Source of the DNA: Candidatus Nitrospira allomarina
GTDB taxonomy: Bacteria > Nitrospirota > Nitrospiria > Nitrospirales > UBA8639
Assembly (NCBI RefSeq): GCF_032050975.1
Contig: NZ_CP116967.1
Span: forward strand, 1,547,001-1,611,000
Direction of reading: 5' to 3'
Length of the DNA: 64,000 nucleotides
This document shows positions 1 to 64,000 of the stretch, one piece after another; position 1 is the stretch's first letter, and the number at the start of each line of letters is the position of its first letter. The notes below the pieces were generated by a model, which saw nothing but the letters and a program-made list of their open reading frames with translations, did not search any database and was not told the DNA's origin. The translations under genes were made by a program, and so were the position numbers.

Positions 1-59
1 TGAAAAACAATGGCAGGCTTTTAGATTCTGAATTGGCGGGTTCTATTCCTGAGAGAGGT

Positions 60-89
60 TTGACACTCCAATTTACCCTATGGTAGCTT
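60..89 (+). promoter_or_regulatory. possible promoter of the rpsF operon
   Basis: A perfect -35 box TTGACA (60-65) is followed after 18 bases by a poor -10 TAGCTT (84-89), about 75 bases before rpsF. No gene is visible in bases 1-164. The -10 match is weak, so this is only a candidate. Confidence 0.3.
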
Positions 90-164
90 GTGTCCCCTTT
101 TGTGATACAACACGATTGCTCTGCCTGAAAACTAGAAAAATACTGTCAGAGGGAAAGGTTACGT

Positions 165-512
165 ATGAAATTGTATGAATCACTGTGTATTCTTCGTCCC
201 GTTCAAGCGGAAACAGAAAATGAGCGAGTGATTGAAAAAATGAAGGAAGTCCTGAGTCAGGCTGGAGCGAATATTTTAAAATTCGATAATAGCGGGAAAA
301 AGAAGCTGGCCTATGATATTCAACATGAGCGAAAGGGGACCTATATTACGGTTCAATTTGAAGGCCCCCCAACGGTCGTCTTTGAGTTGGAGCGCTTTCA
401 GCGTATGGAAGACCAGGTGATGAAATTCATGACTGTGCGGCTGAACCCAAGTGATTTGGTAGCGGTAGGTGAAGCAAGTGTGGAGGAAGCAGAAGATGGT
501 GGGATTCAATAA
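165..512 (+). CDS. rpsF: 30S ribosomal protein S6
   Basis: Protein S6 of the small-subunit platform, where it pairs with S18. It has 115 residues, close to the usual bacterial length, and the typical start MKLYESLCILRP plus the core stretch KKKLAYDI. The ATG is preceded by the purine-rich site GGAAAGG (152-158). The 3' end overlaps ssb by 17 bases, which suggests coupled translation. The rpsF-ssb-rpsR order is the classical one in bacteria. The acidic C-terminal tail (EEAEDGG) is common in S6. Confidence 0.97.
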   Translation: MKLYESLCILRPVQAETENERVIEKMKEVLSQAGANILKFDNSGKKKLAYDIQHERKGTYITVQFEGPPTVVFELERFQRMEDQVMKFMTVRLNPSDLVAVGEASVEEAEDGGIQ

Positions 513-906
513 AGTCATATTGATTGGAAATCTGACTAGAGATCCCGAGCTTCGGTATACACCCAGCGGCACCCCTGTAGTTAATTTCCCGTTAGCGGTC
601 AATCGTCGGTACCGTCAGGCCGATGATCAAAAAGAAGAGGTGTGCTATGTTGATATTGTCGTGTTTGGACGACAAGCTGAACATTGTGGGCAGTACCTCA
701 ATAAAGGTGACGGGGCCATCGTTGATGGTCGCCTACAACAACGGCGGTGGGAAACGGACGACGGGCAGAAGAGAAGCAAACATGAAGTCGTTGCTCAAAC
801 AGTAACGTTCTTGCCGAAAAAGTCCTCCTCGGGCACCTCTGGGGCAGGAGTGAGTGAGGAGTCTAACTATGATCCGGAAGAGTATTATCCAGACCCCATG
901 CCCTAA
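496..906 (+). CDS. ssb: single-stranded DNA-binding protein
   Basis: Binds single-stranded DNA in replication, repair and recombination. The OB-fold begins [20 protein letters not shown], which fixes the start at the ATG at 496. An in-frame ATG 27 bases further upstream would only add residues that do not belong to the family. GGAGG (482-486) lies inside rpsF at good distance. The protein has 136 residues. The C-terminus is acidic and proline-containing and ends DPMP. The usual SSB tip is DDxPF, so the last phenylalanine is missing, which is a variant of the partner-binding tail. Confidence 0.95.
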
Positions 907-929
907 TTTTTAGCCTAGGAGAGGTTTCT

Positions 930-1157
930 GTGGAAAAAGGACGATTGTTTCAGCGGAAAAGAGTGTGCCGCTTTTGCTTCGATAAGACGCCATTGGATTA
1001 CAAGGATGCAAATTTATTGAGGAATTTTCTCACGGAGCGCGGACGAATTATTCCTCGTCGGACCTCGGGGAATTGCTTGCGGCATCAAAGAAAATTAACC
1101 CAAGCGATTAAGCGTGCCAGGCATGTGGCTATCCTTTCATTTGCAGAAGAGCACTGA
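930..1157 (+). CDS. rpsR: 30S ribosomal protein S18 (zinc-type)
   Basis: Small-subunit protein that binds 16S rRNA together with S6. It has 75 residues from a GTG start, with AGGAGAGG at 917-924. The conserved block [14 protein letters not shown] and the C-terminal [11 protein letters not shown] are unmistakable. It carries CRFC near the N-terminus plus a Cys and His in the GNCLRH block, which is the metal-binding (C+) version of S18. rplI often follows rpsR in other bacteria, but here yceD follows instead. Confidence 0.97.
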
Positions 1158-1207
1158 GGTCACCAGTATTCTTCGAAACGGGGCAGGTAGAAAGGTGTGG
1201 TTGTTAA

Positions 1208-1825
1208 ATGTCTATAGCCATCAATCTACTTGATGTTCCCCCCACAGGTCTTCAAATTCATCATGAGGTGAGCCCCTCGGACTTATTGCTCTCCCATGAT
1301 GAGGGAATCCCTATTGGGAATTTAAGTTGTCATGGAGATCTTTTTCTGACCGGGGAGCGGTCAGCACATTTTCAAGGGAAAATATCCGGAAGGATGGCCA
1401 GGGAATGTGTGCGTTGCCTGGATCAATTTGAGGAAGATTTATCCCTATCGTGTGAGGTGGAATTTAAAAAGGCCGTGAAAGCGGTCAATGTGATTGTGCC
1501 GCACAGGGATAAAGGCAAAGGGGCAAAGGGGCGTGACAAATCCGTCGATGATAATGCGACAGAGGAAGATGTATACCCTATTACAGGAAATGAAATCGAC
1601 CTTCTTCCGGCTATTCGAGAGCAGGTCATTCTTGCTACCCCCCTTCAATCTTTATGCAATGAAAACTGCCTCGGGTTGTGCCAAGTATGCGGGAGCAATT
1701 TAAATGATGGCATATGTGGGTGTTGTACCCCAGTGACTAGCTCAGCACCAGTGCCAATTCAGCAAACAATATCAAAAAAACATCCATCAAAGCGCTCCTC
1801 TATTTCTGCTCGAAGAGGATCGTGA
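1208..1825 (+). CDS. yceD: YceD/DUF177 family protein
   Basis: YceD (DUF177) proteins are needed for normal 23S rRNA accumulation in other bacteria and are nearly always encoded just before rpmF, as here. Visible signatures are CVRCLDQF in the first third and a cysteine cluster CNENCLGLCQVCG near residue 155. The protein has 205 residues, slightly long, because of a basic linker (KDKGKGAKGRDK region) and a Ser/Pro/Lys-rich tail after the Cys cluster. The cysteines probably bind metal (inference). The start is the ATG at 1208. Confidence 0.85.
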   Translation: MSIAINLLDVPPTGLQIHHEVSPSDLLLSHDEGIPIGNLSCHGDLFLTGERSAHFQGKISGRMARECVRCLDQFEEDLSLSCEVEFKKAVKAVNVIVPHRDKGKGAKGRDKSVDDNATEEDVYPITGNEIDLLPAIREQVILATPLQSLCNENCLGLCQVCGSNLNDGICGCCTPVTSSAPVPIQQTISKKHPSKRSSISARRGS

Positions 1826-1863
1826 AGGCATCAGTCACCTCTTAACAGAAAAGTTGGACTATT

Positions 1864-2046
1864 ATGGCAAATCCTAAACACAAAATTTCAAAAGCCCGGA
1901 GAGATAAGCGGCGATCTCATCTCAAACTCACCCCGCCAAATTTGTCTACGTGTCCTCAATGTCATGAGCCCAAGCCGTCTCATACGACATGTTTAAATTG
2001 TGGAACCTATAAGGGCATCGCCATTATTTCGGTGGAAGAGGGATAA
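1864..2046 (+). CDS. rpmF: 50S ribosomal protein L32 (zinc-type)
   Basis: Small large-subunit protein of 60 residues. It starts MANPKHKISKARRDKRR and has two CxxC pairs (CPQC and CLNC), the zinc ribbon of the metal-binding L32 form. It lies 38 bases after yceD and just before plsX, the widespread yceD-rpmF-plsX-fabH arrangement that links ribosome and membrane-lipid synthesis. Confidence 0.97.
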   Translation: MANPKHKISKARRDKRRSHLKLTPPNLSTCPQCHEPKPSHTTCLNCGTYKGIAIISVEEG

Positions 2047-2091
2047 ACGGTATTTTCCTTCTCGAGTCCGTCATCTTTTAACACCAAACCC

Positions 2092-3087
2092 ATGAAAATA
2101 GCCGTGGACGCGATGGGGGGGGATCATGGATTATCTCCCAATGTCGAAGGAGCCATACAGGCTACAAGGGAATCCTCTCTCTCGATTATCCTGGTCGGGG
2201 ACGAACCGTCTCTCCAATCTCATCTGGACAAACTCGGCGGCACCAAAGCCGGCATTGAGATTTTTCATGCGCCACAGGTTGTGGATATGCATGAATCTCC
2301 TGCGTTGATTGCCAGAAAAAAACGAGATTCTTCCATATGGAAAGCCACAGAATTAGTTAAAAATAAGCAAGCTGACGCGTTGGTGAGTGCCGGAAATACT
2401 GGTGCTACGATGGTGTCAGCATTTTTTCTTTTGGGATTGATCCAAGGGGTAGAACGACCGGCAATCGCCGCGACATTGCCGACTCGCCAGGGTAAGGCAA
2501 TCATGCTGGATGTCGGCGCCACTGTTGATTGTACGGCTCGCCAACTTTTCCAGTTTGGGATAATGGGGCATGAATATGGTAGGCATCTCCTGGGAACTGA
2601 TCGTCCAAGGGTCGGTCTATTGAGTATTGGGGAAGAAGATACCAAGGGGAATGAAGTCACCAAAGAAACCTTTAAATTGTTGAAGGATAGCCCTATTAAT
2701 TTCATTGGTAATGTTGAAGGGCGAGATGTCTATAGTGGGAATGCCGATGTCATTGTGACCGATGGATTTATTGGAAATGTGGCCTTGAAAATTTCTGAAG
2801 GGTTGGCGGATGCGATTAAAAAGATGCTGATGAAAGAAATTGCCCAGTCAGCTCTGGGTCGGCTTTCCTATCTATTTGTGGCCGGACCCCTTCTGCGTTT
2901 ACGGCGAAAAACCGATTATGCCGAATTCGGCGGAGCTCCACTTTTAGGGGTTGAGGGTATCAGTATGATTTGTCATGGTCGTTCCTCCTCGAAGGCGATC
3001 AAGAATGCTATTCTTCGAGCCCAGGCTTTGGCAGAAGGTGGCTTGATTGAGGAAATCCGAGGGGACATTGCCCAAGGGTGCAGGTGA
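2092..3087 (+). CDS. plsX: phosphate acyltransferase PlsX
   Basis: Converts acyl-ACP to acyl-phosphate, the first step of phospholipid synthesis in the PlsX/PlsY pathway. It has 331 residues. Diagnostic stretches are IAVDAMGGDHG at the N-terminus, SAGNTGATM near residue 100, and VTDGFIGNVALK near residue 225. The ATG at 2092 gives the standard N-terminus. It opens the fatty-acid cluster and sits 21 bases before fabH. Confidence 0.97.
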   Translation: MKIAVDAMGGDHGLSPNVEGAIQATRESSLSIILVGDEPSLQSHLDKLGGTKAGIEIFHAPQVVDMHESPALIARKKRDSSIWKATELVKNKQADALVSAGNTGATMVSAFFLLGLIQGVERPAIAATLPTRQGKAIMLDVGATVDCTARQLFQFGIMGHEYGRHLLGTDRPRVGLLSIGEEDTKGNEVTKETFKLLKDSPINFIGNVEGRDVYSGNADVIVTDGFIGNVALKISEGLADAIKKMLMKEIAQSALGRLSYLFVAGPLLRLRRKTDYAEFGGAPLLGVEGISMICHGRSSSKAIKNAILRAQALAEGGLIEEIRGDIAQGCR

Positions 3088-3108
3088 GTTCAACGCGGTG
3101 TTTCATGT

Positions 3109-4083
3109 ATGAATAGTCTGATTCTAGGGACAGGGGCCTATGTTCCCAAGCGAATCTTGACCAATGCGGATTTAGAGCGCATGGTTGAGACCTCGGATAC
3201 CTGGATTATTGAACGGACAGGCATCAGGGAGCGCCGAGTGGTTGACCCAGGGCAGGCCTGTTCCGATTTAGCTGTTGAGGCGGCTCAGCGTGCGTTAATC
3301 GCTGCTGATGTGGCCCCATCGGAGATCGACCTGATCCTTTTAGCCACCTGTACTGGAGATTCTCCTCTTCCTTCAACTGCCTGTCTTATCCAGCATCGGT
3401 TAGGAGCAAATCGGGCAGCAGCGTGTGATATTTCCGCCGCCTGTTGTGGATTTATCTATGCGTTGGCTATTGCAGATGCTTATGTGAGAAATGGTATGCG
3501 GCACGTATTGGTCATTGGTTCCGAAGTCATGTCGGCGATAACCGATTGGACCGATCGCAATACGTGCGTGTTATTTGGCGACGGAGCTGGGGCGGTGGTG
3601 GTAGGGCAAGGCACTGAAGGTTCGGGGATTCTTTCCACCCATTTGCATGCCAATGGCGGACTCTCTGATATGATTCAGGTTCCCGGAGGCGGATCGCGGG
3701 AGCCGGCATCCAAAGAGGTTCTTCAAGAAAAACGATGTTTTATAAAAATGAAGGGCAATGAAACTTTTAAAATCGCCGTTAAATCAATGGAGGAGGCCAC
3801 CAAAGAGGCATTAGAGGCCAATAAATTAGCAATGGACGATGTCGATCTGTTCATTCCTCATCAGGCCAATATGCGGATATTGAATGCCGTGGGTCAGCGA
3901 TTGGGGTTGGATCGAGAAAAGTTGATGATAAATTTAGATCGATTTGGTAATACCTCTGCAGCATCGATTCCGTTGGCGCTCGATCAAGCTGTCCGGGAGG
4001 GAAGAATTCATAAAGGGAGTGTGGTGTTGTTGGCTGCATTTGGTGCAGGTCTTACCTGGGCTTCAGCGGTCGTTCGTTGGTAA
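3109..4083 (+). CDS. fabH: beta-ketoacyl-ACP synthase III (FabH)
   Basis: Starts fatty-acid chains by condensing acetyl-CoA (or another acyl-CoA) with malonyl-ACP. It has 324 residues. The Cys-His-Asn triad is complete: Cys112 in SAACCGF, His251 in IPHQAN and Asn281 in FGNTSAAS. A second cysteine directly follows the catalytic one, where many FabH proteins have Ala. The start ATG (3109) lies 21 bases after plsX. A 121-base gap without a visible gene separates it from the next enzyme. Confidence 0.97.
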   Translation: MNSLILGTGAYVPKRILTNADLERMVETSDTWIIERTGIRERRVVDPGQACSDLAVEAAQRALIAADVAPSEIDLILLATCTGDSPLPSTACLIQHRLGANRAAACDISAACCGFIYALAIADAYVRNGMRHVLVIGSEVMSAITDWTDRNTCVLFGDGAGAVVVGQGTEGSGILSTHLHANGGLSDMIQVPGGGSREPASKEVLQEKRCFIKMKGNETFKIAVKSMEEATKEALEANKLAMDDVDLFIPHQANMRILNAVGQRLGLDREKLMINLDRFGNTSAASIPLALDQAVREGRIHKGSVVLLAAFGAGLTWASAVVRW

Positions 4084-4204
4084 TGTGACTGCCGGCGGAT
4101 TTCTCCCTCCTGAATGAGATCGTTGCCATAAAAGCAGAGGAAGAATCTGAGGCTTCCAACAAGAGCAAACCAGAATATTTTTGGGGTTTAAAGAGAGGGG
4201 AATT

Positions 4205-5020
4205 ATGTCTGGAACGACCTCATGGGGTGATAATGATTGGGCGCTGATTCTAGGAGTCTCTAGTGGATTTGGAGAGGCGGCAGCTATGGAGCTGGCCAAT
4301 TTAGGGTTGAATATCTGTGGTGTGCATCTTGATCGAAAATCAACGCAAGCGAATGCGGAGCGCATTGCCTCGCAGATTCGCTCACTCGGTCGAGAGGTCC
4401 TGTTTTTTAATGTCAATGCGGCCGATCCCGAAAAGCGTGTCGACATTTTGAAGGCACTGAAGCAACGGGGAGAAGAATCCGGGAGGTCCGTCTGTGTCAG
4501 AGTGTTGTTGCATTCGTTAGCTTTTGGGACCCTGAAGCCGTATATTGCGGAATCCCATGCAGAGGCCATTAATAAAGCACAGATGGATATGACGTTGGAT
4601 GTCATGGCTAATAGTCTGGTGTATTGGACACAGGATTTAGTGGCACAAAAATTTTTGGGTACAGGGAGTCGCATCTTCTCCATGACCAGCGCCGGAGGCG
4701 CACGAGTCTGGCGAACCTATGGGGCGGTTTCCGCTGCAAAGTCGGCCCTGGAATCTCATACGAGGCAATTAGCCCTGGAACTGGCTCCTCTGGGTATCAC
4801 GGTAAACTCGCTGATGGCAGGTGTCACCGATACTCCGGCTTTGCGTAAAATTCCCGGTTCTGATGAAATGCTGACCTTAGCCAAACGAAAAAATCCTTCA
4901 AACCGGCTGACTACAACTCAAGATGTCGCCGATGCGTTAGGCCTGTTAAGTCATCCGAAAGCTCATTGGATCACTGGAAATGTAATTTGTGTGGATGGTG
5001 GAGAGTTTATTGTTGACTAG
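4205..5020 (+). CDS. fabL: enoyl-ACP reductase, FabL-like short-chain dehydrogenase
   Basis: A short-chain dehydrogenase of 271 residues, probably the enoyl-ACP reductase that completes each elongation cycle. The nucleotide-binding loop is GVSSGFG (17-23). The active-site serine is about Ser162, and Tyr172-X6-Lys179 has the six-residue spacing of enoyl reductases (FabI/FabL), not the YX3K of ketoreductases. The C-terminal part, from the AGVTDTPALRKIP stretch to VDGGEF, resembles Bacillus FabL (from memory of that family). The ATG at 4205 follows GAGAGGGG, so the TTG at 4181 is less likely. No other enoyl reductase is seen in the cluster. FabI is the alternative name. Confidence 0.78.
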   Translation: MSGTTSWGDNDWALILGVSSGFGEAAAMELANLGLNICGVHLDRKSTQANAERIASQIRSLGREVLFFNVNAADPEKRVDILKALKQRGEESGRSVCVRVLLHSLAFGTLKPYIAESHAEAINKAQMDMTLDVMANSLVYWTQDLVAQKFLGTGSRIFSMTSAGGARVWRTYGAVSAAKSALESHTRQLALELAPLGITVNSLMAGVTDTPALRKIPGSDEMLTLAKRKNPSNRLTTTQDVADALGLLSHPKAHWITGNVICVDGGEFIVD

Positions 5021-5091
5021 TTTCAGGAAGTGGGAGGAGCCATGTGGTGGACTGTCTTGAGTCATGGCATTTTAGAGGGTGAGCGAAAAGC

Positions 5092-6027
5092 ATGAAGCCA
5101 GTCTTTGGTTTTCTGTTTCCTGGGCAAGGCTCTCAGTCTGTCGGCATGGGGAAGATTCTTTTTGATAGGAGTCCTGCGGTTCAGGCCCTCTATAAGGAAG
5201 CCGCGGATATCTTGGGGTATGATATTGCCGCATTGTGTTTTGAGGGGCCGTCAGAACAACTCAATCGAACCGAATATACGCAGCCGGCATTGCTGGTGAC
5301 CAGTCTCGCAGCATTCCAACAGGTCGGTGATGGCCCCCTTCTTCCCGCTGCGGTTGCCGGTCATAGCTTAGGCGAATATACCGCATTAGTGGCGGCCGGC
5401 GCGTTAAATTTTGGTGAAGCGGTTAATCTGGTGCAGAAGCGCGCGCGTTATATGGCCGAGGCCGTGACTCCAGGAAGTGGGTTAGTGGCCGCGATTTTAG
5501 GCCTTTCGGAAAAGGATGTCCGAAGTGTTTGTCAAGAAGCAGGATCTATGGGCATTGTGGCTCCTGCCAATTTCAATTCTCCAGGCCAAACGGTTATTGC
5601 CGGAGAAAAAGCCGCAGTGGAGCATGCCGCAGCATTGGCTAAGACGCGTGGAGCGAAGCGGGTCATGCCGCTTCCGGTCAGTGTCCCCGTTCATACTCCA
5701 TTGATGCAGGTTGCTGCTGACAGGCTAAAAAAAGATATTGATTCTCTAAAGTGGTCTGTTTTAAAGGTACCGTTGGTTAATAATGTGGAAGCGAAAGCCT
5801 TGTTGTCAGCGGAGGAGGTTCGTGAGTCCCTTGTTCGACAATTACCTTCTCCGGTGCGCTGGCAGGAAACCATCCAGGCCATGTCGCTGATGGGCATCAC
5901 ACATTTCGTGGAAATCGGTCCAGGGAAAGTTTTGACGGGATTAGTGAAGCGCATTGTTCCTGAGGCCACCACCTGGAATGTGATGGATCAGGAATCGTAC
6001 GCCCACGTCCTGTCGCACTGCGCCTAA
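5092..6027 (+). CDS. fabD: malonyl-CoA:ACP transacylase (FabD)
   Basis: Loads malonyl groups onto ACP. It has 311 residues. The motif FPGQGSQ is at residues 9-15, the nucleophile Ser92 is in GHSLGEYTAL, and the partner His202 is in VPVHTPLM. It is encoded between the enoyl reductase and fabG, all on the same strand. About 70 bases upstream separate it from the preceding gene. Confidence 0.97.
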   Translation: MKPVFGFLFPGQGSQSVGMGKILFDRSPAVQALYKEAADILGYDIAALCFEGPSEQLNRTEYTQPALLVTSLAAFQQVGDGPLLPAAVAGHSLGEYTALVAAGALNFGEAVNLVQKRARYMAEAVTPGSGLVAAILGLSEKDVRSVCQEAGSMGIVAPANFNSPGQTVIAGEKAAVEHAAALAKTRGAKRVMPLPVSVPVHTPLMQVAADRLKKDIDSLKWSVLKVPLVNNVEAKALLSAEEVRESLVRQLPSPVRWQETIQAMSLMGITHFVEIGPGKVLTGLVKRIVPEATTWNVMDQESYAHVLSHCA

Positions 6028-6064
6028 GGACAAACGGGATCGAATTTTCCAGAAGGATTGAAGA

Positions 6065-6811
6065 ATGTTGTTGACGGAAAAAATTGCAATAGTGACAGGC
6101 GGTGCCCAAGGAATCGGGCAGGCGATTGCGACTAACTTGGCCAAGGAAGGTGCAGATGTGGTGGTCGCCGATCTTGATGCCGATCGTTGTCAAGAAACCG
6201 TGGATCTTGTCCAACAGTCAGGTCGCAAAGCGTTGGCGGTTTCGGTCAATGTTGGCGAGTGGGAACAGGCCAAGGGAATGATGGAACGCGTCCTCAAAGA
6301 ATGGGGGCGAGTGGATATCTTGGTCAATAACGCCGGTATTACGCGAGATGGCTTGCTGATGCGGATGAAAGAGGAGGATTGGCTTGCCGTCCTCCAGGTC
6401 AATTTGACCGGCACGTTTTTCTGTGCAAAGGCCGTTCTGCCTTCCATGAGCAAGCAGCGAAGTGGTCGTATTGTTAATATTGCTTCTATTGTCGGAGCAA
6501 TCGGGAACATGGGCCAGGCTAACTATGCGGCGTCAAAAGCGGGTGTGATTGGTCTCACCAAAACAATTGCCCGGGAGTATGCCAGTCGAAATATTACCGT
6601 CAATGCCGTGGCTCCGGGATTTATTGATACGGCGATGACCCAACATCTTTCGCCAGAAATTAAAGAGGGATTACTGAATCAAATTGCATTAAAGCGGTTA
6701 GGGCAGCCTTCGGATGTTGCCGATGCAGTATGTTTTCTGAGTTCGGAGAAGGCCGGGTATATTACCGGGCATGTGTTACATGTGAATGGCGGGATGCATA
6801 TGGCGTCCTAG
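6065..6811 (+). CDS. fabG: 3-oxoacyl-ACP reductase (FabG)
   Basis: NADPH-dependent ketoreductase of fatty-acid synthesis, 248 residues. The cofactor loop TGGAQGIG is at 11-18, NNAG at 88-91, the catalytic Ser141, and Tyr154-X3-Lys158. The C-terminus [10 protein letters not shown] is typical of FabG. The ATG at 6065 follows AAGGATTG. It is separated from acpP by 56 bases. Confidence 0.97.
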
Positions 6812-6867
6812 CCCATGCGCAACAGGATGTGTCATTCGATAAACTTTGTAAGGAGGAGGAGCCAACA

Positions 6868-7098
6868 ATGGCAGTTGAAGAGCGTGTCAAAAAAATTATT
6901 GTGGAACAATTAGGTGTTGAAGAAGATGACGTGGTTCCTGAGGCCAAGTTTGTAGAAGATCTTGGAGCTGACTCCTTAGATACGGTGGAATTGGTGATGG
7001 CCTTAGAAGAAGAGTTTGAGATCGAAATTCCGGATGAAGATGCAGAAAAAATTCAAACGGTCTCGGCGGCCATCGATTTTATCAAAGAAAAGGTCTGA
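6868..7098 (+). CDS. acpP: acyl carrier protein
   Basis: Acidic 76-residue carrier of growing acyl chains. Ser36 in the [10 protein letters not shown] motif takes the phosphopantetheine arm. The start is the ATG at 6868 behind a strong AAGGAGGAGG (6850-6859), as expected of one of the most abundant proteins. A longer reading frame overlapping fabG exists but is not needed. The order fabD-fabG-acpP-fabF is the textbook one. Confidence 0.98.
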
Positions 7099-7219
7099 AA
7101 GAATCATCGAGTACTGTGCGAACTTGCGGTTCGTCCATAGTTGATCACGGGCGTCGAGGAGGTAAAGCCCCGGGTTCATTATCTGGGTTTTCCAGCCATG
7201 ATATGTAGGGAGTACCTCA

Positions 7220-8473
7220 ATGACTGAATGGAAACCACGACGTGTGGTTGTGACAGGATTGGGATTGGTTACACCTCTGGATATTGGTGTATCCAACACA
7301 TGGGATAAATTATGCAAAGGCCAATCCGGAATCGGACCCATTACCCGATTTGATGCCAGTCAGTATTCGGTGCAGATTGCGGGAGAGGTCAAGAATTTTG
7401 ATCCCTCGACGTTTATTGAGAAAAAAGAAATCAAAAAGATGGATACCTTCATCCATTTTGCCCTTGCCGCCAGTCAGGAAGCGGTGGATGATGCCAAGCT
7501 TGTCGTGAACCCGGATGAGGCGGACCGTGTGGGAGTCTATATTGGAGCAGGCATTGGAGGTCTTCCGGCCATTGAACATTATCATAAGGTGTTGCTGGAA
7601 CGTGGCCCCGACCGGGTTTCCCCATTTTTTATCCCGATGGTCATTATTAATTTGGCATCCGGTCAGGTGGCGATCCGTTTTGGTGCTAAGGGTCCGAATG
7701 CCTGTACGGTCACGGCCTGCGCCACAGGGAATCATTGTATTGGGGACGGATTTCGACTGATTCAGCGGGGAGAGGCCGATGTGATGCTGGTGGGAGGAGC
7801 GGAATCGACCATTTGCCCTACAGCGGTAGCTGGATTTGCTGCGGCGAAGGCGTTGTCCAAGAGAAATGATGAACCGAACCGGGCCAGTCGGCCTTTTGAT
7901 AAAGACCGTGACGGGTTTGTCATTGGCGAAGGTGCCGGTGTGTTAATTCTGGAGGAATTGGAGCACGCCAAATCTCGAGGCGCGCGTATTTACGCCGAGG
8001 TGATCGGCTATGCCATGAATAGCGATGCCTTTCATATTACTGCCCCACCAGATGATGGAGCCGGTGCGGTAACCTGTATGGAGCGTGCGATTCAGGATGC
8101 GGGAATCGCCAAAGAATCTGTGGGATATATTAATGCTCATGCCACGTCCACATTTGCCGATCGGATTGAAACCCAGGTTATCAAACACGTCTTTGGGGAC
8201 CGGGCCTATTCCATTCCTGTGGGTTCTACCAAGTCCATGACCGGCCATCTATTGGGGGCTGCCGGGGGAATTGAAGCGGTCTTTTCTATTTTAGCTATGC
8301 ACCACGGCATCATTCCTCCGACGATCAATTTGGAAACGCCAGATCCCGAATGCGACTTGGATTATATTCCGACTCATGCCAGATCCTGTGCCATCGATGT
8401 CGCCATATCCAATGCATTTGGATTTGGTGGAGTCAATGCCTGTCTAGTATTCCGGCGTTGGAAGGGCGAATAG
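7220..8473 (+). CDS. fabF: beta-ketoacyl-ACP synthase II (FabF)
   Basis: Elongating condensing enzyme, 417 residues. The catalytic set is present: Cys167 in TACATGNH, His307 in NAHATST and His343 in [10 protein letters not shown]. The second-histidine motif reads [11 protein letters not shown], where most FabF proteins have HGTST followed by a Gly/Asp-containing loop, so this is a small active-site variation. The 121 bases between acpP and fabF hold no visible gene. Confidence 0.96.
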
Positions 8474-8537
8474 GCAGCATGGTCCCTTCCTGATTAGATT
8501 GTTTCGAGAGAGGTGCCTCTCAGGACGTCGGATGCAG

Positions 8538-8573
8538 TTGCCCCGACCTCGCCCCGAAAAGATATGATATACT
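8538..8573 (+). promoter_or_regulatory. possible promoter for rnc
   Basis: TTGCCC (8538-8543) is followed after 19 bases by TATGAT (8563-8568), which overlaps a second -10-like TATACT (8568-8573). It lies in the 171-base gap between fabF and rnc. The spacing is a little long, so it is a candidate only. Confidence 0.35.
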
Positions 8574-8644
8574 ACAACGTTTTGCTCAAGAAGTAAGAAA
8601 ACAACAATCATGCGTGTCAATATTACCAATTCTTTGTAGATCTC

Positions 8645-9394
8645 GTGGCTGCTCTTGCATTTGAAGACATTCAGGAATCGTTGGAGTATAAATTTAAGCA
8701 GCAAGCTCTGCTATGTGAGGCGCTCACCCACCGTTCCTTTTCTCAAACTCAACGCCAGGCGGGGAGTCCCCACAATGAACGGTTAGAATTTTTAGGGGAT
8801 GCGGTGTTGGGATTGGTTGTCAGCGAAAGTCTTGCGGCGATGTTCCCGGATTCTACAGAGGGCAAACTCTCCAAGATTAAAGCGGGGTTAATTAGCCGAT
8901 CCACTCTTTCGAAAGCAGCGAGTCGTCTCCAGTTGGGGCAGTGGTTACGATTGGGTCGGGGGGAGGAAGCGACCAAGGGCCGAGAAAAAATATCACTGTT
9001 AGCCAATGCCCTTGAAGCGATCATTGGGGCGGTGTATCTTGATGGGGGGTTGGATGCCGCGAGAGCCTTTATTCAAAAAGTTTTGACCGCGGAATTTTTT
9101 TCATTACACAACAGTCCGGTATCTTCAGTGGGGTGGGATGGGAAAAGCCGTCTGCAAGAATGGACGCATAAACAATTTGGAGCAAGTCCCCAGTATCGAC
9201 TTGTTCGGGAATCCGGCCCGGATCATCAAAAAGTTTTTGCTGTCACGGTGGAAATACAAGGGAAAATCATGGGTCAGGGAGAGGGTCGGACGAAAAAAGA
9301 GGCCGAACAAGCTGCGGCAGCGCAAGCGATGGCTCAGGCTGGGCTTGATGTTTCAGACGAGCCAAATTATTCAATCAAGAAATCAACAGATTAG
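8645..9394 (+). CDS. rnc: ribonuclease III
   Basis: Double-strand-specific endoribonuclease for rRNA and mRNA processing, 249 residues. The signature NERLEFLGDAVLG (44-56) supplies Glu45 and Asp52, and Glu124 in NALEAIIG completes the metal site. A double-stranded RNA-binding domain follows from about residue 170 to the end. The GTG start at 8645 (then Ala-Ala) is the only reasonable start. rnc next to fab genes is common in bacteria. Confidence 0.96.
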   Translation: MAALAFEDIQESLEYKFKQQALLCEALTHRSFSQTQRQAGSPHNERLEFLGDAVLGLVVSESLAAMFPDSTEGKLSKIKAGLISRSTLSKAASRLQLGQWLRLGRGEEATKGREKISLLANALEAIIGAVYLDGGLDAARAFIQKVLTAEFFSLHNSPVSSVGWDGKSRLQEWTHKQFGASPQYRLVRESGPDHQKVFAVTVEIQGKIMGQGEGRTKKEAEQAAAAQAMAQAGLDVSDEPNYSIKKSTD

Positions 9395-9410
9395 CCATGG
9401 AGGAGGAATT

Positions 9411-10037
9411 ATGAGGGGTGTGTTGCAGCCACGGACTTTAGCCAGCGGTCTACGTCAGCTCATGATGGTGATCGGACTGTTCACCATTGTCACTGCCGGT
9501 GGTTCTCCTGTCCCAAACAAGGCGGCAGCGGAAGAAGGAGCGAAGGCTGAGACCAAGGCACCTCACGTTCTGATTAAGACGAAATTTGGAGAAATGGAAG
9601 CCGTGTTATTCCCGGACTTAGCACCCAAGCATGTTGAAAGTTTTCTCAAATTAGCCAAGTCAGGGTTTTATAATGGAACCATTTTTCATCGGGTTATTCC
9701 TGGATTTATGATTCAAGGGGGAGATCCTTTGACAAAAGATCCAGCCAATCGAAGCCGATACGGAACCGGGGGTCCCGGCTATACGGTACCAGCAGAATTT
9801 AATCGGATTATTCACGAAAAAGGCATTCTTTCCGCAGCCCGCACGGCAGATCCCAATAGCGCGGGATCGCAGTTTTTCATTATGGCGGATAAGGCTCCCC
9901 ATTTGGATGGCCAGTACACCGTGTTTGGGGAAGTCGTGAAAGGTCTTGACGTTATTGATACGATCGTGAGCCAGCCTCGTGACCTGAAAGATAATCCTCT
10001 CGAGCGAATTGAAATGACGATAGACCTGATTCAATAA
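9411..10037 (+). CDS. secreted peptidyl-prolyl isomerase, cyclophilin type
   Basis: Cyclophilin that catalyses proline isomerisation, probably in the periplasm. It has 208 residues from the ATG at 9411, behind GGAGGAGG (9399-9406). An N-terminal basic and hydrophobic segment (about 1-35) looks like a signal peptide or anchor. The cyclophilin core begins near residue 50 and contains FHRVIPGFMIQGGDP and AGSQFFIMADKAPHLDGQY. A reading frame extending back into rnc exists but is not credible. It is related to PpiA/PpiB, and the exact name is left open. Confidence 0.92.
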   Translation: MRGVLQPRTLASGLRQLMMVIGLFTIVTAGGSPVPNKAAAEEGAKAETKAPHVLIKTKFGEMEAVLFPDLAPKHVESFLKLAKSGFYNGTIFHRVIPGFMIQGGDPLTKDPANRSRYGTGGPGYTVPAEFNRIIHEKGILSAARTADPNSAGSQFFIMADKAPHLDGQYTVFGEVVKGLDVIDTIVSQPRDLKDNPLERIEMTIDLIQ

Positions 10038-10075
10038 CTCAGAGAATGGTCAGACATGTGGATGGAATTTACCGA

Positions 10076-10747
10076 TCAATTGACCGGTTCGGTGGAAGGG
10101 AGGTCAGGTGCATACTCAAATCCGCTGGGAATAATGATGCGTCCTCCCGCACCGGTTTGGCGGGCGAGTTGTTCCGCCACATCGGGATGGCGCTCCCGGA
10201 TATAGCCGAGTAATCCATGTAAAAAGCGATGGGAACGAAGCCCTGATCCGGAAAATTTTTGAATAAAGCTATGGGCTTGGTCCAACACGTTGGTGACCAG
10301 CGTGGGTTCCAAGGCCTGGCGCTCGCCGAAGACCTTAAATTCTTTTCGTAATTCTTCACCGAAGGCTGGCAATCCGGCTTCTGGTATCTGGATCAGACTG
10401 AAGCTTCGCCGAAGGCTCTGGAGGCCTTCCAGCACCTCGGCGTCTTCCGCATCACGCCGATCTTGAAAAAATCGATAGGCTAGAGCCTCAAAGACATAAA
10501 ATATTTCAGTCGCCCGTTCCCCCCCGAGATCTAGTAATTGTCGATAGAACCCTCGCCGTTCGAGTTCAAACCGGTTCCCCGCACGTTTTTGCTGATAGTC
10601 ATCATTGCTCTCGAGAAAGACGCAGGAAGTCGGGCAACTGATGTTTGTGATGCGATTAATGCCGCAACATTGGCTGCAAATCACGCCTCTAAGTGCGGGA
10701 CATGCCCGTTTGCCTTTACGTTGATGGCAATAGAGGCATTTACTCAT
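10076..10747 (-). CDS. conserved protein with an eight-cysteine N-terminal motif
   Basis: Function unknown. The 223-residue protein opens with eight cysteines in 42 residues (Cys4, 7, 16, 24, 27, 28, 38, 42), including CSQCCG and CPTSCVFL, so it probably binds zinc or an iron-sulfur cluster (inference). The pattern recalls widespread uncharacterised bacterial proteins with the same Cys spacing. The remainder looks alpha-helical and charged with no catalytic motif I recognise. Its ATG overlaps the stop of the upstream beta-propeller gene by 4 bases (ATGA), so the two are translationally coupled. Confidence 0.8.
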   Translation of the reverse strand: MSKCLYCHQRKGKRACPALRGVICSQCCGINRITNISCPTSCVFLESNDDYQQKRAGNRFELERRGFYRQLLDLGGERATEIFYVFEALAYRFFQDRRDAEDAEVLEGLQSLRRSFSLIQIPEAGLPAFGEELRKEFKVFGERQALEPTLVTNVLDQAHSFIQKFSGSGLRSHRFLHGLLGYIRERHPDVAEQLARQTGAGGRIIIPSGFEYAPDLPSTEPVN

Positions 10748-11718
10748 TCGCCGGGATCTTTCTTGAGCCAGCCCATTCCATAATCAGACCAGGATCGGGG
10801 TTTTTTGTTAGGGTTAGCATTAGAGGGACGCTCAAGACCATTAATCTCTGCACCATTCACATACAGGTAGGGAACCATGATCACATGATTGACCCGGTCG
10901 ATTCCGATTCCCGAAGGGGACAACAGAAACTCCGCAATCACCTCTTTTTTGTGATTGGCCAAAATTCTCCAGACTTTCCCTGCTGTCAAATCAGACACAT
11001 ACATGGTGCCATATTTGTCGAAATCAATACCGTCTAAATTATGGAAACTACCGGTAAACAAGGTATTGGCAAACAACTCCTGAATCGTCCCGGTTTCGTC
11101 AATCTCAAAGATTTTTCCATCTTCCCATCCGACACCGACCACATGCCCATTCCTGGGATGAATGGAAAGACCATGCGGGTGCGATAAGCCTTCATGCTGG
11201 GCAAAGACCTTCACGGTCTGATCGTGGGCGGGGTCATCAATGTGATAAATGGTATTGGAATCGGCATCAGAGACATAGAGCCCCCCGTGAGGATCCGCCA
11301 CCAGCCCGGCAAGGGATTGACTGTGAAATTGTGTGAACGGAATAGAATTGAGTGATTGTCCAGTGTTTTTGTCAAATCCTCTGACCACATCCAGATCGGC
11401 CACATAAAGGGTTGAGCCCACAATGGCCATCCCTTTCGGTGAGTTCAACGTGACCGACTTTTGCCCACCTTGGATAAAGTGGAGGTCAATCATCTTACCC
11501 TCAGTCGTCACTTTACTAATAAAACCCTTATTTTCACGTGTCCCAGGGTCTCCGTTGGCATTGGCGATGAAATAGACCTGCCCTCCATCGGCAATCATGC
11601 TTTGCGGGAATGCTAAATTCGTCACCTCTTCGGCATAGATCGTCGTCCAACAACCCAGCAGCAACAGACTGGTGAGGATCGCATTCCTGAAAGAGTCAGC
11701 AAGACAATATGGCTTCAT
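10744..11718 (-). CDS. exported beta-propeller (NHL/SMP-30-like) protein
   Basis: A 324-residue protein made of repeated short units such as GLYVSDADSNTIYHI and TMYVSDLTAGKVWRI, typical of NHL or SMP-30 type beta-propellers. Its function is unknown. The first 30 residues are a signal sequence. LLLGC could be a lipobox, and IYA before EE is an alternative cleavage site. The start at 11718 gives a proper signal peptide, while the frame's upstream extension (to 11886) does not look like protein. It is the first gene of a two-gene minus-strand operon and is divergent from folD. Confidence 0.78.
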   Translation of the reverse strand: MKPYCLADSFRNAILTSLLLLGCWTTIYAEEVTNLAFPQSMIADGGQVYFIANANGDPGTRENKGFISKVTTEGKMIDLHFIQGGQKSVTLNSPKGMAIVGSTLYVADLDVVRGFDKNTGQSLNSIPFTQFHSQSLAGLVADPHGGLYVSDADSNTIYHIDDPAHDQTVKVFAQHEGLSHPHGLSIHPRNGHVVGVGWEDGKIFEIDETGTIQELFANTLFTGSFHNLDGIDFDKYGTMYVSDLTAGKVWRILANHKKEVIAEFLLSPSGIGIDRVNHVIMVPYLYVNGAEINGLERPSNANPNKKPRSWSDYGMGWLKKDPGE

Positions 11719-11796
11719 GGAAACAACCGAACTTTCGCTGAGACGATGATGACGATCAGAGCAACAAGGGATACCTAGAGGAAAAGCTGAAGTGGC

Positions 11797-11826
11797 ATGG
11801 TAAGTGAGGATTTTGTAGGGTGTCAA
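11797..11826 (-). promoter_or_regulatory. probable promoter of the beta-propeller operon
   Basis: On the minus strand a perfect TTGACA (11826-11821) and TACCAT (11802-11797) are 18 bases apart, which predicts a start site some 70 bases before the ATG at 11718. Four of six -10 positions match. Confidence 0.45.
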
Positions 11827-11849
11827 GGAAGGATGAGGCAGCCATTTCG

Positions 11850-11879
11850 TTGACGAAGATTTTCCCTGCCTGATATCGT
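11850..11879 (+). promoter_or_regulatory. possible promoter of folD
   Basis: TTGACG (11850-11855), an 18-base spacer, then TATCGT (11874-11879), about 50 bases before the folD start. It lies back to back with the minus-strand promoter in the divergent gap. Confidence 0.4.
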
Positions 11880-11928
11880 AAATCACCTTAAATAAGTGGT
11901 TTGACCATTTTCAAGTGAAGGAGTCGAC

Positions 11929-12786
11929 GTGCCCGCACAGTTAATTGATGGCAAAGCCTTAGCTCAGGCGATTCGAGAGAGCATTGCAGAAGAGGTTCGC
12001 CTTTTTGAAAAAGATACAGGGGTTAAGCCCGGCTTAGCAGCCGTGTTAGTGGGAGACGATCCGGCCTCGGCTGTCTATGTGCGGAACAAGAAAATAGCCT
12101 GTGAAAAAGCCGGGCTCTATCCTCAGGAACATCGTCTGCCGGCGTCCACGACCCAAGAAACCTTATTGCAATTGATCCACCAGCTGAATACCGATCCTCG
12201 AATTCACGGCATCCTGGTCCAGCTCCCCCTGCCCCCCGGCATGGACAGTCAAGCGATTTTGCAAGCTGTCTCCTCCGGGAAAGACGTCGACGGGTTTCAC
12301 CCGGTCAATGTCGGACGTTTGGTTACAGGCGACCCGGTATTTGTTCCCTGTACACCGAAGGGGGTTATTCAGATGATCGAGTCGACGGGACAAGACATTG
12401 CCGGGAAGCGAGCCGTAGTGATTGGTCGGAGTAATATTGTAGGAAAACCCGTGGCCATGTTGCTTTTACATCGACATGCCACCGTCACCATCTGTCATTC
12501 ACGCACCAAAGATCTTCCCGCCGTAGTTCGTGAAGCCGACATCGTGATTGCGGCCATCGGGAAACCTCTTTTCGTCACCCCAGAGATGGTGAAACCGGGG
12601 GCGATCGTGATTGATGTGGGGATTAATCGATTAGCCGATGGAAAATTAGTCGGGGATGTGGATTTTGACCGGGTTAAAGAACGAGCGGGATGGCTCACAC
12701 CCGTTCCCGGCGGTGTTGGCCCGATGACAATTGCCATGCTGCTTCAGAATACGGTGGAATCAGCCAAACGGAAAGTCGGCACGTAA
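11929..12786 (+). CDS. folD: methylenetetrahydrofolate dehydrogenase/cyclohydrolase
   Basis: Bifunctional one-carbon enzyme converting methylene-THF to formyl-THF. It has 285 residues from a GTG at 11929 with GAAGGAG at 11917-11923. Motifs are [13 protein letters not shown] near residue 45-58 (catalytic Lys), GILVQLPLP, and the C-terminal [10 protein letters not shown] signature. It is followed by panB, which uses methylene-THF, so the two share a cofactor pool. Confidence 0.97.
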
Positions 12787-12814
12787 CCCTCAGGTCACAC
12801 AAAAGTTGGCGCAC

Positions 12815-13603
12815 ATGACGATTCCTGAATTTACACAACATAAGAAACAGGGCAAAAAGTTAACGGTCGTGACCGCCTACGATGCGCTATTCACGCAGAT
12901 TGTGGAGCAGGCCGGGCTGGACGTCATTCTCGTGGGCGATTCTCTCGGAATGGTCGTGCAAGGCAAGTCCAGTACCTTATCGGTGACCATGGAAGACATG
13001 CTCTATCACACGCGATTGGTGGCCCAGGCCGCCAAACGGGCTATGGTGATTGGAGATATGCCGTTTATGTCCTACCAGCCCAGCGTGGAAGATGCGGTGC
13101 GGAATGCGGGGCGCTTTCTGCAAGCGGGGGCCGCCGCCGTGAAACTTGAAGGGGGAATATCAGTGATTGATCGGGTAGAGGCCATGACACGTTTTGGCAT
13201 TCCCGTCATGGGTCACGTGGGTATGACACCACAGTCAGTTAATCAATCCGGCGGGTATTCGGTTAAGGGGAAGGCCCAGGCTGAGGCCGAAATTATTGTG
13301 AATGATGCCAAGGCACTTGAGGCCGCTGGGGCATTTGCCGTGGTCCTGGAATGCATGCCGACCGAACTGGCACAACGCATCACTGAAGCCCTTTCAATAC
13401 CGACCATTGGTATTGGCGCCGGGCATGGGTGTGACGGGCAAGTGTTGGTGCTTTACGACCTGTTAGGACTCTTCGATGACTTTGTTCCGAAATTTGTCAA
13501 ACCCTATGCACATCTGAAGGCGGATGCCTTGCAGGCGCTCCGGCGGTATAAAGAAGAAGTTGAATGCGGAAAATTCCCCACCGATGCTGAAAGTTATCAT
13601 TAA
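12815..13603 (+). CDS. panB: ketopantoate hydroxymethyltransferase
   Basis: Transfers a one-carbon unit from methylene-THF to ketoisovalerate in pantothenate (CoA and ACP arm) synthesis. It has 262 residues, the usual size. Motifs are VTAYDALFT, LVGDSLGMVVQG, KLEGG and GHVGMTPQSVN. The ATG at 12815 gives the standard start MTIPEF. A TTG nine bases upstream (12806) is an alternative. No strong Shine-Dalgarno is seen. It sits 28 bases after folD and ends before a hairpin. Confidence 0.96.
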   Translation: MTIPEFTQHKKQGKKLTVVTAYDALFTQIVEQAGLDVILVGDSLGMVVQGKSSTLSVTMEDMLYHTRLVAQAAKRAMVIGDMPFMSYQPSVEDAVRNAGRFLQAGAAAVKLEGGISVIDRVEAMTRFGIPVMGHVGMTPQSVNQSGGYSVKGKAQAEAEIIVNDAKALEAAGAFAVVLECMPTELAQRITEALSIPTIGIGAGHGCDGQVLVLYDLLGLFDDFVPKFVKPYAHLKADALQALRRYKEEVECGKFPTDAESYH

Positions 13604-13660
13604 AAAAATTTCACACCTTACATCCCTCAATATCAGACAGACCGTATTGTACACTCTGTC

Positions 13661-13686
13661 CATCTTCTGAGATTACTCAGAAGGTG
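13661..13686 (+). terminator. hairpin terminator candidate after panB
   Basis: CATCTTCTGAG (13661-13671) and CTCAGAAGGTG (13676-13686) form an 11-base-pair stem with one G-U pair and an ATTA loop. Only a short TTT follows, so termination may be partial. It separates folD-panB from the methyltransferase gene. Confidence 0.5.
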
Positions 13687-13738
13687 TTTGAATTCATCCC
13701 CTTCTTGAAATCAATGATCCATCTGTTGGCCTCAACAA

Positions 13739-14836
13739 GTGGCCATAAATCAAAGGGTGAATCCTTTTTACCTACGGAGTCAAACCCAGGCCCCTACAGC
13801 GGGGCTGTCGGGTTTTCCGTTGCAGTTTGCGGACAGCCGCTTCATTATTGATTCCCAACGGATGGTGAATGTGTTCATGAAAAAAATATTCAAACAGTAT
13901 GCCCTAAAGATGGTGAAGGATTTTTCAGCCAGGCTCTCATTGTCTGTGAGTAGAAATTCGACCGAGGGCTATATGCTGGGGTATGCCAAAGAGATTATGC
14001 GTGCATTGGAAAATGACTACGGAGTGACGACTCGCCGGGATGTCATCACTGGTCTTCGACGACTCAGTCTCGATGAATTCGGATTGGTATTGCTATCTAT
14101 GCCCGATCCTGAGTACCCCAAGCTTTCACGACTTCTTCCTGCCATGGCGAGTGACGAGGTTCAGCGAGGCTGGACGGGAAACCATGGCTTGGCACTTCTC
14201 AAGGAGACTACGGCGTTCGTGCGTGCGTTGAATTACAATTATGCGCGCGTGACCGGGCGGTCTCTGGATAATGCCACCGTTTTGGATTTTGGGTGTGGCT
14301 ATGGCCGTATCGCCCAGTTGCTGTATTATTTCACAGTCGAGGACAAAGTATTCGGGGTCGACCCCCGGGAACAGTCTATAGAGCTATGCCGGGAGTCGAG
14401 GCTCGGTACAAACTTTATGGTATCGGATTACCTCCCTGTATCCTTGCCGGTCGGGGGAGTGAAGTTTGATCTCATCTATGCGTTCTCCGTGTTCACCCAC
14501 CTGTCCCGCAGGGCCATGACGACGTCGTTGCACACATTAAGGCAGCACATTGCGGATGATGGTCTGTTGGCCATGACCATCCGTCCGGTCGAATACTGGG
14601 AGCAGGCCCCTCATGCGTCTCAGGATCAGAAAGATGCCCTTGCCGTCCGACACCGACAGGAGGGCTTCGCCTTCAATCCTCACAACTGGGCGCCGATCGA
14701 CGGTGACGTCACATACGGGGATTCCTCAATGACTTTGGACTGGATTACGACCACCTTTCCCGATTGGACAGTCAAGGCGACCGATCGTTGTTTGAATGAC
14801 CCCCTTCAACGATATGTATTTCTGGTGCCGCGCTGA
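13739..14836 (+). CDS. class I SAM-dependent methyltransferase
   Basis: Probable methyltransferase of unknown substrate. Motif I VLDFGCGYGR is at residues 181-190 of the longest form, followed by FGVDP (acidic loop) and FDLIYAFSVFTHLS, typical of class I Rossmann methyltransferases. The C-terminal part contains a second region (PHNWAPIDGDVTYGD) I cannot place. Start uncertain: the GTG at 13739 gives 365 residues, while ATGs at 13862 or 13877 would shorten it by about 41-46, and none has a clear ribosome-binding site. It stands alone between a terminator-like hairpin and the promoter of pheA, with no functional link to its neighbours. It could be an acquired gene. Confidence 0.8.
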   Translation: MAINQRVNPFYLRSQTQAPTAGLSGFPLQFADSRFIIDSQRMVNVFMKKIFKQYALKMVKDFSARLSLSVSRNSTEGYMLGYAKEIMRALENDYGVTTRRDVITGLRRLSLDEFGLVLLSMPDPEYPKLSRLLPAMASDEVQRGWTGNHGLALLKETTAFVRALNYNYARVTGRSLDNATVLDFGCGYGRIAQLLYYFTVEDKVFGVDPREQSIELCRESRLGTNFMVSDYLPVSLPVGGVKFDLIYAFSVFTHLSRRAMTTSLHTLRQHIADDGLLAMTIRPVEYWEQAPHASQDQKDALAVRHRQEGFAFNPHNWAPIDGDVTYGDSSMTLDWITTTFPDWTVKATDRCLNDPLQRYVFLVPR

Positions 14837-14920
14837 CCGGGAAAGACCCAGCGTTGGTGGTCTAAAAATGTAACCCTATTTATGGAGGAAAGTCGCAACC
14901 TGACAGGGGGAAACGCTTGC

Positions 14921-14949
14921 TTGCCACAGCAGGGTATTCCTAGTATGCT
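14921..14949 (+). promoter_or_regulatory. probable promoter of the aromatic supraoperon
   Basis: TTGCCA (14921-14926), exactly 17 bases, then TATGCT (14944-14949). It lies 34 bases before pheA, the first gene of a long same-strand run. Nothing else is visible in the 146-base gap. Confidence 0.5.
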
Positions 14950-14982
14950 CCTGCATAAATTGCAGATTTTTCAGGATAAAGG

Positions 14983-16074
14983 ATGAGTCTCATGGAGCTT
15001 CCAGAGGATATGCAACAATGCCGTCAAGAGATCGACCGGCTTGATGACGACATTCTCAACATATTGAATGAGCGATCCCAATACGTCATTAAAATTGGGC
15101 ATTTGAAAAAACAACAGGATTCGGCTGCCCATCTTCACACGCCTGGTCGGGAAGTCGCGATCGTGGAACGGTTGATGCGCAAGAATCCTGGGCCGTTTCC
15201 TAGTGAAGCGCTGCGTCATGTCTACCGGGAAATTATGTCGGCCTCCCTTTCTCTCGAGGGAACTCAAACGGTCGCGTATCTAGGGCCACCTGCCACGTTT
15301 ACGCATCTGGCTGCCATGCGGAAGTTCGGGGGATCGGCCGACTATGTGTCGGTCAATAGCATTAAGGATGTGTTTGATGAAGTGGAACGGGGACGTATGC
15401 GGTTTGGCGTGGTTCCCATAGAAAATTCAACGGAAGGGGTGGTCAACCATACGTTAGATTTGTTCGTGGACTCACCCTTGTTGATTTATGGTGAAGTGAT
15501 GCTGGAAGTGTCTCATCACTTTCTTTCGAAAGCGGAAAAATTAGAAGAAGTTAAGACGGTCTATTCTCATCCGCATGCCCTTGCCCAATGCCGAAACTGG
15601 CTGGAAACCAATTTGCCTTCTGTGAATTTTGCGGAAGAGCCCAGTACGGCTCGGGCTGCTGAGCGGTGCGTGAGTGATTCAACAGCAGGGGCCATTGCCT
15701 CCGAATTAGCTGCCCAGCTGTATGGGTTGAATATTCTGCGATCACGAATTGAAGATAACATTAATAATTTCACCAGGTTTCTCATTTTATCCCAAAAGGG
15801 AGCTGAACCAACCGGTCGTGATAAAACCTCGATCATTGTCTCAGCAAAGGACCGGGTTGGAGCTTTGTATGACCTGATCCGCCCGTTTTCATCGCACGGC
15901 ATTAGTATGACCAAAATTGAATCACGGCCTACCCGACGAAAAGTCTGGGAATATTTGTTTTATATGGATTTGGAGGGACATCAGGACGATGATCGCCTGA
16001 AGAAAGCCCTGGAGGAAGTCAGGTCTCGTTGTTTGATGATGAAGGTTCTGGGTTCGTATTCTTCTCATCAGTAG
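14983..16074 (+). CDS. pheA: chorismate mutase/prephenate dehydratase (P-protein)
   Basis: Makes phenylpyruvate from chorismate in phenylalanine synthesis. It has 363 residues. A chorismate mutase domain (about 1-85: CRQEIDRLDDDILNILNER, then the conserved arginines and KIGHLKKQ) is followed by a prephenate dehydratase domain beginning VAYLGPPATFTH and containing GVVPIENSTEGVV. A C-terminal ACT domain carries KIESRPTRRKVWEY, the phenylalanine-sensing ESRP motif, so feedback inhibition is likely. It heads the aromatic gene run. Confidence 0.96.
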   Translation: MSLMELPEDMQQCRQEIDRLDDDILNILNERSQYVIKIGHLKKQQDSAAHLHTPGREVAIVERLMRKNPGPFPSEALRHVYREIMSASLSLEGTQTVAYLGPPATFTHLAAMRKFGGSADYVSVNSIKDVFDEVERGRMRFGVVPIENSTEGVVNHTLDLFVDSPLLIYGEVMLEVSHHFLSKAEKLEEVKTVYSHPHALAQCRNWLETNLPSVNFAEEPSTARAAERCVSDSTAGAIASELAAQLYGLNILRSRIEDNINNFTRFLILSQKGAEPTGRDKTSIIVSAKDRVGALYDLIRPFSSHGISMTKIESRPTRRKVWEYLFYMDLEGHQDDDRLKKALEEVRSRCLMMKVLGSYSSHQ

Positions 16075-16202
16075 AGTCTGGCCCAACCTGTAGCCCTTGA
16101 ATGGTGGGAATCCGGAAGGGGCTGGCGAAAAGGATCGTCTCAAGTAGATATAGAATTTTTCTAATTTTTTCCGCATGTGTACAAAAGAAAGAATGTAAGC
16201 CC

Positions 16203-17288
16203 ATGCCATTGCGTGTTCATCCCACAATCGCCTCGTTAACCCCATATTCTCCAGGGAAACCTTTGGACGAATTGGAGCGGGAACTAGGAATAACTCAGGC
16301 AATTAAACTGGCCTCAAATGAAAATCCTTGGGGTCCTTCGCCGAATGCGCTACAGGTTTTAGCGGGTGCAGCCGCGTCGCTACACCGGTATCCGGATGGC
16401 GGGGCTCACTACCTTCGGCAAGCGTTAGCCGAGCGGTGGAAGGTTTCCGATGATCAGGTTCTGGTGGGCAATGGGTCAGATGAAATCATTAGTCTCTTAG
16501 TTCGCGCGTTTCTCTCTCCTGGTGATGAAGCGGTAATGGCCGATCTGACGTTTGTCATGTACAGGCTCTCTGTGTTGGGAGGGCATGGTGTGCCGGTAGA
16601 AGTGCCCTTGAAAAATTGGGTCCATGATATAGCGGCCATGGTTGACGCGGTCACCGACCGCACGCGGCTCTTTTTTCTCTGCAATCCGAATAATCCTACG
16701 GGCACCATGCTGACGGCACGGGAGATCGATGGCTTTCTCTCCCGACTTCCCGATCATGTGGTCGTCGTATTTGATGAGGCGTATTATGAATACGTGCGAC
16801 ATCCCGATTTTCCTGACAGCTTGCAATATGTTCGTGACGGGCGGCCGGTTGTGGTACTACGGACATTTTCAAAAATATATGGATTGGCAGGGTTGCGAGT
16901 GGGTTATGGGTGTACGACCAAAGAAATCGCCGGATATGTGAATCGTGTTCGTCCCCCTTTCAACGTGAATAGCTTGGCTCAAGAAGCCGCACGAGCAGCC
17001 CTTTCGGATGACGATCATGTGGCCAAAAGCCGGGCTATGAATGAAGCCGAAATGACGTTTCTGCAAGAGAGGCTGATCACCATGGGCTTAGAGCCCGTTC
17101 CCAGTCAAGCCAACTTTTTGTATTTCAATGTAGGGATTGATGGAAGACGTGCGTTTGATGCCTTGCTTCGGGAAGGCGTCATTGTTCGGCATATCCGTGG
17201 GCCAATGCTCCGAGTGACGATTGGGCAACCGACCGAAAATCGGCGCTTTCTTGAATCGTTAACTCGAGTGCTCTCCACTCTGTCCTAG
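16203..17288 (+). CDS. hisC: histidinol-phosphate/aromatic aminotransferase
   Basis: PLP-dependent class I/II aminotransferase of the HisC family, 361 residues. Visible are SNENPWGPSP near the N-terminus, NPNNPTG, and FSKIYGLAGLRVGY, which contains the PLP lysine. Lying between pheA and the DAHP synthase and tyrA genes, it may act mainly on phenylpyruvate and hydroxyphenylpyruvate, or serve both histidine and aromatic pathways (inference). The start is set at the ATG at 16203, where homology begins. The upstream extension to 16101 is unlikely. Confidence 0.92.
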   Translation: MPLRVHPTIASLTPYSPGKPLDELERELGITQAIKLASNENPWGPSPNALQVLAGAAASLHRYPDGGAHYLRQALAERWKVSDDQVLVGNGSDEIISLLVRAFLSPGDEAVMADLTFVMYRLSVLGGHGVPVEVPLKNWVHDIAAMVDAVTDRTRLFFLCNPNNPTGTMLTAREIDGFLSRLPDHVVVVFDEAYYEYVRHPDFPDSLQYVRDGRPVVVLRTFSKIYGLAGLRVGYGCTTKEIAGYVNRVRPPFNVNSLAQEAARAALSDDDHVAKSRAMNEAEMTFLQERLITMGLEPVPSQANFLYFNVGIDGRRAFDALLREGVIVRHIRGPMLRVTIGQPTENRRFLESLTRVLSTLS

Positions 17289-17310
17289 CGCAAGGATTCT
17301 GATTCATTTA

Positions 17311-18324
17311 ATGGTTATCGTCTTAAAACCCGAAGCCACAGAGCAGAATGTTGATCACTTAATTGATCGTCTTCGTTCGTTAGGGATGGTCACTCAAATC
17401 ACGAAGGGGAAAGAACGGACCATTGTAGCAGTGCTTGGCGATGACCGGGTGCTGCAAGGACAACCCTTGAGCGTGTTTCCCGGTGTGGAAAGTGTGACTC
17501 CGATTCTAGCTCCCTGGAAGTTAGTGAGCCGTGAATTTCAAAAACACGATTCCGTCATCGACGTGGCCGGCGTGAAAGTTGGGGGAAGTCGGATCGTGAT
17601 TATGGCCGGTCCTTGCGCAGTGGAGAAATTAGAAATTACGGTGGGCATTGCCCAAGAAGTGGCTAGAGCCGGTGCCACCATTTTGCGTGGCGGCGCGTAT
17701 AAGCCTCGTACATCGCCCTATTCCTTTCAGGGGTTGGGACAGGAAGGATTGGAGTTTTTGGCTGAGGCCAGGAGACAAACAGGCCTTCCGGTAGTAAGTG
17801 AAATTTTGGATGCTCGTGATCTCGGACATTTTTTGGAAAAAGCGGATGTGATCCAAGTTGGCGCCCGCAATATGCAAAATTTTGAACTGTTAAAAGAGGT
17901 TGGGGCCTATGACAAACCCGTTTTATTGAAACGTGGGCTGTCGGCCACGATTAAAGAGTTACTCTTATCCGCGGAATATATTATGTCCCGTGGCAATCGG
18001 AATGTCATGCTGTGTGAAAGGGGAATTCGCACCTTTGAGCCTCAGTATCGCAATACGCTCGACTTAAGTGCGGTGCCCACCCTGAAAGAAATGACGCATT
18101 TGCCTGTTATTGTTGATCCAAGCCACGCAACCGGGAATTGGAAGCTTGTGGCCCCTTTGGCCAAAGCCGCAATTGCGGCTGGAGCTGACGGCTTGTTGAT
18201 TGAAGTCCATTCTAATCCTGAATGTGCCTTGTGCGACGGAGAGGAATCGCTGAAGCCCAGCCGGTTTACCCAACTCATGAATGATTTACAAAAGGTGGCG
18301 CAGGCTGTCGGCCGGGAACTTTGA
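17311..18324 (+). CDS. aroF: DAHP synthase, type I-beta with N-terminal regulatory domain
   Basis: First enzyme of the shikimate pathway (PEP plus erythrose-4-phosphate). It has 337 residues. The first ~80 residues ([21 protein letters not shown] onwards) match the ferredoxin-like regulatory domain known from Thermotoga-type enzymes. The barrel then shows [29 protein letters not shown] and DPSHATG. The ferredoxin-like domain suggests feedback control by tyrosine or phenylalanine (family knowledge). Its ATG lies 22 bases after hisC. Confidence 0.95.
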
Positions 18325-18361
18325 TTGTTCTCTAGTGATTCCGACACTTTTGCCTTGCATC

Positions 18362-19249
18362 ATGTCGACCTCCCATTCAGAACCGTTGTTCCGGCACGTG
18401 TCCATTATCGGGATAGGCCTGCTTGGAGGCTCTCTCGGCCTTGCACTGAAGGAACAGGGCTTAGCCAAAACGGTCGTCGGGGTCGGTCGTCGACAAGAAA
18501 ATCTCGAACTAGCCGTGCGAATGGGTGCCATTGATCAATTTGTCCTGGAGCCACATCGGGCGGTGAGCCGATCGGATCTAATTGTCCTGGCCACTCCTGT
18601 AGAGACTTACCTCTCCCAAATTGACCTGTGGGGAAAAGAGCTGGCCCCGTCGGCTATCGTGAGTGATGTGGGGAGCGTGAAGGGCCAACTGGTCTCAAAA
18701 ATTGAAGCCCGGTTGCCTCCTTCGACATTTTTTATCGGCGCCCATCCGATTGCCGGAAAAGAAAAATCGGGGGTGGCGCACGCCGATTCGCATTTGTTTC
18801 AAGGCGCTCGATGTATTCTGACTCCGACTCCCCATACGAATGCCCAGGCTCTGGAAAGGGTTCGTCATCTTTGGGATACTGTCGGATCTGTGGTGGCGTT
18901 GATGGATCCCATGGACCACGATTGGGTTTTCGGTGCAGTGAGTCATTTGCCGCATATCGCGGCTTTTTCTCTCATGCACACCTTGGAGACATTGCAAGGA
19001 CGAACATCTCAGCCGTCGGACTTGCTGAATTTTTCTGGCGGAGGGTTGCGCGATACCACGAGGATTGCGGCCAGTTCTCCTGAAATGTGGCGGGATATTT
19101 GTGTGGCCAATCATGGGAATTTGGTCGAGATGGTTGATCGGTATATTCAACAGCTACAACATTTTCGGGAGTTGTTGAGCAAACGGGATGCATCTGGATT
19201 GTACGAGGCGATTGCACGGGCCAAAGCCACACGAGAACGTTTGATATGA
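18362..19249 (+). CDS. tyrA: prephenate dehydrogenase
   Basis: NAD-dependent step to hydroxyphenylpyruvate or, with an arogenate substrate, tyrosine. It has 295 residues. The Rossmann motif is IIGIGLLGGSLG near residue 13, with SDVGSVKG, GAHPIAGKEKSG and SHLPHIAAF further on. There is no extra ACT or mutase domain. The ATG at 18362 fits the family, although no clear ribosome-binding site precedes it. The stop overlaps the aroA start by four bases (ATGA). Confidence 0.95.
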   Translation: MSTSHSEPLFRHVSIIGIGLLGGSLGLALKEQGLAKTVVGVGRRQENLELAVRMGAIDQFVLEPHRAVSRSDLIVLATPVETYLSQIDLWGKELAPSAIVSDVGSVKGQLVSKIEARLPPSTFFIGAHPIAGKEKSGVAHADSHLFQGARCILTPTPHTNAQALERVRHLWDTVGSVVALMDPMDHDWVFGAVSHLPHIAAFSLMHTLETLQGRTSQPSDLLNFSGGGLRDTTRIAASSPEMWRDICVANHGNLVEMVDRYIQQLQHFRELLSKRDASGLYEAIARAKATRERLI

Positions 19250-20541
19250 GTCAGTTCACCCTTCTTCCGACCAAAAGACCCCTTCGGGGCAGCCTGTCCG
19301 TACCGGGGGACAAATCCATTACGCATCGCGCCCTCATCTTTGGAGCCTTGGCGCAGGGCCGAACACGTATTGCGGGCTACTCTAGAGGCGAGGATTGCCT
19401 GAATACCCTTGATGCGATTCGTGCCTTAGGCGCGGATGTACAGGAAACGCCTGAGGGACTTGAGGTGGCCGGCAAAGGACTTTGGGGCCTGCAGGAACCT
19501 TCGAATGTGTTGGATTGTGGAAATTCCGGGACGGGTTTGCGCCTTTTGGCCGGCGTCTTAGCCGGGCAAAATTTCTTTTCCGTTCTGACTGGGGATTCCT
19601 CTCTGAGAAGTCGTCCGATGGGCCGGGTAGTCACTCCTCTCCGTCAAATGGGGGCCGTCATCTCGGGAAGACGTGGCGGTGAGTTGGCTCCTTTGGCTAT
19701 TCAAGGAACAGGGCTCAAGGGGATTCTCTACGAATCTCCTGTCGCAAGTGCCCAAATTAAATCGTGCATCCTCTTGGCCGGGCTCTTTGCCGAAGGGACG
19801 ACCATTGTGAAGGAGCCTAGACGATCCCGAGATCATACGGAGCGTCTCTTATCCTATTTGGGAGTTCCCCTCCAGGTTGATGGGTGCATCGTGCAACTTC
19901 AAGGCCGACCCTCCTTTGATGGAAAGTCGATTGAGGTCCCTGGAGATATCTCGGCTGCGGCGTTTTTTATGGTTGCAGCATCGATCGTTCCCGATTCGGA
20001 TATCCTGCTCACTGATATAGGATTGAATCCGGAACGAACGGGCATTCTGGATATTCTCCTCGAGATGGGAGCTGATATCACCATCGTCAACCAAAGAGAA
20101 AAATCGGGGGAACCGGTAGGTGATATCCGTGTGCGGTCTGCTCCGCTGAGGGGAATGACCATTGGGCCTGAACTCATTCCCAAATCGATTGATGAATTGC
20201 CTATATTGTGTGTGGCTGCCGCTATGGCCCATGGACAGACACGCATTACCGGAGCACACGAACTCCGCGTGAAAGAGACCGATCGCATTCGAGCTATGGC
20301 GACAGAATTATCCCGTCTCCAGGTTGAAGTTGAGGAACAGCCGGATGGTTTAGTCATTAATGGCGGTTCCCTTATTAAGGGTGCGGTTTGCCAGAGTTAT
20401 GGCGATCACCGTGTTGTGATGTCGCTGGCCATCTGCGGATTAGTGGCGGAGTCTCCTATTACCATTGAGGATGTGGCATGCGTTGAGACATCATTCCCGG
20501 GGTTCAAAGATAAGCTGTTGGATTTATTGACAAATTCTTAG
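19246..20541 (+). CDS. aroA: EPSP synthase
   Basis: Forms 5-enolpyruvylshikimate-3-phosphate, the penultimate step to chorismate. It has 431 residues. The N-terminal stretch PGDKSITHRALIFGALA, DCGNSGTGLRLLAG and RVKETDRI are the diagnostic motifs. The start overlaps the tyrA stop, so the two are translationally coupled. It is followed by cmk after 67 bases. Confidence 0.97.
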   Translation: MSQFTLLPTKRPLRGSLSVPGDKSITHRALIFGALAQGRTRIAGYSRGEDCLNTLDAIRALGADVQETPEGLEVAGKGLWGLQEPSNVLDCGNSGTGLRLLAGVLAGQNFFSVLTGDSSLRSRPMGRVVTPLRQMGAVISGRRGGELAPLAIQGTGLKGILYESPVASAQIKSCILLAGLFAEGTTIVKEPRRSRDHTERLLSYLGVPLQVDGCIVQLQGRPSFDGKSIEVPGDISAAAFFMVAASIVPDSDILLTDIGLNPERTGILDILLEMGADITIVNQREKSGEPVGDIRVRSAPLRGMTIGPELIPKSIDELPILCVAAAMAHGQTRITGAHELRVKETDRIRAMATELSRLQVEVEEQPDGLVINGGSLIKGAVCQSYGDHRVVMSLAICGLVAESPITIEDVACVETSFPGFKDKLLDLLTNS

Positions 20542-20608
20542 CGACCATTATAATGCTCCGGAATTTAGTTCGTAAAAGGAGAACAGGGCCGTTCAACGTT
20601 GTCGGTTA

Positions 20609-21268
20609 GTGATCACTATTGACGGTCCAGCTGGAGTCGGGAAGAGTACTGTGGCCAAGAGTCTGGCTACCCGTCTCGGATATGTTTACCTGGATACGGG
20701 GGCTTTGTATCGAGCGATTGCCTGGAAAGTTCAACAAGAACACCTTGACCCGAATAATCTTACTTACATCCAAGCACTTCTAGCGCGGACCGATCTGCGA
20801 CTGATGCCGAGTGGGGATGTCCTTTCCATTTGGATCGATGGGCAGGCAATTAATCAGGTGGTCATCAGAACGCCAGACATTAGCCAGTTGGCTTCCTGCA
20901 TTGCAGCTATTCAGTCCGTCAGGGACTGGTTACTCCCGATTCAGCGAAAAGTTGTTGGTGAAGTTGGGATTATTGCTGAAGGAAGAGATATGGGGACGCG
21001 AGTATTCCCTAGTGCTGATATAAAGTTTTTTCTCGATGCGGAATTGGAGATTCGAGCGAACCGACGGCAACGCGAATTAGGTCAACAAGGGAAAGTTATA
21101 GATTTGAAGACCGTGCGTAACGACATGGCCGTCCGAGATGATCGTGACCGGACAAGAATGGTCGACCCTTTACGTCCGGCGCCTGAGGCGATCATGATTG
21201 ATACCTCTCGACAATCTGTTGAAGAAGTTATCGGCCACATGATGCAATTCATATCGGATCGTTTGTGA
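20609..21268 (+). CDS. cmk: cytidylate kinase
   Basis: Phosphorylates CMP and dCMP. It has 219 residues. The P-loop GPAGVGKST starts at residue 6, with LDTGALYRAIAW and EGRDMGTRVFPSAD further on. The only in-frame start near the homology is the GTG at 20609. The nearest good Shine-Dalgarno (AAAGGAGA, 20575-20582) is 26 bases away, so initiation looks weak or atypical. Its stop overlaps plsC (GTGA). The cmk-rpsA neighbourhood is conserved across many bacteria. Confidence 0.95.
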   Translation: MITIDGPAGVGKSTVAKSLATRLGYVYLDTGALYRAIAWKVQQEHLDPNNLTYIQALLARTDLRLMPSGDVLSIWIDGQAINQVVIRTPDISQLASCIAAIQSVRDWLLPIQRKVVGEVGIIAEGRDMGTRVFPSADIKFFLDAELEIRANRRQRELGQQGKVIDLKTVRNDMAVRDDRDRTRMVDPLRPAPEAIMIDTSRQSVEEVIGHMMQFISDRL

Positions 21269-21933
21269 GTGGAATGGCCTACGGGCTGTTATGGATCCTG
21301 TTTAATGGGTTGGCGCGCCTCCTGTTTCGATTTCGGACAGAAGGTTCCCAACACTTTCCCAAAACAGGAGGGATTATCGTTGCGGCTAATCATGCCAGTT
21401 ACTTTGATATTCCCTTGTTAGGGTGCGCGATTCCGCGGCGGGTTTTTTTTTTAGGGAGAGCGAGCTTATTTCCCAATCGGTATCTGAATTGGGCCTTGCA
21501 AAAGCTCGGCTGGATCCCTTTAAAAACGCACAGACTGGACAGGAAAGCATTTGGGCAGGCACTCTCTCACTTGCAGGCAGGTGAACCCGTAGTTATTTTC
21601 CCCGAGGGGACAAGAACGGAGGACGGGTCCTTGCAGATCGGGAAGCCTGGTCTGGGTTATTTGGTAGCGGAATCACAATGCCAGGTGATTCCTGTGTATA
21701 TTTCTGGTACCTTTACAGTTCTTCCCATTCAGGCTCGATGGCCGCGGCTGTTTCCGTTAAGGGTCAGCTTTGGAAAACCGTTGAAATTTTGTAAAGATGA
21801 GGGGAAGAGTGTCAAGTCATTTTATGAGGACGTAACGACAACAGTTATGAATCATATTGCTCAATTGGGTGGCGTTCCCTCTCCAACCCAGGATGCGTAT
21901 GACACAGATTCAAAAAGCAAGTTGTGTGAATAA
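21265..21933 (+). CDS. plsC: 1-acyl-glycerol-3-phosphate acyltransferase
   Basis: Adds the second acyl chain to make phosphatidic acid at the membrane. It has 222 residues. NHASYFD is the catalytic HX4D box and FPEGTRTEDG the glycerol-phosphate-binding box. The hydrophobic N-terminus may associate with the membrane. The GTG at 21265 overlaps the cmk stop by four bases. Confidence 0.94.
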   Translation: MSGMAYGLLWILFNGLARLLFRFRTEGSQHFPKTGGIIVAANHASYFDIPLLGCAIPRRVFFLGRASLFPNRYLNWALQKLGWIPLKTHRLDRKAFGQALSHLQAGEPVVIFPEGTRTEDGSLQIGKPGLGYLVAESQCQVIPVYISGTFTVLPIQARWPRLFPLRVSFGKPLKFCKDEGKSVKSFYEDVTTTVMNHIAQLGGVPSPTQDAYDTDSKSKLCE

Positions 21934-21987
21934 TTATGGCAATCACCATTTAACCCGCCAAACTCGCCTGGAGGTATCAAAAGTCGG

Positions 21988-23694
21988 ATGAATACTCTTA
22001 CTCAACAACCTGAAAAAATTGATCGCGAAACTCTTGCCGCATTATACGACGAAACGTTTAAAAATATTGAAGAAGGAACGATTACCGAGGGCAGAGTCAT
22101 TGATATCCAGCGAGATCGTGTGGTGGTGGATATTGGCTATAAGTCTGAAGGCATGATTCCTGCCGACCAATTTTCTCCTGAAGAGTTGGAACAGCTGGCG
22201 GTGAATGACCCTGTTCAAGTGTATATCGAGCAATGTGAGGATGCAGATGGCAATTTGCTCCTCTCCAAAGAAAAAGCCGACAAGATGAAGGTTTGGGAGG
22301 ATTTGGAAGTTGCTCACAAAGATGAAAAACAAGTGCAAGGGAAAGTCATTTCTCGTATTAAGGGCGGCATGATCGTTGATATCGGCGTGAAGGCCTTTTT
22401 GCCAGGATCGCAAATTGACTTGACGCCGGTCAGAGATCTGGATGGTCTGGTCGGGAAAACGTATAACTTTAAAATTATTAAAATTAACCATCGTCGGGGT
22501 AATGTAGTAGTCTCCAGACGGGCGCTGCTCGAAGAAACTCGGGATAAACGAAGACAGTCGACACTGTCGACATTGTCTGAAGGCCAGTTGATTGAAGGCA
22601 CTGTAAAGAACATAACGGATTATGGGGCGTTCTTGGATTTAGGAGGTATTGATGGCCTGTTACACATTACCGATATTTCCTGGGGCCGTGTGGGGCATCC
22701 ATCCGATATGTTCTCCATTGGGGATCGAGTTGAAGTCTTGGTATTGAAATACGACCGGGAAACGGGTCGCATATCCTTGGGAGTAAAGCAAAAATCTCCA
22801 GATCCCTGGACAAAAGTTGAAGAAAAATATCCGGCAAGGAGTCGTGTGAATGGGAGAGTTGTGAGCCTGACCGATTATGGTGCGTTTGTCGAATTGGAGC
22901 CAGGCGTTGAGGGCTTGGTCCATGTGTCGGAAATGTCTTGGACTCATGAGGTTCGCCATCCATCAAAGGTCGTGTCTGTGGGCGATACCATAGAAGCTCA
23001 GGTCCTCCATGTTGACCAGCATAGCCGGAAGATTTCTCTTGGGATGAAACAAACCGCTCCTAACCCATGGGATATTATTGAAGACAAGTACCCTGAAGGA
23101 ACGGAAATTGAGGGCAAAGTAAAAAGTGTCACCGATTTTGGCGCTTTTGTCGGTTTAGATGAAGGCGTCGATGGGTTGATCCATATTTCTGATATGTCGT
23201 GGACCAAGCATATTAAGCATCCTTCCGAGCTGTTTAAGAAGGGGCAATCGGTCAAAGCCGTTATATTGAAAATTGATAAAGAAAAAGAACGGTTATCTTT
23301 GGGGTATAAGCAGTTGATCTCGGATCCATGGGTCTCTGAAATTCCCCAGCAATATCATGTTGGCGAAGTCACCACCGGCAAAGTTTCCAAAATCGCCGAC
23401 TTTGGAGTATTTGTGGAATTGGAAGGGGGCGTAGAAGGGTTGATTCACATCAGTGAGATCGGGCCGGATGTCCAGGAGCGCCTTGAGGAAAAATTTGCTG
23501 TTGGTCAGGAAGTAGCTGCGAAAATCGTTAAGGTTGATTGTGACGATCGGAAAATTGCCTTAAGTCTTTGGGAGCATTTGAAGGACCTAGAACAAACCGA
23601 GGTGGAAGAATTTAATAGCTCTCAAGGCAGCGTTGATCAAAGCCTCGGTGGGCGAGTTGTCCAAAAGAAAGATCAAGGGGATGAAGGCGAATAG
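21988..23694 (+). CDS. rpsA: 30S ribosomal protein S1
   Basis: mRNA-binding protein with six S1 (OB-fold) repeats, 568 residues. The last four share the KVxxxxDFGAFVxLxxGVxGLxHxSxxSW pattern, with starts near residues 201, 285, 371 and 458. The first two, less regular repeats cover about 30-180. The N-terminus starts MNTLTQQPEK and the C-terminus is Gln/Gly/acidic-rich. The start is the ATG at 21988, with GGAGG 13 bases away. Confidence 0.97.
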   Translation: MNTLTQQPEKIDRETLAALYDETFKNIEEGTITEGRVIDIQRDRVVVDIGYKSEGMIPADQFSPEELEQLAVNDPVQVYIEQCEDADGNLLLSKEKADKMKVWEDLEVAHKDEKQVQGKVISRIKGGMIVDIGVKAFLPGSQIDLTPVRDLDGLVGKTYNFKIIKINHRRGNVVVSRRALLEETRDKRRQSTLSTLSEGQLIEGTVKNITDYGAFLDLGGIDGLLHITDISWGRVGHPSDMFSIGDRVEVLVLKYDRETGRISLGVKQKSPDPWTKVEEKYPARSRVNGRVVSLTDYGAFVELEPGVEGLVHVSEMSWTHEVRHPSKVVSVGDTIEAQVLHVDQHSRKISLGMKQTAPNPWDIIEDKYPEGTEIEGKVKSVTDFGAFVGLDEGVDGLIHISDMSWTKHIKHPSELFKKGQSVKAVILKIDKEKERLSLGYKQLISDPWVSEIPQQYHVGEVTTGKVSKIADFGVFVELEGGVEGLIHISEIGPDVQERLEEKFAVGQEVAAKIVKVDCDDRKIALSLWEHLKDLEQTEVEEFNSSQGSVDQSLGGRVVQKKDQGDEGE

Positions 23695-23751
23695 GCTTCA
23701 TGGGCAGGATGGTTTGGATGAGCGCCGGACTTATGGCCAATCCCGAATATC

Positions 23752-24630
23752 ATGAGTAATGGGTATCCTCGATGGAAGCGCGTGCTGTGGATGATTCTCG
23801 GAGGCCTTGTCCTGTTTAGTGTTGGGAAAAGCCTGATTCCGGAATTGTTGTTAGCAGGTAAGGATGGTGTGGCTATCGTTCGGGTTGAGGGTCCCATTCT
23901 TGATTCGTATCAGACTGTCGAGGAACTGAAAAACTTTGCTGACGATCCTTTGGTCAAAGCGATTGTGGTGAGAATTGATAGCCCAGGTGGGGGCGTGGCG
24001 CCTTCTCAAGAAATTTATAATGCCGTTAAGAGAGTGAGAAAAGAAAAGAATAAAACGGTGATCGCATCCATGGGTACGGTGGCGGCTTCGGGAGGCTATT
24101 ATATTGCCGTGGGTACTGATCGCATTCTCGCGAATGCGGGTACTTTAACGGGTAGTATCGGCGTCATTATGCAATTGGCAAATTTTCACGAGTTACTGGA
24201 AAAAATCGGTGTCAAGAACCTTGTAGTCAAAAGTGGAAAATACAAAGATATCGGCTCTCCTTTTCGTCCCATGAATGAGGAAGATCGCAAGGTCTTAGAG
24301 TTGGTGATGAATGATGTCCATCGTCAATTTATCGATGCGGTGGCCGATGGGCGATCCCTGGATGTTGCGGAGGTCGAGCAGCTAGCCGATGGGCGTGTCT
24401 TTACGGGGCAGCAAGCCAAATCGATTCTGTTAGTTGATGATATCGGTGATTTGCACGATGCCATTAAATTAGCCGGCGAATTAGGCGGGATTGAGGGCGA
24501 GCCACGTGTCATGGAGGTGAGCAAGCCGTTTTCATTTAGGGATATACTTGAAAACACATTTCTTGGAAGCGTTCGCACCTTTGCCACGACTCATTTTCCC
24601 ACCCCGTTGCTGTACCTCTGGGTGGCTTGA
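23752..24630 (+). CDS. sppA: signal peptide peptidase SppA
   Basis: Membrane serine protease that degrades cleaved signal peptides. This is the short form of 292 residues. A single membrane segment lies around residues 8-25. The Ser nucleophile is in TVAASGGYYIA and the general-base lysine in VKSGKYKDIGSPFR, as in Bacillus-type SppA. It is encoded between rpsA and the IHF/HU gene, as in many proteobacteria-like layouts where ihfB follows rpsA. Confidence 0.94.
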   Translation: MSNGYPRWKRVLWMILGGLVLFSVGKSLIPELLLAGKDGVAIVRVEGPILDSYQTVEELKNFADDPLVKAIVVRIDSPGGGVAPSQEIYNAVKRVRKEKNKTVIASMGTVAASGGYYIAVGTDRILANAGTLTGSIGVIMQLANFHELLEKIGVKNLVVKSGKYKDIGSPFRPMNEEDRKVLELVMNDVHRQFIDAVADGRSLDVAEVEQLADGRVFTGQQAKSILLVDDIGDLHDAIKLAGELGGIEGEPRVMEVSKPFSFRDILENTFLGSVRTFATTHFPTPLLYLWVA

Positions 24631-24734
24631 TCCGGACAAGCAAAAATGAATCAATTACGTCTTTTGAGAAGCAGCGATGCTCATTGGCATAACTCAAGGT
24701 TCAAAAAGCGAGTCTCTGTGAGAAGGAGGATCGG

Positions 24735-25028
24735 ATGACAAAAGCGGATCTCATCGAAAAGTTGGCGGAAAAGGCTCCCCAATTGAGTCGAAGGCAAGCC
24801 GAGTTAGTAGTCAACACCATTTTTGATTCTATCCGTGATTCGTTAAAGCGTGGAGAAAAAACAGAAATCCGTGGGTTTGGAAGTTTTCGTCTTCGACACC
24901 GTCAGACCAAAGAGGGGCGTAACCCTAAAACTGGAGAATCGGTTTCGGTCCCTGAAAAGCGCATGCCGTTTTTTAAAGCCGGTAAGGAGATCAAAGAATT
25001 GTTAAACCCTGAGTTACCACCTGTCTAA
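24735..25028 (+). CDS. integration host factor/HU family DNA-binding protein
   Basis: Small DNA-bending protein of 97 residues. The pattern MTKADLIEKLAEK, RGFGSFRLRHR and GRNPKTGESV is diagnostic. Position after rpsA/sppA and the residues EIRGFGSF favour the IHF-beta-like branch, but HU cannot be excluded. It has a strong AAGGAGGATC just before the ATG. The next gene begins three bases after its stop, so the two are co-transcribed. Confidence 0.93.
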   Translation: MTKADLIEKLAEKAPQLSRRQAELVVNTIFDSIRDSLKRGEKTEIRGFGSFRLRHRQTKEGRNPKTGESVSVPEKRMPFFKAGKEIKELLNPELPPV

Positions 25029-25031
25029 ACC

Positions 25032-26018
25032 ATGTCTACTACCGAGCCATCTCAAACAGAACACGAGATCCCCTGGACGGAAGAGGCTTCGTCTCGACTG
25101 GAACGCGCTCCTTTGTTCCTGAGAGGTATGGTTCGCCGTCTTGCAGAAAAAAAAGCCAAAGAATTGGGATATACAGAAATTACGGCTGAAACTTTAGACC
25201 AATTTAAGCAGCAAATGATGGGCTCGATGGGGGGCGCGGCCGGCATGACTCAAGCTGCCGAGGATATGGCTCAAGGCAAACTCCCCTGGACCGCCGAGGC
25301 ACGAAAGCGTTTAGAGGCCGTTCCAGAGTTCATGCGAAGCATGATTGGCAAGATTGCTGAAGATGTGGCTAAAGAACGGGGCCATATGGAAGTGAATGTG
25401 GAATTATTTGAAAAGGTTGAAGCCTTAGGGGATATTCCGATCGAGAAAAGCGTGCCCATGGAATGGACCGATGAAGCTTTGGCTTTGTTGGATAAGCGTA
25501 TTCAGGATTCACCTCCGATTGCTATGGAATTTGTGACGGATATGTTAAAGCGGGATGCCGAGGATCTAGCCAGGGAACAAGGGATCGAGAAGATTGATGC
25601 TGAAACCTTGATCCGTCTCTGGGAGGATCCGCCCACACAGGTGGCATGGACGGATGAGGCCTGGAAACGACTTCATACCTCACCGGATTTTGTTCGAAGC
25701 GGCATCCGAAAAGCTGCAGAACGACGTGCGAGAAAACTCGGGCTAACCACTATCGACTCCGAACACCTCACCACCTTTCGAAATGAGGCGATGATGAAGG
25801 CCGTTAAGCGGATTCGAAGTTTTGGCTATCAGGAACTGACCTTTGATGCGTTTGGCGATGCTATGCAAAAAGTTAAACGATTAAAGGGGAATGAGCAGGC
25901 GGAACATCGCTTGGATGAGATCAGGGATTACATGAAGAAAAAGCCTGATGTTGGTTTATTGGGTGATGAACTCATGACCCGTTTCAGGAATTATTTAAAA
26001 GGAGAAGGAAAGCTGTAG
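25032..26018 (+). CDS. protein with four tandem PCP_red-type repeats
   Basis: A 328-residue, highly charged, helical protein with no signal peptide. It consists of repeats of about 46 residues at roughly 15-60, 86-131, 145-198 and 206-251. Each begins with Trp-Thr-(Glu/Ala/Asp)-Glu-Ala, and most go on to a Pro-x-(Phe/Met)-(Val/Met/Leu)-Arg helix and an Ala-rich helix (like AEKKAKELGYTEIT). This is the PCP_red domain pattern known from the C-terminus of light-independent protochlorophyllide reductase subunit B. A degenerate fifth unit may span 258-282. Repeat 3 is the most diverged. No catalytic site is visible and the function is unknown. It starts 3 bases after the IHF/HU gene. Confidence 0.8.
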   Translation: MSTTEPSQTEHEIPWTEEASSRLERAPLFLRGMVRRLAEKKAKELGYTEITAETLDQFKQQMMGSMGGAAGMTQAAEDMAQGKLPWTAEARKRLEAVPEFMRSMIGKIAEDVAKERGHMEVNVELFEKVEALGDIPIEKSVPMEWTDEALALLDKRIQDSPPIAMEFVTDMLKRDAEDLAREQGIEKIDAETLIRLWEDPPTQVAWTDEAWKRLHTSPDFVRSGIRKAAERRARKLGLTTIDSEHLTTFRNEAMMKAVKRIRSFGYQELTFDAFGDAMQKVKRLKGNEQAEHRLDEIRDYMKKKPDVGLLGDELMTRFRNYLKGEGKL

Positions 26019-26072
26019 TTACTGGATTCTTCCTGGTTTTGAGGGTGTAAGCCCGCTTGAAATTCCCCCTTC

Positions 26073-26693
26073 TTACTCCCCCCTAGCCCCTTTTTTCGCA
26101 AGTTGATCGACAAGGTCATTTTCCGGATTCCCGGAATGAGCTTTCACTTTGACCCAGTTAATCGTGATGCCTGATTCGTTGACCGCCTGTGCGTAGGCTT
26201 GGGTAAATGGTAGCTTGGTGCGCCATGCTCCGGTTGCCCAACTTTCTAGTCCTTGGTAGTCAAAGTAAATTGTCATTTCTGTTATCCCCTGGGATTGGCA
26301 CCATGTGATGGCTTTGAGGATGGCAAGAATTTCTCCAGCGACATTTCGGTGATTCATGGCTTCCTGCGGAATGTCATTCCCCTTGTCCCGGTGAATTTCT
26401 ACACCATTTTTTTTGACCAGTACCCCCCATCCCAGTCGAAGAGTGCCATCGTCCTTGGGGAAGCAGGATCCATCGACCCAAACTTCGATCATCGGGGATG
26501 ATGTTGTTGGGGTCGTTCGCTTCTGTGTGATTGGTTGACTGCTTGAACGAGATAACAGAAAAGCTTCCGCGTCTTCTCGTTTGGGGAAGGCTTTATATTC
26601 GGCTCCGGGAAAATGATGTACTTGGGCACGGCAGGCATCCCAACTCTCAAAGATGCCAATGGTGCGGCCGCGGCGGACGGCATAGAATTTCAT
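26073..26693 (-). CDS. ribonuclease HI with N-terminal viroplasmin domain
   Basis: Degrades RNA in RNA-DNA hybrids. It has 206 residues. Residues 1-46 (MKFYAVRRGRTIGIFESWDA and the FPKREDAEAFL end) form a viroplasmin (Cauli_VI) domain, which binds hybrids in eukaryotic-type RNase H1. The RNase H fold starts at about 68 with VDGS (Asp74), then Glu121, Asp145, His186 and Asp196, so all active-site residues are present. It is convergent with the PCP_red gene and lies 88 bases downstream of the TPR lipoprotein gene. Confidence 0.9.
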   Translation of the reverse strand: MKFYAVRRGRTIGIFESWDACRAQVHHFPGAEYKAFPKREDAEAFLLSRSSSQPITQKRTTPTTSSPMIEVWVDGSCFPKDDGTLRLGWGVLVKKNGVEIHRDKGNDIPQEAMNHRNVAGEILAILKAITWCQSQGITEMTIYFDYQGLESWATGAWRTKLPFTQAYAQAVNESGITINWVKVKAHSGNPENDLVDQLAKKGARGE

Positions 26694-26781
26694 GAAGGTT
26701 TAACGCGTGGATTATCCACTATAAAGGTATTTTCAAATGACCAGTGCTTGAACCGGGTATGTCCCCCAAAAATATTTTTGA

Positions 26782-27963
26782 TTACTGTCTGGATCCGCCT
26801 TGTAAGGTCTTAATTCTACCTTTGGCCAGGTCAATTTTTGTCATTTCCTCCGGATTGTTCCCTGCCAATATCAGGAATGTTTCGTATTCTTGAATGGCGC
26901 GTTTGGGGTTATGTGCTTCATAAGCTTCAGCCAAATTGAATCGGGCCTGAGCATAGTTTGGCTGCAAGGACAAGGCCCGCTCATAGGTTTCGATAGCCTT
27001 TGGTACTTTTCCAAATTGCGCTAGGACTGAGCCATAACTATTGAGGATGACTGCTGAGTATGGCTGGATGGTCAGGGCCTGTTCCATGGCAGCTGCGGCT
27101 TCTGGGAGTCTGTCCATGCTTCTTAGGGCCAATCCAAGACGATGGTGGGCTTCCGCCAACTGTTTCGGATCAGATAAGCCGTATTGAATGGCTTTCTGAT
27201 AGGCGTCAACGGCTAGTTCTGGCTGCTTGTTGCCACACGACGCAAATAAGGCTATCTCTCCTCTGGCAAATTGCTGAAGTCCTAAAAATTCCTTTTCTGA
27301 TCCTAATTGTCCTTTTGTACCCGGGAGGTCTTTCTCCAGGGGATCTGGACCTTCAATATAAGAAAGAAATTTTGAATGGCTGCCATCTAAAAGTGTTTCA
27401 TAAGGATCAAGAACGAATACGGCCATGACCAGTTGGTCCTGTTTCCCTTGAGTGTGTCGCATGAAATATTGATGCGTGGTCGTGGCTTCTCCGGTCCGAT
27501 GCAGAGTACCAGAGTCAGGGGTTTGTTCTTTCAGAAGCTGAGAAGAATGAAAAAAGAATTCACGAGCCGGTGGTAATTGACTCAGGGTATGACGAAGTTT
27601 CGGATAGTCTTCTAAAGCCAGACCGCGTGGGAATACGGTGATGACGCCCACAAGGGTCTGATCTTCATTAAACATGAACCATTGTGCATGTTTTTTTGGT
27701 GATGTGGCTTCACGAAAGACTTCGGTGCCTCCTCCCCAGGGAGATTCCTGTCCCACGGAATGCAGCCAACCTGTTTGAACCTCGGTTTGGGTTTGGCACA
27801 AGGTGGCCTTTCCTAAGAGATTGAGGTCGCTTTCGGATGGTGGAAGGTTGGAGGCAGGGGGAGTGCTGGCGCAATGTGGGAGTAAGAAGAAAAGCAAAAA
27901 CACATTCAGGACATTAGTCGGCTTTGCGTGGGGTCGATTATGAGGGGTGATCGGTTGAACCAT
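26782..27963 (-). CDS. TPR-repeat lipoprotein
   Basis: Probable lipoprotein of 393 residues with unknown function. The N-terminal hydrophobic stretch ends LLPHC, giving Cys31 as lipidation site (a non-ideal lipobox because of His). A middle region (about 40-220) has no motif I know and looks like a globular domain measuring stress or secretion properties only by guess. From about residue 225 to 385 there are tetratricopeptide repeats, for example LAEAHHRLGLALRSMDRL and AVILNSYGSVLAQFGKV, which suggests a scaffold for protein contacts in the envelope. Confidence 0.75.
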   Translation of the reverse strand: MVQPITPHNRPHAKPTNVLNVFLLFFLLPHCASTPPASNLPPSESDLNLLGKATLCQTQTEVQTGWLHSVGQESPWGGGTEVFREATSPKKHAQWFMFNEDQTLVGVITVFPRGLALEDYPKLRHTLSQLPPAREFFFHSSQLLKEQTPDSGTLHRTGEATTTHQYFMRHTQGKQDQLVMAVFVLDPYETLLDGSHSKFLSYIEGPDPLEKDLPGTKGQLGSEKEFLGLQQFARGEIALFASCGNKQPELAVDAYQKAIQYGLSDPKQLAEAHHRLGLALRSMDRLPEAAAAMEQALTIQPYSAVILNSYGSVLAQFGKVPKAIETYERALSLQPNYAQARFNLAEAYEAHNPKRAIQEYETFLILAGNNPEEMTKIDLAKGRIKTLQGGSRQ

Positions 27964-28097
27964 TACTGTCGGCTCTTGAAAGTAAATGATTGATGTTTCG
28001 TAGAATAATTGCGACTAGGTTTATGGGGTCCGAATTAAGTAGTGGATGAAAAACAACGATAGTGCCGGGAAGAAATTGATCCAGAAAGGATGTATCA

Positions 28098-28172
28098 TGG
28101 TGGGCGATACTGGGATCGAACCAGTGGCCTCTTCCGTGTGAAGGAAGCGCTCTTCCACTGAGCTAATCGCCC
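28098..28172 (-). tRNA. tRNA-Val (CAC)
   Basis: Reverse-strand cloverleaf: acceptor GGGCGAT pairs with ATCGCCC, and the anticodon stem CTTCC/GGAAG encloses TTCACAC, giving anticodon CAC (codon GTG). The T-arm has TTCGATC, and CCA is encoded. It is 75 nt long. Confidence 0.95.
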
Positions 28173-28186
28173 GCGGGAGGCAATTT

Positions 28187-28214
28187 ATCATAATGCTGGG
28201 AGGGGAGCAATGAA
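28187..28214 (-). promoter_or_regulatory. possible tRNA-Val promoter
   Basis: Minus-strand TATGAT (28192-28187) lies 15 bases before the tRNA 5' end. The -35-like TTCATT (28214-28209) is weak at 16 bases. Confidence 0.3.
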
Positions 28215-28239
28215 GTCCGCGAGGATGACAATAGTTTTC

Positions 28240-28269
28240 TTGACGGTAGGAGAAAGTGTGGAGTACCCT
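28240..28269 (+). promoter_or_regulatory. possible pup promoter
   Basis: TTGACG (28240-28245), 18 bases, TACCCT (28264-28269), some 40 bases before the pup start and divergent from tRNA-Val. The -10 matches only in part. Confidence 0.35.
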
Positions 28270-28311
28270 GAATCAATAGGTGTTTCATCGACTTGACCAA
28301 GGAGGTGCACC

Positions 28312-28515
28312 ATGGACAAGCAAGAGCGTAAATACGAATCTCGAAAACCCAGCTCTCCTAAAGAAACAGAGGACGTTCAGGCTGATCCGAATGTTGCGGA
28401 GACAGGGCAACGTCTAAAAGAAGAAATGGATGAACTGGTTGATGAAATTGATAAAGTTTTAGAAGAAAATGCGGCTGAATTTGTCAAAAATTATGTACAA
28501 AAAGGTGGAGAATAA
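28312..28515 (+). CDS. pup: prokaryotic ubiquitin-like protein Pup
   Basis: Small protein tag that is ligated through its C-terminal glutamate to lysines of proteins destined for the bacterial proteasome. It has 67 residues. The first 30 are disordered, Lys/Ser/Glu-rich. Residues 32-58 (TGQRLKEEMDELVDEIDKVL and the following EENAAEF) match the helical part of actinobacterial Pup that binds the proteasomal ATPase, and the end is VQKGGE. Ending in Glu, it should need no deamidation by Dop. AAGGAGGTG (28299-28307) sits 4 bases before the ATG and is an almost perfect Shine-Dalgarno. No proteasome, PafA or Dop gene is in this window. Confidence 0.92.
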   Translation: MDKQERKYESRKPSSPKETEDVQADPNVAETGQRLKEEMDELVDEIDKVLEENAAEFVKNYVQKGGE

Positions 28516-28859
28516 ATGCGTGAGATTCATTGATTTCTAGAAATTCTCTCCTGCCCTCTTTCACTCGCCAGATATATTAACTCTCTTGGCATTCTCTGTT
28601 CTTCTTAAGGTCATTTTCAGTGAAGGTCTTCCGGCCTCAAATCTTTCGCATCGCATTTTGTCAGGTTCAGCCCGATGATTGCGCCTTTTGAGTGACCTGT
28701 CCCTTTAGGTATGGGGAAGTTGAACCTCTTCCTTGCTGTGTTCCTCTGGATGTGGGGCGCTAATTACCGATTCTGAAAGGGAAAGGCAAAGCATTTTTCT
28801 CTGTTTTTTGTTATGATTCGTCGGCAATGTCCCAAGCCAATTGGATGAAAGACTAAAAG
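28516..28859 (+). other. 344-base gap between pup and relA/spoT
   Basis: No credible gene or RNA is seen. Near its right end, TGT-TATGAT (28809-28817) is an extended -10 promoter motif about 43 bases before the ATG of the relA/spoT gene, without a clear -35. The rest is T-rich and unstructured to the eye. Confidence 0.4.
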
Positions 28860-31034
28860 ATGGGTGTGACGCATTTGACCGATATTGTACAACTTATGGA
28901 TCAGGTAAAAGCCTACTACCCCGAGGCTGATACCGACTTCATCAAGCGAGCTTATGACTATTCCGCGAAAGCTCATGAAGGTCAAACCCGACGTACGGGC
29001 GAACCCTATGTCCAGCATCCGTTAGCGGTCGCTGGGATTTTAACTTTTTTGAAATTGGACGTTCCCGCGATTGTGGCTGGACTCTTACATGACACTCTTG
29101 AAGATACCGTAGCGACGAGAGCCGAGTTAGAAAAGGAATTTGGAAGTGACGTGGCTCGTTTGGTGGAGGGCGTCACAAAAATTGGGCAAATTCCTTTTAA
29201 AACTGATGAAGAGAAACAGGCGGAAAATTTCCGCAAGATGGTTCTCTCGATGGCTGATGATATTCGAGTGGTGTTTATCAAGTTAGCGGATCGATTGCAT
29301 AACATGCAGACTCTTGAAGCGTTGTCGGACGAAAAACGCAAAAAAATTGCACAAGAAACAATGGAAATTTATGCACCGCTAGCCAACCGGCTTGGTATGA
29401 GTTGGATTAAGCAGCAGCTAGAGGATTTGTGCTTCCAATATTTGGAACCGGATGCCTGGTCTCATTTAAAGCTACGGTTAGCTAAAAAGGATGAGGAGCG
29501 CCAGGAATATATTCAATCCCTTATTCACTTGGCTCAGCAAGCTCTTTTGGACGCAGGGTTACCAGGACAGATCGATGGACGTCCTAAGCATCTCTTTAGC
29601 ATCTATCAAAAAATGGAGCGCCGGTCGGTATCTTTTGACGAAATCTTTGATTTGACAGCGGTTCGTATTGTGACGGATACCAAAATGAATTGTTACGCCA
29701 TTTTGGGATTGCTGCATTCCATTTGGCCTCCCGTCCCTGGTCGCTTTAAGGACTATATTGCGACTCCACGTTCGAACTTGTATCAATCGTTACACACGAC
29801 AGTCGTTGGCCCACAAGGAGAGTATGTGGAATTCCAAATCCGGACGGCGGATATGCATCGAATTAATGAATACGGTGTGGCAGCCCATTGGCTCTATAAG
29901 GAGCCTGGAAAAGTTGGCGAACGGGATGAACAGGTTTTCAGCTGGCTCCGGCAGTTTGTGGAATGGCACAAGGATCTTGCCGATAACCGCCAGTTTATGG
30001 ATTCGGTTAAATTGGATTTATTCCATGATGTTGTGTTTGTGTTTACGCCCACGGGGGAAGTGCGGGAAATCCCTGTTGGGGCCACTCCATTAGACTTTGC
30101 CTATGCGATTCATACGGAAATCGGAGATCATTGTGTCGGGGCAAAAATTAATGGGAAATTAGTTCCTCTCCGTTATCAATTAAGCAGTGGGGATATGGTA
30201 GAAATTCTGACCTCTCCCTCGCAGGTACCTCATCGAGGTTGGTTGAAATTTGTCCGAACTTCCCGGGCCAAAACGAAAATCAAGCATTGGTTTAAAGTTG
30301 AAGAGCAAAAACGTGCACTGGAACTTGGGCGACGGCTGTTGGAACAAGAATTTCGGAGACATAACCTTCCTGTCGCACAATCTTTGAAATCTGATCGCCT
30401 TTCATCAATGGCTAAGGCAAAGGGCAGTGAAACGGTGGATGAATTGATTCGGCAGGTTGGATTCGGCCGTCTGTCTCCGGATCAAATTGTCAGTCACTTT
30501 CACGAAGGTGCCGAGCAAGGGCCTTCTTCTCACACGAAGGTCGTCTCCCACACCCCTCAGCAAAAGCTCCCGGGACTCCTTCGGGAGGGATCTGTGAAGT
30601 TTGGGGGAACTAAAGATGTGTTGATGCAACTCTCCAAGTGTTGTAAGCCTGTCCCTGGTGAGCCGATTCGTGGATATATTACTCGTGGGAGAGGGTTGAC
30701 CATTCATGCGATCGATTGTCCGAACTTTCAATCATTAGAATGGGATCACAATCGTTTGGTGGAGGTGGAATGGGATTCGGAGCTTGACGGCACGCATTCA
30801 GTTGAAGTGTCAGTTTTGACTCTGGATCGAACTGGTGTGTTGGCTAAGGTGTCCGCTGGAATTTCTCAATGTCAAGCTAATATTACCAGGGCGGAGATTT
30901 CTACCAGGGAGGATCGAAAGGCCGTATTGGACTTTGTTATCGAAGTAAAAAATACTGCCCACCTTGAACTCATACTGCAGGAAATTCAACGAGTTGACGG
31001 CATTCTTTCTGCTAAGCGAGTGCGAGGATGGTAA
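28860..31034 (+). CDS. spoT: bifunctional (p)ppGpp synthetase/hydrolase
   Basis: Makes and degrades the stringent-response alarmone. It has 724 residues. The hydrolase domain is intact (His53, HDTLED 77-82, the ED at 81-82), so hydrolysis should work. The synthetase domain follows (about 235-345: GRPKHLFSIYQKM, FDLTAVRIVTD). A TGS domain starts near residue 390 (VFVFTPTGEVREIPVGATP), then the KCCKPVPGE motif near 593, and an ACT domain ends the protein. It is the long RSH type. Its N-terminus is close to the pup gene. It ends 18 bases before the convergent DUF192 gene. Confidence 0.95.
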   Translation: MGVTHLTDIVQLMDQVKAYYPEADTDFIKRAYDYSAKAHEGQTRRTGEPYVQHPLAVAGILTFLKLDVPAIVAGLLHDTLEDTVATRAELEKEFGSDVARLVEGVTKIGQIPFKTDEEKQAENFRKMVLSMADDIRVVFIKLADRLHNMQTLEALSDEKRKKIAQETMEIYAPLANRLGMSWIKQQLEDLCFQYLEPDAWSHLKLRLAKKDEERQEYIQSLIHLAQQALLDAGLPGQIDGRPKHLFSIYQKMERRSVSFDEIFDLTAVRIVTDTKMNCYAILGLLHSIWPPVPGRFKDYIATPRSNLYQSLHTTVVGPQGEYVEFQIRTADMHRINEYGVAAHWLYKEPGKVGERDEQVFSWLRQFVEWHKDLADNRQFMDSVKLDLFHDVVFVFTPTGEVREIPVGATPLDFAYAIHTEIGDHCVGAKINGKLVPLRYQLSSGDMVEILTSPSQVPHRGWLKFVRTSRAKTKIKHWFKVEEQKRALELGRRLLEQEFRRHNLPVAQSLKSDRLSSMAKAKGSETVDELIRQVGFGRLSPDQIVSHFHEGAEQGPSSHTKVVSHTPQQKLPGLLREGSVKFGGTKDVLMQLSKCCKPVPGEPIRGYITRGRGLTIHAIDCPNFQSLEWDHNRLVEVEWDSELDGTHSVEVSVLTLDRTGVLAKVSAGISQCQANITRAEISTREDRKAVLDFVIEVKNTAHLELILQEIQRVDGILSAKRVRGW

Positions 31035-31052
31035 CGGGAAGGTTAGGGGCAA

Positions 31053-31622
31053 CTAAGAGGGGGTATGGTTCTGGGGAGGCAATGAGATGGTTAATCGGCT
31101 TCCAGGTAGGAGTTGGAGCTTTTCTGCGATTCCGGCATTCAGCTCAAGGACTTGCCATGATTGTTTATATGAATAATGCCGTGGGCAATGATCATCTGTT
31201 CTCGTGCAAATAGGGACGTTTGCTTCAATGTGGATAATGGTACCCTTTTTGTCCAACCATAATATATCAAGGGGGATCTTGGTATTCTTCATCCAAAAAG
31301 TCCAATACCCCAATTCTGGAAAAATAAAGAGCATACCATGATCCTCCTCCATGGCCGTCCGGTTCATCAGGCCTTGAGCTCTTTTATTTGAGGTATCTGC
31401 CACTTCTGCGAAAATTATTGCTCCCTTAGGCGTTGTGATGCTTGCAAGCCTGTTATCCTGTCGGTCATTTATTTCGCCAAAAGCGTTCACGAGAAATCCA
31501 ATGCTTAAGCCCATGCTTAAGCAAAAGGGCAGGATGACCATCCAGGTCCAGAAATGAAAGTTCACCTGGCTTCTCTGCTGGCATGCTAAGGTCAGGCGAG
31601 GGTACTTCATGTGGGAATCCAT
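31053..31622 (-). CDS. DUF192 protein with membrane anchor or signal
   Basis: Conserved DUF192 family, function unknown. It has 189 residues. A hydrophobic stretch at about 23-45 looks like an anchor or uncleaved signal, so the domain is probably outside the cytoplasm. The domain begins FAEVADTSNKRAQGLMNR and contains GMLFIFPELGYWTFWMKNT and LDILWLDKKGTI, the usual DUF192 core. The ATG at 31610 (MKYPRL) is an alternative start 12 bases inside. It is convergent with the relA/spoT gene. Confidence 0.85.
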   Translation of the reverse strand: MDSHMKYPRLTLACQQRSQVNFHFWTWMVILPFCLSMGLSIGFLVNAFGEINDRQDNRLASITTPKGAIIFAEVADTSNKRAQGLMNRTAMEEDHGMLFIFPELGYWTFWMKNTKIPLDILWLDKKGTIIHIEANVPICTRTDDHCPRHYSYKQSWQVLELNAGIAEKLQLLPGSRLTISLPPQNHTPS

Positions 31623-31931
31623 TGCTAGGAATGTGGCGTGAAAAGAGCGGGTTTGTCAAATTAGAATTTCTCTGGTCTTAAGCACCTAAAGTCTACGAGA
31701 GGGTCTTGACCAGACCATCTTTGGAAATTATAATGATTCGTTTACAAAGAAGAGTCAATTTGTTCTGCTCCTGTTTTTAGAACAAAATACGAATGTTTTT
31801 GTTGATGATCTGTACATGCAGGGGCTAATTTCTGCCTTGTTTGTCTTCACTTCAAAAAGATCTTCATCTTAATAATTTCCATGATGTAATTCCAAAGCGG
31901 TTTAAGTAGAAGACGGTCCTACTCATTCAAA
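31623..31931 (+). other. 309-base intergenic region before the tRNA-tuf operon
   Basis: No open reading frame worth calling. It holds the strong promoter at 31706-31734 and about 197 bases of A/T-rich leader up to tRNA-Tyr. I see no clear riboswitch or attenuator. Confidence 0.5.
31706..31734 (+). promoter_or_regulatory. strong promoter of the tRNA-tuf operon
   Basis: TTGACC (31706-31711), exactly 17 bases, then a perfect TATAAT (31729-31734). This is the best sigma-70-type site in the window and is placed upstream of tRNA-Tyr, tRNA-Gly, tRNA-Thr and tuf. Confidence 0.75.
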
Positions 31932-32016
31932 GGGCAGGTACCCAAGCGGTCAACGGGGGCAGACTGTAAATCTGCTGCCATCGGCTTCCAAGGTTCGAAC
32001 CCTTGCCTGCCCACCA
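31932..32016 (+). tRNA. tRNA-Tyr (GTA)
   Basis: 85 nt with a long variable arm. Acceptor GGGCAGG/CCTGCCC, anticodon loop ACTGTAAAT with GTA, T-loop TTCGAAC, encoded CCA. It opens the tRNA-tuf operon. Confidence 0.97.
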
Positions 32017-32106
32017 TGACTGACTGAAAAGGACGGGATCTAGTGGATAAGACAAGATGTGCTGTTGAAGGAAAATTTTCTCAGTATATAGGGTTTAAAC
32101 CAAGCT

Positions 32107-32181
32107 GCGGGCGTAGCTCAGTGGTAGAGTTCCAGCCTTCCAAGCTGGCTGTCGCGGGTTCAAATCCCGTCGCCCGCTCCA
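32107..32181 (+). tRNA. tRNA-Gly (TCC)
   Basis: 75 nt. Acceptor GCGGGCG/CGCCCGC, anticodon stem CCAGC/GCTGG enclosing CTTCCAA, so anticodon TCC. T-loop TTCAAAT, CCA encoded. Confidence 0.97.
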
Positions 32182-32247
32182 TTTTTTTGGGTGGGCTTAG
32201 ATTTGTGTGCCTGATTGAGGCAAAAATCTTCTCGAGAAAGTGATAGA

Positions 32248-32323
32248 GCCCATGTAGCTCAGTTGGTAGAGCACGTCCTTGGTAAGGACGAGGTCACGCG
32301 TTCGATCCGCGTCGTGGGCTCCA
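32248..32323 (+). tRNA. tRNA-Thr (GGT)
   Basis: 76 nt. Acceptor GCCCATG/CGTGGGC with one G-U pair, anticodon stem CGTCC/GGACG enclosing TTGGTAA, so anticodon GGT. CCA encoded. It lies 59 bases before tuf. Confidence 0.97.
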
Positions 32324-32372
32324 GCAACGATACAATTTAGAATTATTGCGTAGCATTATTAAGGAAGAAGAA

Positions 32373-33591
32373 GAGGTAGGGCATGGCGAAGGCGAAATTT
32401 GAGCGGAAGAAGCCGCATGTCAATGTGGGGACGATCGGGCACGTTGACCATGGGAAGACGACCCTGACGTCGGCCTTGACGAAAGTGATGGGCGATACGG
32501 GCAAGGCCAAGTTTGTCCCGTATGATGAAGTGGCCAAGGCGAGTGAGAGTCAGGGGCGGCGGGATCCGACCAAAATTCTGACCATTGCCATCTCCCATGT
32601 GGAATATGAGACGGACAATCGGCATTATGCGCACGTCGACTGCCCGGGGCATGCGGATTATGTGAAGAACATGATTACCGGGGCGGCGCAAATGGATGGC
32701 GCGATTTTGGTGGTCAGTGCGGCCGATGGGCCGATGCCGCAAACGCGGGAACATATTTTGTTAGCGCGGCAGGTGGGGGTCCCGTTTATCGTGGTCTTTT
32801 TGAATAAAGCGGATAAAGTGGAAGACAAGGAATTGCTGGAGTTGGTGGAATTGGAAGTGCGGGAGTTGCTCACAAAGTATGGCTTTCCGGGCGATGATGT
32901 GCCGGTGGTCATCGGGTCCGCGATCAAGGCGATTGAAGGGGATCAGAGTGAGGTGGGGGTGCCGTCGATTATGCGCTTATTGGAGGCGATCGATAGTTAC
33001 ATCCCGACTCCGCAGCGAGCCATTGAGAAGCCGTTTCTGATGCCGATTGAAGATGTCTTTACCATCAGCGGGCGGGGGACGGTGGTGACGGGCCGGGTGG
33101 AGCGCGGCGTGGTGAAGGTGGGGGATGAAATTGAGATTGTGGGGCTGAAGCCGACGCAGACGACGATTGTCACGGGCGTGGAAATGTTCCGGAAGGTGTT
33201 GGATGAGGGGCAGGCGGGTGACAATATTGGGGCGCTGTTGCGGGGCACGAAGAAAGAGGATGTGGAGCGCGGCATGGTGTTGGCCAAGCCGAAGAGTATT
33301 ACGCCGCATACGAAATTCAAGGCGGAAGTGTATATTTTGACGAAGGAAGAGGGCGGACGGCATACGCCGTTTTTTAATGGCTATCGTCCGCAGTTTTACT
33401 TCCGGACGACAGATGTCACGGGAGTGGTGCAATTAAACCCGGGAGTCGAGATGGTGATGCCGGGGGATAATGTGTCGTTTGAGGGAGAACTGATCTCCCC
33501 GATTGCGATGGAGCAAGGGGTGCGATTTGCAGTGCGAGAAGGGGGCCGAACGGTCGGAGCCGGGGTGGTCACGGAAATCGTCGCGTAAGAA
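32373..33591 (+). repeat. tuf repeat, copy 1
   Basis: This segment repeats at 48450-49668. By reading, identity starts ten bases before the ATG (GAGGTAGGGC) and ends three bases after the stop (GAA). Outside it the flanks share nothing obvious. This is the sign of gene conversion between the two tuf genes. Confidence 0.9.
32383..33588 (+). CDS. tuf: elongation factor Tu, copy 1
   Basis: GTPase that brings aminoacyl-tRNA to the ribosome, 401 residues. Motifs are [10 protein letters not shown] (P-loop), [12 protein letters not shown] (G3), NKADKVED (G4) and the C-terminal barrel. A ten-base purine-rich leader (GAGGTAGGGC) precedes the ATG. The codon use is much richer in G and C than in the surrounding genes. 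The protein is identical to that of the copy at 48460. The tRNA-Tyr-Gly-Thr-tuf order resembles the tyrU-glyT-thrT-tufB operon of enteric bacteria. Confidence 0.99.
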
Positions 33592-33606
33592 CATAGGGGT
33601 GTATCG

Positions 33607-33756
33607 ATGAGAGTCATTATTTCTCTAGCGTGCGGAGATTGCAAGCGCCGAAATTATTCGACAATGAAAAACAAGAAAAACGATCCAGATCGGCTGGAAG
33701 TAAATAAATATTGCCGATTTTGTCGAAAGCATAGCCCTCACAAAGAGGTGAAGTGA
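33607..33756 (+). CDS. rpmG: 50S ribosomal protein L33 (zinc-type)
   Basis: Large-subunit protein of 49 residues starting [12 protein letters not shown]. It has Cys9, Cys12, Cys36 and Cys39, the four-cysteine zinc form. It lies just after tuf and before tRNA-Trp and secE, the usual place for L33. Confidence 0.96.
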
Positions 33757-33793
33757 TTGATGGTATGGGTCATTTAGGTTTCGTGCAGGTTGG

Positions 33794-33869
33794 AGGGGCA
33801 TGGTGTCAACGGCTAGCACGTCGGTCTCCAAAACCGAAAGTCCGGGTTCGAATCCCTGTGCCCCTGCCA
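33794..33869 (+). tRNA. tRNA-Trp (CCA)
   Basis: 76 nt. Acceptor AGGGGCA/TGCCCCT, anticodon stem TCGGT/ACCGA enclosing CTCCAAA, so anticodon CCA. T-loop TTCGAAT, 3' CCA encoded. Confidence 0.97.
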
Positions 33870-33956
33870 TACTTGGCTGTTGATGTAATGTGCACCGAGT
33901 AAGAGACGCTTAGTGGGCTAGTAGTGTGTTTTCGATAAAGGCTGAGGGGGTAAGTC

Positions 33957-34151
33957 GTGTTTAAGAAGCTATGGTTTTCCATTACCGAATTTCTGTCTGA
34001 CGTGCGTGGGGAGCTTAAAAAAATTTCTTATCCTACAAAGTCTGAGACGATCGGGTCGACCACGGTGGTTCTCTTGTTTTGCGTGATCATGTCCTTGTAC
34101 CTCTCTGTGGTGGATTCATTTCTTGTTTGGTTAATTAGTAGGATTATTTAG
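33957..34151 (+). CDS. secE: preprotein translocase subunit SecE
   Basis: Small clamp of the SecYEG channel, 64 residues, with a single membrane span near residues 36-60 and the conserved amphipathic helix EFLSDVRGELKKISYPTKSET before it. The start is a GTG behind GAGGGGGTAAG. It precedes nusG, as almost everywhere. Confidence 0.96.
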   Translation: MFKKLWFSITEFLSDVRGELKKISYPTKSETIGSTTVVLLFCVIMSLYLSVVDSFLVWLISRII

Positions 34152-34174
34152 CATCTATTAGTAGAAGGGAATTC

Positions 34175-34711
34175 ATGTCGAGTCATTGGTATGTCATTCA
34201 CACCTATGCGGGATATGAGGGGCGGGTTCGGGCCGGAATTGTCGAGCGGGCGAATCAATTGGGTATGGCGGATTCTGTGGCGCAAGTCCTTGTTCCTACT
34301 GAGGATGTAGTGGAATTTAAAGAAGGAAAACGCCGGGCCTCTAAACGAAAATTCTTTCCGGGGTATGTTCTGCTTGAAGCGAATGGCCCGCTTGGAGATG
34401 AAGTCGTTGCTATGATCAAGGAGACCCCAAAGGTGACTGGTTTTATTGGAGGTGGAACCAGGCCCATCCCGCTGGATCCCGAGGAGGTGGCCACGCTATT
34501 GAAGCAGTTGGAATCCGGCGTAACGGCTCCAAGGGAGTTGGCCAATTTTTCAAAAGGGGACAATGTCCGAATTGTGGATGGCCCATTTTTGGGCTTCAAT
34601 GGGTTGGTGGATGAAGTGGATCAGGATCATGGCCGGGTCAAGGCGCTAGTCAGTATTTTTGGTCGTTCAACCCCTGTGGAATTGGCGTTTTCTCAGGTTG
34701 AGCGTGTTTAA
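34175..34711 (+). CDS. nusG: transcription antitermination factor NusG
   Basis: Binds RNA polymerase and couples it to the ribosome or to Rho. It has 178 residues. The NGN domain starts SSHWYVIHTYAGYE, with KRKFFPGYVLLEA in the middle, and a KOW domain (DNVRIVDGPFLGFNG) follows near residue 128. It lies 23 bases after secE. Confidence 0.97.
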   Translation: MSSHWYVIHTYAGYEGRVRAGIVERANQLGMADSVAQVLVPTEDVVEFKEGKRRASKRKFFPGYVLLEANGPLGDEVVAMIKETPKVTGFIGGGTRPIPLDPEEVATLLKQLESGVTAPRELANFSKGDNVRIVDGPFLGFNGLVDEVDQDHGRVKALVSIFGRSTPVELAFSQVERV

Positions 34712-34776
34712 AGACAAGTGGAGTATTCCTTTTTTAATTTAAGCAATACGCAAGTCGATGTAAGGTAGGTGAAGGC

Positions 34777-35202
34777 ATGGCCAAAGAAGTAACTAGTCAA
34801 ATTAAATTGCAGATTCCGGCTGGAAAAGCCAATCCTGCTCCTCCTGTTGGGCCTTCCTTGGGGCAACATGGAGTGAACATTATGGAATTTTGTAAACAGT
34901 TTAATGCTAGGACTCAGAAGCAAGAGGGTAGCATTATCCCAGTGGTCATTTCGGTTTATAAGGATAGAAGCTTCAGCTTCGTGACCAAGACTCCTCCGGC
35001 ATCAGATTTACTGAAGAAGGCTGCAGGTATCATAAAGGGTTCAGGGATTCCCCATAAAAATAAAGTTGGAACAATCACCATGGCACAGCTAGAGGACATT
35101 GCTAAGTTAAAGGTAGAAGATTTGAATGCCAGTGATATCCCAGCTGCGATGAACGTGATTGCAGGAACCGCGAGAAGTATGGGCATTACGGTTGAAGGGT
35201 AA
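34777..35202 (+). CDS. rplK: 50S ribosomal protein L11
   Basis: GTPase-centre protein of 141 residues with the signature [19 protein letters not shown]. The N-terminal domain and the rRNA-binding C-terminal domain are complete. Translation starts at the ATG at 34777 behind GTAGGTGAAGG. It begins the rplK-rplA-rplJL-rpoBC run. Confidence 0.98.
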
Positions 35203-35238
35203 ATAATATTGTGAGGCTTTTAACAGAGGGTATGCGCC

Positions 35239-35931
35239 GTGGGAAAGAAATTTGAATCGGCTTTAGCGAAGGTAACAAAGGCCCTATATTCATTGGAGGA
35301 GGCCAGTGACCTGGTAAAACAGGCTGCTTTTGCCAAATTCGATGAAACGGTAGAGCTGTCACTTTGCCTTGGGGTAGATCCCAAGCGTGCGGATCAGATG
35401 GTTCGCGGGACTACGGTCCTTCCTCACGGAACGGGGAAAAAGGTCAGGATTTTAGTGATTGCAAAAGGAGAGAAGGAGCAGGAGGCCAGGGAAGCTGGGG
35501 CCGATTTTGTGGGGAGCGATGACCTTTTGCAGAAAATCCAGGATGGATGGCTGGACTTTGACTCCATGATTGCGACCCCGGACATGATGGGTGCTGTCGG
35601 AAGAATGGGGAAGGTATTGGGGCCACGAGGGCTAATGCCGAATCCTAAAACTGGAACGGTGACCTTTGAGGTCGGGAAAGCCATTCAGGAAATCAGGAGG
35701 GGGAGAGTTGAGTATAAGGTTGATAAGGCAGGTAACATTCATGTCCCTGTTGGAAAGGTGTCTTTTCAGGGACAACAAATTAGAGAAAATGCCCAGTCGG
35801 TTTTTGATTCCATCATGAAGGCTAAGCCCTCTTCCAGTAAAGGAAAGTATGTGAAAAGTGCGACATTGTCCAGCACGATGGGACCAGGTATCCATCTGGA
35901 CGGAGCCGCGATTGCAAAGCAGGTCAGTTGA
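35239..35931 (+). CDS. rplA: 50S ribosomal protein L1
   Basis: L1-stalk protein of 230 residues. The GTG start at 35239 gives [12 protein letters not shown]. The motif [20 protein letters not shown] is typical. In many bacteria L1 represses its own operon. No L1 leader was identified here. Confidence 0.98.
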
Positions 35932-35961
35932 AACTTTAATCTCAGCAGGTGAGTTCGAGGT

Positions 35962-36897
35962 ATGAAAAAAACTGATAAGAATGAAGCTGTGGCAGTCATG
36001 CATGAGCAGTTCGCTCGAGCGCGGATAGCCATTGTAACGGAATGCGCGGGTATGCCCGTGAATCAAATTAATGATTTGCGAAAAAAACTTCGGCAGGCGA
36101 ATTCAAACTTTCATGTGGTCAAGAACACTCTTGCCGTGAGAGCTATTGGGGGAACGGCCCTTGTTCCTTTGCAACCATTTTTTAGGGGTCAATCGGCATT
36201 GGTTATTGGATACGATGATCCGGTATTGCCTGCGAAAGTTATTCGTGATTTTATTAAAAGTGAAAAATGCGAAGAGAAATTGCAACTCAAAGGAGCAATC
36301 TTGGATGGGGTTGAGTTAGATCCAGCTCGCCTCTCTTCTGTGGCGGATTTGCCGTCAAGGCCAGAATTACTGTCAATGTTGCTGTCGGCTTTCCAAGGGC
36401 CAATTCGAGGGTTTGTCGGGGTTTTAGGTCAAATTGTAAGAAGTATTGTTGCGGTATTAGCCGCGATTCAAGAAAACAAAACGCAGAAAGGAGAAGGGGA
36501 GATGAGTGCAACAGAGGCAAAAATGTCAAAGGAAGATTTCATTAAAGTTATAGAGGGCATGAGTGTCCTGGAATTGTCGGATCTTGTGAAGGGTCTTGAG
36601 GATCGGTTCGGTGTGACAGCTGCTGCGCCTGTTGGTGTTATGGCTGCTGCAGTGGGCGCTGCGGCTCCTGCTGCTGAAGAACAAACCGAGTTTACGGTAG
36701 TATTGGGAAGTGCCCCAGCGGATAAAAAGATTCAAGTCATCAAGGTGGTGCGAGAGATTACTGGGTTGGGTTTGAAAGAAGCCAAGGATCTCGTTGAGGC
36801 GGCCCCGAAGGCGGTTAAGGAGGGCGTGTCCAAGGAAGAATCGGAAACTATTAAGAAAAAACTTCAAGAGGTTGGAGCAACCGTAGAGGTGAAATAG
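35962..36897 (+). CDS. rplJ: L10-L7/L12 fusion (rplJ joined in frame to rplL)
   Basis: One open frame of 311 codons contains both stalk proteins. Residues 1-180 are L10, from [12 protein letters not shown] through the typical C-terminal helix to AAIQENK. L7/L12 then starts at residue 181 ([13 protein letters not shown]). No stop codon separates them: where L10 would normally end, the codons read AAC AAA ACG CAG AAA GGA GAA GGG GAG ATG. A read-through product with one L12 fused to L10 is therefore predicted, next to free L12 from the internal start. A one-base assembly error that removed a stop is the main alternative. Confidence 0.85.
36502..36897 (+). CDS. rplL: 50S ribosomal protein L7/L12 from an internal start
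   Basis: Multi-copy stalk protein that recruits translation GTPases, 131 residues from the ATG at 36502 or 124 from the ATG at 36523. AAAGGAG (36487-36493) lies 8 bases before the first ATG, a good ribosome-binding site inside the larger frame. It has the dimerising N-terminal helix ([21 protein letters not shown]), the Ala-rich hinge (about 45-60), and the C-terminal domain with [15 protein letters not shown]. Internal initiation is predicted, not shown. Confidence 0.9.
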
Positions 36898-36903
36898 TTT
36901 TTC

Positions 36904-36916
36904 CCTCATTTTGAGG
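36904..36916 (+). terminator. small hairpin between rplL and rpoB
   Basis: CCTCA and TGAGG pair around TTT (36904-36916) shortly after the rplL stop. The stem is short and has no T-run behind it, so it could be an attenuator or RNase site, or chance. Confidence 0.2.
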
Positions 36917-36992
36917 ACTCGGAGTTGTGACTTAGGAAGGTTCGAGGGCCAGCAGGAAGCTGAGGTGGCCGTTAATCCTTAAGGAGACAGGA

Positions 36993-39900
36993 ATGGGACA
37001 ACCAGCCTTTGAGGGCAGTGTTCAGCGACATAGCTTTTCAAAAATTCGCTCACATATAGAAATTCCGGATTTAGTTGAGGTGCAACGCCGTTCTTATGAG
37101 GAATTTTTGCAGGCGGAGACATTGCCGGATCGTCGTGAGGACAAGGGATTGCATGCAGCGTTTAAAAGTGTGTTTCCCATTATGGATTATAACAATTCGG
37201 CCATTTTAGAATTTTCCAGCTATTCCCTGGGAACGCCAAAGTATGACACGAGGGAATGTATAGAGCAGGGAATGACCTTTGCTGCACCTTTAAAGCTTCG
37301 TGTGCGATTGGTCGTTTTCGATCAACAAGATAAAAGTGTAAAAAACAGGGTCCTTGATGTTAGGGAGCAAGAAGTCTATGTCGGTGAACTGCCATTAATG
37401 ACCGAGCGGGGCACCTTTATGGTAAATGGCACGGAGCGGGTGGCAGTCAGTCAGTTGCATCGATCTCCTGGGCCTTCATTTGGCCATGACAAGGGCCGGA
37501 CTCATTCTAGCGGGAAAGTCTTATTTTCAGGTCGGATTATCCCTTACCGAGGGTCATGGCTCGACTTTGAATATGATGCCAAAGATATTTTGTATGTACG
37601 AATTGATCGCCGTAGGAAAATGCCCGCCACAATTTTATTAAAAGGGTTTGGTTTTAGCACTGATGACCTTCTCAAGATGTATTATCCTGTTGAGGAAGTG
37701 CGCGTCGTGAATGGGGGATTGCTCCGCAAGCTTGATCCCGATATTCATGCAGGATTGCGATCTCCGGCAGACCTTTTTGAGAAGGGATCTAATGAGCCCT
37801 TGGTAAAAGAAGGTACCAAGCTCAATAAAACCCTCATGGGCCGTATTCGTGCAGCTGGAATTAAAGAAATTCCTATCAAGCAGGAAGATTTGATTGGTCG
37901 AGCTGTGTTAACCGAACTTTTAGATCCTGGAACTCAGGAAGTCATTCTCGAAAAAAATCAACGACTCACGCCACCGGTGATGGAGCGAATTCTGGAGAGC
38001 GGAGTTGAAGGATTTAAAATTATTTACCTGGATAGCCCTACGACCAGTCCTGTGATTCTTGACACATTGGAAGCCGAGCGGACTAATTCAAAGGAAGAGG
38101 CCTGGGTGGAAATTTACAAACGCCTCCGGCCTGGGGAAATGCCATCCATTGAATCAGCAAAATTGTTGTTCGAAAATCTTTTTCTGAATCCCAAGCGGTA
38201 TGACCTTTCCCCTGTTGGTCGGCTGAAGATGAACAAGCGATTCAACCTTGATTTGTCATTAGAACAGCGGACGTTATCCGCTCAAGATATTGTCGAGGTG
38301 GTAAGATGCTTGGTGGATCTTAAGGCCGGAAAAGGTGCGGTTGATGATATTGACCATTTAGGCAATCGTCGTGTCCGATCAGTTGGTGAGTTATTGGAAA
38401 ATCAAATCCGTATTGGTCTGGCTAGAATGGAGCGAAGCATTAAGGAGCGGATGAATCTGCTCGATATGGAAACCGTGTTGCCTCATGACCTGATCAATGC
38501 CAAGCCTATCGTTGGTGCCATCAAGGAGTTTTTCGCTGGAAGTCAACTCTCGCAGTTTATGGATCAAACTAACCCGTTGGCAGAGATCACCCATAAACGT
38601 AGGCTGTCTGCCTTAGGGCCAGGTGGTTTGACCAGGGAGCGTGCAGGTTTTGAGGTCCGGGACGTTCATCCCTCTCATTATAGTCGTATATGTCCTATTG
38701 AAACGCCGGAAGGACCGAATATTGGGTTGATTACGTCGTTAGCTACCTATGCTCGGATCAATGAGTTTGGGTTTATAGAGGCTCCTTTTCGGAAAGTAAG
38801 AAAAGGGCGTGTCACAGACGACGTTGAATTCCTTTCGCCATTGGATGGAGATCAGGTTGTTATCGCTCAGGCTAATTCAGCCATGAATAAGGAGGGGATG
38901 CTCACCTCGGAAACGATAACGGCCAGAGAAGCAGGGGAATTTGTGACGACTACTCCCGATAAGGTGGACTATCTGGATGTTTCTCCTAAACAGGTGGTTA
39001 GCGTGGCAACTGCGTTAATTCCATTTCTGGAGCATGATGACGCAAATCGGGCCCTTATGGGTTCGAATATGCAACGCCAAGCAGTGCCAACAATTAAGAG
39101 TGAGTCACCTTTGGTCGGGACGGGAATGGAAGCTGTTGTAGCGAGAGACTCTGGATATTTGGCTATCGCTCAACGAGATGGAATTGTTGAATCGGTCGAT
39201 GCGAGGAGAATTGTCGTCAGAACCGGACTTAAGGAAAAAGATGATAAGAAAAAAGGTTCTCGAATCCTGGACACTTATGATTTGATCAAATTTCAGCGAA
39301 CGAATCAAAATACGTGTATTACCCAAACTCCTATTGTTCGAATTGGACAACCGGTTAAGCAAGGGCAAGTGCTAGCGGATGGTCCCGCTATGGATCGCGG
39401 AGAATTGGCGTTGGGGAAAAATGTGCTCGTCGCCTTTATGCCGTGGGGTGGATACAACTATGAAGATGCCATTCTTTTAAGTGAGAAAATGGTTAAGGAA
39501 GATGTGTTTACTTCTATCCATATCGAAGAGTTTGAAGTGGAGGCGCGTGATACAAAGTTAGGAAAAGAAGAAATCACTCGCGATATTCCCAACCTTGGGG
39601 AAGAGGCTCTTCGAAATTTGGATGAAAGTGGGATCGTACGAATCGGGGCGGAAGTCAAGCCCGGCGATATTCTTGTGGGAAAAGTTACGCCTAAGGGAGA
39701 GACCCAGCTGACGCCAGAGGAAAAATTATTGCGTGCGATTTTTGGGGAAAAGGCTGGAGATGTGAAGGATACCTCGCTTCAAGTTCCTCCAGGCATTGAA
39801 GGTATTGTCGTGGACGTCAAAATTTTCTCCAGAAAAGGCGTAGATAAAGATGAACGGTCTCGGACAATCGAGACGGATGATCGCGTTAAAGTCGAGCGGG

Positions 39901-40958
39901 ACTACCAGGAAGAACTGCGGATTATCGAAGAAGAACGGAATCGTAAGATCCGGAAGCTCTTGCTTGGGCAATTTGTCGGACGGGATTTAATGGACCCTGA
40001 TAGCGGGGAAGTGATTCTTAAGAAAAAGGGTCGTATTACCGCGGAAGTTCTTCGCAAGTTATCTGATGATGATGCGCGTCGGGTGATTCTGGCTGACGCT
40101 GAAGAACAAAAAAAGCTGGATGAAATTGAACGGGAAGCGAAAGACCAAATTGAGATCTTACAGACACAATACGATGAGAAGGTTGGTCGTCTTCGACGTG
40201 GAGATGAATTGCCTCCCGGTGTAATTAAGCTGGTCAAGGTGTATTTGGCCATTAAAAGAAAAATTGCGGTGGGCGACAAAATGGCCGGCCGTCATGGAAA
40301 CAAGGGTGTCGTTTCTCGAATCATGGCTGAAGAGGATATGCCATATCTCCCAGATGGGACGCCCGTTCAGATTGTCCTGAACCCGTTGGGAGTTCCCTCT
40401 CGAATGAATGTGGGGCAAATTCTTGAGACGCATCTGGGCTGGGCGGCAAAAGCGTTGGGAATTCAGGTGGAAACTCCCGTATTCGATGGAGCTTCGGAAA
40501 AGGAAATCAAAGAATTATTGAAAAAAGCAAATCTCCCTGAGTCAGGACAATCGGTGGTCTATGACGGACGGACAGGCGAACCATTTAAGAGTCCGGTCAC
40601 GGTAGGATACATGTATATGCTGAAACTTCACCATTTGGTGGACGATAAGATTCACGCTCGCTCAATCGGACCATATTCTTTGGTAACGCAGCAACCGCTT
40701 GGAGGAAAGGCTCAATTTGGCGGTCAACGTTTAGGAGAGATGGAGGTCTGGGCTCTGCAGGCATATGGGGCGGCTTCCACATTGCAGGAATTTCTGACCG
40801 TGAAATCAGATGATGTGCCAGGACGGTCTCGAATGTATGAAGCAATCGTAAAAGGTGAGAACTTTCTGGAACCGGGTCTTCCGGAGTCCTTTAATGTCTT
40901 AGTGAAGGAATTGCAAAGTTTAGGGTTGGATGTGGAGTTGATCAAATCTGCTGATTAG
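36993..40958 (+). CDS. rpoB: RNA polymerase beta subunit
   Basis: Catalytic-core subunit of RNA polymerase, 1321 residues. Visible signatures are [21 protein letters not shown], the rifampicin-region stretch [22 protein letters not shown], and [15 protein letters not shown]. The rifampicin-region residues look wild type (Gln, Asp, His and Ser at usual places). The start ATG at 36993 has AAGGAG at 36981-36986. It is followed by rpoC after 53 bases. Confidence 0.99.
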
Positions 40959-41011
40959 AGAATTAGCGTGGTTGTCCGGTCCCATCATTCAACATAATCG
41001 GAGGAACGAAC

Positions 41012-44000
41012 TTGGATAGTATCTATTCGCTTTTTGAAAAACCTCGTGATGCCGTTTCATTTGATGCCATGCGAATTCGTATCGCTTCGCCTGAGAAGAT
41101 TCGCTCGTGGTCTTATGGCGAGGTAAAAAAGCCAGAGACAATCAACTATCGGTCCTTTAAGCCTGAACGGGATGGGCTGTTTTGCGCAAAAATATTCGGG
41201 CCAACCAAAGATTGGGAATGTAATTGCGGAAAATACAAGCGGATGAAGCACCGTGGGATTGTGTGCGATAAGTGCGGGGTGGAAGTCATCCAGTCAAAAG
41301 TTCGACGCGAGAGAATGGGCCATATCGAATTGGCTGCTCCTGTTGCTCACATCTGGTTCCTCAAGGGTGTGCCCAGCCGGATTGGCATTCTTTTGGATAT
41401 GAGTTTAAAGCAGTTAGAGAAGATTCTGTATTTTGAGGCGTATGTGGTCTTGGATACCGGCAATACGAATTTGAAAGAAAGAGAGCTCTTGACCGAGGAA
41501 AGATATCGTGAGTGCGTCGAGGAGTATGGGGCCAATTCTTTTAAAGTGGGTATTGGTGCCGAAGCTATTCGTGAATTACTGCGCAAAGTGGATATTAATG
41601 CTTTGTGGGATGAACGGCATGTCAAGATTAAGAGTACGACGTCCGCTGCGGTGGGGAAAAAACTTACAAAACGATTGAAGGTCATTGAGGCGTTTCATAA
41701 ATCAGGGAATAATCCAGAATGGATGATTATGGATGCCATTCCGGTGTTGCCCCCTGAGCTTCGCCCACTGGTGCCTTTGGATGGAGGACGGTTCGCAACG
41801 TCGGATCTTAATGATCTCTACCGTCGAGTGATTAATCGCAATAATCGTCTTAAGCGATTGGTGGAATTGAAGGCTCCCGGTGTCATTATCCGCAATGAAA
41901 TGCGAATGCTGCAGGAAGCTGTCGACGCGTTGTTTGATAATGGGCGTCGTGGACGGGTCATCCGTGGCGCCAATAAGCGTCCTCTCAAGTCCTTGAGCGA
42001 TATGCTCAAAGGAAAGCAGGGGCGATTTAGGCAGAATCTCCTCGGAAAACGGGTCGATTACTCCGGGCGGTCGGTAATTGTGGTCGGTCCAGAATTACGG
42101 CTTAACCAATGTGGATTGCCCAAGAAAATGGCTTTGGAATTATTTAAACCGTTTATCTTTCATAAACTGGAAGAGCGTGGAGCAGCAACGACAATCAAAA
42201 GCGCTAAGCGACTGGTTGAGAAGGAGCGCCCAGAAGTCTGGGATGTCCTTGATGAAGTGATTCGAGAGCATCCGGTTATGTTGAATCGTGCTCCAACTCT
42301 TCATCGTCTTGGCATTCAGGCTTTTGATCCTATTTTGGTAGAAGGAAAGGCTATTCGCCTCCATCCTTTAGTCTGTGCGGCTTTTAATGCTGACTTTGAT
42401 GGGGATCAAATGGCTGTGCATGTTCCGCTTTCAGTGGAGGCCCAAATTGAGGCTCGGGTATTAATGATGGCGGCCAATAATGTTCTTTCACCGGCCAATG
42501 GCCGACCCCTATCTATTCCTTCTCAGGATATGGTCTTAGGATGTTATTGGTTGACCAAGGATCGTGACGGTGCCCGTGGGGAGGGAAAGATCTTTTCGTC
42601 TACAGATGAAGTTCGAATTGCCTATGATTCGCAGGAAGTGGAAGAGCAGGCGAGGATAAAAGTACGCATTGATGGGGATATGATCGATACGACGGTTGGA
42701 CGAGTGATTCTTTCAGAGGTTTTGCCAGGAAGCATGCCTTTTTCCCATGTAAATCAGCTTATGACGAAAAAGGAGCTGACGAAACTGATTGATCGTGTGT
42801 ATCGTCAGGCCGGTCTGCATGAAGTAGTTGTCATGCTTGATCAATTGAAGGATTTAGGGTTCTCCTATGCCACCAAAGCCGGCGTTTCCATTTGTATTGA
42901 TAACATGCATATTCCATCTCGCAAAAAGGAATTGATCGAGCGCGCCAAAGGCGATGTTTCCCAGGTTCAGGAGCAATACAGTGAAGGCTTGATTACCAAT
43001 GGGGAGCGGTACAACAAGGTTATCGATATTTGGGCCCATGTTGGCGAAGAAGTTGCCATTGAAATGATGAAGGAAATTAAAGAGGGAGGCGGGCGCGGCG
43101 CAGCAGAAGGTCTCAATCCTATCTTTATGATGGCGGATTCAGGGGCGAGGGGAAGTTCGCAGCAGATTCGGCAATTGGGAGGAATGCGCGGTCTTATGGC
43201 CAAGCCTTCAGGAGAAATTATTGAAACTCCTATTACCGCCAATTTCCGAGAGGGTCTCACGGTTTTACAGTATTTTATTTCGACTCATGGAGCACGGAAG
43301 GGGTTGGCTGATACAGCACTCAAGACGGCAAATTCAGGATACCTCACTAGGCGCCTTGTAGATGCGGCTCAGGATGTGATTATCAGTGAGCCTGATTGCT
43401 TCACAACTGACGGAATTATCGTTTCGGCGTTGGTAGAGGGTGGAGAAGTGATTCAACCCCTGGATGAACGCATTCTTGGGCGGTTAACAGCAGAGGATGT
43501 GCTCGATCCTGTCACGCAGGAAGTCATTGTTAAAGCTCATGAAGAATTGGAGGAAGAGCTTTGCAAGACAATTGTTGAGGCGGGAATAGACCACGTGAAA
43601 ATTCGTTCCGTTCTCACATGCCAATCTCGATGGGGGGTATGTGCCAAATGCTACGGCAGAGATTTAGCGCGCGGCCGCCTTGTAGAAAAGGGCGAACCTG
43701 TTGGGGTTATTGCGGCGCAGTCTATCGGTGAGCCAGGGACCCAGTTGACCATGCGAACGTTCCATATTGGAGGCACGGCCAGTAAGGTTGTGGAACAAAC
43801 GGTTCTGGCATCCAAACATGATGGTACGATTAAATTCTTAAGTTTTGACGCAAAGAAAAATGCGGATTTTTATAATCCCAGCATGGCCGTAAAGACTCGA
43901 CAAGGGGATTGGGTTGTCATGGTCCGCAATGGCAAAGTTGCGGTAATTGATGAGACGGGCCGTGAGCGGGAAAAATATCCGGTGGTGTATGGAGGAAAGA

Positions 44001-45169
44001 TAAAAGTCCCGGATGGAGGAAAGGTCGAAGTAGGACAGAAGTTTGTGGAGTGGGATCCGTATTCACTCACCATCTTGACTGAAGTAGGGGGGAAGGTGGC
44101 TTTCGGTGATATTGCCGAAGGAGTCACCATGAAAGAAGAGGTTGATGAAGTCACTGGTTTATCGCGCCGGGTCGTCATCGAGCAGGCAGGGACTAATTTA
44201 CGTCCGCGGTTGTCCGTTAAGGACGAGTCAGGAAAAACCGCAAAGCTTTCCTCTGGATCCCCCGCGCGATACCTCCTGCCAGTAGGAGCTCATATTTTTG
44301 TGGAAAAAGGATCGACTGTATATCCAGGAGATGTGCTGGCGAAAATACCTAGAGAAACGACTAAGACAAAAGATATTACGGGAGGTTTGCCTCGGGTAGC
44401 TGAATTGTTTGAGGCGAGAAAGCCTAAGGAGCATGCGGTTGTCACCGAAATTGATGGAGAGGTGTCTTTTGGTGGTTTTGTGAAAGGCTTACGAAAGGTC
44501 GTCGTGGATAACAAGATTGGTGATGTAAAGGAATATTTTATCCCTCGTGGCCGACACGTAAATGTTCATGAAGGTGATTGGGTAAGAGCTGGTGAACCAT
44601 TAATGGATGGGTCCGCTAATCCACATGATATTTTAAGCGTCTTGGGGCCAAGGGAATTGCAAAAGTATTTGGTTGATGAGGTGCAAGAGGTTTACCGCCT
44701 TCAGGGAGTTGTGATTAACGATAAACACATTGAGGTCATCACCCGCCAAATGCTTAAAAAGGTGAGAATTGAAGATGCTGGCGATAGTGCGTTCTTGCCT
44801 GGCACTCAGGTCAATAAATCTGTGTTTGATGATGAGAATGAAAGGGTCATTTCCGAGGGCGGGCAGCCGGCGCTAGGTAAGCCTGTCTTATTGGGAATCA
44901 CAAAGGCCTCGCTGAGTACTGACAGCTTTATTTCCGGGGCCTCCTTCCAGGAAACAACCAGAGTTCTTACGGAGGCGGCTATTAATGGACGAACGGATGA
45001 TTTGCGTGGCTTAAAAGAGAATGTGATAGTCGGAAGGTTGATTCCGGCTGGAACAGGTTGGGGGGAGTATCGCGAAACTTTTGTGCCGAAGCGGACGGAG
45101 GAAGATGTAGTTCTGACTTCCGAGGATCAGTCAAGTTTAAATAAAGTTCATTCGTCAAGTGAAAAATAA
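41012..45169 (+). CDS. rpoC: RNA polymerase beta' subunit
   Basis: Largest RNA polymerase subunit, 1385 residues. The zinc-binding [20 protein letters not shown], the catalytic [12 protein letters not shown] near residue 461, and the second zinc site ([13 protein letters not shown]) are all present. The start is TTG at 41012 behind GGAGG (41000-41004), which gives [12 protein letters not shown]. No ATG fits better. Confidence 0.99.
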
Positions 45170-45202
45170 TGCTAAATGGGATGTTTAAGATGAAGTGGCA
45201 TC

Positions 45203-45231
45203 TTGACATAACGGAAATGAATCTATAAGAT
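45203..45231 (+). promoter_or_regulatory. probable promoter of the str operon
   Basis: A perfect TTGACA (45203-45208), exactly 17 bases, then TAAGAT (45226-45231, four of six). It lies in the 131-base gap between rpoC and rpsL and would serve rpsL-rpsG-fusA-tuf and probably the S10 genes after it. Confidence 0.6.
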
Positions 45232-45300
45232 CACCCGGTTCGCCCCAATTAATTTTCGAATTCTTAAATTTAATAAAAAGAAATTGAAATTGGAAATGAT

Positions 45301-45672
45301 ATGCCTACAGTCAACCAATTAATTCGTGTCGGCCGTAAAGCCATTAAGGCCAAAAGCAAGAGTTCGGCTTTAAATCAGTGTCCTCAGCGAAGGGGGGTCT
45401 GTCTTCGTGTATATACTACGACTCCTAAGAAGCCAAACTCGGCATTGAGGAAAGTAGCTAGGGTTCGATTGACGACGGGTCTTGAGGTAACTGCTTACAT
45501 ACCAGGTATGGGTCATAACCTTCAGGAGCATTCAATTGTTCTGGTGCGTGGTGGTAGGGTGAAGGATCTTCCTGGTGTCAGATATCATATGATTCGTGGG
45601 GCATTGGATGCCGTTGGTGTTGCTAACAGGAAGCAGGGGCGATCAAAGTATGGTGCAAAGCGCCCCAAGTAG
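45301..45672 (+). CDS. rpsL: 30S ribosomal protein S12
   Basis: Decoding-centre protein, 123 residues. Motifs are [35 protein letters not shown] and the loop [15 protein letters not shown]. The lysine of TTPKKPNS (position 43 in E. coli counting) is present, so it looks streptomycin-sensitive. Only a weak Shine-Dalgarno (TTGGAAA) precedes it. Confidence 0.98.
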
Positions 45673-45735
45673 TAGGTCCCGCGCTTTTACCTTCGCTTAT
45701 TTAATTTAAAATTCGTTAATTCTTTAGGGGAAAAA

Positions 45736-46206
45736 ATGCCACGTAGGCCACTCGTTCTTCGTCAAAAGGTTGTTCAGGATGCCAGGTATAAGGATCAAGT
45801 TGTTGGCAGGTTTTTGAATATTCTTCTACAGGACGGAAAAAAGAGTACGGCTGAGCGGGTTTGTTACGGGGCATTTGACATTGTCAGGGATAAGACTGGG
45901 GATGAGCCGCTTAAGGTCTTCCATGCTGCATTGGGAAACGTCAAGCCAATGGTGGAAGTGAAGTCAAGAAGGGTCGGAGGAGCGTCTTACCAGGTGCCTG
46001 TAGAAATTCGTCCTGTGCGCCAGGTGGCTTTGGCCTTGAGGTGGATTAAGCAAAGTGCGTTGGCTCGAAGTGGTAAGAGTATGAGGGAGAAATTGGCGGC
46101 GGAATTAATGGATGCTGCTAATAATAACGGTTCTGCGGTAAAGAAGAGGGATGAGACGCACCGGATGGCTGAAGCCAATAGAGCTTTCGCTCATTACCGG
46201 TGGTAG
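45736..46206 (+). CDS. rpsG: 30S ribosomal protein S7
   Basis: Head-assembly protein of the small subunit, 156 residues, starting MPRRPLVLRQKV. Contains KVFHAALGNVKPMVEVKSRRVGGASYQVP-type core motifs. The usual C-terminal RMAEANRAFAHYRW completes it. It lies 63 bases after rpsL. Confidence 0.98.
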   Translation: MPRRPLVLRQKVVQDARYKDQVVGRFLNILLQDGKKSTAERVCYGAFDIVRDKTGDEPLKVFHAALGNVKPMVEVKSRRVGGASYQVPVEIRPVRQVALALRWIKQSALARSGKSMREKLAAELMDAANNNGSAVKKRDETHRMAEANRAFAHYRW

Positions 46207-46319
46207 GGGTGGAATATTGGTGCTGCGTGGGGAGCTTGTCATTCCCTAAATGGAGATGCTTTTTCTCTGTTTATCGATAATGAGCTTTGCCCTTGCTGGC
46301 ATCGTTGTGTGAGGAATTT

Positions 46320-48401
46320 GTGTCAACAGACTTCATTTTAAGTCGGACTCGGAATATCGGCATTATGGCCCATATTGATGCCGGCAAGACTACGACCACC
46401 GAACGTGTCCTTTATTATACGGGGGTTTCGCATAAAATTGGTGAGGTCCATGAGGGCGCGGCGACCATGGATTGGATGGAGCAGGAGCGGGAGCGAGGGA
46501 TCACGATTACTTCCGCCGCCACAACCTGCTTCTGGAAGGATAATCGGATTAACATAATCGATACTCCGGGTCATGTTGATTTTACTATTGAGGTAGAGCG
46601 GTCGCTTCGAGTGCTTGATGGAGCCATAGCTGTATTCGATTCGGTTCAGGGAGTGGAGCCCCAATCGGAGACGGTATGGCGCCAGGCAGACAAGTACCAA
46701 GTTCCACGAATCGTGTTTATGAATAAAATGGATCGAGTGGGCGCTGATTTTTTTGCAAGCGTTCAGTCTTTGATTGACCGGCTTGGGGCCAAGCCGATTC
46801 CCGTGCAATTGCCATTAGGAAAAGAGGATGGTTTGCGAGGGGTAATTGACCTTTTGCTTATGAAAGCGCTGGTTTTTGATGATGAAACTCTTGGTGCAGC
46901 TTATTCTGTCCAGGAAATTCCCGATGACTATTTAGAGTTGGCAAAAGAGTATCGCGAGAAATTGTTGGATTCAGTTGTTGAGTTCGATGAAGTGGTGATG
47001 GAGCGCTATTTGGCCGGGGAGATTCTGGCTGTAGATGAGGTAAAGCGGGCAATACGGGCAGGGACGATAGGATTAAAGATTAATCCAGTTTTTTGTGGAT
47101 CGGCATTTAAGAATAAAGGGGTTCAGCCGTTGCTTGATGGTGTGGTTGATTATCTCCCTTCTCCTGTAGACCTTCCTCCCGTTGTTGGTGTTGATCCTCA
47201 TTCCGAAGGGGAGATAACCAGAAAGCCTGAAGATAGCGAGCCATTTGCTGCTTTGGCTTTCAAGATAATGTCTGATCCTTTTTCAGGTCAATTGACGTAT
47301 TTTAGGGTGTATTCGGGGAAATTATCCGCCGGATCCTACGTGTATAACGTCGCAAAGGGGAAAAAAGAGCGAATAGGGCGTCTATTGAAAATGCATGCCA
47401 ATAAACGAGAAGAGATTGATGAGGTTTCTGCTGGTGATATTGCGGCAGCCGTAGGTCTCAAAGATACTCGAACTGGTGACACTCTATGTGATGAGAAACA
47501 TCAAATTTTGTTGGAAGTAATAAAATTTCCTGAGCCCGTTATTTCTTTGGCTGTTGAGCCAAAGACCAAGCAAGACATGGATAAGTTGGGGTATTCCTTG
47601 GAAAAGCTTGCTCAGGAGGATCCTTCCTTTCAGGTGAAATCAGATGATGAGACGGGGCAAACGATCATTTCTGGTATGGGGGAATTGCATCTTGAGATCA
47701 TTGTTGATCGTCTTCTTCGTGAATTTAAAGTTCAGGCAAATGTCGGGAAGCCTCAGGTAGCTTATCGGGAAACCATCAAGGGAAAAGCGGAAGCTGAGGG
47801 GAAGTATGTGAAGCAGACAGGTGGTCGTGGTCAGTACGGCCATGTGTGGCTGAGGGTGGAGCCGGCAGAGTCTGGCGTCGGTTTGGAGTTCGTAAATAAA
47901 ATTGTTGGTGGAACGGTACCCAGGGAATATATTGCTCCAGTGGAAAAGGGAGTCCGAGAGCGAATGGAGAGTGGGATCCTTGCCGGGTACCCATTGCGCG
48001 ACCTGCGTGTCACTTTGTTTGATGGTTCTTTTCATGAAGTGGATTCGAGTGAGATGGCCTTTAAGATTGCTGGGTCAATGGCATTAGTAAGTGCCTGTCA
48101 AAAAGCGGATTTGGTTTTGTTGGAGCCCGTAATGAAGGTTGAAGTCCTTGTTCCTCAGGATTTTATGGGTGATGTGATAGGTGATTTAAATAGTCGGCGC
48201 GGGAAAATCCACGGAATGCGTGCAAGGGGAACTTCTCAAATTGTTGATGCTGCGGTCCCATTGAGTGAAATGTTTGGGTATTCCACGGATTTAAGATCCA
48301 AGACCCAGGGGCGTGCAACTTATAGTATGGAATTTGAGTCCTATGAGGTGGTGCCGAAGCTCATGGCTCAGCAAATTATAAAAAAGAATCAAGGGGAATA
48401 G
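46320..48401 (+). CDS. fusA: elongation factor G
   Basis: GTPase that drives translocation, 693 residues from a GTG at 46320 with GAGGAA just upstream. The frame could start earlier (46287), but the added residues are not EF-G-like. Motifs are [35 protein letters not shown] and the domain IV loop [10 protein letters not shown]. It lies between rpsG and tuf in the classic str order. Confidence 0.97.
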
Positions 48402-48449
48402 TTTTCCTCTGGTATATTTTTCAATTCGGTAAGGCAAGGAATTTAAGAG

Positions 48450-49668
48450 GAGGTAGGGCATGGCGAAGGCGAAATTTGAGCGGAAGAAGCCGCATGTCAA
48501 TGTGGGGACGATCGGGCACGTTGACCATGGGAAGACGACCCTGACGTCGGCCTTGACGAAAGTGATGGGCGATACGGGCAAGGCCAAGTTTGTCCCGTAT
48601 GATGAAGTGGCCAAGGCGAGTGAGAGTCAGGGGCGGCGGGATCCGACCAAAATTCTGACCATTGCCATCTCCCATGTGGAATATGAGACGGACAATCGGC
48701 ATTATGCGCACGTCGACTGCCCGGGGCATGCGGATTATGTGAAGAACATGATTACCGGGGCGGCGCAAATGGATGGCGCGATTTTGGTGGTCAGTGCGGC
48801 CGATGGGCCGATGCCGCAAACGCGGGAACATATTTTGTTAGCGCGGCAGGTGGGGGTCCCGTTTATCGTGGTCTTTTTGAATAAAGCGGATAAAGTGGAA
48901 GACAAGGAATTGCTGGAGTTGGTGGAATTGGAAGTGCGGGAGTTGCTCACAAAGTATGGCTTTCCGGGCGATGATGTGCCGGTGGTCATCGGGTCCGCGA
49001 TCAAGGCGATTGAAGGGGATCAGAGTGAGGTGGGGGTGCCGTCGATTATGCGCTTATTGGAGGCGATCGATAGTTACATCCCGACTCCGCAGCGAGCCAT
49101 TGAGAAGCCGTTTCTGATGCCGATTGAAGATGTCTTTACCATCAGCGGGCGGGGGACGGTGGTGACGGGCCGGGTGGAGCGCGGCGTGGTGAAGGTGGGG
49201 GATGAAATTGAGATTGTGGGGCTGAAGCCGACGCAGACGACGATTGTCACGGGCGTGGAAATGTTCCGGAAGGTGTTGGATGAGGGGCAGGCGGGTGACA
49301 ATATTGGGGCGCTGTTGCGGGGCACGAAGAAAGAGGATGTGGAGCGCGGCATGGTGTTGGCCAAGCCGAAGAGTATTACGCCGCATACGAAATTCAAGGC
49401 GGAAGTGTATATTTTGACGAAGGAAGAGGGCGGACGGCATACGCCGTTTTTTAATGGCTATCGTCCGCAGTTTTACTTCCGGACGACAGATGTCACGGGA
49501 GTGGTGCAATTAAACCCGGGAGTCGAGATGGTGATGCCGGGGGATAATGTGTCGTTTGAGGGAGAACTGATCTCCCCGATTGCGATGGAGCAAGGGGTGC
49601 GATTTGCAGTGCGAGAAGGGGGCCGAACGGTCGGAGCCGGGGTGGTCACGGAAATCGTCGCGTAAGAA
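48450..49668 (+). repeat. tuf repeat, copy 2
   Basis: Second copy of the segment described at 32373-33591. The boundaries are equally sharp: mismatch A versus G at base -11 and C versus A four bases after the stop. Confidence 0.9.
48460..49665 (+). CDS. tuf: elongation factor Tu, copy 2
   Basis: Same 401-residue protein as the copy at 32383 and, by reading, the same DNA. This one is in the str position, between fusA and rpsJ, and has GAGGAGGTAGGGC before its ATG. Having one copy after tRNAs and one in the str operon is the tufA/tufB arrangement of many bacteria. Confidence 0.99.
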
Positions 49669-49698
49669 ATACTGGTGAAGTGGAAAGGGTAGGTTTTT

Positions 49699-50010
49699 GT
49701 GGATCGAGACCGCAGAATACGAATTCGACTAAAAGGGTTTGATTATAGGGTATTAGATCAATCTCTTCGTGAGATTGTGGATACCGTTCGTCGGAGTGGT
49801 GCACGCATTGCTGGTCCTGTGCCTCTGCCTACGAGAATTGAGAAGTGGACGGTCCAGAGATCGACTCACGTTGATAAAAAGTCACGGGAGCAGTTTGAGA
49901 TTCGTACTCATAAGCGATTGCTGGATATTATGGAGCCAACTCCCGAGACTATGGACGCTTTGATGAAACTTAATCTGGCGGCCGGTGTGGATGTAGAAAT
50001 TAAGCTATAG
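49699..50010 (+). CDS. rpsJ: 30S ribosomal protein S10
   Basis: Small-subunit head protein and NusE antitermination factor, 103 residues from a GTG at 49699 with AAAGGGTAGG upstream. [16 protein letters not shown] and [26 protein letters not shown] are diagnostic. It opens the S10 section without a promoter of its own, only 33 bases after tuf. Confidence 0.97.
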
Positions 50011-50068
50011 GTTTGTGGTCAAGGCTTCCCTTAGTTACAGTCAACTTAATTTAGGTAATTATTGAATT

Positions 50069-50686
50069 ATGGTTAAAGGGTTGATAGGTAAAAAATTAGG
50101 AATGATCCAGGTTTTTGATAAGGAAAGACGCCTTATTCCTGTGACGGTTATTGAAGCTGGCCCCTGCGGAATTGTGCAGGTCAAGAAAAAGGGTTCCGAT
50201 GGTTATGATGCCGTGCAGATTGGGTTCGGTGAAGTGCCGGAACGAAAACAGACCAAGCCTCAGTTAGGTCATTTAAAAAAAGCAGGAAATAAAGTTTGGG
50301 GTCATTTGAGAGAGTTTGGATCCGACGGTGAAGTGCAGGTGGGTTCCCAGGTTGACGTAAATTTATTTTCTGAAGGTGAGTCAATTCATGTTCAGGGAGT
50401 TTCTAAGGGAAAAGGATTTCAGGGGGTTATGAAGCGGCATAATTATGCCGGTGGCCCAGCATCCCATGGTTCGATGTTTCATCGAGCCCCTGGTTCAATA
50501 GGGTCGAGCTCTTTTCCTTCAAGGGTGTTAAAGAATAAAAAACTCCCCGGTCACATGGGAAACAAGCAAATCACTGTAAGAGGGTTAACGGTTTTTGGAA
50601 TAAAGGCCGAGGAAAACTTACTCTTAGTTACAGGTTCTGTCCCTGGTCCGGTTGGAGGGGTGGTCATTGTAAGGAAGGTCAGCTGA
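50069..50686 (+). CDS. rplC: 50S ribosomal protein L3
   Basis: Early-assembly protein reaching towards the peptidyl-transferase centre, 205 residues. It starts MVKGLIGKKLGMIQ and contains GVSKGKGFQGVMKRH and GHMGNKQITVRGL. Its stop overlaps the rplD start by one base. Confidence 0.97.
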   Translation: MVKGLIGKKLGMIQVFDKERRLIPVTVIEAGPCGIVQVKKKGSDGYDAVQIGFGEVPERKQTKPQLGHLKKAGNKVWGHLREFGSDGEVQVGSQVDVNLFSEGESIHVQGVSKGKGFQGVMKRHNYAGGPASHGSMFHRAPGSIGSSSFPSRVLKNKKLPGHMGNKQITVRGLTVFGIKAEENLLLVTGSVPGPVGGVVIVRKVS

Positions 50687-51315
50687 TGCAATCTATCGAT
50701 GCTTTTCCGGTAATTGGCCCAGACTCTCGGCCTGTCGATAAAGTTGATTTGACGGATGGTGTTTTTAGTTCGTCGGTTAATCCCTCATTGGTCCACCGCG
50801 CGGTTGTTATGCAGCGGTCAAGTGCCCGGCAGGGTACAGCGTCTACGCTTGGTCGTGGGGAGGTAAGGGGAGGGGGTAAAAAGCCATGGAAACAAAAGCA
50901 TACGGGTCGGGCAAGATCAGGATCAAGTCGTTCTCCGATTTGGAGGGGAGGCGGTACGGTTTTCGGGCCGAAGCCTAGATCGTATTCCTCCACCTTGCCA
51001 AAGAAAATGTATAGGGCGGCCTTAAGAGGAGCTTTGGCAGCCAAGGCTGGAGATGGACTTGTGGTATTAGGCGACTTGGTACTTCCTGAATTGAAAACTC
51101 GTGAATTGGTTAAATACTTATCCAATGTCGGGGCGAGTGGGAAAGTTCTTTTAGTCATTCAGGAGGGATTGGCTGATATTATTCGCATTGGAAAAAATGT
51201 TAAGAATCTAAAAATTCTTCATGGTAAGGACCTTAATGTATATGACGTGCTTTGGTGTGAAAAGTTGGTTGTAACCAAGGCAGAGCTGCAACGAATTCAG
51301 GAAATTTGGGTGTAA
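50686..51315 (+). CDS. rplD: 50S ribosomal protein L4
   Basis: Exit-tunnel protein, 209 residues. The extended loop RGEVRGGGKKPWKQKHTGRA reaches the tunnel, and SRSPIWRGGGTVFGPKPR follows. In enteric bacteria L4 represses the S10 operon, but no leader for that is seen here. Confidence 0.97.
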   Translation: MQSIDAFPVIGPDSRPVDKVDLTDGVFSSSVNPSLVHRAVVMQRSSARQGTASTLGRGEVRGGGKKPWKQKHTGRARSGSSRSPIWRGGGTVFGPKPRSYSSTLPKKMYRAALRGALAAKAGDGLVVLGDLVLPELKTRELVKYLSNVGASGKVLLVIQEGLADIIRIGKNVKNLKILHGKDLNVYDVLWCEKLVVTKAELQRIQEIWV

Positions 51316-51316
51316 C

Positions 51317-51604
51317 GTGAATCCACATGATGTTTTAATTCGTCCTTTGTTAACAGAAAAGATTACCGCAATACGCGAGACAAAGAATGGTATTGCGTTC
51401 TCCGTGCATCGTCAGGCGACTCGGATTGATATCCGTAGAGCCGTGGAGAAGGTGTTTAGCGTTAAGGTAGCTTCGGTGAATGTGATGAATGTTAGGGGCA
51501 AAAAAAAGCGGCAAGGTCGTTTTACCGGAAAGAGATCGGATTGGAGAAAGGCATTCGTTACCTTAAAAGAGGGCGAAAAAATTGAATTATATGAAAGTGC
51601 CTAG
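51317..51604 (+). CDS. rplW: 50S ribosomal protein L23
   Basis: Tunnel-exit protein and docking site for trigger factor and SRP, 95 residues. The GTG start gives MNPHDVLIRPLLTEK. It begins one base after the rplD stop. Confidence 0.97.
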   Translation: MNPHDVLIRPLLTEKITAIRETKNGIAFSVHRQATRIDIRRAVEKVFSVKVASVNVMNVRGKKKRQGRFTGKRSDWRKAFVTLKEGEKIELYESA

Positions 51605-51648
51605 TGAATTAATTTGTTGTCAATTCATGAAATAAAGAAAGTTAGTTT

Positions 51649-52488
51649 ATGCCAATAAAAGAGTTTAATCCAACATCACCTGGCCGAAGGGGAATGTCAG
51701 CCGTCACCGGTGAGGGGTTATCACGTAAAAGACCGGAAAAGGCCCTTACCAGCTTTAAATCAAAGTCTGGTGGGAGGAATAACTCTGGAAGAATTACTTC
51801 CAGATTTAAGGGTGGTGGGCATAAGCGCCTCTATAGAAAGATTGATTTTAAGCGAGATAAATTAAACATTGTAGGCAAAGTTGCCGGAATTGAATACGAC
51901 CCCAATCGATCGGCTAGAATTGCACTTTTGCATTATGTGGATGGGGAAAAACGTTATATCTTGGCACCTTTGGGTTTGAAGGTCGGGGATTCAGTTCAGG
52001 CTGGTACCGGGGTAGACGTGAGAGTGGGAAATGCTTTGCCCCTTATGGAAATGCCTCTTGGTATAGTGGTGCACAATGTAGAGTTAAAGCCTGGTAAGGG
52101 TGCCCAATTAGTTCGGAGTGCAGGGGCTTCAGCTCAGGTGATGGGCCGGGATGAGGGTTATGTTCAGATTCGGTTAACGTCTGGTGAAATGAGAAAAATA
52201 CTCGGAACGTGTATGGCCACGATCGGTCAGGTCGGGAATGCTGACCATAATAACGTTACTATTGGGAAAGCTGGTAGGTCTCGATGGTTAGGGCGTAAAC
52301 CGCATCAACGGGGAGTCGTGATGAATCCGGTTGACCATCCCCATGGCGGTGGTGAGGGAAAGTCCGGCCAAGGTAATCCGCATCCTGTTTCACCATGGGG
52401 TCAGCCGACAAAGGGGTTTAAAACAAGAAAGCCGCGAAACCAAAGCTCGCGTTTTATCATTGCAGGTAGAAAGAAAAAGTCCCGTTAA
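51649..52488 (+). CDS. rplB: 50S ribosomal protein L2
   Basis: Core protein near the peptidyl-transferase centre, 279 residues. [25 protein letters not shown] and the C-terminal [14 protein letters not shown] (with the conserved His) are clear. Confidence 0.98.
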
Positions 52489-52503
52489 TTTAAGGGGGAA
52501 CCG

Positions 52504-52791
52504 ATGCCAAGGTCAGTCCATAAAGGTCCATTTGTCGATGACCATATTGCCAAAAAAGTTGAAAAGGCCAGGGAGGGAAGAGAGTCCAAGGTAATAAAAA
52601 CTTGGTCCAGACGGTCGACAATTATTCCAGATATGATCGGTTTGACTTTCGCTGTCCATAACGGAAAGAAATTTATCCCGGTTTTTATTACCGACAATAT
52701 GGTGGGTCATAAATTGGGTGAATTCGCTCCAACGAGATTTTTTAAGGGACATGGTCATGCTAGGAGTGAAAAGGCCGTTGCGTTAAAATAA
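52504..52791 (+). CDS. rpsS: 30S ribosomal protein S19
   Basis: Head protein touching the A-site finger, 95 residues. [29 protein letters not shown] and [10 protein letters not shown] are family marks. It lies 15 bases after rplB. Confidence 0.97.
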
Positions 52792-52842
52792 AAATTTTAC
52801 TGTTTTAATATGTCATAGGTATTTGAGCAAGGTAGAAAAAAT

Positions 52843-53181
52843 ATGGCGGAAGCTAAAGCAATTCTTCGACATGTAAGATTGGCCCCACGTAAGGCAAGGT
52901 TGATTGTTGATATGGTTAGGGGGAGGAATGCGGCTGAAGCATTAGCCATATTGAAATATACCCCAAGGTCAGCGGCCAGGGTGGTTGAGCAATTACTCTT
53001 TTCTGCAGTATCTAACGCCGGTCAGAAGGATTTGGGTGACCCTGAAAATCTTAGAATCGCCAGAGCGTATGTGGATGGAGGTCCAATTTATAAGCGCTTT
53101 CGCCCTCGATCAATGGGAAGGGCTAACCCTATTCATAAGAGAACGAGTCATATAACAATCGTTGTGAGTCCGGCTGGGTAG
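52843..53181 (+). CDS. rplV: 50S ribosomal protein L22
   Basis: Tunnel-wall protein, 112 residues. It starts MAEAKAILRHVRLAPRKARL and ends with the tunnel hairpin region KRFRPRSMGRANPIHKRTSH. Confidence 0.97.
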   Translation: MAEAKAILRHVRLAPRKARLIVDMVRGRNAAEALAILKYTPRSAARVVEQLLFSAVSNAGQKDLGDPENLRIARAYVDGGPIYKRFRPRSMGRANPIHKRTSHITIVVSPAG

Positions 53182-53228
53182 TGGTGCCTATTTTTCAAAA
53201 TTTGGGAGTGAAGGGGGAGAAAGAATAG

Positions 53229-53894
53229 ATGGGTCAAAAGACGCACCCGTATGGTTTCAGATTGGGTTATACCAGAACATGGCATTCCCGATGGTATGCA
53301 AAAAAGGACTTTGCGAAGTTGCTTCACCAAGATTTGTCCATAAGGGACGTGGTTAAAAAACGCTTATATCATGCTGGCATATCCAGCGTGGAAATAGAGC
53401 GATCTGGTAACCAACTTAAATTGATCATTCATACTGCTCGTCCCGGAATTATCATAGGGAGGAAGGGCGCTGAAGTTGATAAATTGAAAGCCACGCTTGA
53501 AAAAGAGTATGGCAATGAAGTTTTTGTAACGGTGAAAGAAATTAAGAAGCCGGAGTTGGATGCTCAGCTGGTTGCAGAAAATATTGCCACCCAATTGGAA
53601 AAGCGTGTCTCATTCCGTCGTGCATTGAAGCGAAGCGTTGCTTCTGCTCTGAGACTTGGAGCTTTGGGGATTAAGGTGTATTGCGCTGGTCGGCTGGGAG
53701 GACATGAAATTGCCAGAACTGAGTGGTATCGAGAGGGTCGAGTTCCCCTTCATACTCTTAGGGCGGATGTTGAATATGGATTTGCCGAGGCCAAAACTGC
53801 CATGGGGCAGATTGGGGTTAAGGCTTGGATTTTTAAAGGTGATGCTCAAATTCCTTCTTTGGAAAAGTCGGAGCCTTCATTAGGTTTTTTATAA
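53229..53894 (+). CDS. rpsC: 30S ribosomal protein S3
   Basis: mRNA-entry protein, 221 residues. [13 protein letters not shown] and a KH domain with [15 protein letters not shown] are seen. The second half carries [16 protein letters not shown]. Confidence 0.97.
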
Positions 53895-53932
53895 AAGATG
53901 CTATTGATCTAAGCGATTGGAGTATTTGAAAG

Positions 53933-54355
53933 ATGTTAGCTCCGAAAAGAGTTAAATTCAGAAAGGTTCAAAAGGGCCGGATGCGTGGAAAGGCCTACCG
54001 GGGTGGGGAAATAGCCTACGGAGTATTCGGTCTTAAAGCCATGGAGCCAGGAAGAATTACGGCCAGGCAAATCGAAGCTGCTCGTATCGCAATGACCAGA
54101 CATGTCAAGAGGGGTGGTAGGATTTGGACCAGAATTTTCCCTGATAAGCCTATTACCAAGAAACCTGCGGAAGTCCGAATGGGAAAAGGAAAAGGAAACC
54201 CTGAATATTGGGTTGCACCCGTAAAGTCAGGAAGGATTTTGTTTGAAATGGATGATGTTACGCAAACCATTGCAGAAGAGGCATTGCGTTTGGCAGGGCA
54301 TAAATTACCGGTGGCCACAAAATTTGTTGTTCGTGGAGAAATACCGGTTTTGTAA
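53933..54355 (+). CDS. rplP: 50S ribosomal protein L16
   Basis: Protein near the A-site tRNA elbow, 140 residues. [39 protein letters not shown] and [13 protein letters not shown] are typical. Confidence 0.98.
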
Positions 54356-54358
54356 GTA

Positions 54359-54553
54359 TTGGATATGGAAATGGACGAAATAAAAAATTTAGAAAAAAGT
54401 GAATTGTTTGAAAAAATAAATAAATTGAAGCAGGAATTGTTTCATTTTAGGAGTCAATTGGCATTAGGACGCATGGAAAATCCAATGCGAATACGTGAGA
54501 CAAGAAAAGATATAGCCAGGGTTAAAACTGTTCTCCGCCAAAAGGCTAATTAG
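54359..54553 (+). CDS. rpmC: 50S ribosomal protein L29
   Basis: Two-helix protein at the tunnel exit, up to 64 residues. The start is uncertain: TTG at 54359 or ATGs at 54365 and 54371, without a clear ribosome-binding site. [20 protein letters not shown] and [18 protein letters not shown] identify it. Confidence 0.93.
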
Positions 54554-54586
54554 TCAACCAAGACTTTGAAAGAAAGTTATTTAATT

Positions 54587-54853
54587 ATGACACAGAACAG
54601 GGCTTTGCCCCGATCACTTACGGGAAAAGTAGTTAGTAATAAAATGCAAAAAACCGTTGTGGTTGAAGTTATTCGCATTGAGCGTCATTCTTTGTATGGG
54701 AAAGTTTTGAGAAGAAAGACAAAGTTAAAGGCTCATGATGAAGTGGATCAATGTCAGATCGGAGATCAGGTTCATATTGTTTATGCGCGACCTTTAAGCA
54801 AAACCAAGCACTGGCGAGTCTCTGAGGTTTTAAATAAACGAGTGGCTTCCTAG
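54587..54853 (+). CDS. rpsQ: 30S ribosomal protein S17
   Basis: Primary 16S-binding protein, 88 residues from the ATG at 54587 (GAAAG upstream). A TTG at 54566 would add seven residues. LTGKVVSNKMQKTVVVEV and RPLSKTKHWRVSEVL are diagnostic. Confidence 0.95.
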   Translation: MTQNRALPRSLTGKVVSNKMQKTVVVEVIRIERHSLYGKVLRRKTKLKAHDEVDQCQIGDQVHIVYARPLSKTKHWRVSEVLNKRVAS

Positions 54854-54911
54854 AATTCTGGATTAGGTGTTTTAAATATTTCTTCGGTTATTAAGTAATA
54901 GAGATACCTAC

Positions 54912-55280
54912 ATGATACAAAATTATACTTATCTTGATGTGGCCGATAATTCAGGCGCAAAAAATGTGATGTGTTTTCATGTGCTGGGTGGAACGAAGCG
55001 CCGGTACGGATCTTTAGGGGACATCATTGTAGTGGCCGTCAAAGAGGCAATCCCAAAGGCATCGGTAAAAAAAGGTGACGTCATGAAGGCCGTCATTGTT
55101 CGAACTAAGAAAGGCCGTCGAAGAGAAGATGGTTCTCATATTAAATTTGACCGGAATGCTTGTGTATTAGTTAATGCTCAGGGTGATCCGGTTGGGACTC
55201 GTATTTTTGGACCCGTTGCAAGAGAATTGAGAAAGAAAAAGTATATGAAAATTATATCTCTGGCTCCAGAAGTCATTTAG
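54912..55280 (+). CDS. rplN: 50S ribosomal protein L14
   Basis: Interface protein of 122 residues. [31 protein letters not shown] and [13 protein letters not shown] are clear marks. Confidence 0.98.
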
Positions 55281-55291
55281 GGTGAGTTATT

Positions 55292-55624
55292 ATGGCTGAA
55301 AAATTTAGGATAAAAAAAGGCGATATGGTTATGGTTATCGCTGGCAAGGAGCGTGGTAAGACGGGGAAAGTTCTCCAGGTTCAAACAAAAGATGCCAGGG
55401 TCACAGTTGAAAAGCTTAATATAATAAAGCGGCATACAAAGCCAAACGCCAAAAATAAGCAGGGGGGAATCCTTGAGCGTGAGGGTTTTATGGCGATTTC
55501 CAATGTTATGGCATTTTGTGAATCTGTTAAGAAACCTTCAAGAATTAAAATGAAAACTTTTGATGATGGACGGAAAGTCCGTGTTTATCAAAAAGCTCCA
55601 ACTGAAGTTTTGGATAAAAGCTGA
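55292..55624 (+). CDS. rplX: 50S ribosomal protein L24
   Basis: Assembly initiator with a KOW motif ([20 protein letters not shown]), 110 residues. [16 protein letters not shown] follows. The stop overlaps the rplE start by one base. Confidence 0.97.
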
Positions 55625-56250
55625 TGAAATCAAAATCTGTAACCAAACAAGCAGTCAAAGCAAAAGAGAAGGCGGTCGGCTCCTCCGCGGTTAAACCGAA
55701 GGATTATATTCCACGGATTAAGGCGATGTACCATGAAAAGGTTATTCCTGCCATGATGAAGGAATTTGGGTATAAAAACCCAATGCAGGTACCTCGAGTG
55801 GAGAGGATTGTCTTAAATATTGGTATGGGGGAAGCCGTTCAAAACGTAAAATTATTGGAAAGTGCCGCGGCTGAACTCGAACAAATAACGGGACAAAAGC
55901 CTGTATTGACTCGGTCAAAAAAAGCCATCGCTGGATTTAAGTTGCGTGAAGGAATCCCGATCGGGGCGAAGGTCACCTTACGGGGCGCAAGGATGCATGA
56001 GTTTTTTGACCGGTTGGTGTCGGTAGCCTTACCTAGAATTCGTGATTTCCGTGGTATTTCCCCAAAAGCTTTCGATGGACGAGGGAACTATACGCTCGGC
56101 TTAAAAGAGCAGCTGGCGTTTCCTGAAATTAAATATGATGATGTTGCATCAATCCATGGAATGGATATTACGTTTGTTACTACCGCTCAACGGAATGACG
56201 AAGCCAAATCTTTATTGGCCCACTTGGGAATGCCTTTTCGGAAACCCTAA
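55624..56250 (+). CDS. rplE: 50S ribosomal protein L5 with N-terminal extension
   Basis: Binds 5S rRNA, 208 residues. About 25 Lys/Ala-rich residues ([19 protein letters not shown]) precede the normal start region ([13 protein letters not shown]). The core [15 protein letters not shown] and [13 protein letters not shown] are typical. The ATG is coupled to the rplX stop, so the extension is probably real. A shorter start at the ATG at 55723 would remove too much. Confidence 0.96.
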
Positions 56251-56268
56251 GGAGGGAAAGGAGCGAAC

Positions 56269-56454
56269 GTGTCAAGGTTAGCACTAAAAAATAAGGCTAA
56301 GCGAAAGCCAAAATTCACATGCCGACACTATAATCGTTGTCCGCTTTGTGGGCGTGTGAGAGGATTTTTGCGTCGCTTCCTAATGTGTCGAATATGTTTT
56401 CGTTTCCTGAGTTTGCGTGGTGATATCCCAGGCGTAACCAAATCCAGTTGGTAG
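56269..56454 (+). CDS. rpsN: 30S ribosomal protein S14, zinc (type Z)
   Basis: Short 61-residue S14 from a GTG at 56269 behind GGAGGGAAAGGAG. CPLC and CRIC form the zinc site of the type Z form, so it needs zinc. [18 protein letters not shown] is the usual end. Confidence 0.97.
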
Positions 56455-56514
56455 CGTACTTGTTAAACAGTTTTAGGTAGTAATTGGCAAATAATTCAAT
56501 ACGAGGTTTTTAGC

Positions 56515-56922
56515 ATGTCGATGACTGATCCTCTCGCAGATTTATTCGTGCGAATTCAAAATGCGGGACGCCGTGGCCACGATTTGGTTAAAATCCCATC
56601 TTCACGGGTTAAAAAAGATATCCTGCGAATTTTTAAGGAAGAGGGATTTATTCGTGACTACAAAGCGGCTACGGGTGCCAATGGGCACCCAGTTATTGAA
56701 GTTTCGCTTCGATATGCTCCCGGTCGCCAAAAAAAATCATTCATAACTGGGATAAAACGGATCAGTAAACCGGGGTGTAGAGTGTATGCCGGAAAGGAAG
56801 ATCTTCCACGAGTGATGCGGGGATTGGGAATGGCAATTCTGACCACTGATCGTGGATTATTAACCGATGAGCAATGTAGGAGTTCCCAGGTTGGCGGTGA
56901 AGTTTTATGCCATGTGTGGTGA
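56515..56922 (+). CDS. rpsH: 30S ribosomal protein S8
   Basis: 16S-binding assembly protein, 135 residues. DPLADLFVRIQNAG, RISKPGCRVYAG and GGEVLCHVW are family marks. S8 commonly represses the spc operon, but the target hairpin is not seen here. Confidence 0.97.
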   Translation: MSMTDPLADLFVRIQNAGRRGHDLVKIPSSRVKKDILRIFKEEGFIRDYKAATGANGHPVIEVSLRYAPGRQKKSFITGIKRISKPGCRVYAGKEDLPRVMRGLGMAILTTDRGLLTDEQCRSSQVGGEVLCHVW

Positions 56923-56967
56923 TTTTGGATACCTTTTTTACTTGAATTTTTAATTAATAGGTTAATC

Positions 56968-57507
56968 ATGTCGAGGATTGGACGAAAGCCGATATCAATT
57001 CCAAAAGGCGTCGAAGTGCGGGTCATTGATAGGAACGTTTTAGTGAAGGGGCCGTTGGGGCAACTCCAATGGGGTCTGAGCCCGGGAATAGAAGCCAGTG
57101 TAGAGAAAGAAGAAGTCTCGTTGTCCAGAAACGACGATTCAGCAAAACTTAAGGCGCTTCATGGACTAACAAGGGCGGAACTCGCTAATCAGTTAAAGGG
57201 TGTCAAAGAGGGTTTTCAGGAAAACCTTGAGGTGATGGGGGTTGGATACCGAGCGCAAATTCAAGGAAGTGAATTAAGCTTCTCTGTCGGGTATGCTCAT
57301 CCGGTGTCCATAAAATTGCCAAAAGGAGTCGATGCGTCTGTTGACAAGCAAACATCAATTTCACTTAAGGGAATTGATAAAAGAATTGTCAGCCTGGTGG
57401 CAGCCCAAATTAGAAGTATGAAGGTTCCGGATGTGTACAAACAAAAAGGTATAAAGTATGTTGGTGAAATCCTCCGTAAAAAAGCTGGCAAAGCCGGCAA
57501 AAAGTAG
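56968..57507 (+). CDS. rplF: 50S ribosomal protein L6
   Basis: Protein near the GTPase centre, 179 residues in two similar domains. MSRIGRKPISIPKGVEV and the C-terminal DVYKQKGIKYVGEILRKKAGK identify it. Confidence 0.98.
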   Translation: MSRIGRKPISIPKGVEVRVIDRNVLVKGPLGQLQWGLSPGIEASVEKEEVSLSRNDDSAKLKALHGLTRAELANQLKGVKEGFQENLEVMGVGYRAQIQGSELSFSVGYAHPVSIKLPKGVDASVDKQTSISLKGIDKRIVSLVAAQIRSMKVPDVYKQKGIKYVGEILRKKAGKAGKK

Positions 57508-57516
57508 GTTGAATTT

Positions 57517-57882
57517 GTGAATATACTGGAAAAACAAAAAAGGTTGAATAAGCGGAGTCGGCGGGTACGGTTACGCATTGTAGGTTTATCTTCTCGTCCA
57601 CGATTAAGTGTGTTTAGGAGTAATTCTCATATTTATGCCCAAATTATAGATGATACGGATGGTCGTACCTTGGTTTCGGCCTCATCCTGTGACCCTGGCT
57701 TAAAGGATAAAATAAAATCTGGTGGGAATATTGAAGCAGCCAAGATGGTGGGACAGGCAATTGCTGAACGGGCAAAGGCCATCCCAATTGAGCTAGTGGT
57801 GTTTGATCGAGGTGGCAGATTGTATCATGGCCGGGTCAAGGCATTGGCGGATGCTGCTCGTTCAGGTGGGTTAAAATTCTAA
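57517..57882 (+). CDS. rplR: 50S ribosomal protein L18
   Basis: 5S-rRNA-binding protein, 121 residues from a GTG at 57517, 9 bases after rpl[21 protein letters not shown] and [20 protein letters not shown] are typical. Confidence 0.97.
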
Positions 57883-57926
57883 TCATGCCCAGCCCCAATT
57901 TTTGCTAAAGGGAAGGATTCACTTCT

Positions 57927-58421
57927 GTGAGGGTTAATGTTGAAGAACTCAATTTAAAAGATAAGCCGGTGGTAATTAACCGTGTGGCCAAAGTGGTGAA
58001 AGGGGGGAAGCGGTTTTCCTTTTCAGCCTTGGTTGTTGTGGGCGATGGCGATGGTTGGGTGGGTGTAGGGAAAGGTAAAGCGACCGAAGTTCCATCTGCC
58101 ATTGCCAAGGCCGTGGCTCACGCAAAAAAAAATCTTATCAGGATTCCCCTTAAATCTAATACTATTCCCCATGAGGTACATGGGTATTTCGGGGGAGAGC
58201 ATATTGTCTTGAAACCGGCAAAGCAAGGTACGGGTATCATCGCTGGAGGAGCAGTACGTTCGTTACTGGAGGTGGCTGGTGCTCAGAATATTGTTGCGAA
58301 AACCCTAGGTCGTGGTAATCCATTTAATGCCGTGAGGGCAACCATTGAAGGCTTGAGCCAACTGCGTGATCCCTATGAAGTAAGAGAGATGCGTCGAACA
58401 GCCGTCGGGATGGAAGATTAA
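57927..58421 (+). CDS. rpsE: 30S ribosomal protein S5
   Basis: Decoding-fidelity protein, 164 residues from a GTG at 57927. It contains [21 protein letters not shown] and [24 protein letters not shown] and the residues around it look normal. Confidence 0.97.
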
Positions 58422-58456
58422 TTGATATTCAAAAAACCAGTGAGGAAACCTGGATC

Positions 58457-58645
58457 ATGGTAACACCAAGCAATCTCTCAATTACATTAAAGCGGAGCAC
58501 AATAGGCCATCCAGATAAGATGCGTGTGGTTTTACTGGGGCTCGGACTTAGGAAAATCGGACAGACTGTCAGTCGTCCGGATACAGAACAGGTACGTGGA
58601 TTAATTTATAAGGTCAGGCATCTTATTGAGGTTGCTGTTTCATGA
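58457..58645 (+). CDS. rpmD: 50S ribosomal protein L30
   Basis: Small protein of 62 residues. LSITLKRSTIGHPDKMR and LGLRKIGQTVSRPDTEQVRG fit L30. The stop overlaps rplO (ATGA). Confidence 0.95.
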   Translation: MVTPSNLSITLKRSTIGHPDKMRVVLLGLGLRKIGQTVSRPDTEQVRGLIYKVRHLIEVAVS

Positions 58646-59052
58646 AACTACACGATTTACATCCGTCTCCTGGTTCAAAAACCAAGAAAAAACGCCTTGG
58701 CCGTGGCCCTGGGTCCGGGCTAGGGAAGACAGCCGGGAAAGGGCATAAAGGTTTATTGGCCCGTTCCGGTCGAGCTAATCAAGCTGGGTTTGAAGGTGGG
58801 CAAATGCCACTTGCCCGCAGATTGCCCAAACGCGGGTTTACAAATATTTTCAGGATACAATATTCTGTGGTAAATCTTAAGGATCTAGTTTCTCAGGAAA
58901 AAACCACGAATTTTAATCCAACGGTTTTTAAGGAAATTGGGCTAACAAAAGGGCGAAATGCCCAGGTCAAAATTCTTGGTACTGGGGAAATTGATCGCCC
59001 GATTGTTGTTGAAGCACATAAGTTTAGTGATACTGCCAGACAAAAAAATTGA
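58642..59052 (+). CDS. rplO: 50S ribosomal protein L15
   Basis: 136 residues. MKLHDLHPSPGSKTKKKRLG, then the glycine-rich GRGPGSGLGKTAGKGHKG, and GFEGGQMPLARRLPKRGF. It is a little short of the usual length at the C-terminus, which ends FSDTARQKN. Confidence 0.95.
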   Translation: MKLHDLHPSPGSKTKKKRLGRGPGSGLGKTAGKGHKGLLARSGRANQAGFEGGQMPLARRLPKRGFTNIFRIQYSVVNLKDLVSQEKTTNFNPTVFKEIGLTKGRNAQVKILGTGEIDRPIVVEAHKFSDTARQKN

Positions 59053-59084
59053 GAATGCCGGTGGGCAAGTAAAGGTGATCGGCC

Positions 59085-60398
59085 GTGCTTGAACGGCTTA
59101 TCACGAGCCTTCAAAATATCTTCAAAATTCCGGAGTTGCGTAGCCGGGTAATATTTACCTTGTCTATGCTTGCAGTTTATCGGATTGGGGCTCATGTCCC
59201 CACCCCCGGAATCAATAATGAAGAGCTGTTCAAGTTTCTCACCGAAAGAGGTGGGGCTCTCATGGGCTTCCTCGATATTTTCTCGGGAGGTGCTTTATCG
59301 AGGCTCACGATTTTCGCATTGGGCATTATGCCCTATATTAGTGCCTCGATCATATTACAGCTTCTCACGGTCGTTGTTCCGCATCTTTCGAAATTAGCAA
59401 AAGAAGGTGAGCGAGGAAGAAAGACGATCATTCAATACACCAGGTATGGAACGATCCTAATTGCCCTGATTCAAGGATTTGGTATTGCTCTCGGTTTGGA
59501 AGGTATGAATGATGGAGCATTTGTTCTTGACCCTGGTTGGTCCTTTCGGTTGATGACAGTGATTACGTTGGTAGCTGGTACCGCCTTCCTGATGTGGTTA
59601 GGAGAGCAAATAACTGAACGGGGTGTTGGAAATGGTATTTCGCTTATCATATTTTCCGGCATAGTTGCCAGTCTTCCTAGTGCAGTCGTTCAAACCTTTG
59701 ATTTATATCAGGTTGGTCAAATCAGTCTCCTTTTACTATTAGTCCTTGGTGTCGTTATGCTTGCCGTTATGGGGGCTATAGTTTTTTTAGAAAGTGGACG
59801 AAGAAAAATTGCGGTGCAATATGCCAAGCGAATAGTTGGGCGACGGGTATATGGTGGACAAAATACCCATATTCCTTTAAAAATTAATACGGCTGGTGTT
59901 ATTCCGCCCATTTTTGCGTCTTCAATTATTGCGTTTCCAGCCACGATTGCCAGTTTTATACAAGTACCCTGGGTTCAAAGCATCGGGTCTCAATTGGCTC
60001 CAGGATCCTTACTTTATACAATGCTATATGTTGGAATGATTATCTTTTTCTGTTTCTTCTATACAGCTGTGGTGCTAAATCCTGTTGATATGGCTGACAA
60101 CATGAAGAAATATGGAGGATTTATACCAGGGATACGACCTGGACAAAAGACTGCAGACTTTATTTATAAGGTATTGACCAGAATTACATTTGCTGGAGCC
60201 ATTTATCTGGCAATCGTATGTGTAATTCCAGAATTATTGATTTACCGACTTAATATGCCTTTTTATTTTGGAGGCACATCACTTTTGATTGTCATTGGGG
60301 TGGGGTTGGATACTGCACAACAAATAGAAAATCATATGCTCATGCGGAATTATGAAGGTTTTCTTGGGAAAGGTTCCTTAAAAGGGAGAAGTGGGTAA
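59085..60398 (+). CDS. secY: preprotein translocase subunit SecY
   Basis: Ten-span channel protein of the Sec pathway, 437 residues from a GTG at 59085 (AAAGGTGAT upstream). The plug and pore regions ([23 protein letters not shown]) and the cytoplasmic loop [13 protein letters not shown] are conserved. Its partner SecE is encoded at 33957 in the same window. Confidence 0.97.
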
Positions 60399-60402
60399 CA
60401 GA

Positions 60403-61053
60403 ATGAGGGTAATTTTTCTAGGCCCTCCTGGAGTTGGAAAAGGAACCCAGGCAGATTTTATTGCCAAAAAGTTCAGTATTCAAAAACTTTCAACAGGAGA
60501 TTTGCTGAGAGAGAGCGTTGAAAGGGGCACCAAACTTGGAAATGAAGCAAAAATTTTTATGGAGCGTGGTGAATTAGTTCCTGATGAAATCGTGATTGGG
60601 TTAGTTGAAGAAAAATTACATTCTCCTGAATGCCGAAATGGTTTTCTTTTAGATGGATTCCCTCGAACTGTAGCCCAAGCCAATAAGTTGTCTTCGTTTT
60701 TGGAAGGGAATGGGGAGGCCATTGATCGGGTGATATATTTTTACCTTCCCCAGGCGGATATAATTGAACGAATAAGCGGGAGACGAAGTTGCCCAAAATG
60801 TAAGGCCGTATATCATCTTAAGTCCATCCCACCAAAAAAACAGGGGGTGTGCAATGTATGTGATATCCCCCTTATTCAGCGAAATGATGATAAGCCGGAA
60901 ACCATTCAATCCCGATTGGTGGTATATCAAAAACAAACAGAGCCCTTAATTCAATATTATAAGGAAAGGGGAATTCTTTCCGAATTGGATGGATCAGGGG
61001 TAGTTTCTGCAGTTCGGGAGCGATTGGTAGCTCTCCTAACGCAACCCGGATAG
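60403..61053 (+). CDS. adk: adenylate kinase with zinc-binding lid
   Basis: Interconverts ATP, ADP and AMP, 216 residues. P-loop GPPGVGKGT at 7-15, DGFPRT near 84. Cys130, 133, 150 and 153 (CPKC, CNVC) give a zinc lid, as in Gram-positive-like enzymes. The ATG at 60403 gives the standard MRVIFLGPP. A GTG at 60391 would overlap secY. Confidence 0.96.
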   Translation: MRVIFLGPPGVGKGTQADFIAKKFSIQKLSTGDLLRESVERGTKLGNEAKIFMERGELVPDEIVIGLVEEKLHSPECRNGFLLDGFPRTVAQANKLSSFLEGNGEAIDRVIYFYLPQADIIERISGRRSCPKCKAVYHLKSIPPKKQGVCNVCDIPLIQRNDDKPETIQSRLVVYQKQTEPLIQYYKERGILSELDGSGVVSAVRERLVALLTQPG

Positions 61054-61054
61054 A

Positions 61055-61807
61055 ATGATCATCATAAAAACGGCTGAGGAAATTGAACTTATTGCTCGTG
61101 CCGGTAAAATTGTTACTCAATGTCATCAATTGCTGGTTCATGAAGTAAAGCCCGGTATAACTACACTGGAATTAGATAGACTTACAGAGGAATGTATTCT
61201 AGATTTGGGCGGAATTCCAGCATTTAAAGGGTATAGGAACTATCCCAATAGCCTCTGTGCATCCATTAATGAAGAAGTGGTGCATGGAATACCCTCAAAG
61301 CGTGAGTTGAAGGACGGAGACATCATTGGATTGGATGTGGGTGCCATTGTGGAAGGGTTTTACGGAGATGGAGCCGTGACGGTTTCAGTTGGGGCGGTGC
61401 CTGAGGATACTCAATCATTGATTGCGGTCACTCGAGAAGCTTTACGTAATGGAATTGAACAGGCTGTAGTGGGTAATCGCCTTTCGGATATATCATTTGC
61501 AATCCAAACGCATGTAGAAAGGCATGGTTATTCGGTTGTCCGTGATTTTGTGGGCCATGGTATTGGGCGTCAGTTGCACGAAGAACCGCAAGTTCCAAAT
61601 TATGGGAGACCCGGACAGGGGCCACGATTAAAGCCTGGGATGGTACTTGCTATAGAACCAATGGTAAACCTAGGAGGGTCTGCAGTCAAAGTTCTTAAAG
61701 ACGGATGGACGGCAGTGACTTGCGATAGATCACTCTCTGCTCACTTTGAGCATACCATCACAATAGAAGCAAATGGTCCCCCTCGCATTTTAACAGGATG
61801 GTCCTAG
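61055..61807 (+). CDS. map: methionine aminopeptidase type I
   Basis: Removes N-terminal methionine, 250 residues. The metal ligands are present in DVGAIVEGFYGDGAV (two Asp), GHGIG (His), IEPMV (Glu) and HFEHTITI (His, Glu). It begins one base after adk. map between adk and infA is usual. Confidence 0.97.
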   Translation: MIIIKTAEEIELIARAGKIVTQCHQLLVHEVKPGITTLELDRLTEECILDLGGIPAFKGYRNYPNSLCASINEEVVHGIPSKRELKDGDIIGLDVGAIVEGFYGDGAVTVSVGAVPEDTQSLIAVTREALRNGIEQAVVGNRLSDISFAIQTHVERHGYSVVRDFVGHGIGRQLHEEPQVPNYGRPGQGPRLKPGMVLAIEPMVNLGGSAVKVLKDGWTAVTCDRSLSAHFEHTITIEANGPPRILTGWS

Positions 61808-61831
61808 GGTGGAGGTTAAGTAAATTTCCTC

Positions 61832-62050
61832 ATGGGGAAAGAAGATATTATTGAAGTTCAAGGGTCGGTTACTGAAACTTTGCCGAATGCGATGTTTCGG
61901 GTTCAGTTGGAAAATGGGCATAAAATTTTAGCTCATATTTCAGGAAAGATGCGAATGCATTTTATAAGAATTTTGCCAGGAGATAAGGTCACAGTGGAAC
62001 TATCTCCATATGACCTGACTCGTGGACGGATTACCTATCGGTTTAAATAG
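61832..62050 (+). CDS. infA: translation initiation factor IF-1
   Basis: Small OB-fold factor blocking the A site, 72 residues. [34 protein letters not shown] and [16 protein letters not shown] are typical. Confidence 0.98.
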
Positions 62051-62061
62051 AGGTTGTTATC

Positions 62062-62175
62062 GTGAAAGTCAAATCATCAGTAAAACCTATTTGTGTTAAA
62101 TGTAAGGTCATTCGCCGCAAAGGGGTTGTAAGGGTGCTGTGCACAAATCCCAAACACAAGCAGCGACAAGGCTGA
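62062..62175 (+). CDS. rpmJ: 50S ribosomal protein L36 (zinc-type)
   Basis: Smallest ribosomal protein, 37 residues from a GTG at 62062: [15 protein letters not shown] onwards. Cys11, Cys14, Cys27 and His32 form the zinc site. It lies 11 bases after infA, its usual place. Confidence 0.96.
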
Positions 62176-62238
62176 GATGCGTTGATGTTCGGTAGGGATT
62201 GATTAATTTAATCCCCAAAGAAGAGAGGAAAGTAAGCA

Positions 62239-62610
62239 ATGGCTCGAATTGCAGGCGTAGAGTTGCCGGTAGGAAAACGGATTGACGTCGGATTAACTTA
62301 TATTTTTGGGATTGGTCCGGCCAGTTCGCGAGATATATTACGAAAGACAGGAGTGGCTCCTGAAACAAGGGTAAAGGACCTGCATGAAGATGAGGTCGTC
62401 CGTTTACGTGAGACAATTGATAAGGATTATGACGTAGAGGGTGACCTAAGGAAAGAAGTCACGATGAGTATTAAGCGTTTGATGGATATTGGCACTTATC
62501 GAGGGCTACGACATCGGAAGGGTCTGCCTGTAAGAGGCCAAAGAACGAAAACTAATTCACGAACGAGAAAAGGACGACGTGGAGCGATTGGCGGAAAAGT
62601 CAGGAAATAA
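62239..62610 (+). CDS. rpsM: 30S ribosomal protein S13
   Basis: Head protein bridging to the 50S subunit, 123 residues. It starts [20 protein letters not shown] and has [19 protein letters not shown] at the end. Confidence 0.98.
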
Positions 62611-62630
62611 GCTGCTGAAAGGGATCTTTC

Positions 62631-63014
62631 ATGAGTGTTAAAAAGGGAAAAAAGAAGGAAAGAAAAGTTTTACAAGTTGGGATCGTGCATATCATGGCCT
62701 CTTTTAATAATACTATCGTGACGATCACGGATATGACCGGTGGGGCTGTAACTTGGGCTAGTGCAGGTAGCCAGGGATTTAAGGGATCGAGAAAGAGTAC
62801 CCCTTTTGCCGCTACGCGTGCCGGTGAAGTGGCTGCAAAAAAGGCCATGGAGTTTGGCCTTCGACAAGTGGATGTCTATGTGAATGGCCCTGGATCTGGA
62901 CGAGAAGCCGCAGTGAGGGCACTTCAGTCCGCTGGCTTGCGGGTCAATCTTATTCGTGATGTGACACCGATACCCCATAATGGGTGTCGGCCTCCAAAAC
63001 GAAGACGGGTCTAA
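62631..63014 (+). CDS. rpsK: 30S ribosomal protein S11
   Basis: Platform protein near the mRNA exit, 127 residues. [24 protein letters not shown]-type turn ([13 protein letters not shown]) and the end [18 protein letters not shown] are marks of S11. Confidence 0.98.
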
Positions 63015-63078
63015 TTTCATAGAGGGATCTTTTTAAATTATCGGTTTTTCGTGAACTGGAGATAGGGGGAGAAAGTCC

Positions 63079-63708
63079 ATGGCCAAATATACTGGTCCTG
63101 TATGTCGGTTATGTCGGCGTGAAGGGGTAAAGCTATTTTTAAAAGGAACCAGGTGTATGACTGAGAAATGCGCAATTGAGCGCCGAAGTTATCCACCTGG
63201 ACAGCATGGGCAATCGCGCCGAGGGCGTGCGACGGAATACGGCACTCAGCTTAGGGAAAAACAAAAGCTTCGACGTGTGTATGGTATGCAGGAGCGACAA
63301 TTCCTCAATACTTACCACCGAGCGGTTCGCCGGAAGGGAATTACGGGCGAACATTTGTTGAGCTTGCTTGAACGCAGACTTGATAACGTTGTCTATCGCC
63401 TAGGTTTTGCCTCATCACGTGGCCAAGCGAGACAGTTGGTCAATCACGGGCATGTGATGTTAAATGGTCGAAAAGTCACAATTGCTTCGGTAACTGTGAA
63501 CATTGGGGATATTGTCGAAATTAAGGAAAAGAGTCGTCAGCTTGTACCGGTCCAAGCCGCTCTAGAAATTACTAGTGGCCGGGGAGTGCCGAATTGGTTA
63601 GAGATGGAGCGAAATATATTGAAGGGTACCGTCCAAGCCATTCCCACTAAGCAGGACATTGATGTATTGGTCAATGAACAAATTGTAGTGGAGCTGTACT
63701 CACGGTAA
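63079..63708 (+). CDS. rpsD: 30S ribosomal protein S4 (zinc-type)
   Basis: Primary assembly protein, 209 residues. MAKYTGPVCRLCRREGVKL with four cysteines (9, 12, 26, 31) is the metal-binding S4 form. The S4 RNA-binding domain (ERRLDNVVYRLGFASSRGQA) follows. AGGGGGAG precedes the start. Confidence 0.98.
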   Translation: MAKYTGPVCRLCRREGVKLFLKGTRCMTEKCAIERRSYPPGQHGQSRRGRATEYGTQLREKQKLRRVYGMQERQFLNTYHRAVRRKGITGEHLLSLLERRLDNVVYRLGFASSRGQARQLVNHGHVMLNGRKVTIASVTVNIGDIVEIKEKSRQLVPVQAALEITSGRGVPNWLEMERNILKGTVQAIPTKQDIDVLVNEQIVVELYSR

Positions 63709-63789
63709 TTGTATTGCCGGAGATAGAGCGGATGTTGCGAATTGATCACTTACATGGCCTTGGGACCAAGAAAGGGAGACGCGATCCTT

Positions 63790-64000
63790 ATGATAAATAG
63801 CATGAAGGATTTCCAAATACCAACGAAGCTGGAATTGGAAAAGGACAGTGCTTCACCTACTTATGGCAAGTTTACAGCTGAGCCATTTGAACGAGGGTTT
63901 GGGACCACGATGGGGAATTCCCTTAGGCGGGTTTTACTTTCTTCGCTACCTGGGGCGGCTGTCACCTCCGTAAAAATTGAGGGGGTATATCATGAGTTTT
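63790..64000 (+). CDS. rpoA: RNA polymerase alpha subunit, N-terminal fragment
   Basis: Partial gene cut by the window end, 70 codons seen. From the ATG at 63790: [18 protein letters not shown], then [20 protein letters not shown], the typical start of the alpha N-terminal domain (assembly domain). A second ATG at 63802 is an alternative. AAGGGAG lies 11 bases before the first ATG. It ends the alpha operon of the superoperon. Confidence 0.96.

Follow-up and report, generated by a model that had tools for sequence, protein, structure and literature searches.

A displaced pup gene upstream of relA/spoT in Candidatus Nitrospira allomarina and its separation from the proteasome operon throughout the Nitrospirales

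Results

The pup locus

The stretch of DNA analyzed here (the window; 64,000 nucleotides, bases 1547001-1611000 of the closed, 4.55 Mb genome of Candidatus Nitrospira allomarina) carries at 28312-28515 on the forward strand a pup gene coding for a prokaryotic ubiquitin-like protein (Pup) of 67 amino acids with a C-terminal Gly-Gly-Glu. The translated protein is MDKQERKYESRKPSSPKETEDVQADPNVAETGQRLKEEMDELVDEIDKVLEENAAEFVKNYVQKGGE, which finishes in VQKGGE, and the gene is preceded by the Shine-Dalgarno sequence AAGGAGGTG at 28299-28307 (+), where a GGAGGT-like sequence is found in most of the order. Upstream lies a divergent tRNA-Val(CAC) gene at 28098-28172 (-), present in the clade of the window and in some relatives and replaced elsewhere by hppA or recA; downstream, at 28860-31034 (+), is a gene for a relA/spoT-family (p)ppGpp synthetase/hydrolase (775 bits to TIGR00691). 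Genome searches for pafA, dop, mpa and prc gave no match within the interval 1547001-1611000. The open reading frame, its VQKGGE end, the Shine-Dalgarno sequence, the tRNA-Val and relA/spoT flanks and the lack of ligase or proteasome genes nearby had all been reported in a preliminary description of this DNA, and each was found as described.

The protein scored 75.1 bits against the Pfam Pup family PF05639 (cut-off 27) and 58.7 bits against TIGR03687 (cut-off 41.45). Codons 30-67 (28399-28512, +) cover the predicted Mpa-binding helix and the PafA/Dop-binding C-terminal tail, as aligned with the Pup of the structures 3m91 and 3m9d. Residues 30-67 aligned without gaps to the Mpa-bound Pup 3m91_B of the PDB (43.7 bits, E=2.5e-10), so that the putative central helix matches the segment of Pup held by Mpa. 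When the gene was compared with those of eleven relatives, the changes were mostly synonymous and the variable part was the N-terminus. Whole-gene dN/dS was about 0.03-0.06 against the closest species, and across residues 30-67 it was 0-0.01 at dS near or above 1. The GG[EQ] end was invariant among the 135 copies of Pup fetched (duplicates included). The profile scores, the PDB match and the predominance of synonymous change confirm the earlier identification of 28312-28515 as a real Pup gene, under strong purifying selection. A search of the whole genome by tblastn and HMM revealed no second Pup.

Partner genes elsewhere in the genome

The genome encodes four members of the Pup-ligase family, two proteasomal ATPases, four subunits of the 20S type and HslV, but the window itself has none of these. 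The partner genes form two clusters, A and B. Since the hslV gene is also present (C1:557439-557948, L008), the genome encodes three proteasome-type peptidases, namely 20S-A, 20S-B and HslV.

Cluster A (C1:169714-176138, locus L019), about 1.4 Mb from pup, has the order mpa-dop-prcB-prcA-pafA and no pup; the gap between dop and prcB, 42 bp long, contains none. All five products passed the canonical cut-offs: Mpa-A with 732.8 bits against TIGR03689 (cut-off 504.75), Dop-A with 518.7 against TIGR03688 (492.3), PrcB with 290.5 against TIGR03690 (191.9), PrcA with 293.2 against TIGR03691 (139.05) and, narrowly, PafA-A with 552.8 against TIGR03686 (551.3). The best matches of PafA-A and Dop-A were solved PafA and Dop structures, respectively (384 bits for PafA-A against 4b0t), and PafA-A keeps the catalytic-loop Asp (YQDTGCHPEY, compared with YLDVGSHPEY in C. 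glutamicum). Mpa-A matched mycobacterial Mpa with 635 bits. Its GHYF end resembles the GQYL with which the mycobacterial protein finishes, and the 22 cluster A sequences read at this point all end in GHYL or GHYF. Thus a Pup ligase, a depupylase, Mpa and the 20S subunits are all encoded in the genome.

The preliminary description had proposed a genome search for pafA, dop, mpa and prcA/prcB as the check, and had named a genome devoid of pafA, a proteasomal ATPase and proteasome subunits as the outcome that would speak against its reading. Such a genome is not what was found, as the search returned a full set and, in fact, two. The statement that the gene sits alone holds for its separation from the enzymes, but not in the sense of having no partners, since cluster A is most probably its set. 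The idea of an orphan tag was likewise ruled out by the whole-genome searches.

Cluster B (C1:3580341-3587105, -; locus L020, 6342-13106) was recognized by profile matches as a complete UBact system with an Mpa-like ATPase, Dop-like and PafA-like proteins, two 20S subunits and UBact. This UBact (P0002) has 77 residues and an RTGE end, and lies above the cut-offs of PF20513 (69.9 bits) and NF033388 (72.7 bits). The enzymes of cluster B are divergent and score below the canonical cut-offs, PafA-B far under that of PafA. Mpa-B ends in SQIV. Unlike Mpa-A it has no C-terminal Tyr motif, and it may therefore dock differently on the 20S-B core. As called, the Dop-like and Mpa-like frames of this cluster overlap by about 100 bases, and a gene for an RRM-type RNA-binding protein stands directly upstream of the cluster (L020 13307-13639, -). 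A weak extra UBact-like match, below the cut-off at 26.1 bits, was seen in another member of the order (G105, C1:1039919-1040017).

Co-occurrence of Pup, UBact and ligases in Nitrospirota

Pup, UBact and the ligase family were scored in 118 Nitrospirota genomes and their combinations tallied by hand. Pup was present in 53 genomes and UBact in 43, and 54 had members of the ligase family. The 42 genomes with both tags carry three to five ligase-family genes (exactly four in 40 of them), the 11 with Pup only carry two each, and the single genome with UBact only has two, in a cluster B-type set; the other 64 have none of the three. Among these 118 genomes the tags and the ligase numbers match without exception. 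Three of the Pup-only genomes (G048, G055 and G107) belong to the Nitrospirales and eight lie outside the order. In those three pup is displaced although the Pup system is the only one present, which ties the displaced gene to cluster A.

Displacement of pup in Nitrospirales

Outside the order, pup directly follows dop in the operon of each of the 13 genomes that have Pup, whereas in 40 of 40 Nitrospirales genomes it lies outside the operon, either on the same contig at a distance of 43 kb to 1.4 Mb (21 genomes) or on another contig (19 genomes). The f3, f4 and f14 genomes combine both systems with an operonic pup, which suggests that the displacement did not coincide with acquisition of the UBact cluster. 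The surroundings of displaced pup were read in 18 survey loci and in 80 taken from named genomes, which are mainly Nitrospira and other Nitrospirales; some genomes belong to both sets. A relA/spoT gene lies downstream on the same strand in all 88 loci with enough flank, and recJ stands between the two in 72 of those. No Pup-pathway enzyme gene was found near displaced pup in any of 99 flanks. The genes upstream vary by clade, with hppA in most; recA takes this place in one genome, in both its copies, and a TPR lipoprotein gene accompanies tRNA-Val in the clade of the window. In one locus of this clade (L129, 8200-12690) about 4 kb are inserted between pup and relA/spoT, and one gene of the insertion encodes a protein whose end is PEP-CTERM-like.

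The recJ and relA/spoT genes are adjacent, with no pup, in five outgroup genomes (G083, G001, G008, G010 and G019), where pup is either in the operon or missing altogether. The comparison suggests that recJ-relA/spoT is the older pair and that pup moved to its front, most simply in a single event before the Nitrospirales diversified. In the window there is no recJ remnant between pup and relA/spoT, and neither the RecJ protein of a relative nor TIGR00644 revealed recJ in the genome, while the RecJ family was matched in 13 of 14 control genomes; the relative's RecJ protein also had no match in G095 and G103. Loss of recJ therefore left pup adjoining relA/spoT.

A promoter-like element upstream of pup

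Comparison across relatives revealed a conserved promoter-like element, CTTGACG-N17-GTACCC, at 28239-28268 (+). The motif CTTGAC[GC] lies upstream of pup, 69-142 bases before the start of the gene, in 54 of 56 dereplicated Nitrospirales regions from related genomes, whereas first-order Markov shuffles gave an expectation of about 3%. The second half, about 17 bases further on, is variable (TATCCT, GTAAGG, GTAGGC). A scan of 28000-28900 for consensus promoters and terminators gave nothing above threshold; the strict consensus misses the element because its -10 half departs from TATAAT. The element fits a putative sigma-70-type promoter dedicated to pup.

The C-terminal Glu and Dop

The preliminary description noted that this Pup ends in Glu and would not need Dop for deamidation. 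The Glu end is there, but it does not free the system from Dop. Of the 135 copies 121 end in GGE and 14 in GGQ, and the two forms alternate between close relatives, as in NPIRA02 (L126, GGQ) and NPIRA01/04 (L130/L131, GGE). The dop gene is kept in GGE and GGQ genomes alike, hence Dop is not dispensable despite the Glu end. The Glu end is shared with the Pup of C. glutamicum, and actinobacteria with a Glu-ended Pup, such as this one, retain dop for tag removal (PMC3511204). The Gly-Gly-Glu end is therefore ordinary in the phylum and the need for Dop remains. A special adaptation was ruled out as an explanation of the Glu end by the switches between close relatives and by the presence of dop with both kinds of end.

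Discussion

The window gene encodes an ordinary Pup protein in an unusual, long-conserved genomic arrangement. It resembles actinobacterial Pup (M. tuberculosis, C. glutamicum) in length, charged N-terminus, helix and VQKGG[EQ] tail, residues 30-67 being strongly similar to those of the M. tuberculosis protein. Unlike actinobacterial pup, the gene is 1.4 Mb from pafA, dop and prc and has a promoter-like element of its own. It shares the family, the enzyme set and the GG[EQ] end with the operonic Pup of other Nitrospirota (G083, G095, G103; Leptospirillum, PMC3511204, PMC2588565), in which pup lies between dop and prcB, whereas in Nitrospirales it lies upstream of recJ-relA/spoT. The UBact system of cluster B parallels the Pup system in having a tag, a Dop/PafA-like pair, an Mpa-like ATPase and 20S subunits in one cluster, and both tags end in Gly-Glu. 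It differs in its distinct RTGE-ended tag, in enzymes under the canonical cut-offs and in an Mpa without the C-terminal Tyr motif.

Our main reading, to which we give a probability of roughly 90%, is that the genome has no Pup but the one in the window, which provides the pup-less cluster A with its tag in trans. Similarity to the canonical enzymes and the co-occurrence pattern both argue that Pup would pair with cluster A rather than with cluster B. By analogy with the actinobacterial system, PafA-A would phosphorylate the gamma-carboxylate of the terminal Glu of Pup and join it to target lysines, with no prior deamidation. The Pup helix (about residues 30-60) would then bind the coiled coil of Mpa-A, the disordered N-terminus would be threaded and the target degraded by the 20S-A core, while Dop-A would take the tag off. 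Pup is mostly disordered. Cluster B presumably does likewise with UBact. As pup appears to be transcribed apart from its enzymes, the supply of tag could be set independently of the ligase and the proteasome.

Whether the separation has a function is a different matter. One proposal is that it provides a separately regulated supply of Pup tied to the recJ-relA/spoT neighborhood, and so to the stringent or starvation response, helping the cell to run the Pup and UBact systems unmixed; we regard this as rather unlikely. A neutral event, the insertion of pup next to a pre-existing recJ-relA pair, is enough to account for its adjacency to relA/spoT, and a link of pup to (p)ppGpp drawn from that adjacency alone is speculation.

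Other readings of the displaced gene were also weighed. Pup could be a tag common to both systems, working also or even mainly with the cluster B machinery, since the two systems coexist in 42 of the 53 Pup-bearing genomes, making contact in the cell likely, and their ligase families are homologous. We consider this improbable. G048, G055, G107 and eight genomes outside the order keep pup without UBact, in one genome a set of the cluster B type is retained but Pup is absent, and the cluster B operon has its own tag inside; moreover, Mpa-B is without the C-terminal Tyr motif and PafA-B is far below the PafA cut-off. Even less probable is that pupylation has stopped and that what remains of the gene is decaying or has taken on another role, such as regulating relA/spoT. 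The position of pup, away from its enzymes and close to relA/spoT across the whole order, would agree with this, but residues 30-67 are nearly unchanged at dS values around 1 or higher, the GG[EQ] end does not vary, the gene has its own promoter-like element and, as the only Pup, it is always kept together with cluster A; its neighbor is explicable by the insertion mentioned above.

That the gene encodes a UBact-type modifier instead of Pup is practically out of the question. UBact is known from Nitrospirota and is also GE-ended, but the window protein (P0001) matches Pup at 75 bits and had no match to the UBact models (PF20513/NF033388) at E up to 10, and the UBact of this genome is the other gene, P0002, with its RTGE end. 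UBact identity was thus ruled out by the profiles, and of the term "Pup/UBact-type" used in the preliminary description only Pup applies here, UBact being the separate gene in cluster B.

Pup and the proteasome were already known in Nitrospirae (PMC2588565, PMC3511204, PMC7947786), and pup has been published as invariably adjacent to a pafA gene (PMC2588565). UBact is listed as a family by both Pfam and NCBIfam. No pafA-family gene adjoins the window pup, the distance being about 1.4 Mb; the published adjacency is a regularity and not a defining feature of the protein. The apparently new feature is that tag and enzymes are separated across the order Nitrospirales, an exception to that adjacency. 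A literature search that covered mainly open-access papers, and not the original UBact publication, found no report of a displaced pup or of both systems in one Nitrospira cell. A whole order, the Nitrospira nitrite oxidizers among its members, keeps its tag gene elsewhere under a separate promoter-like element, and most of these cells have a second complete tag-proteasome system. They offer a natural setting for studying what keeps two ubiquitin-like pathways separate within a single bacterium, and for asking if the supply of tag is regulated apart from the ligase. Pup is usually treated as part of one compact locus and gene-neighborhood searches depend on that, so annotators who seek pup solely beside pafA would wrongly call the Nitrospirales systems tagless.

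The Nitrospirales-type pup-recJ-relA locus was also seen in two MAGs labelled Nitrospinota (L143 and L148), with relA 68-72% identical to that of the window. These contigs are probably mis-binned or mislabelled, transfer being possible.
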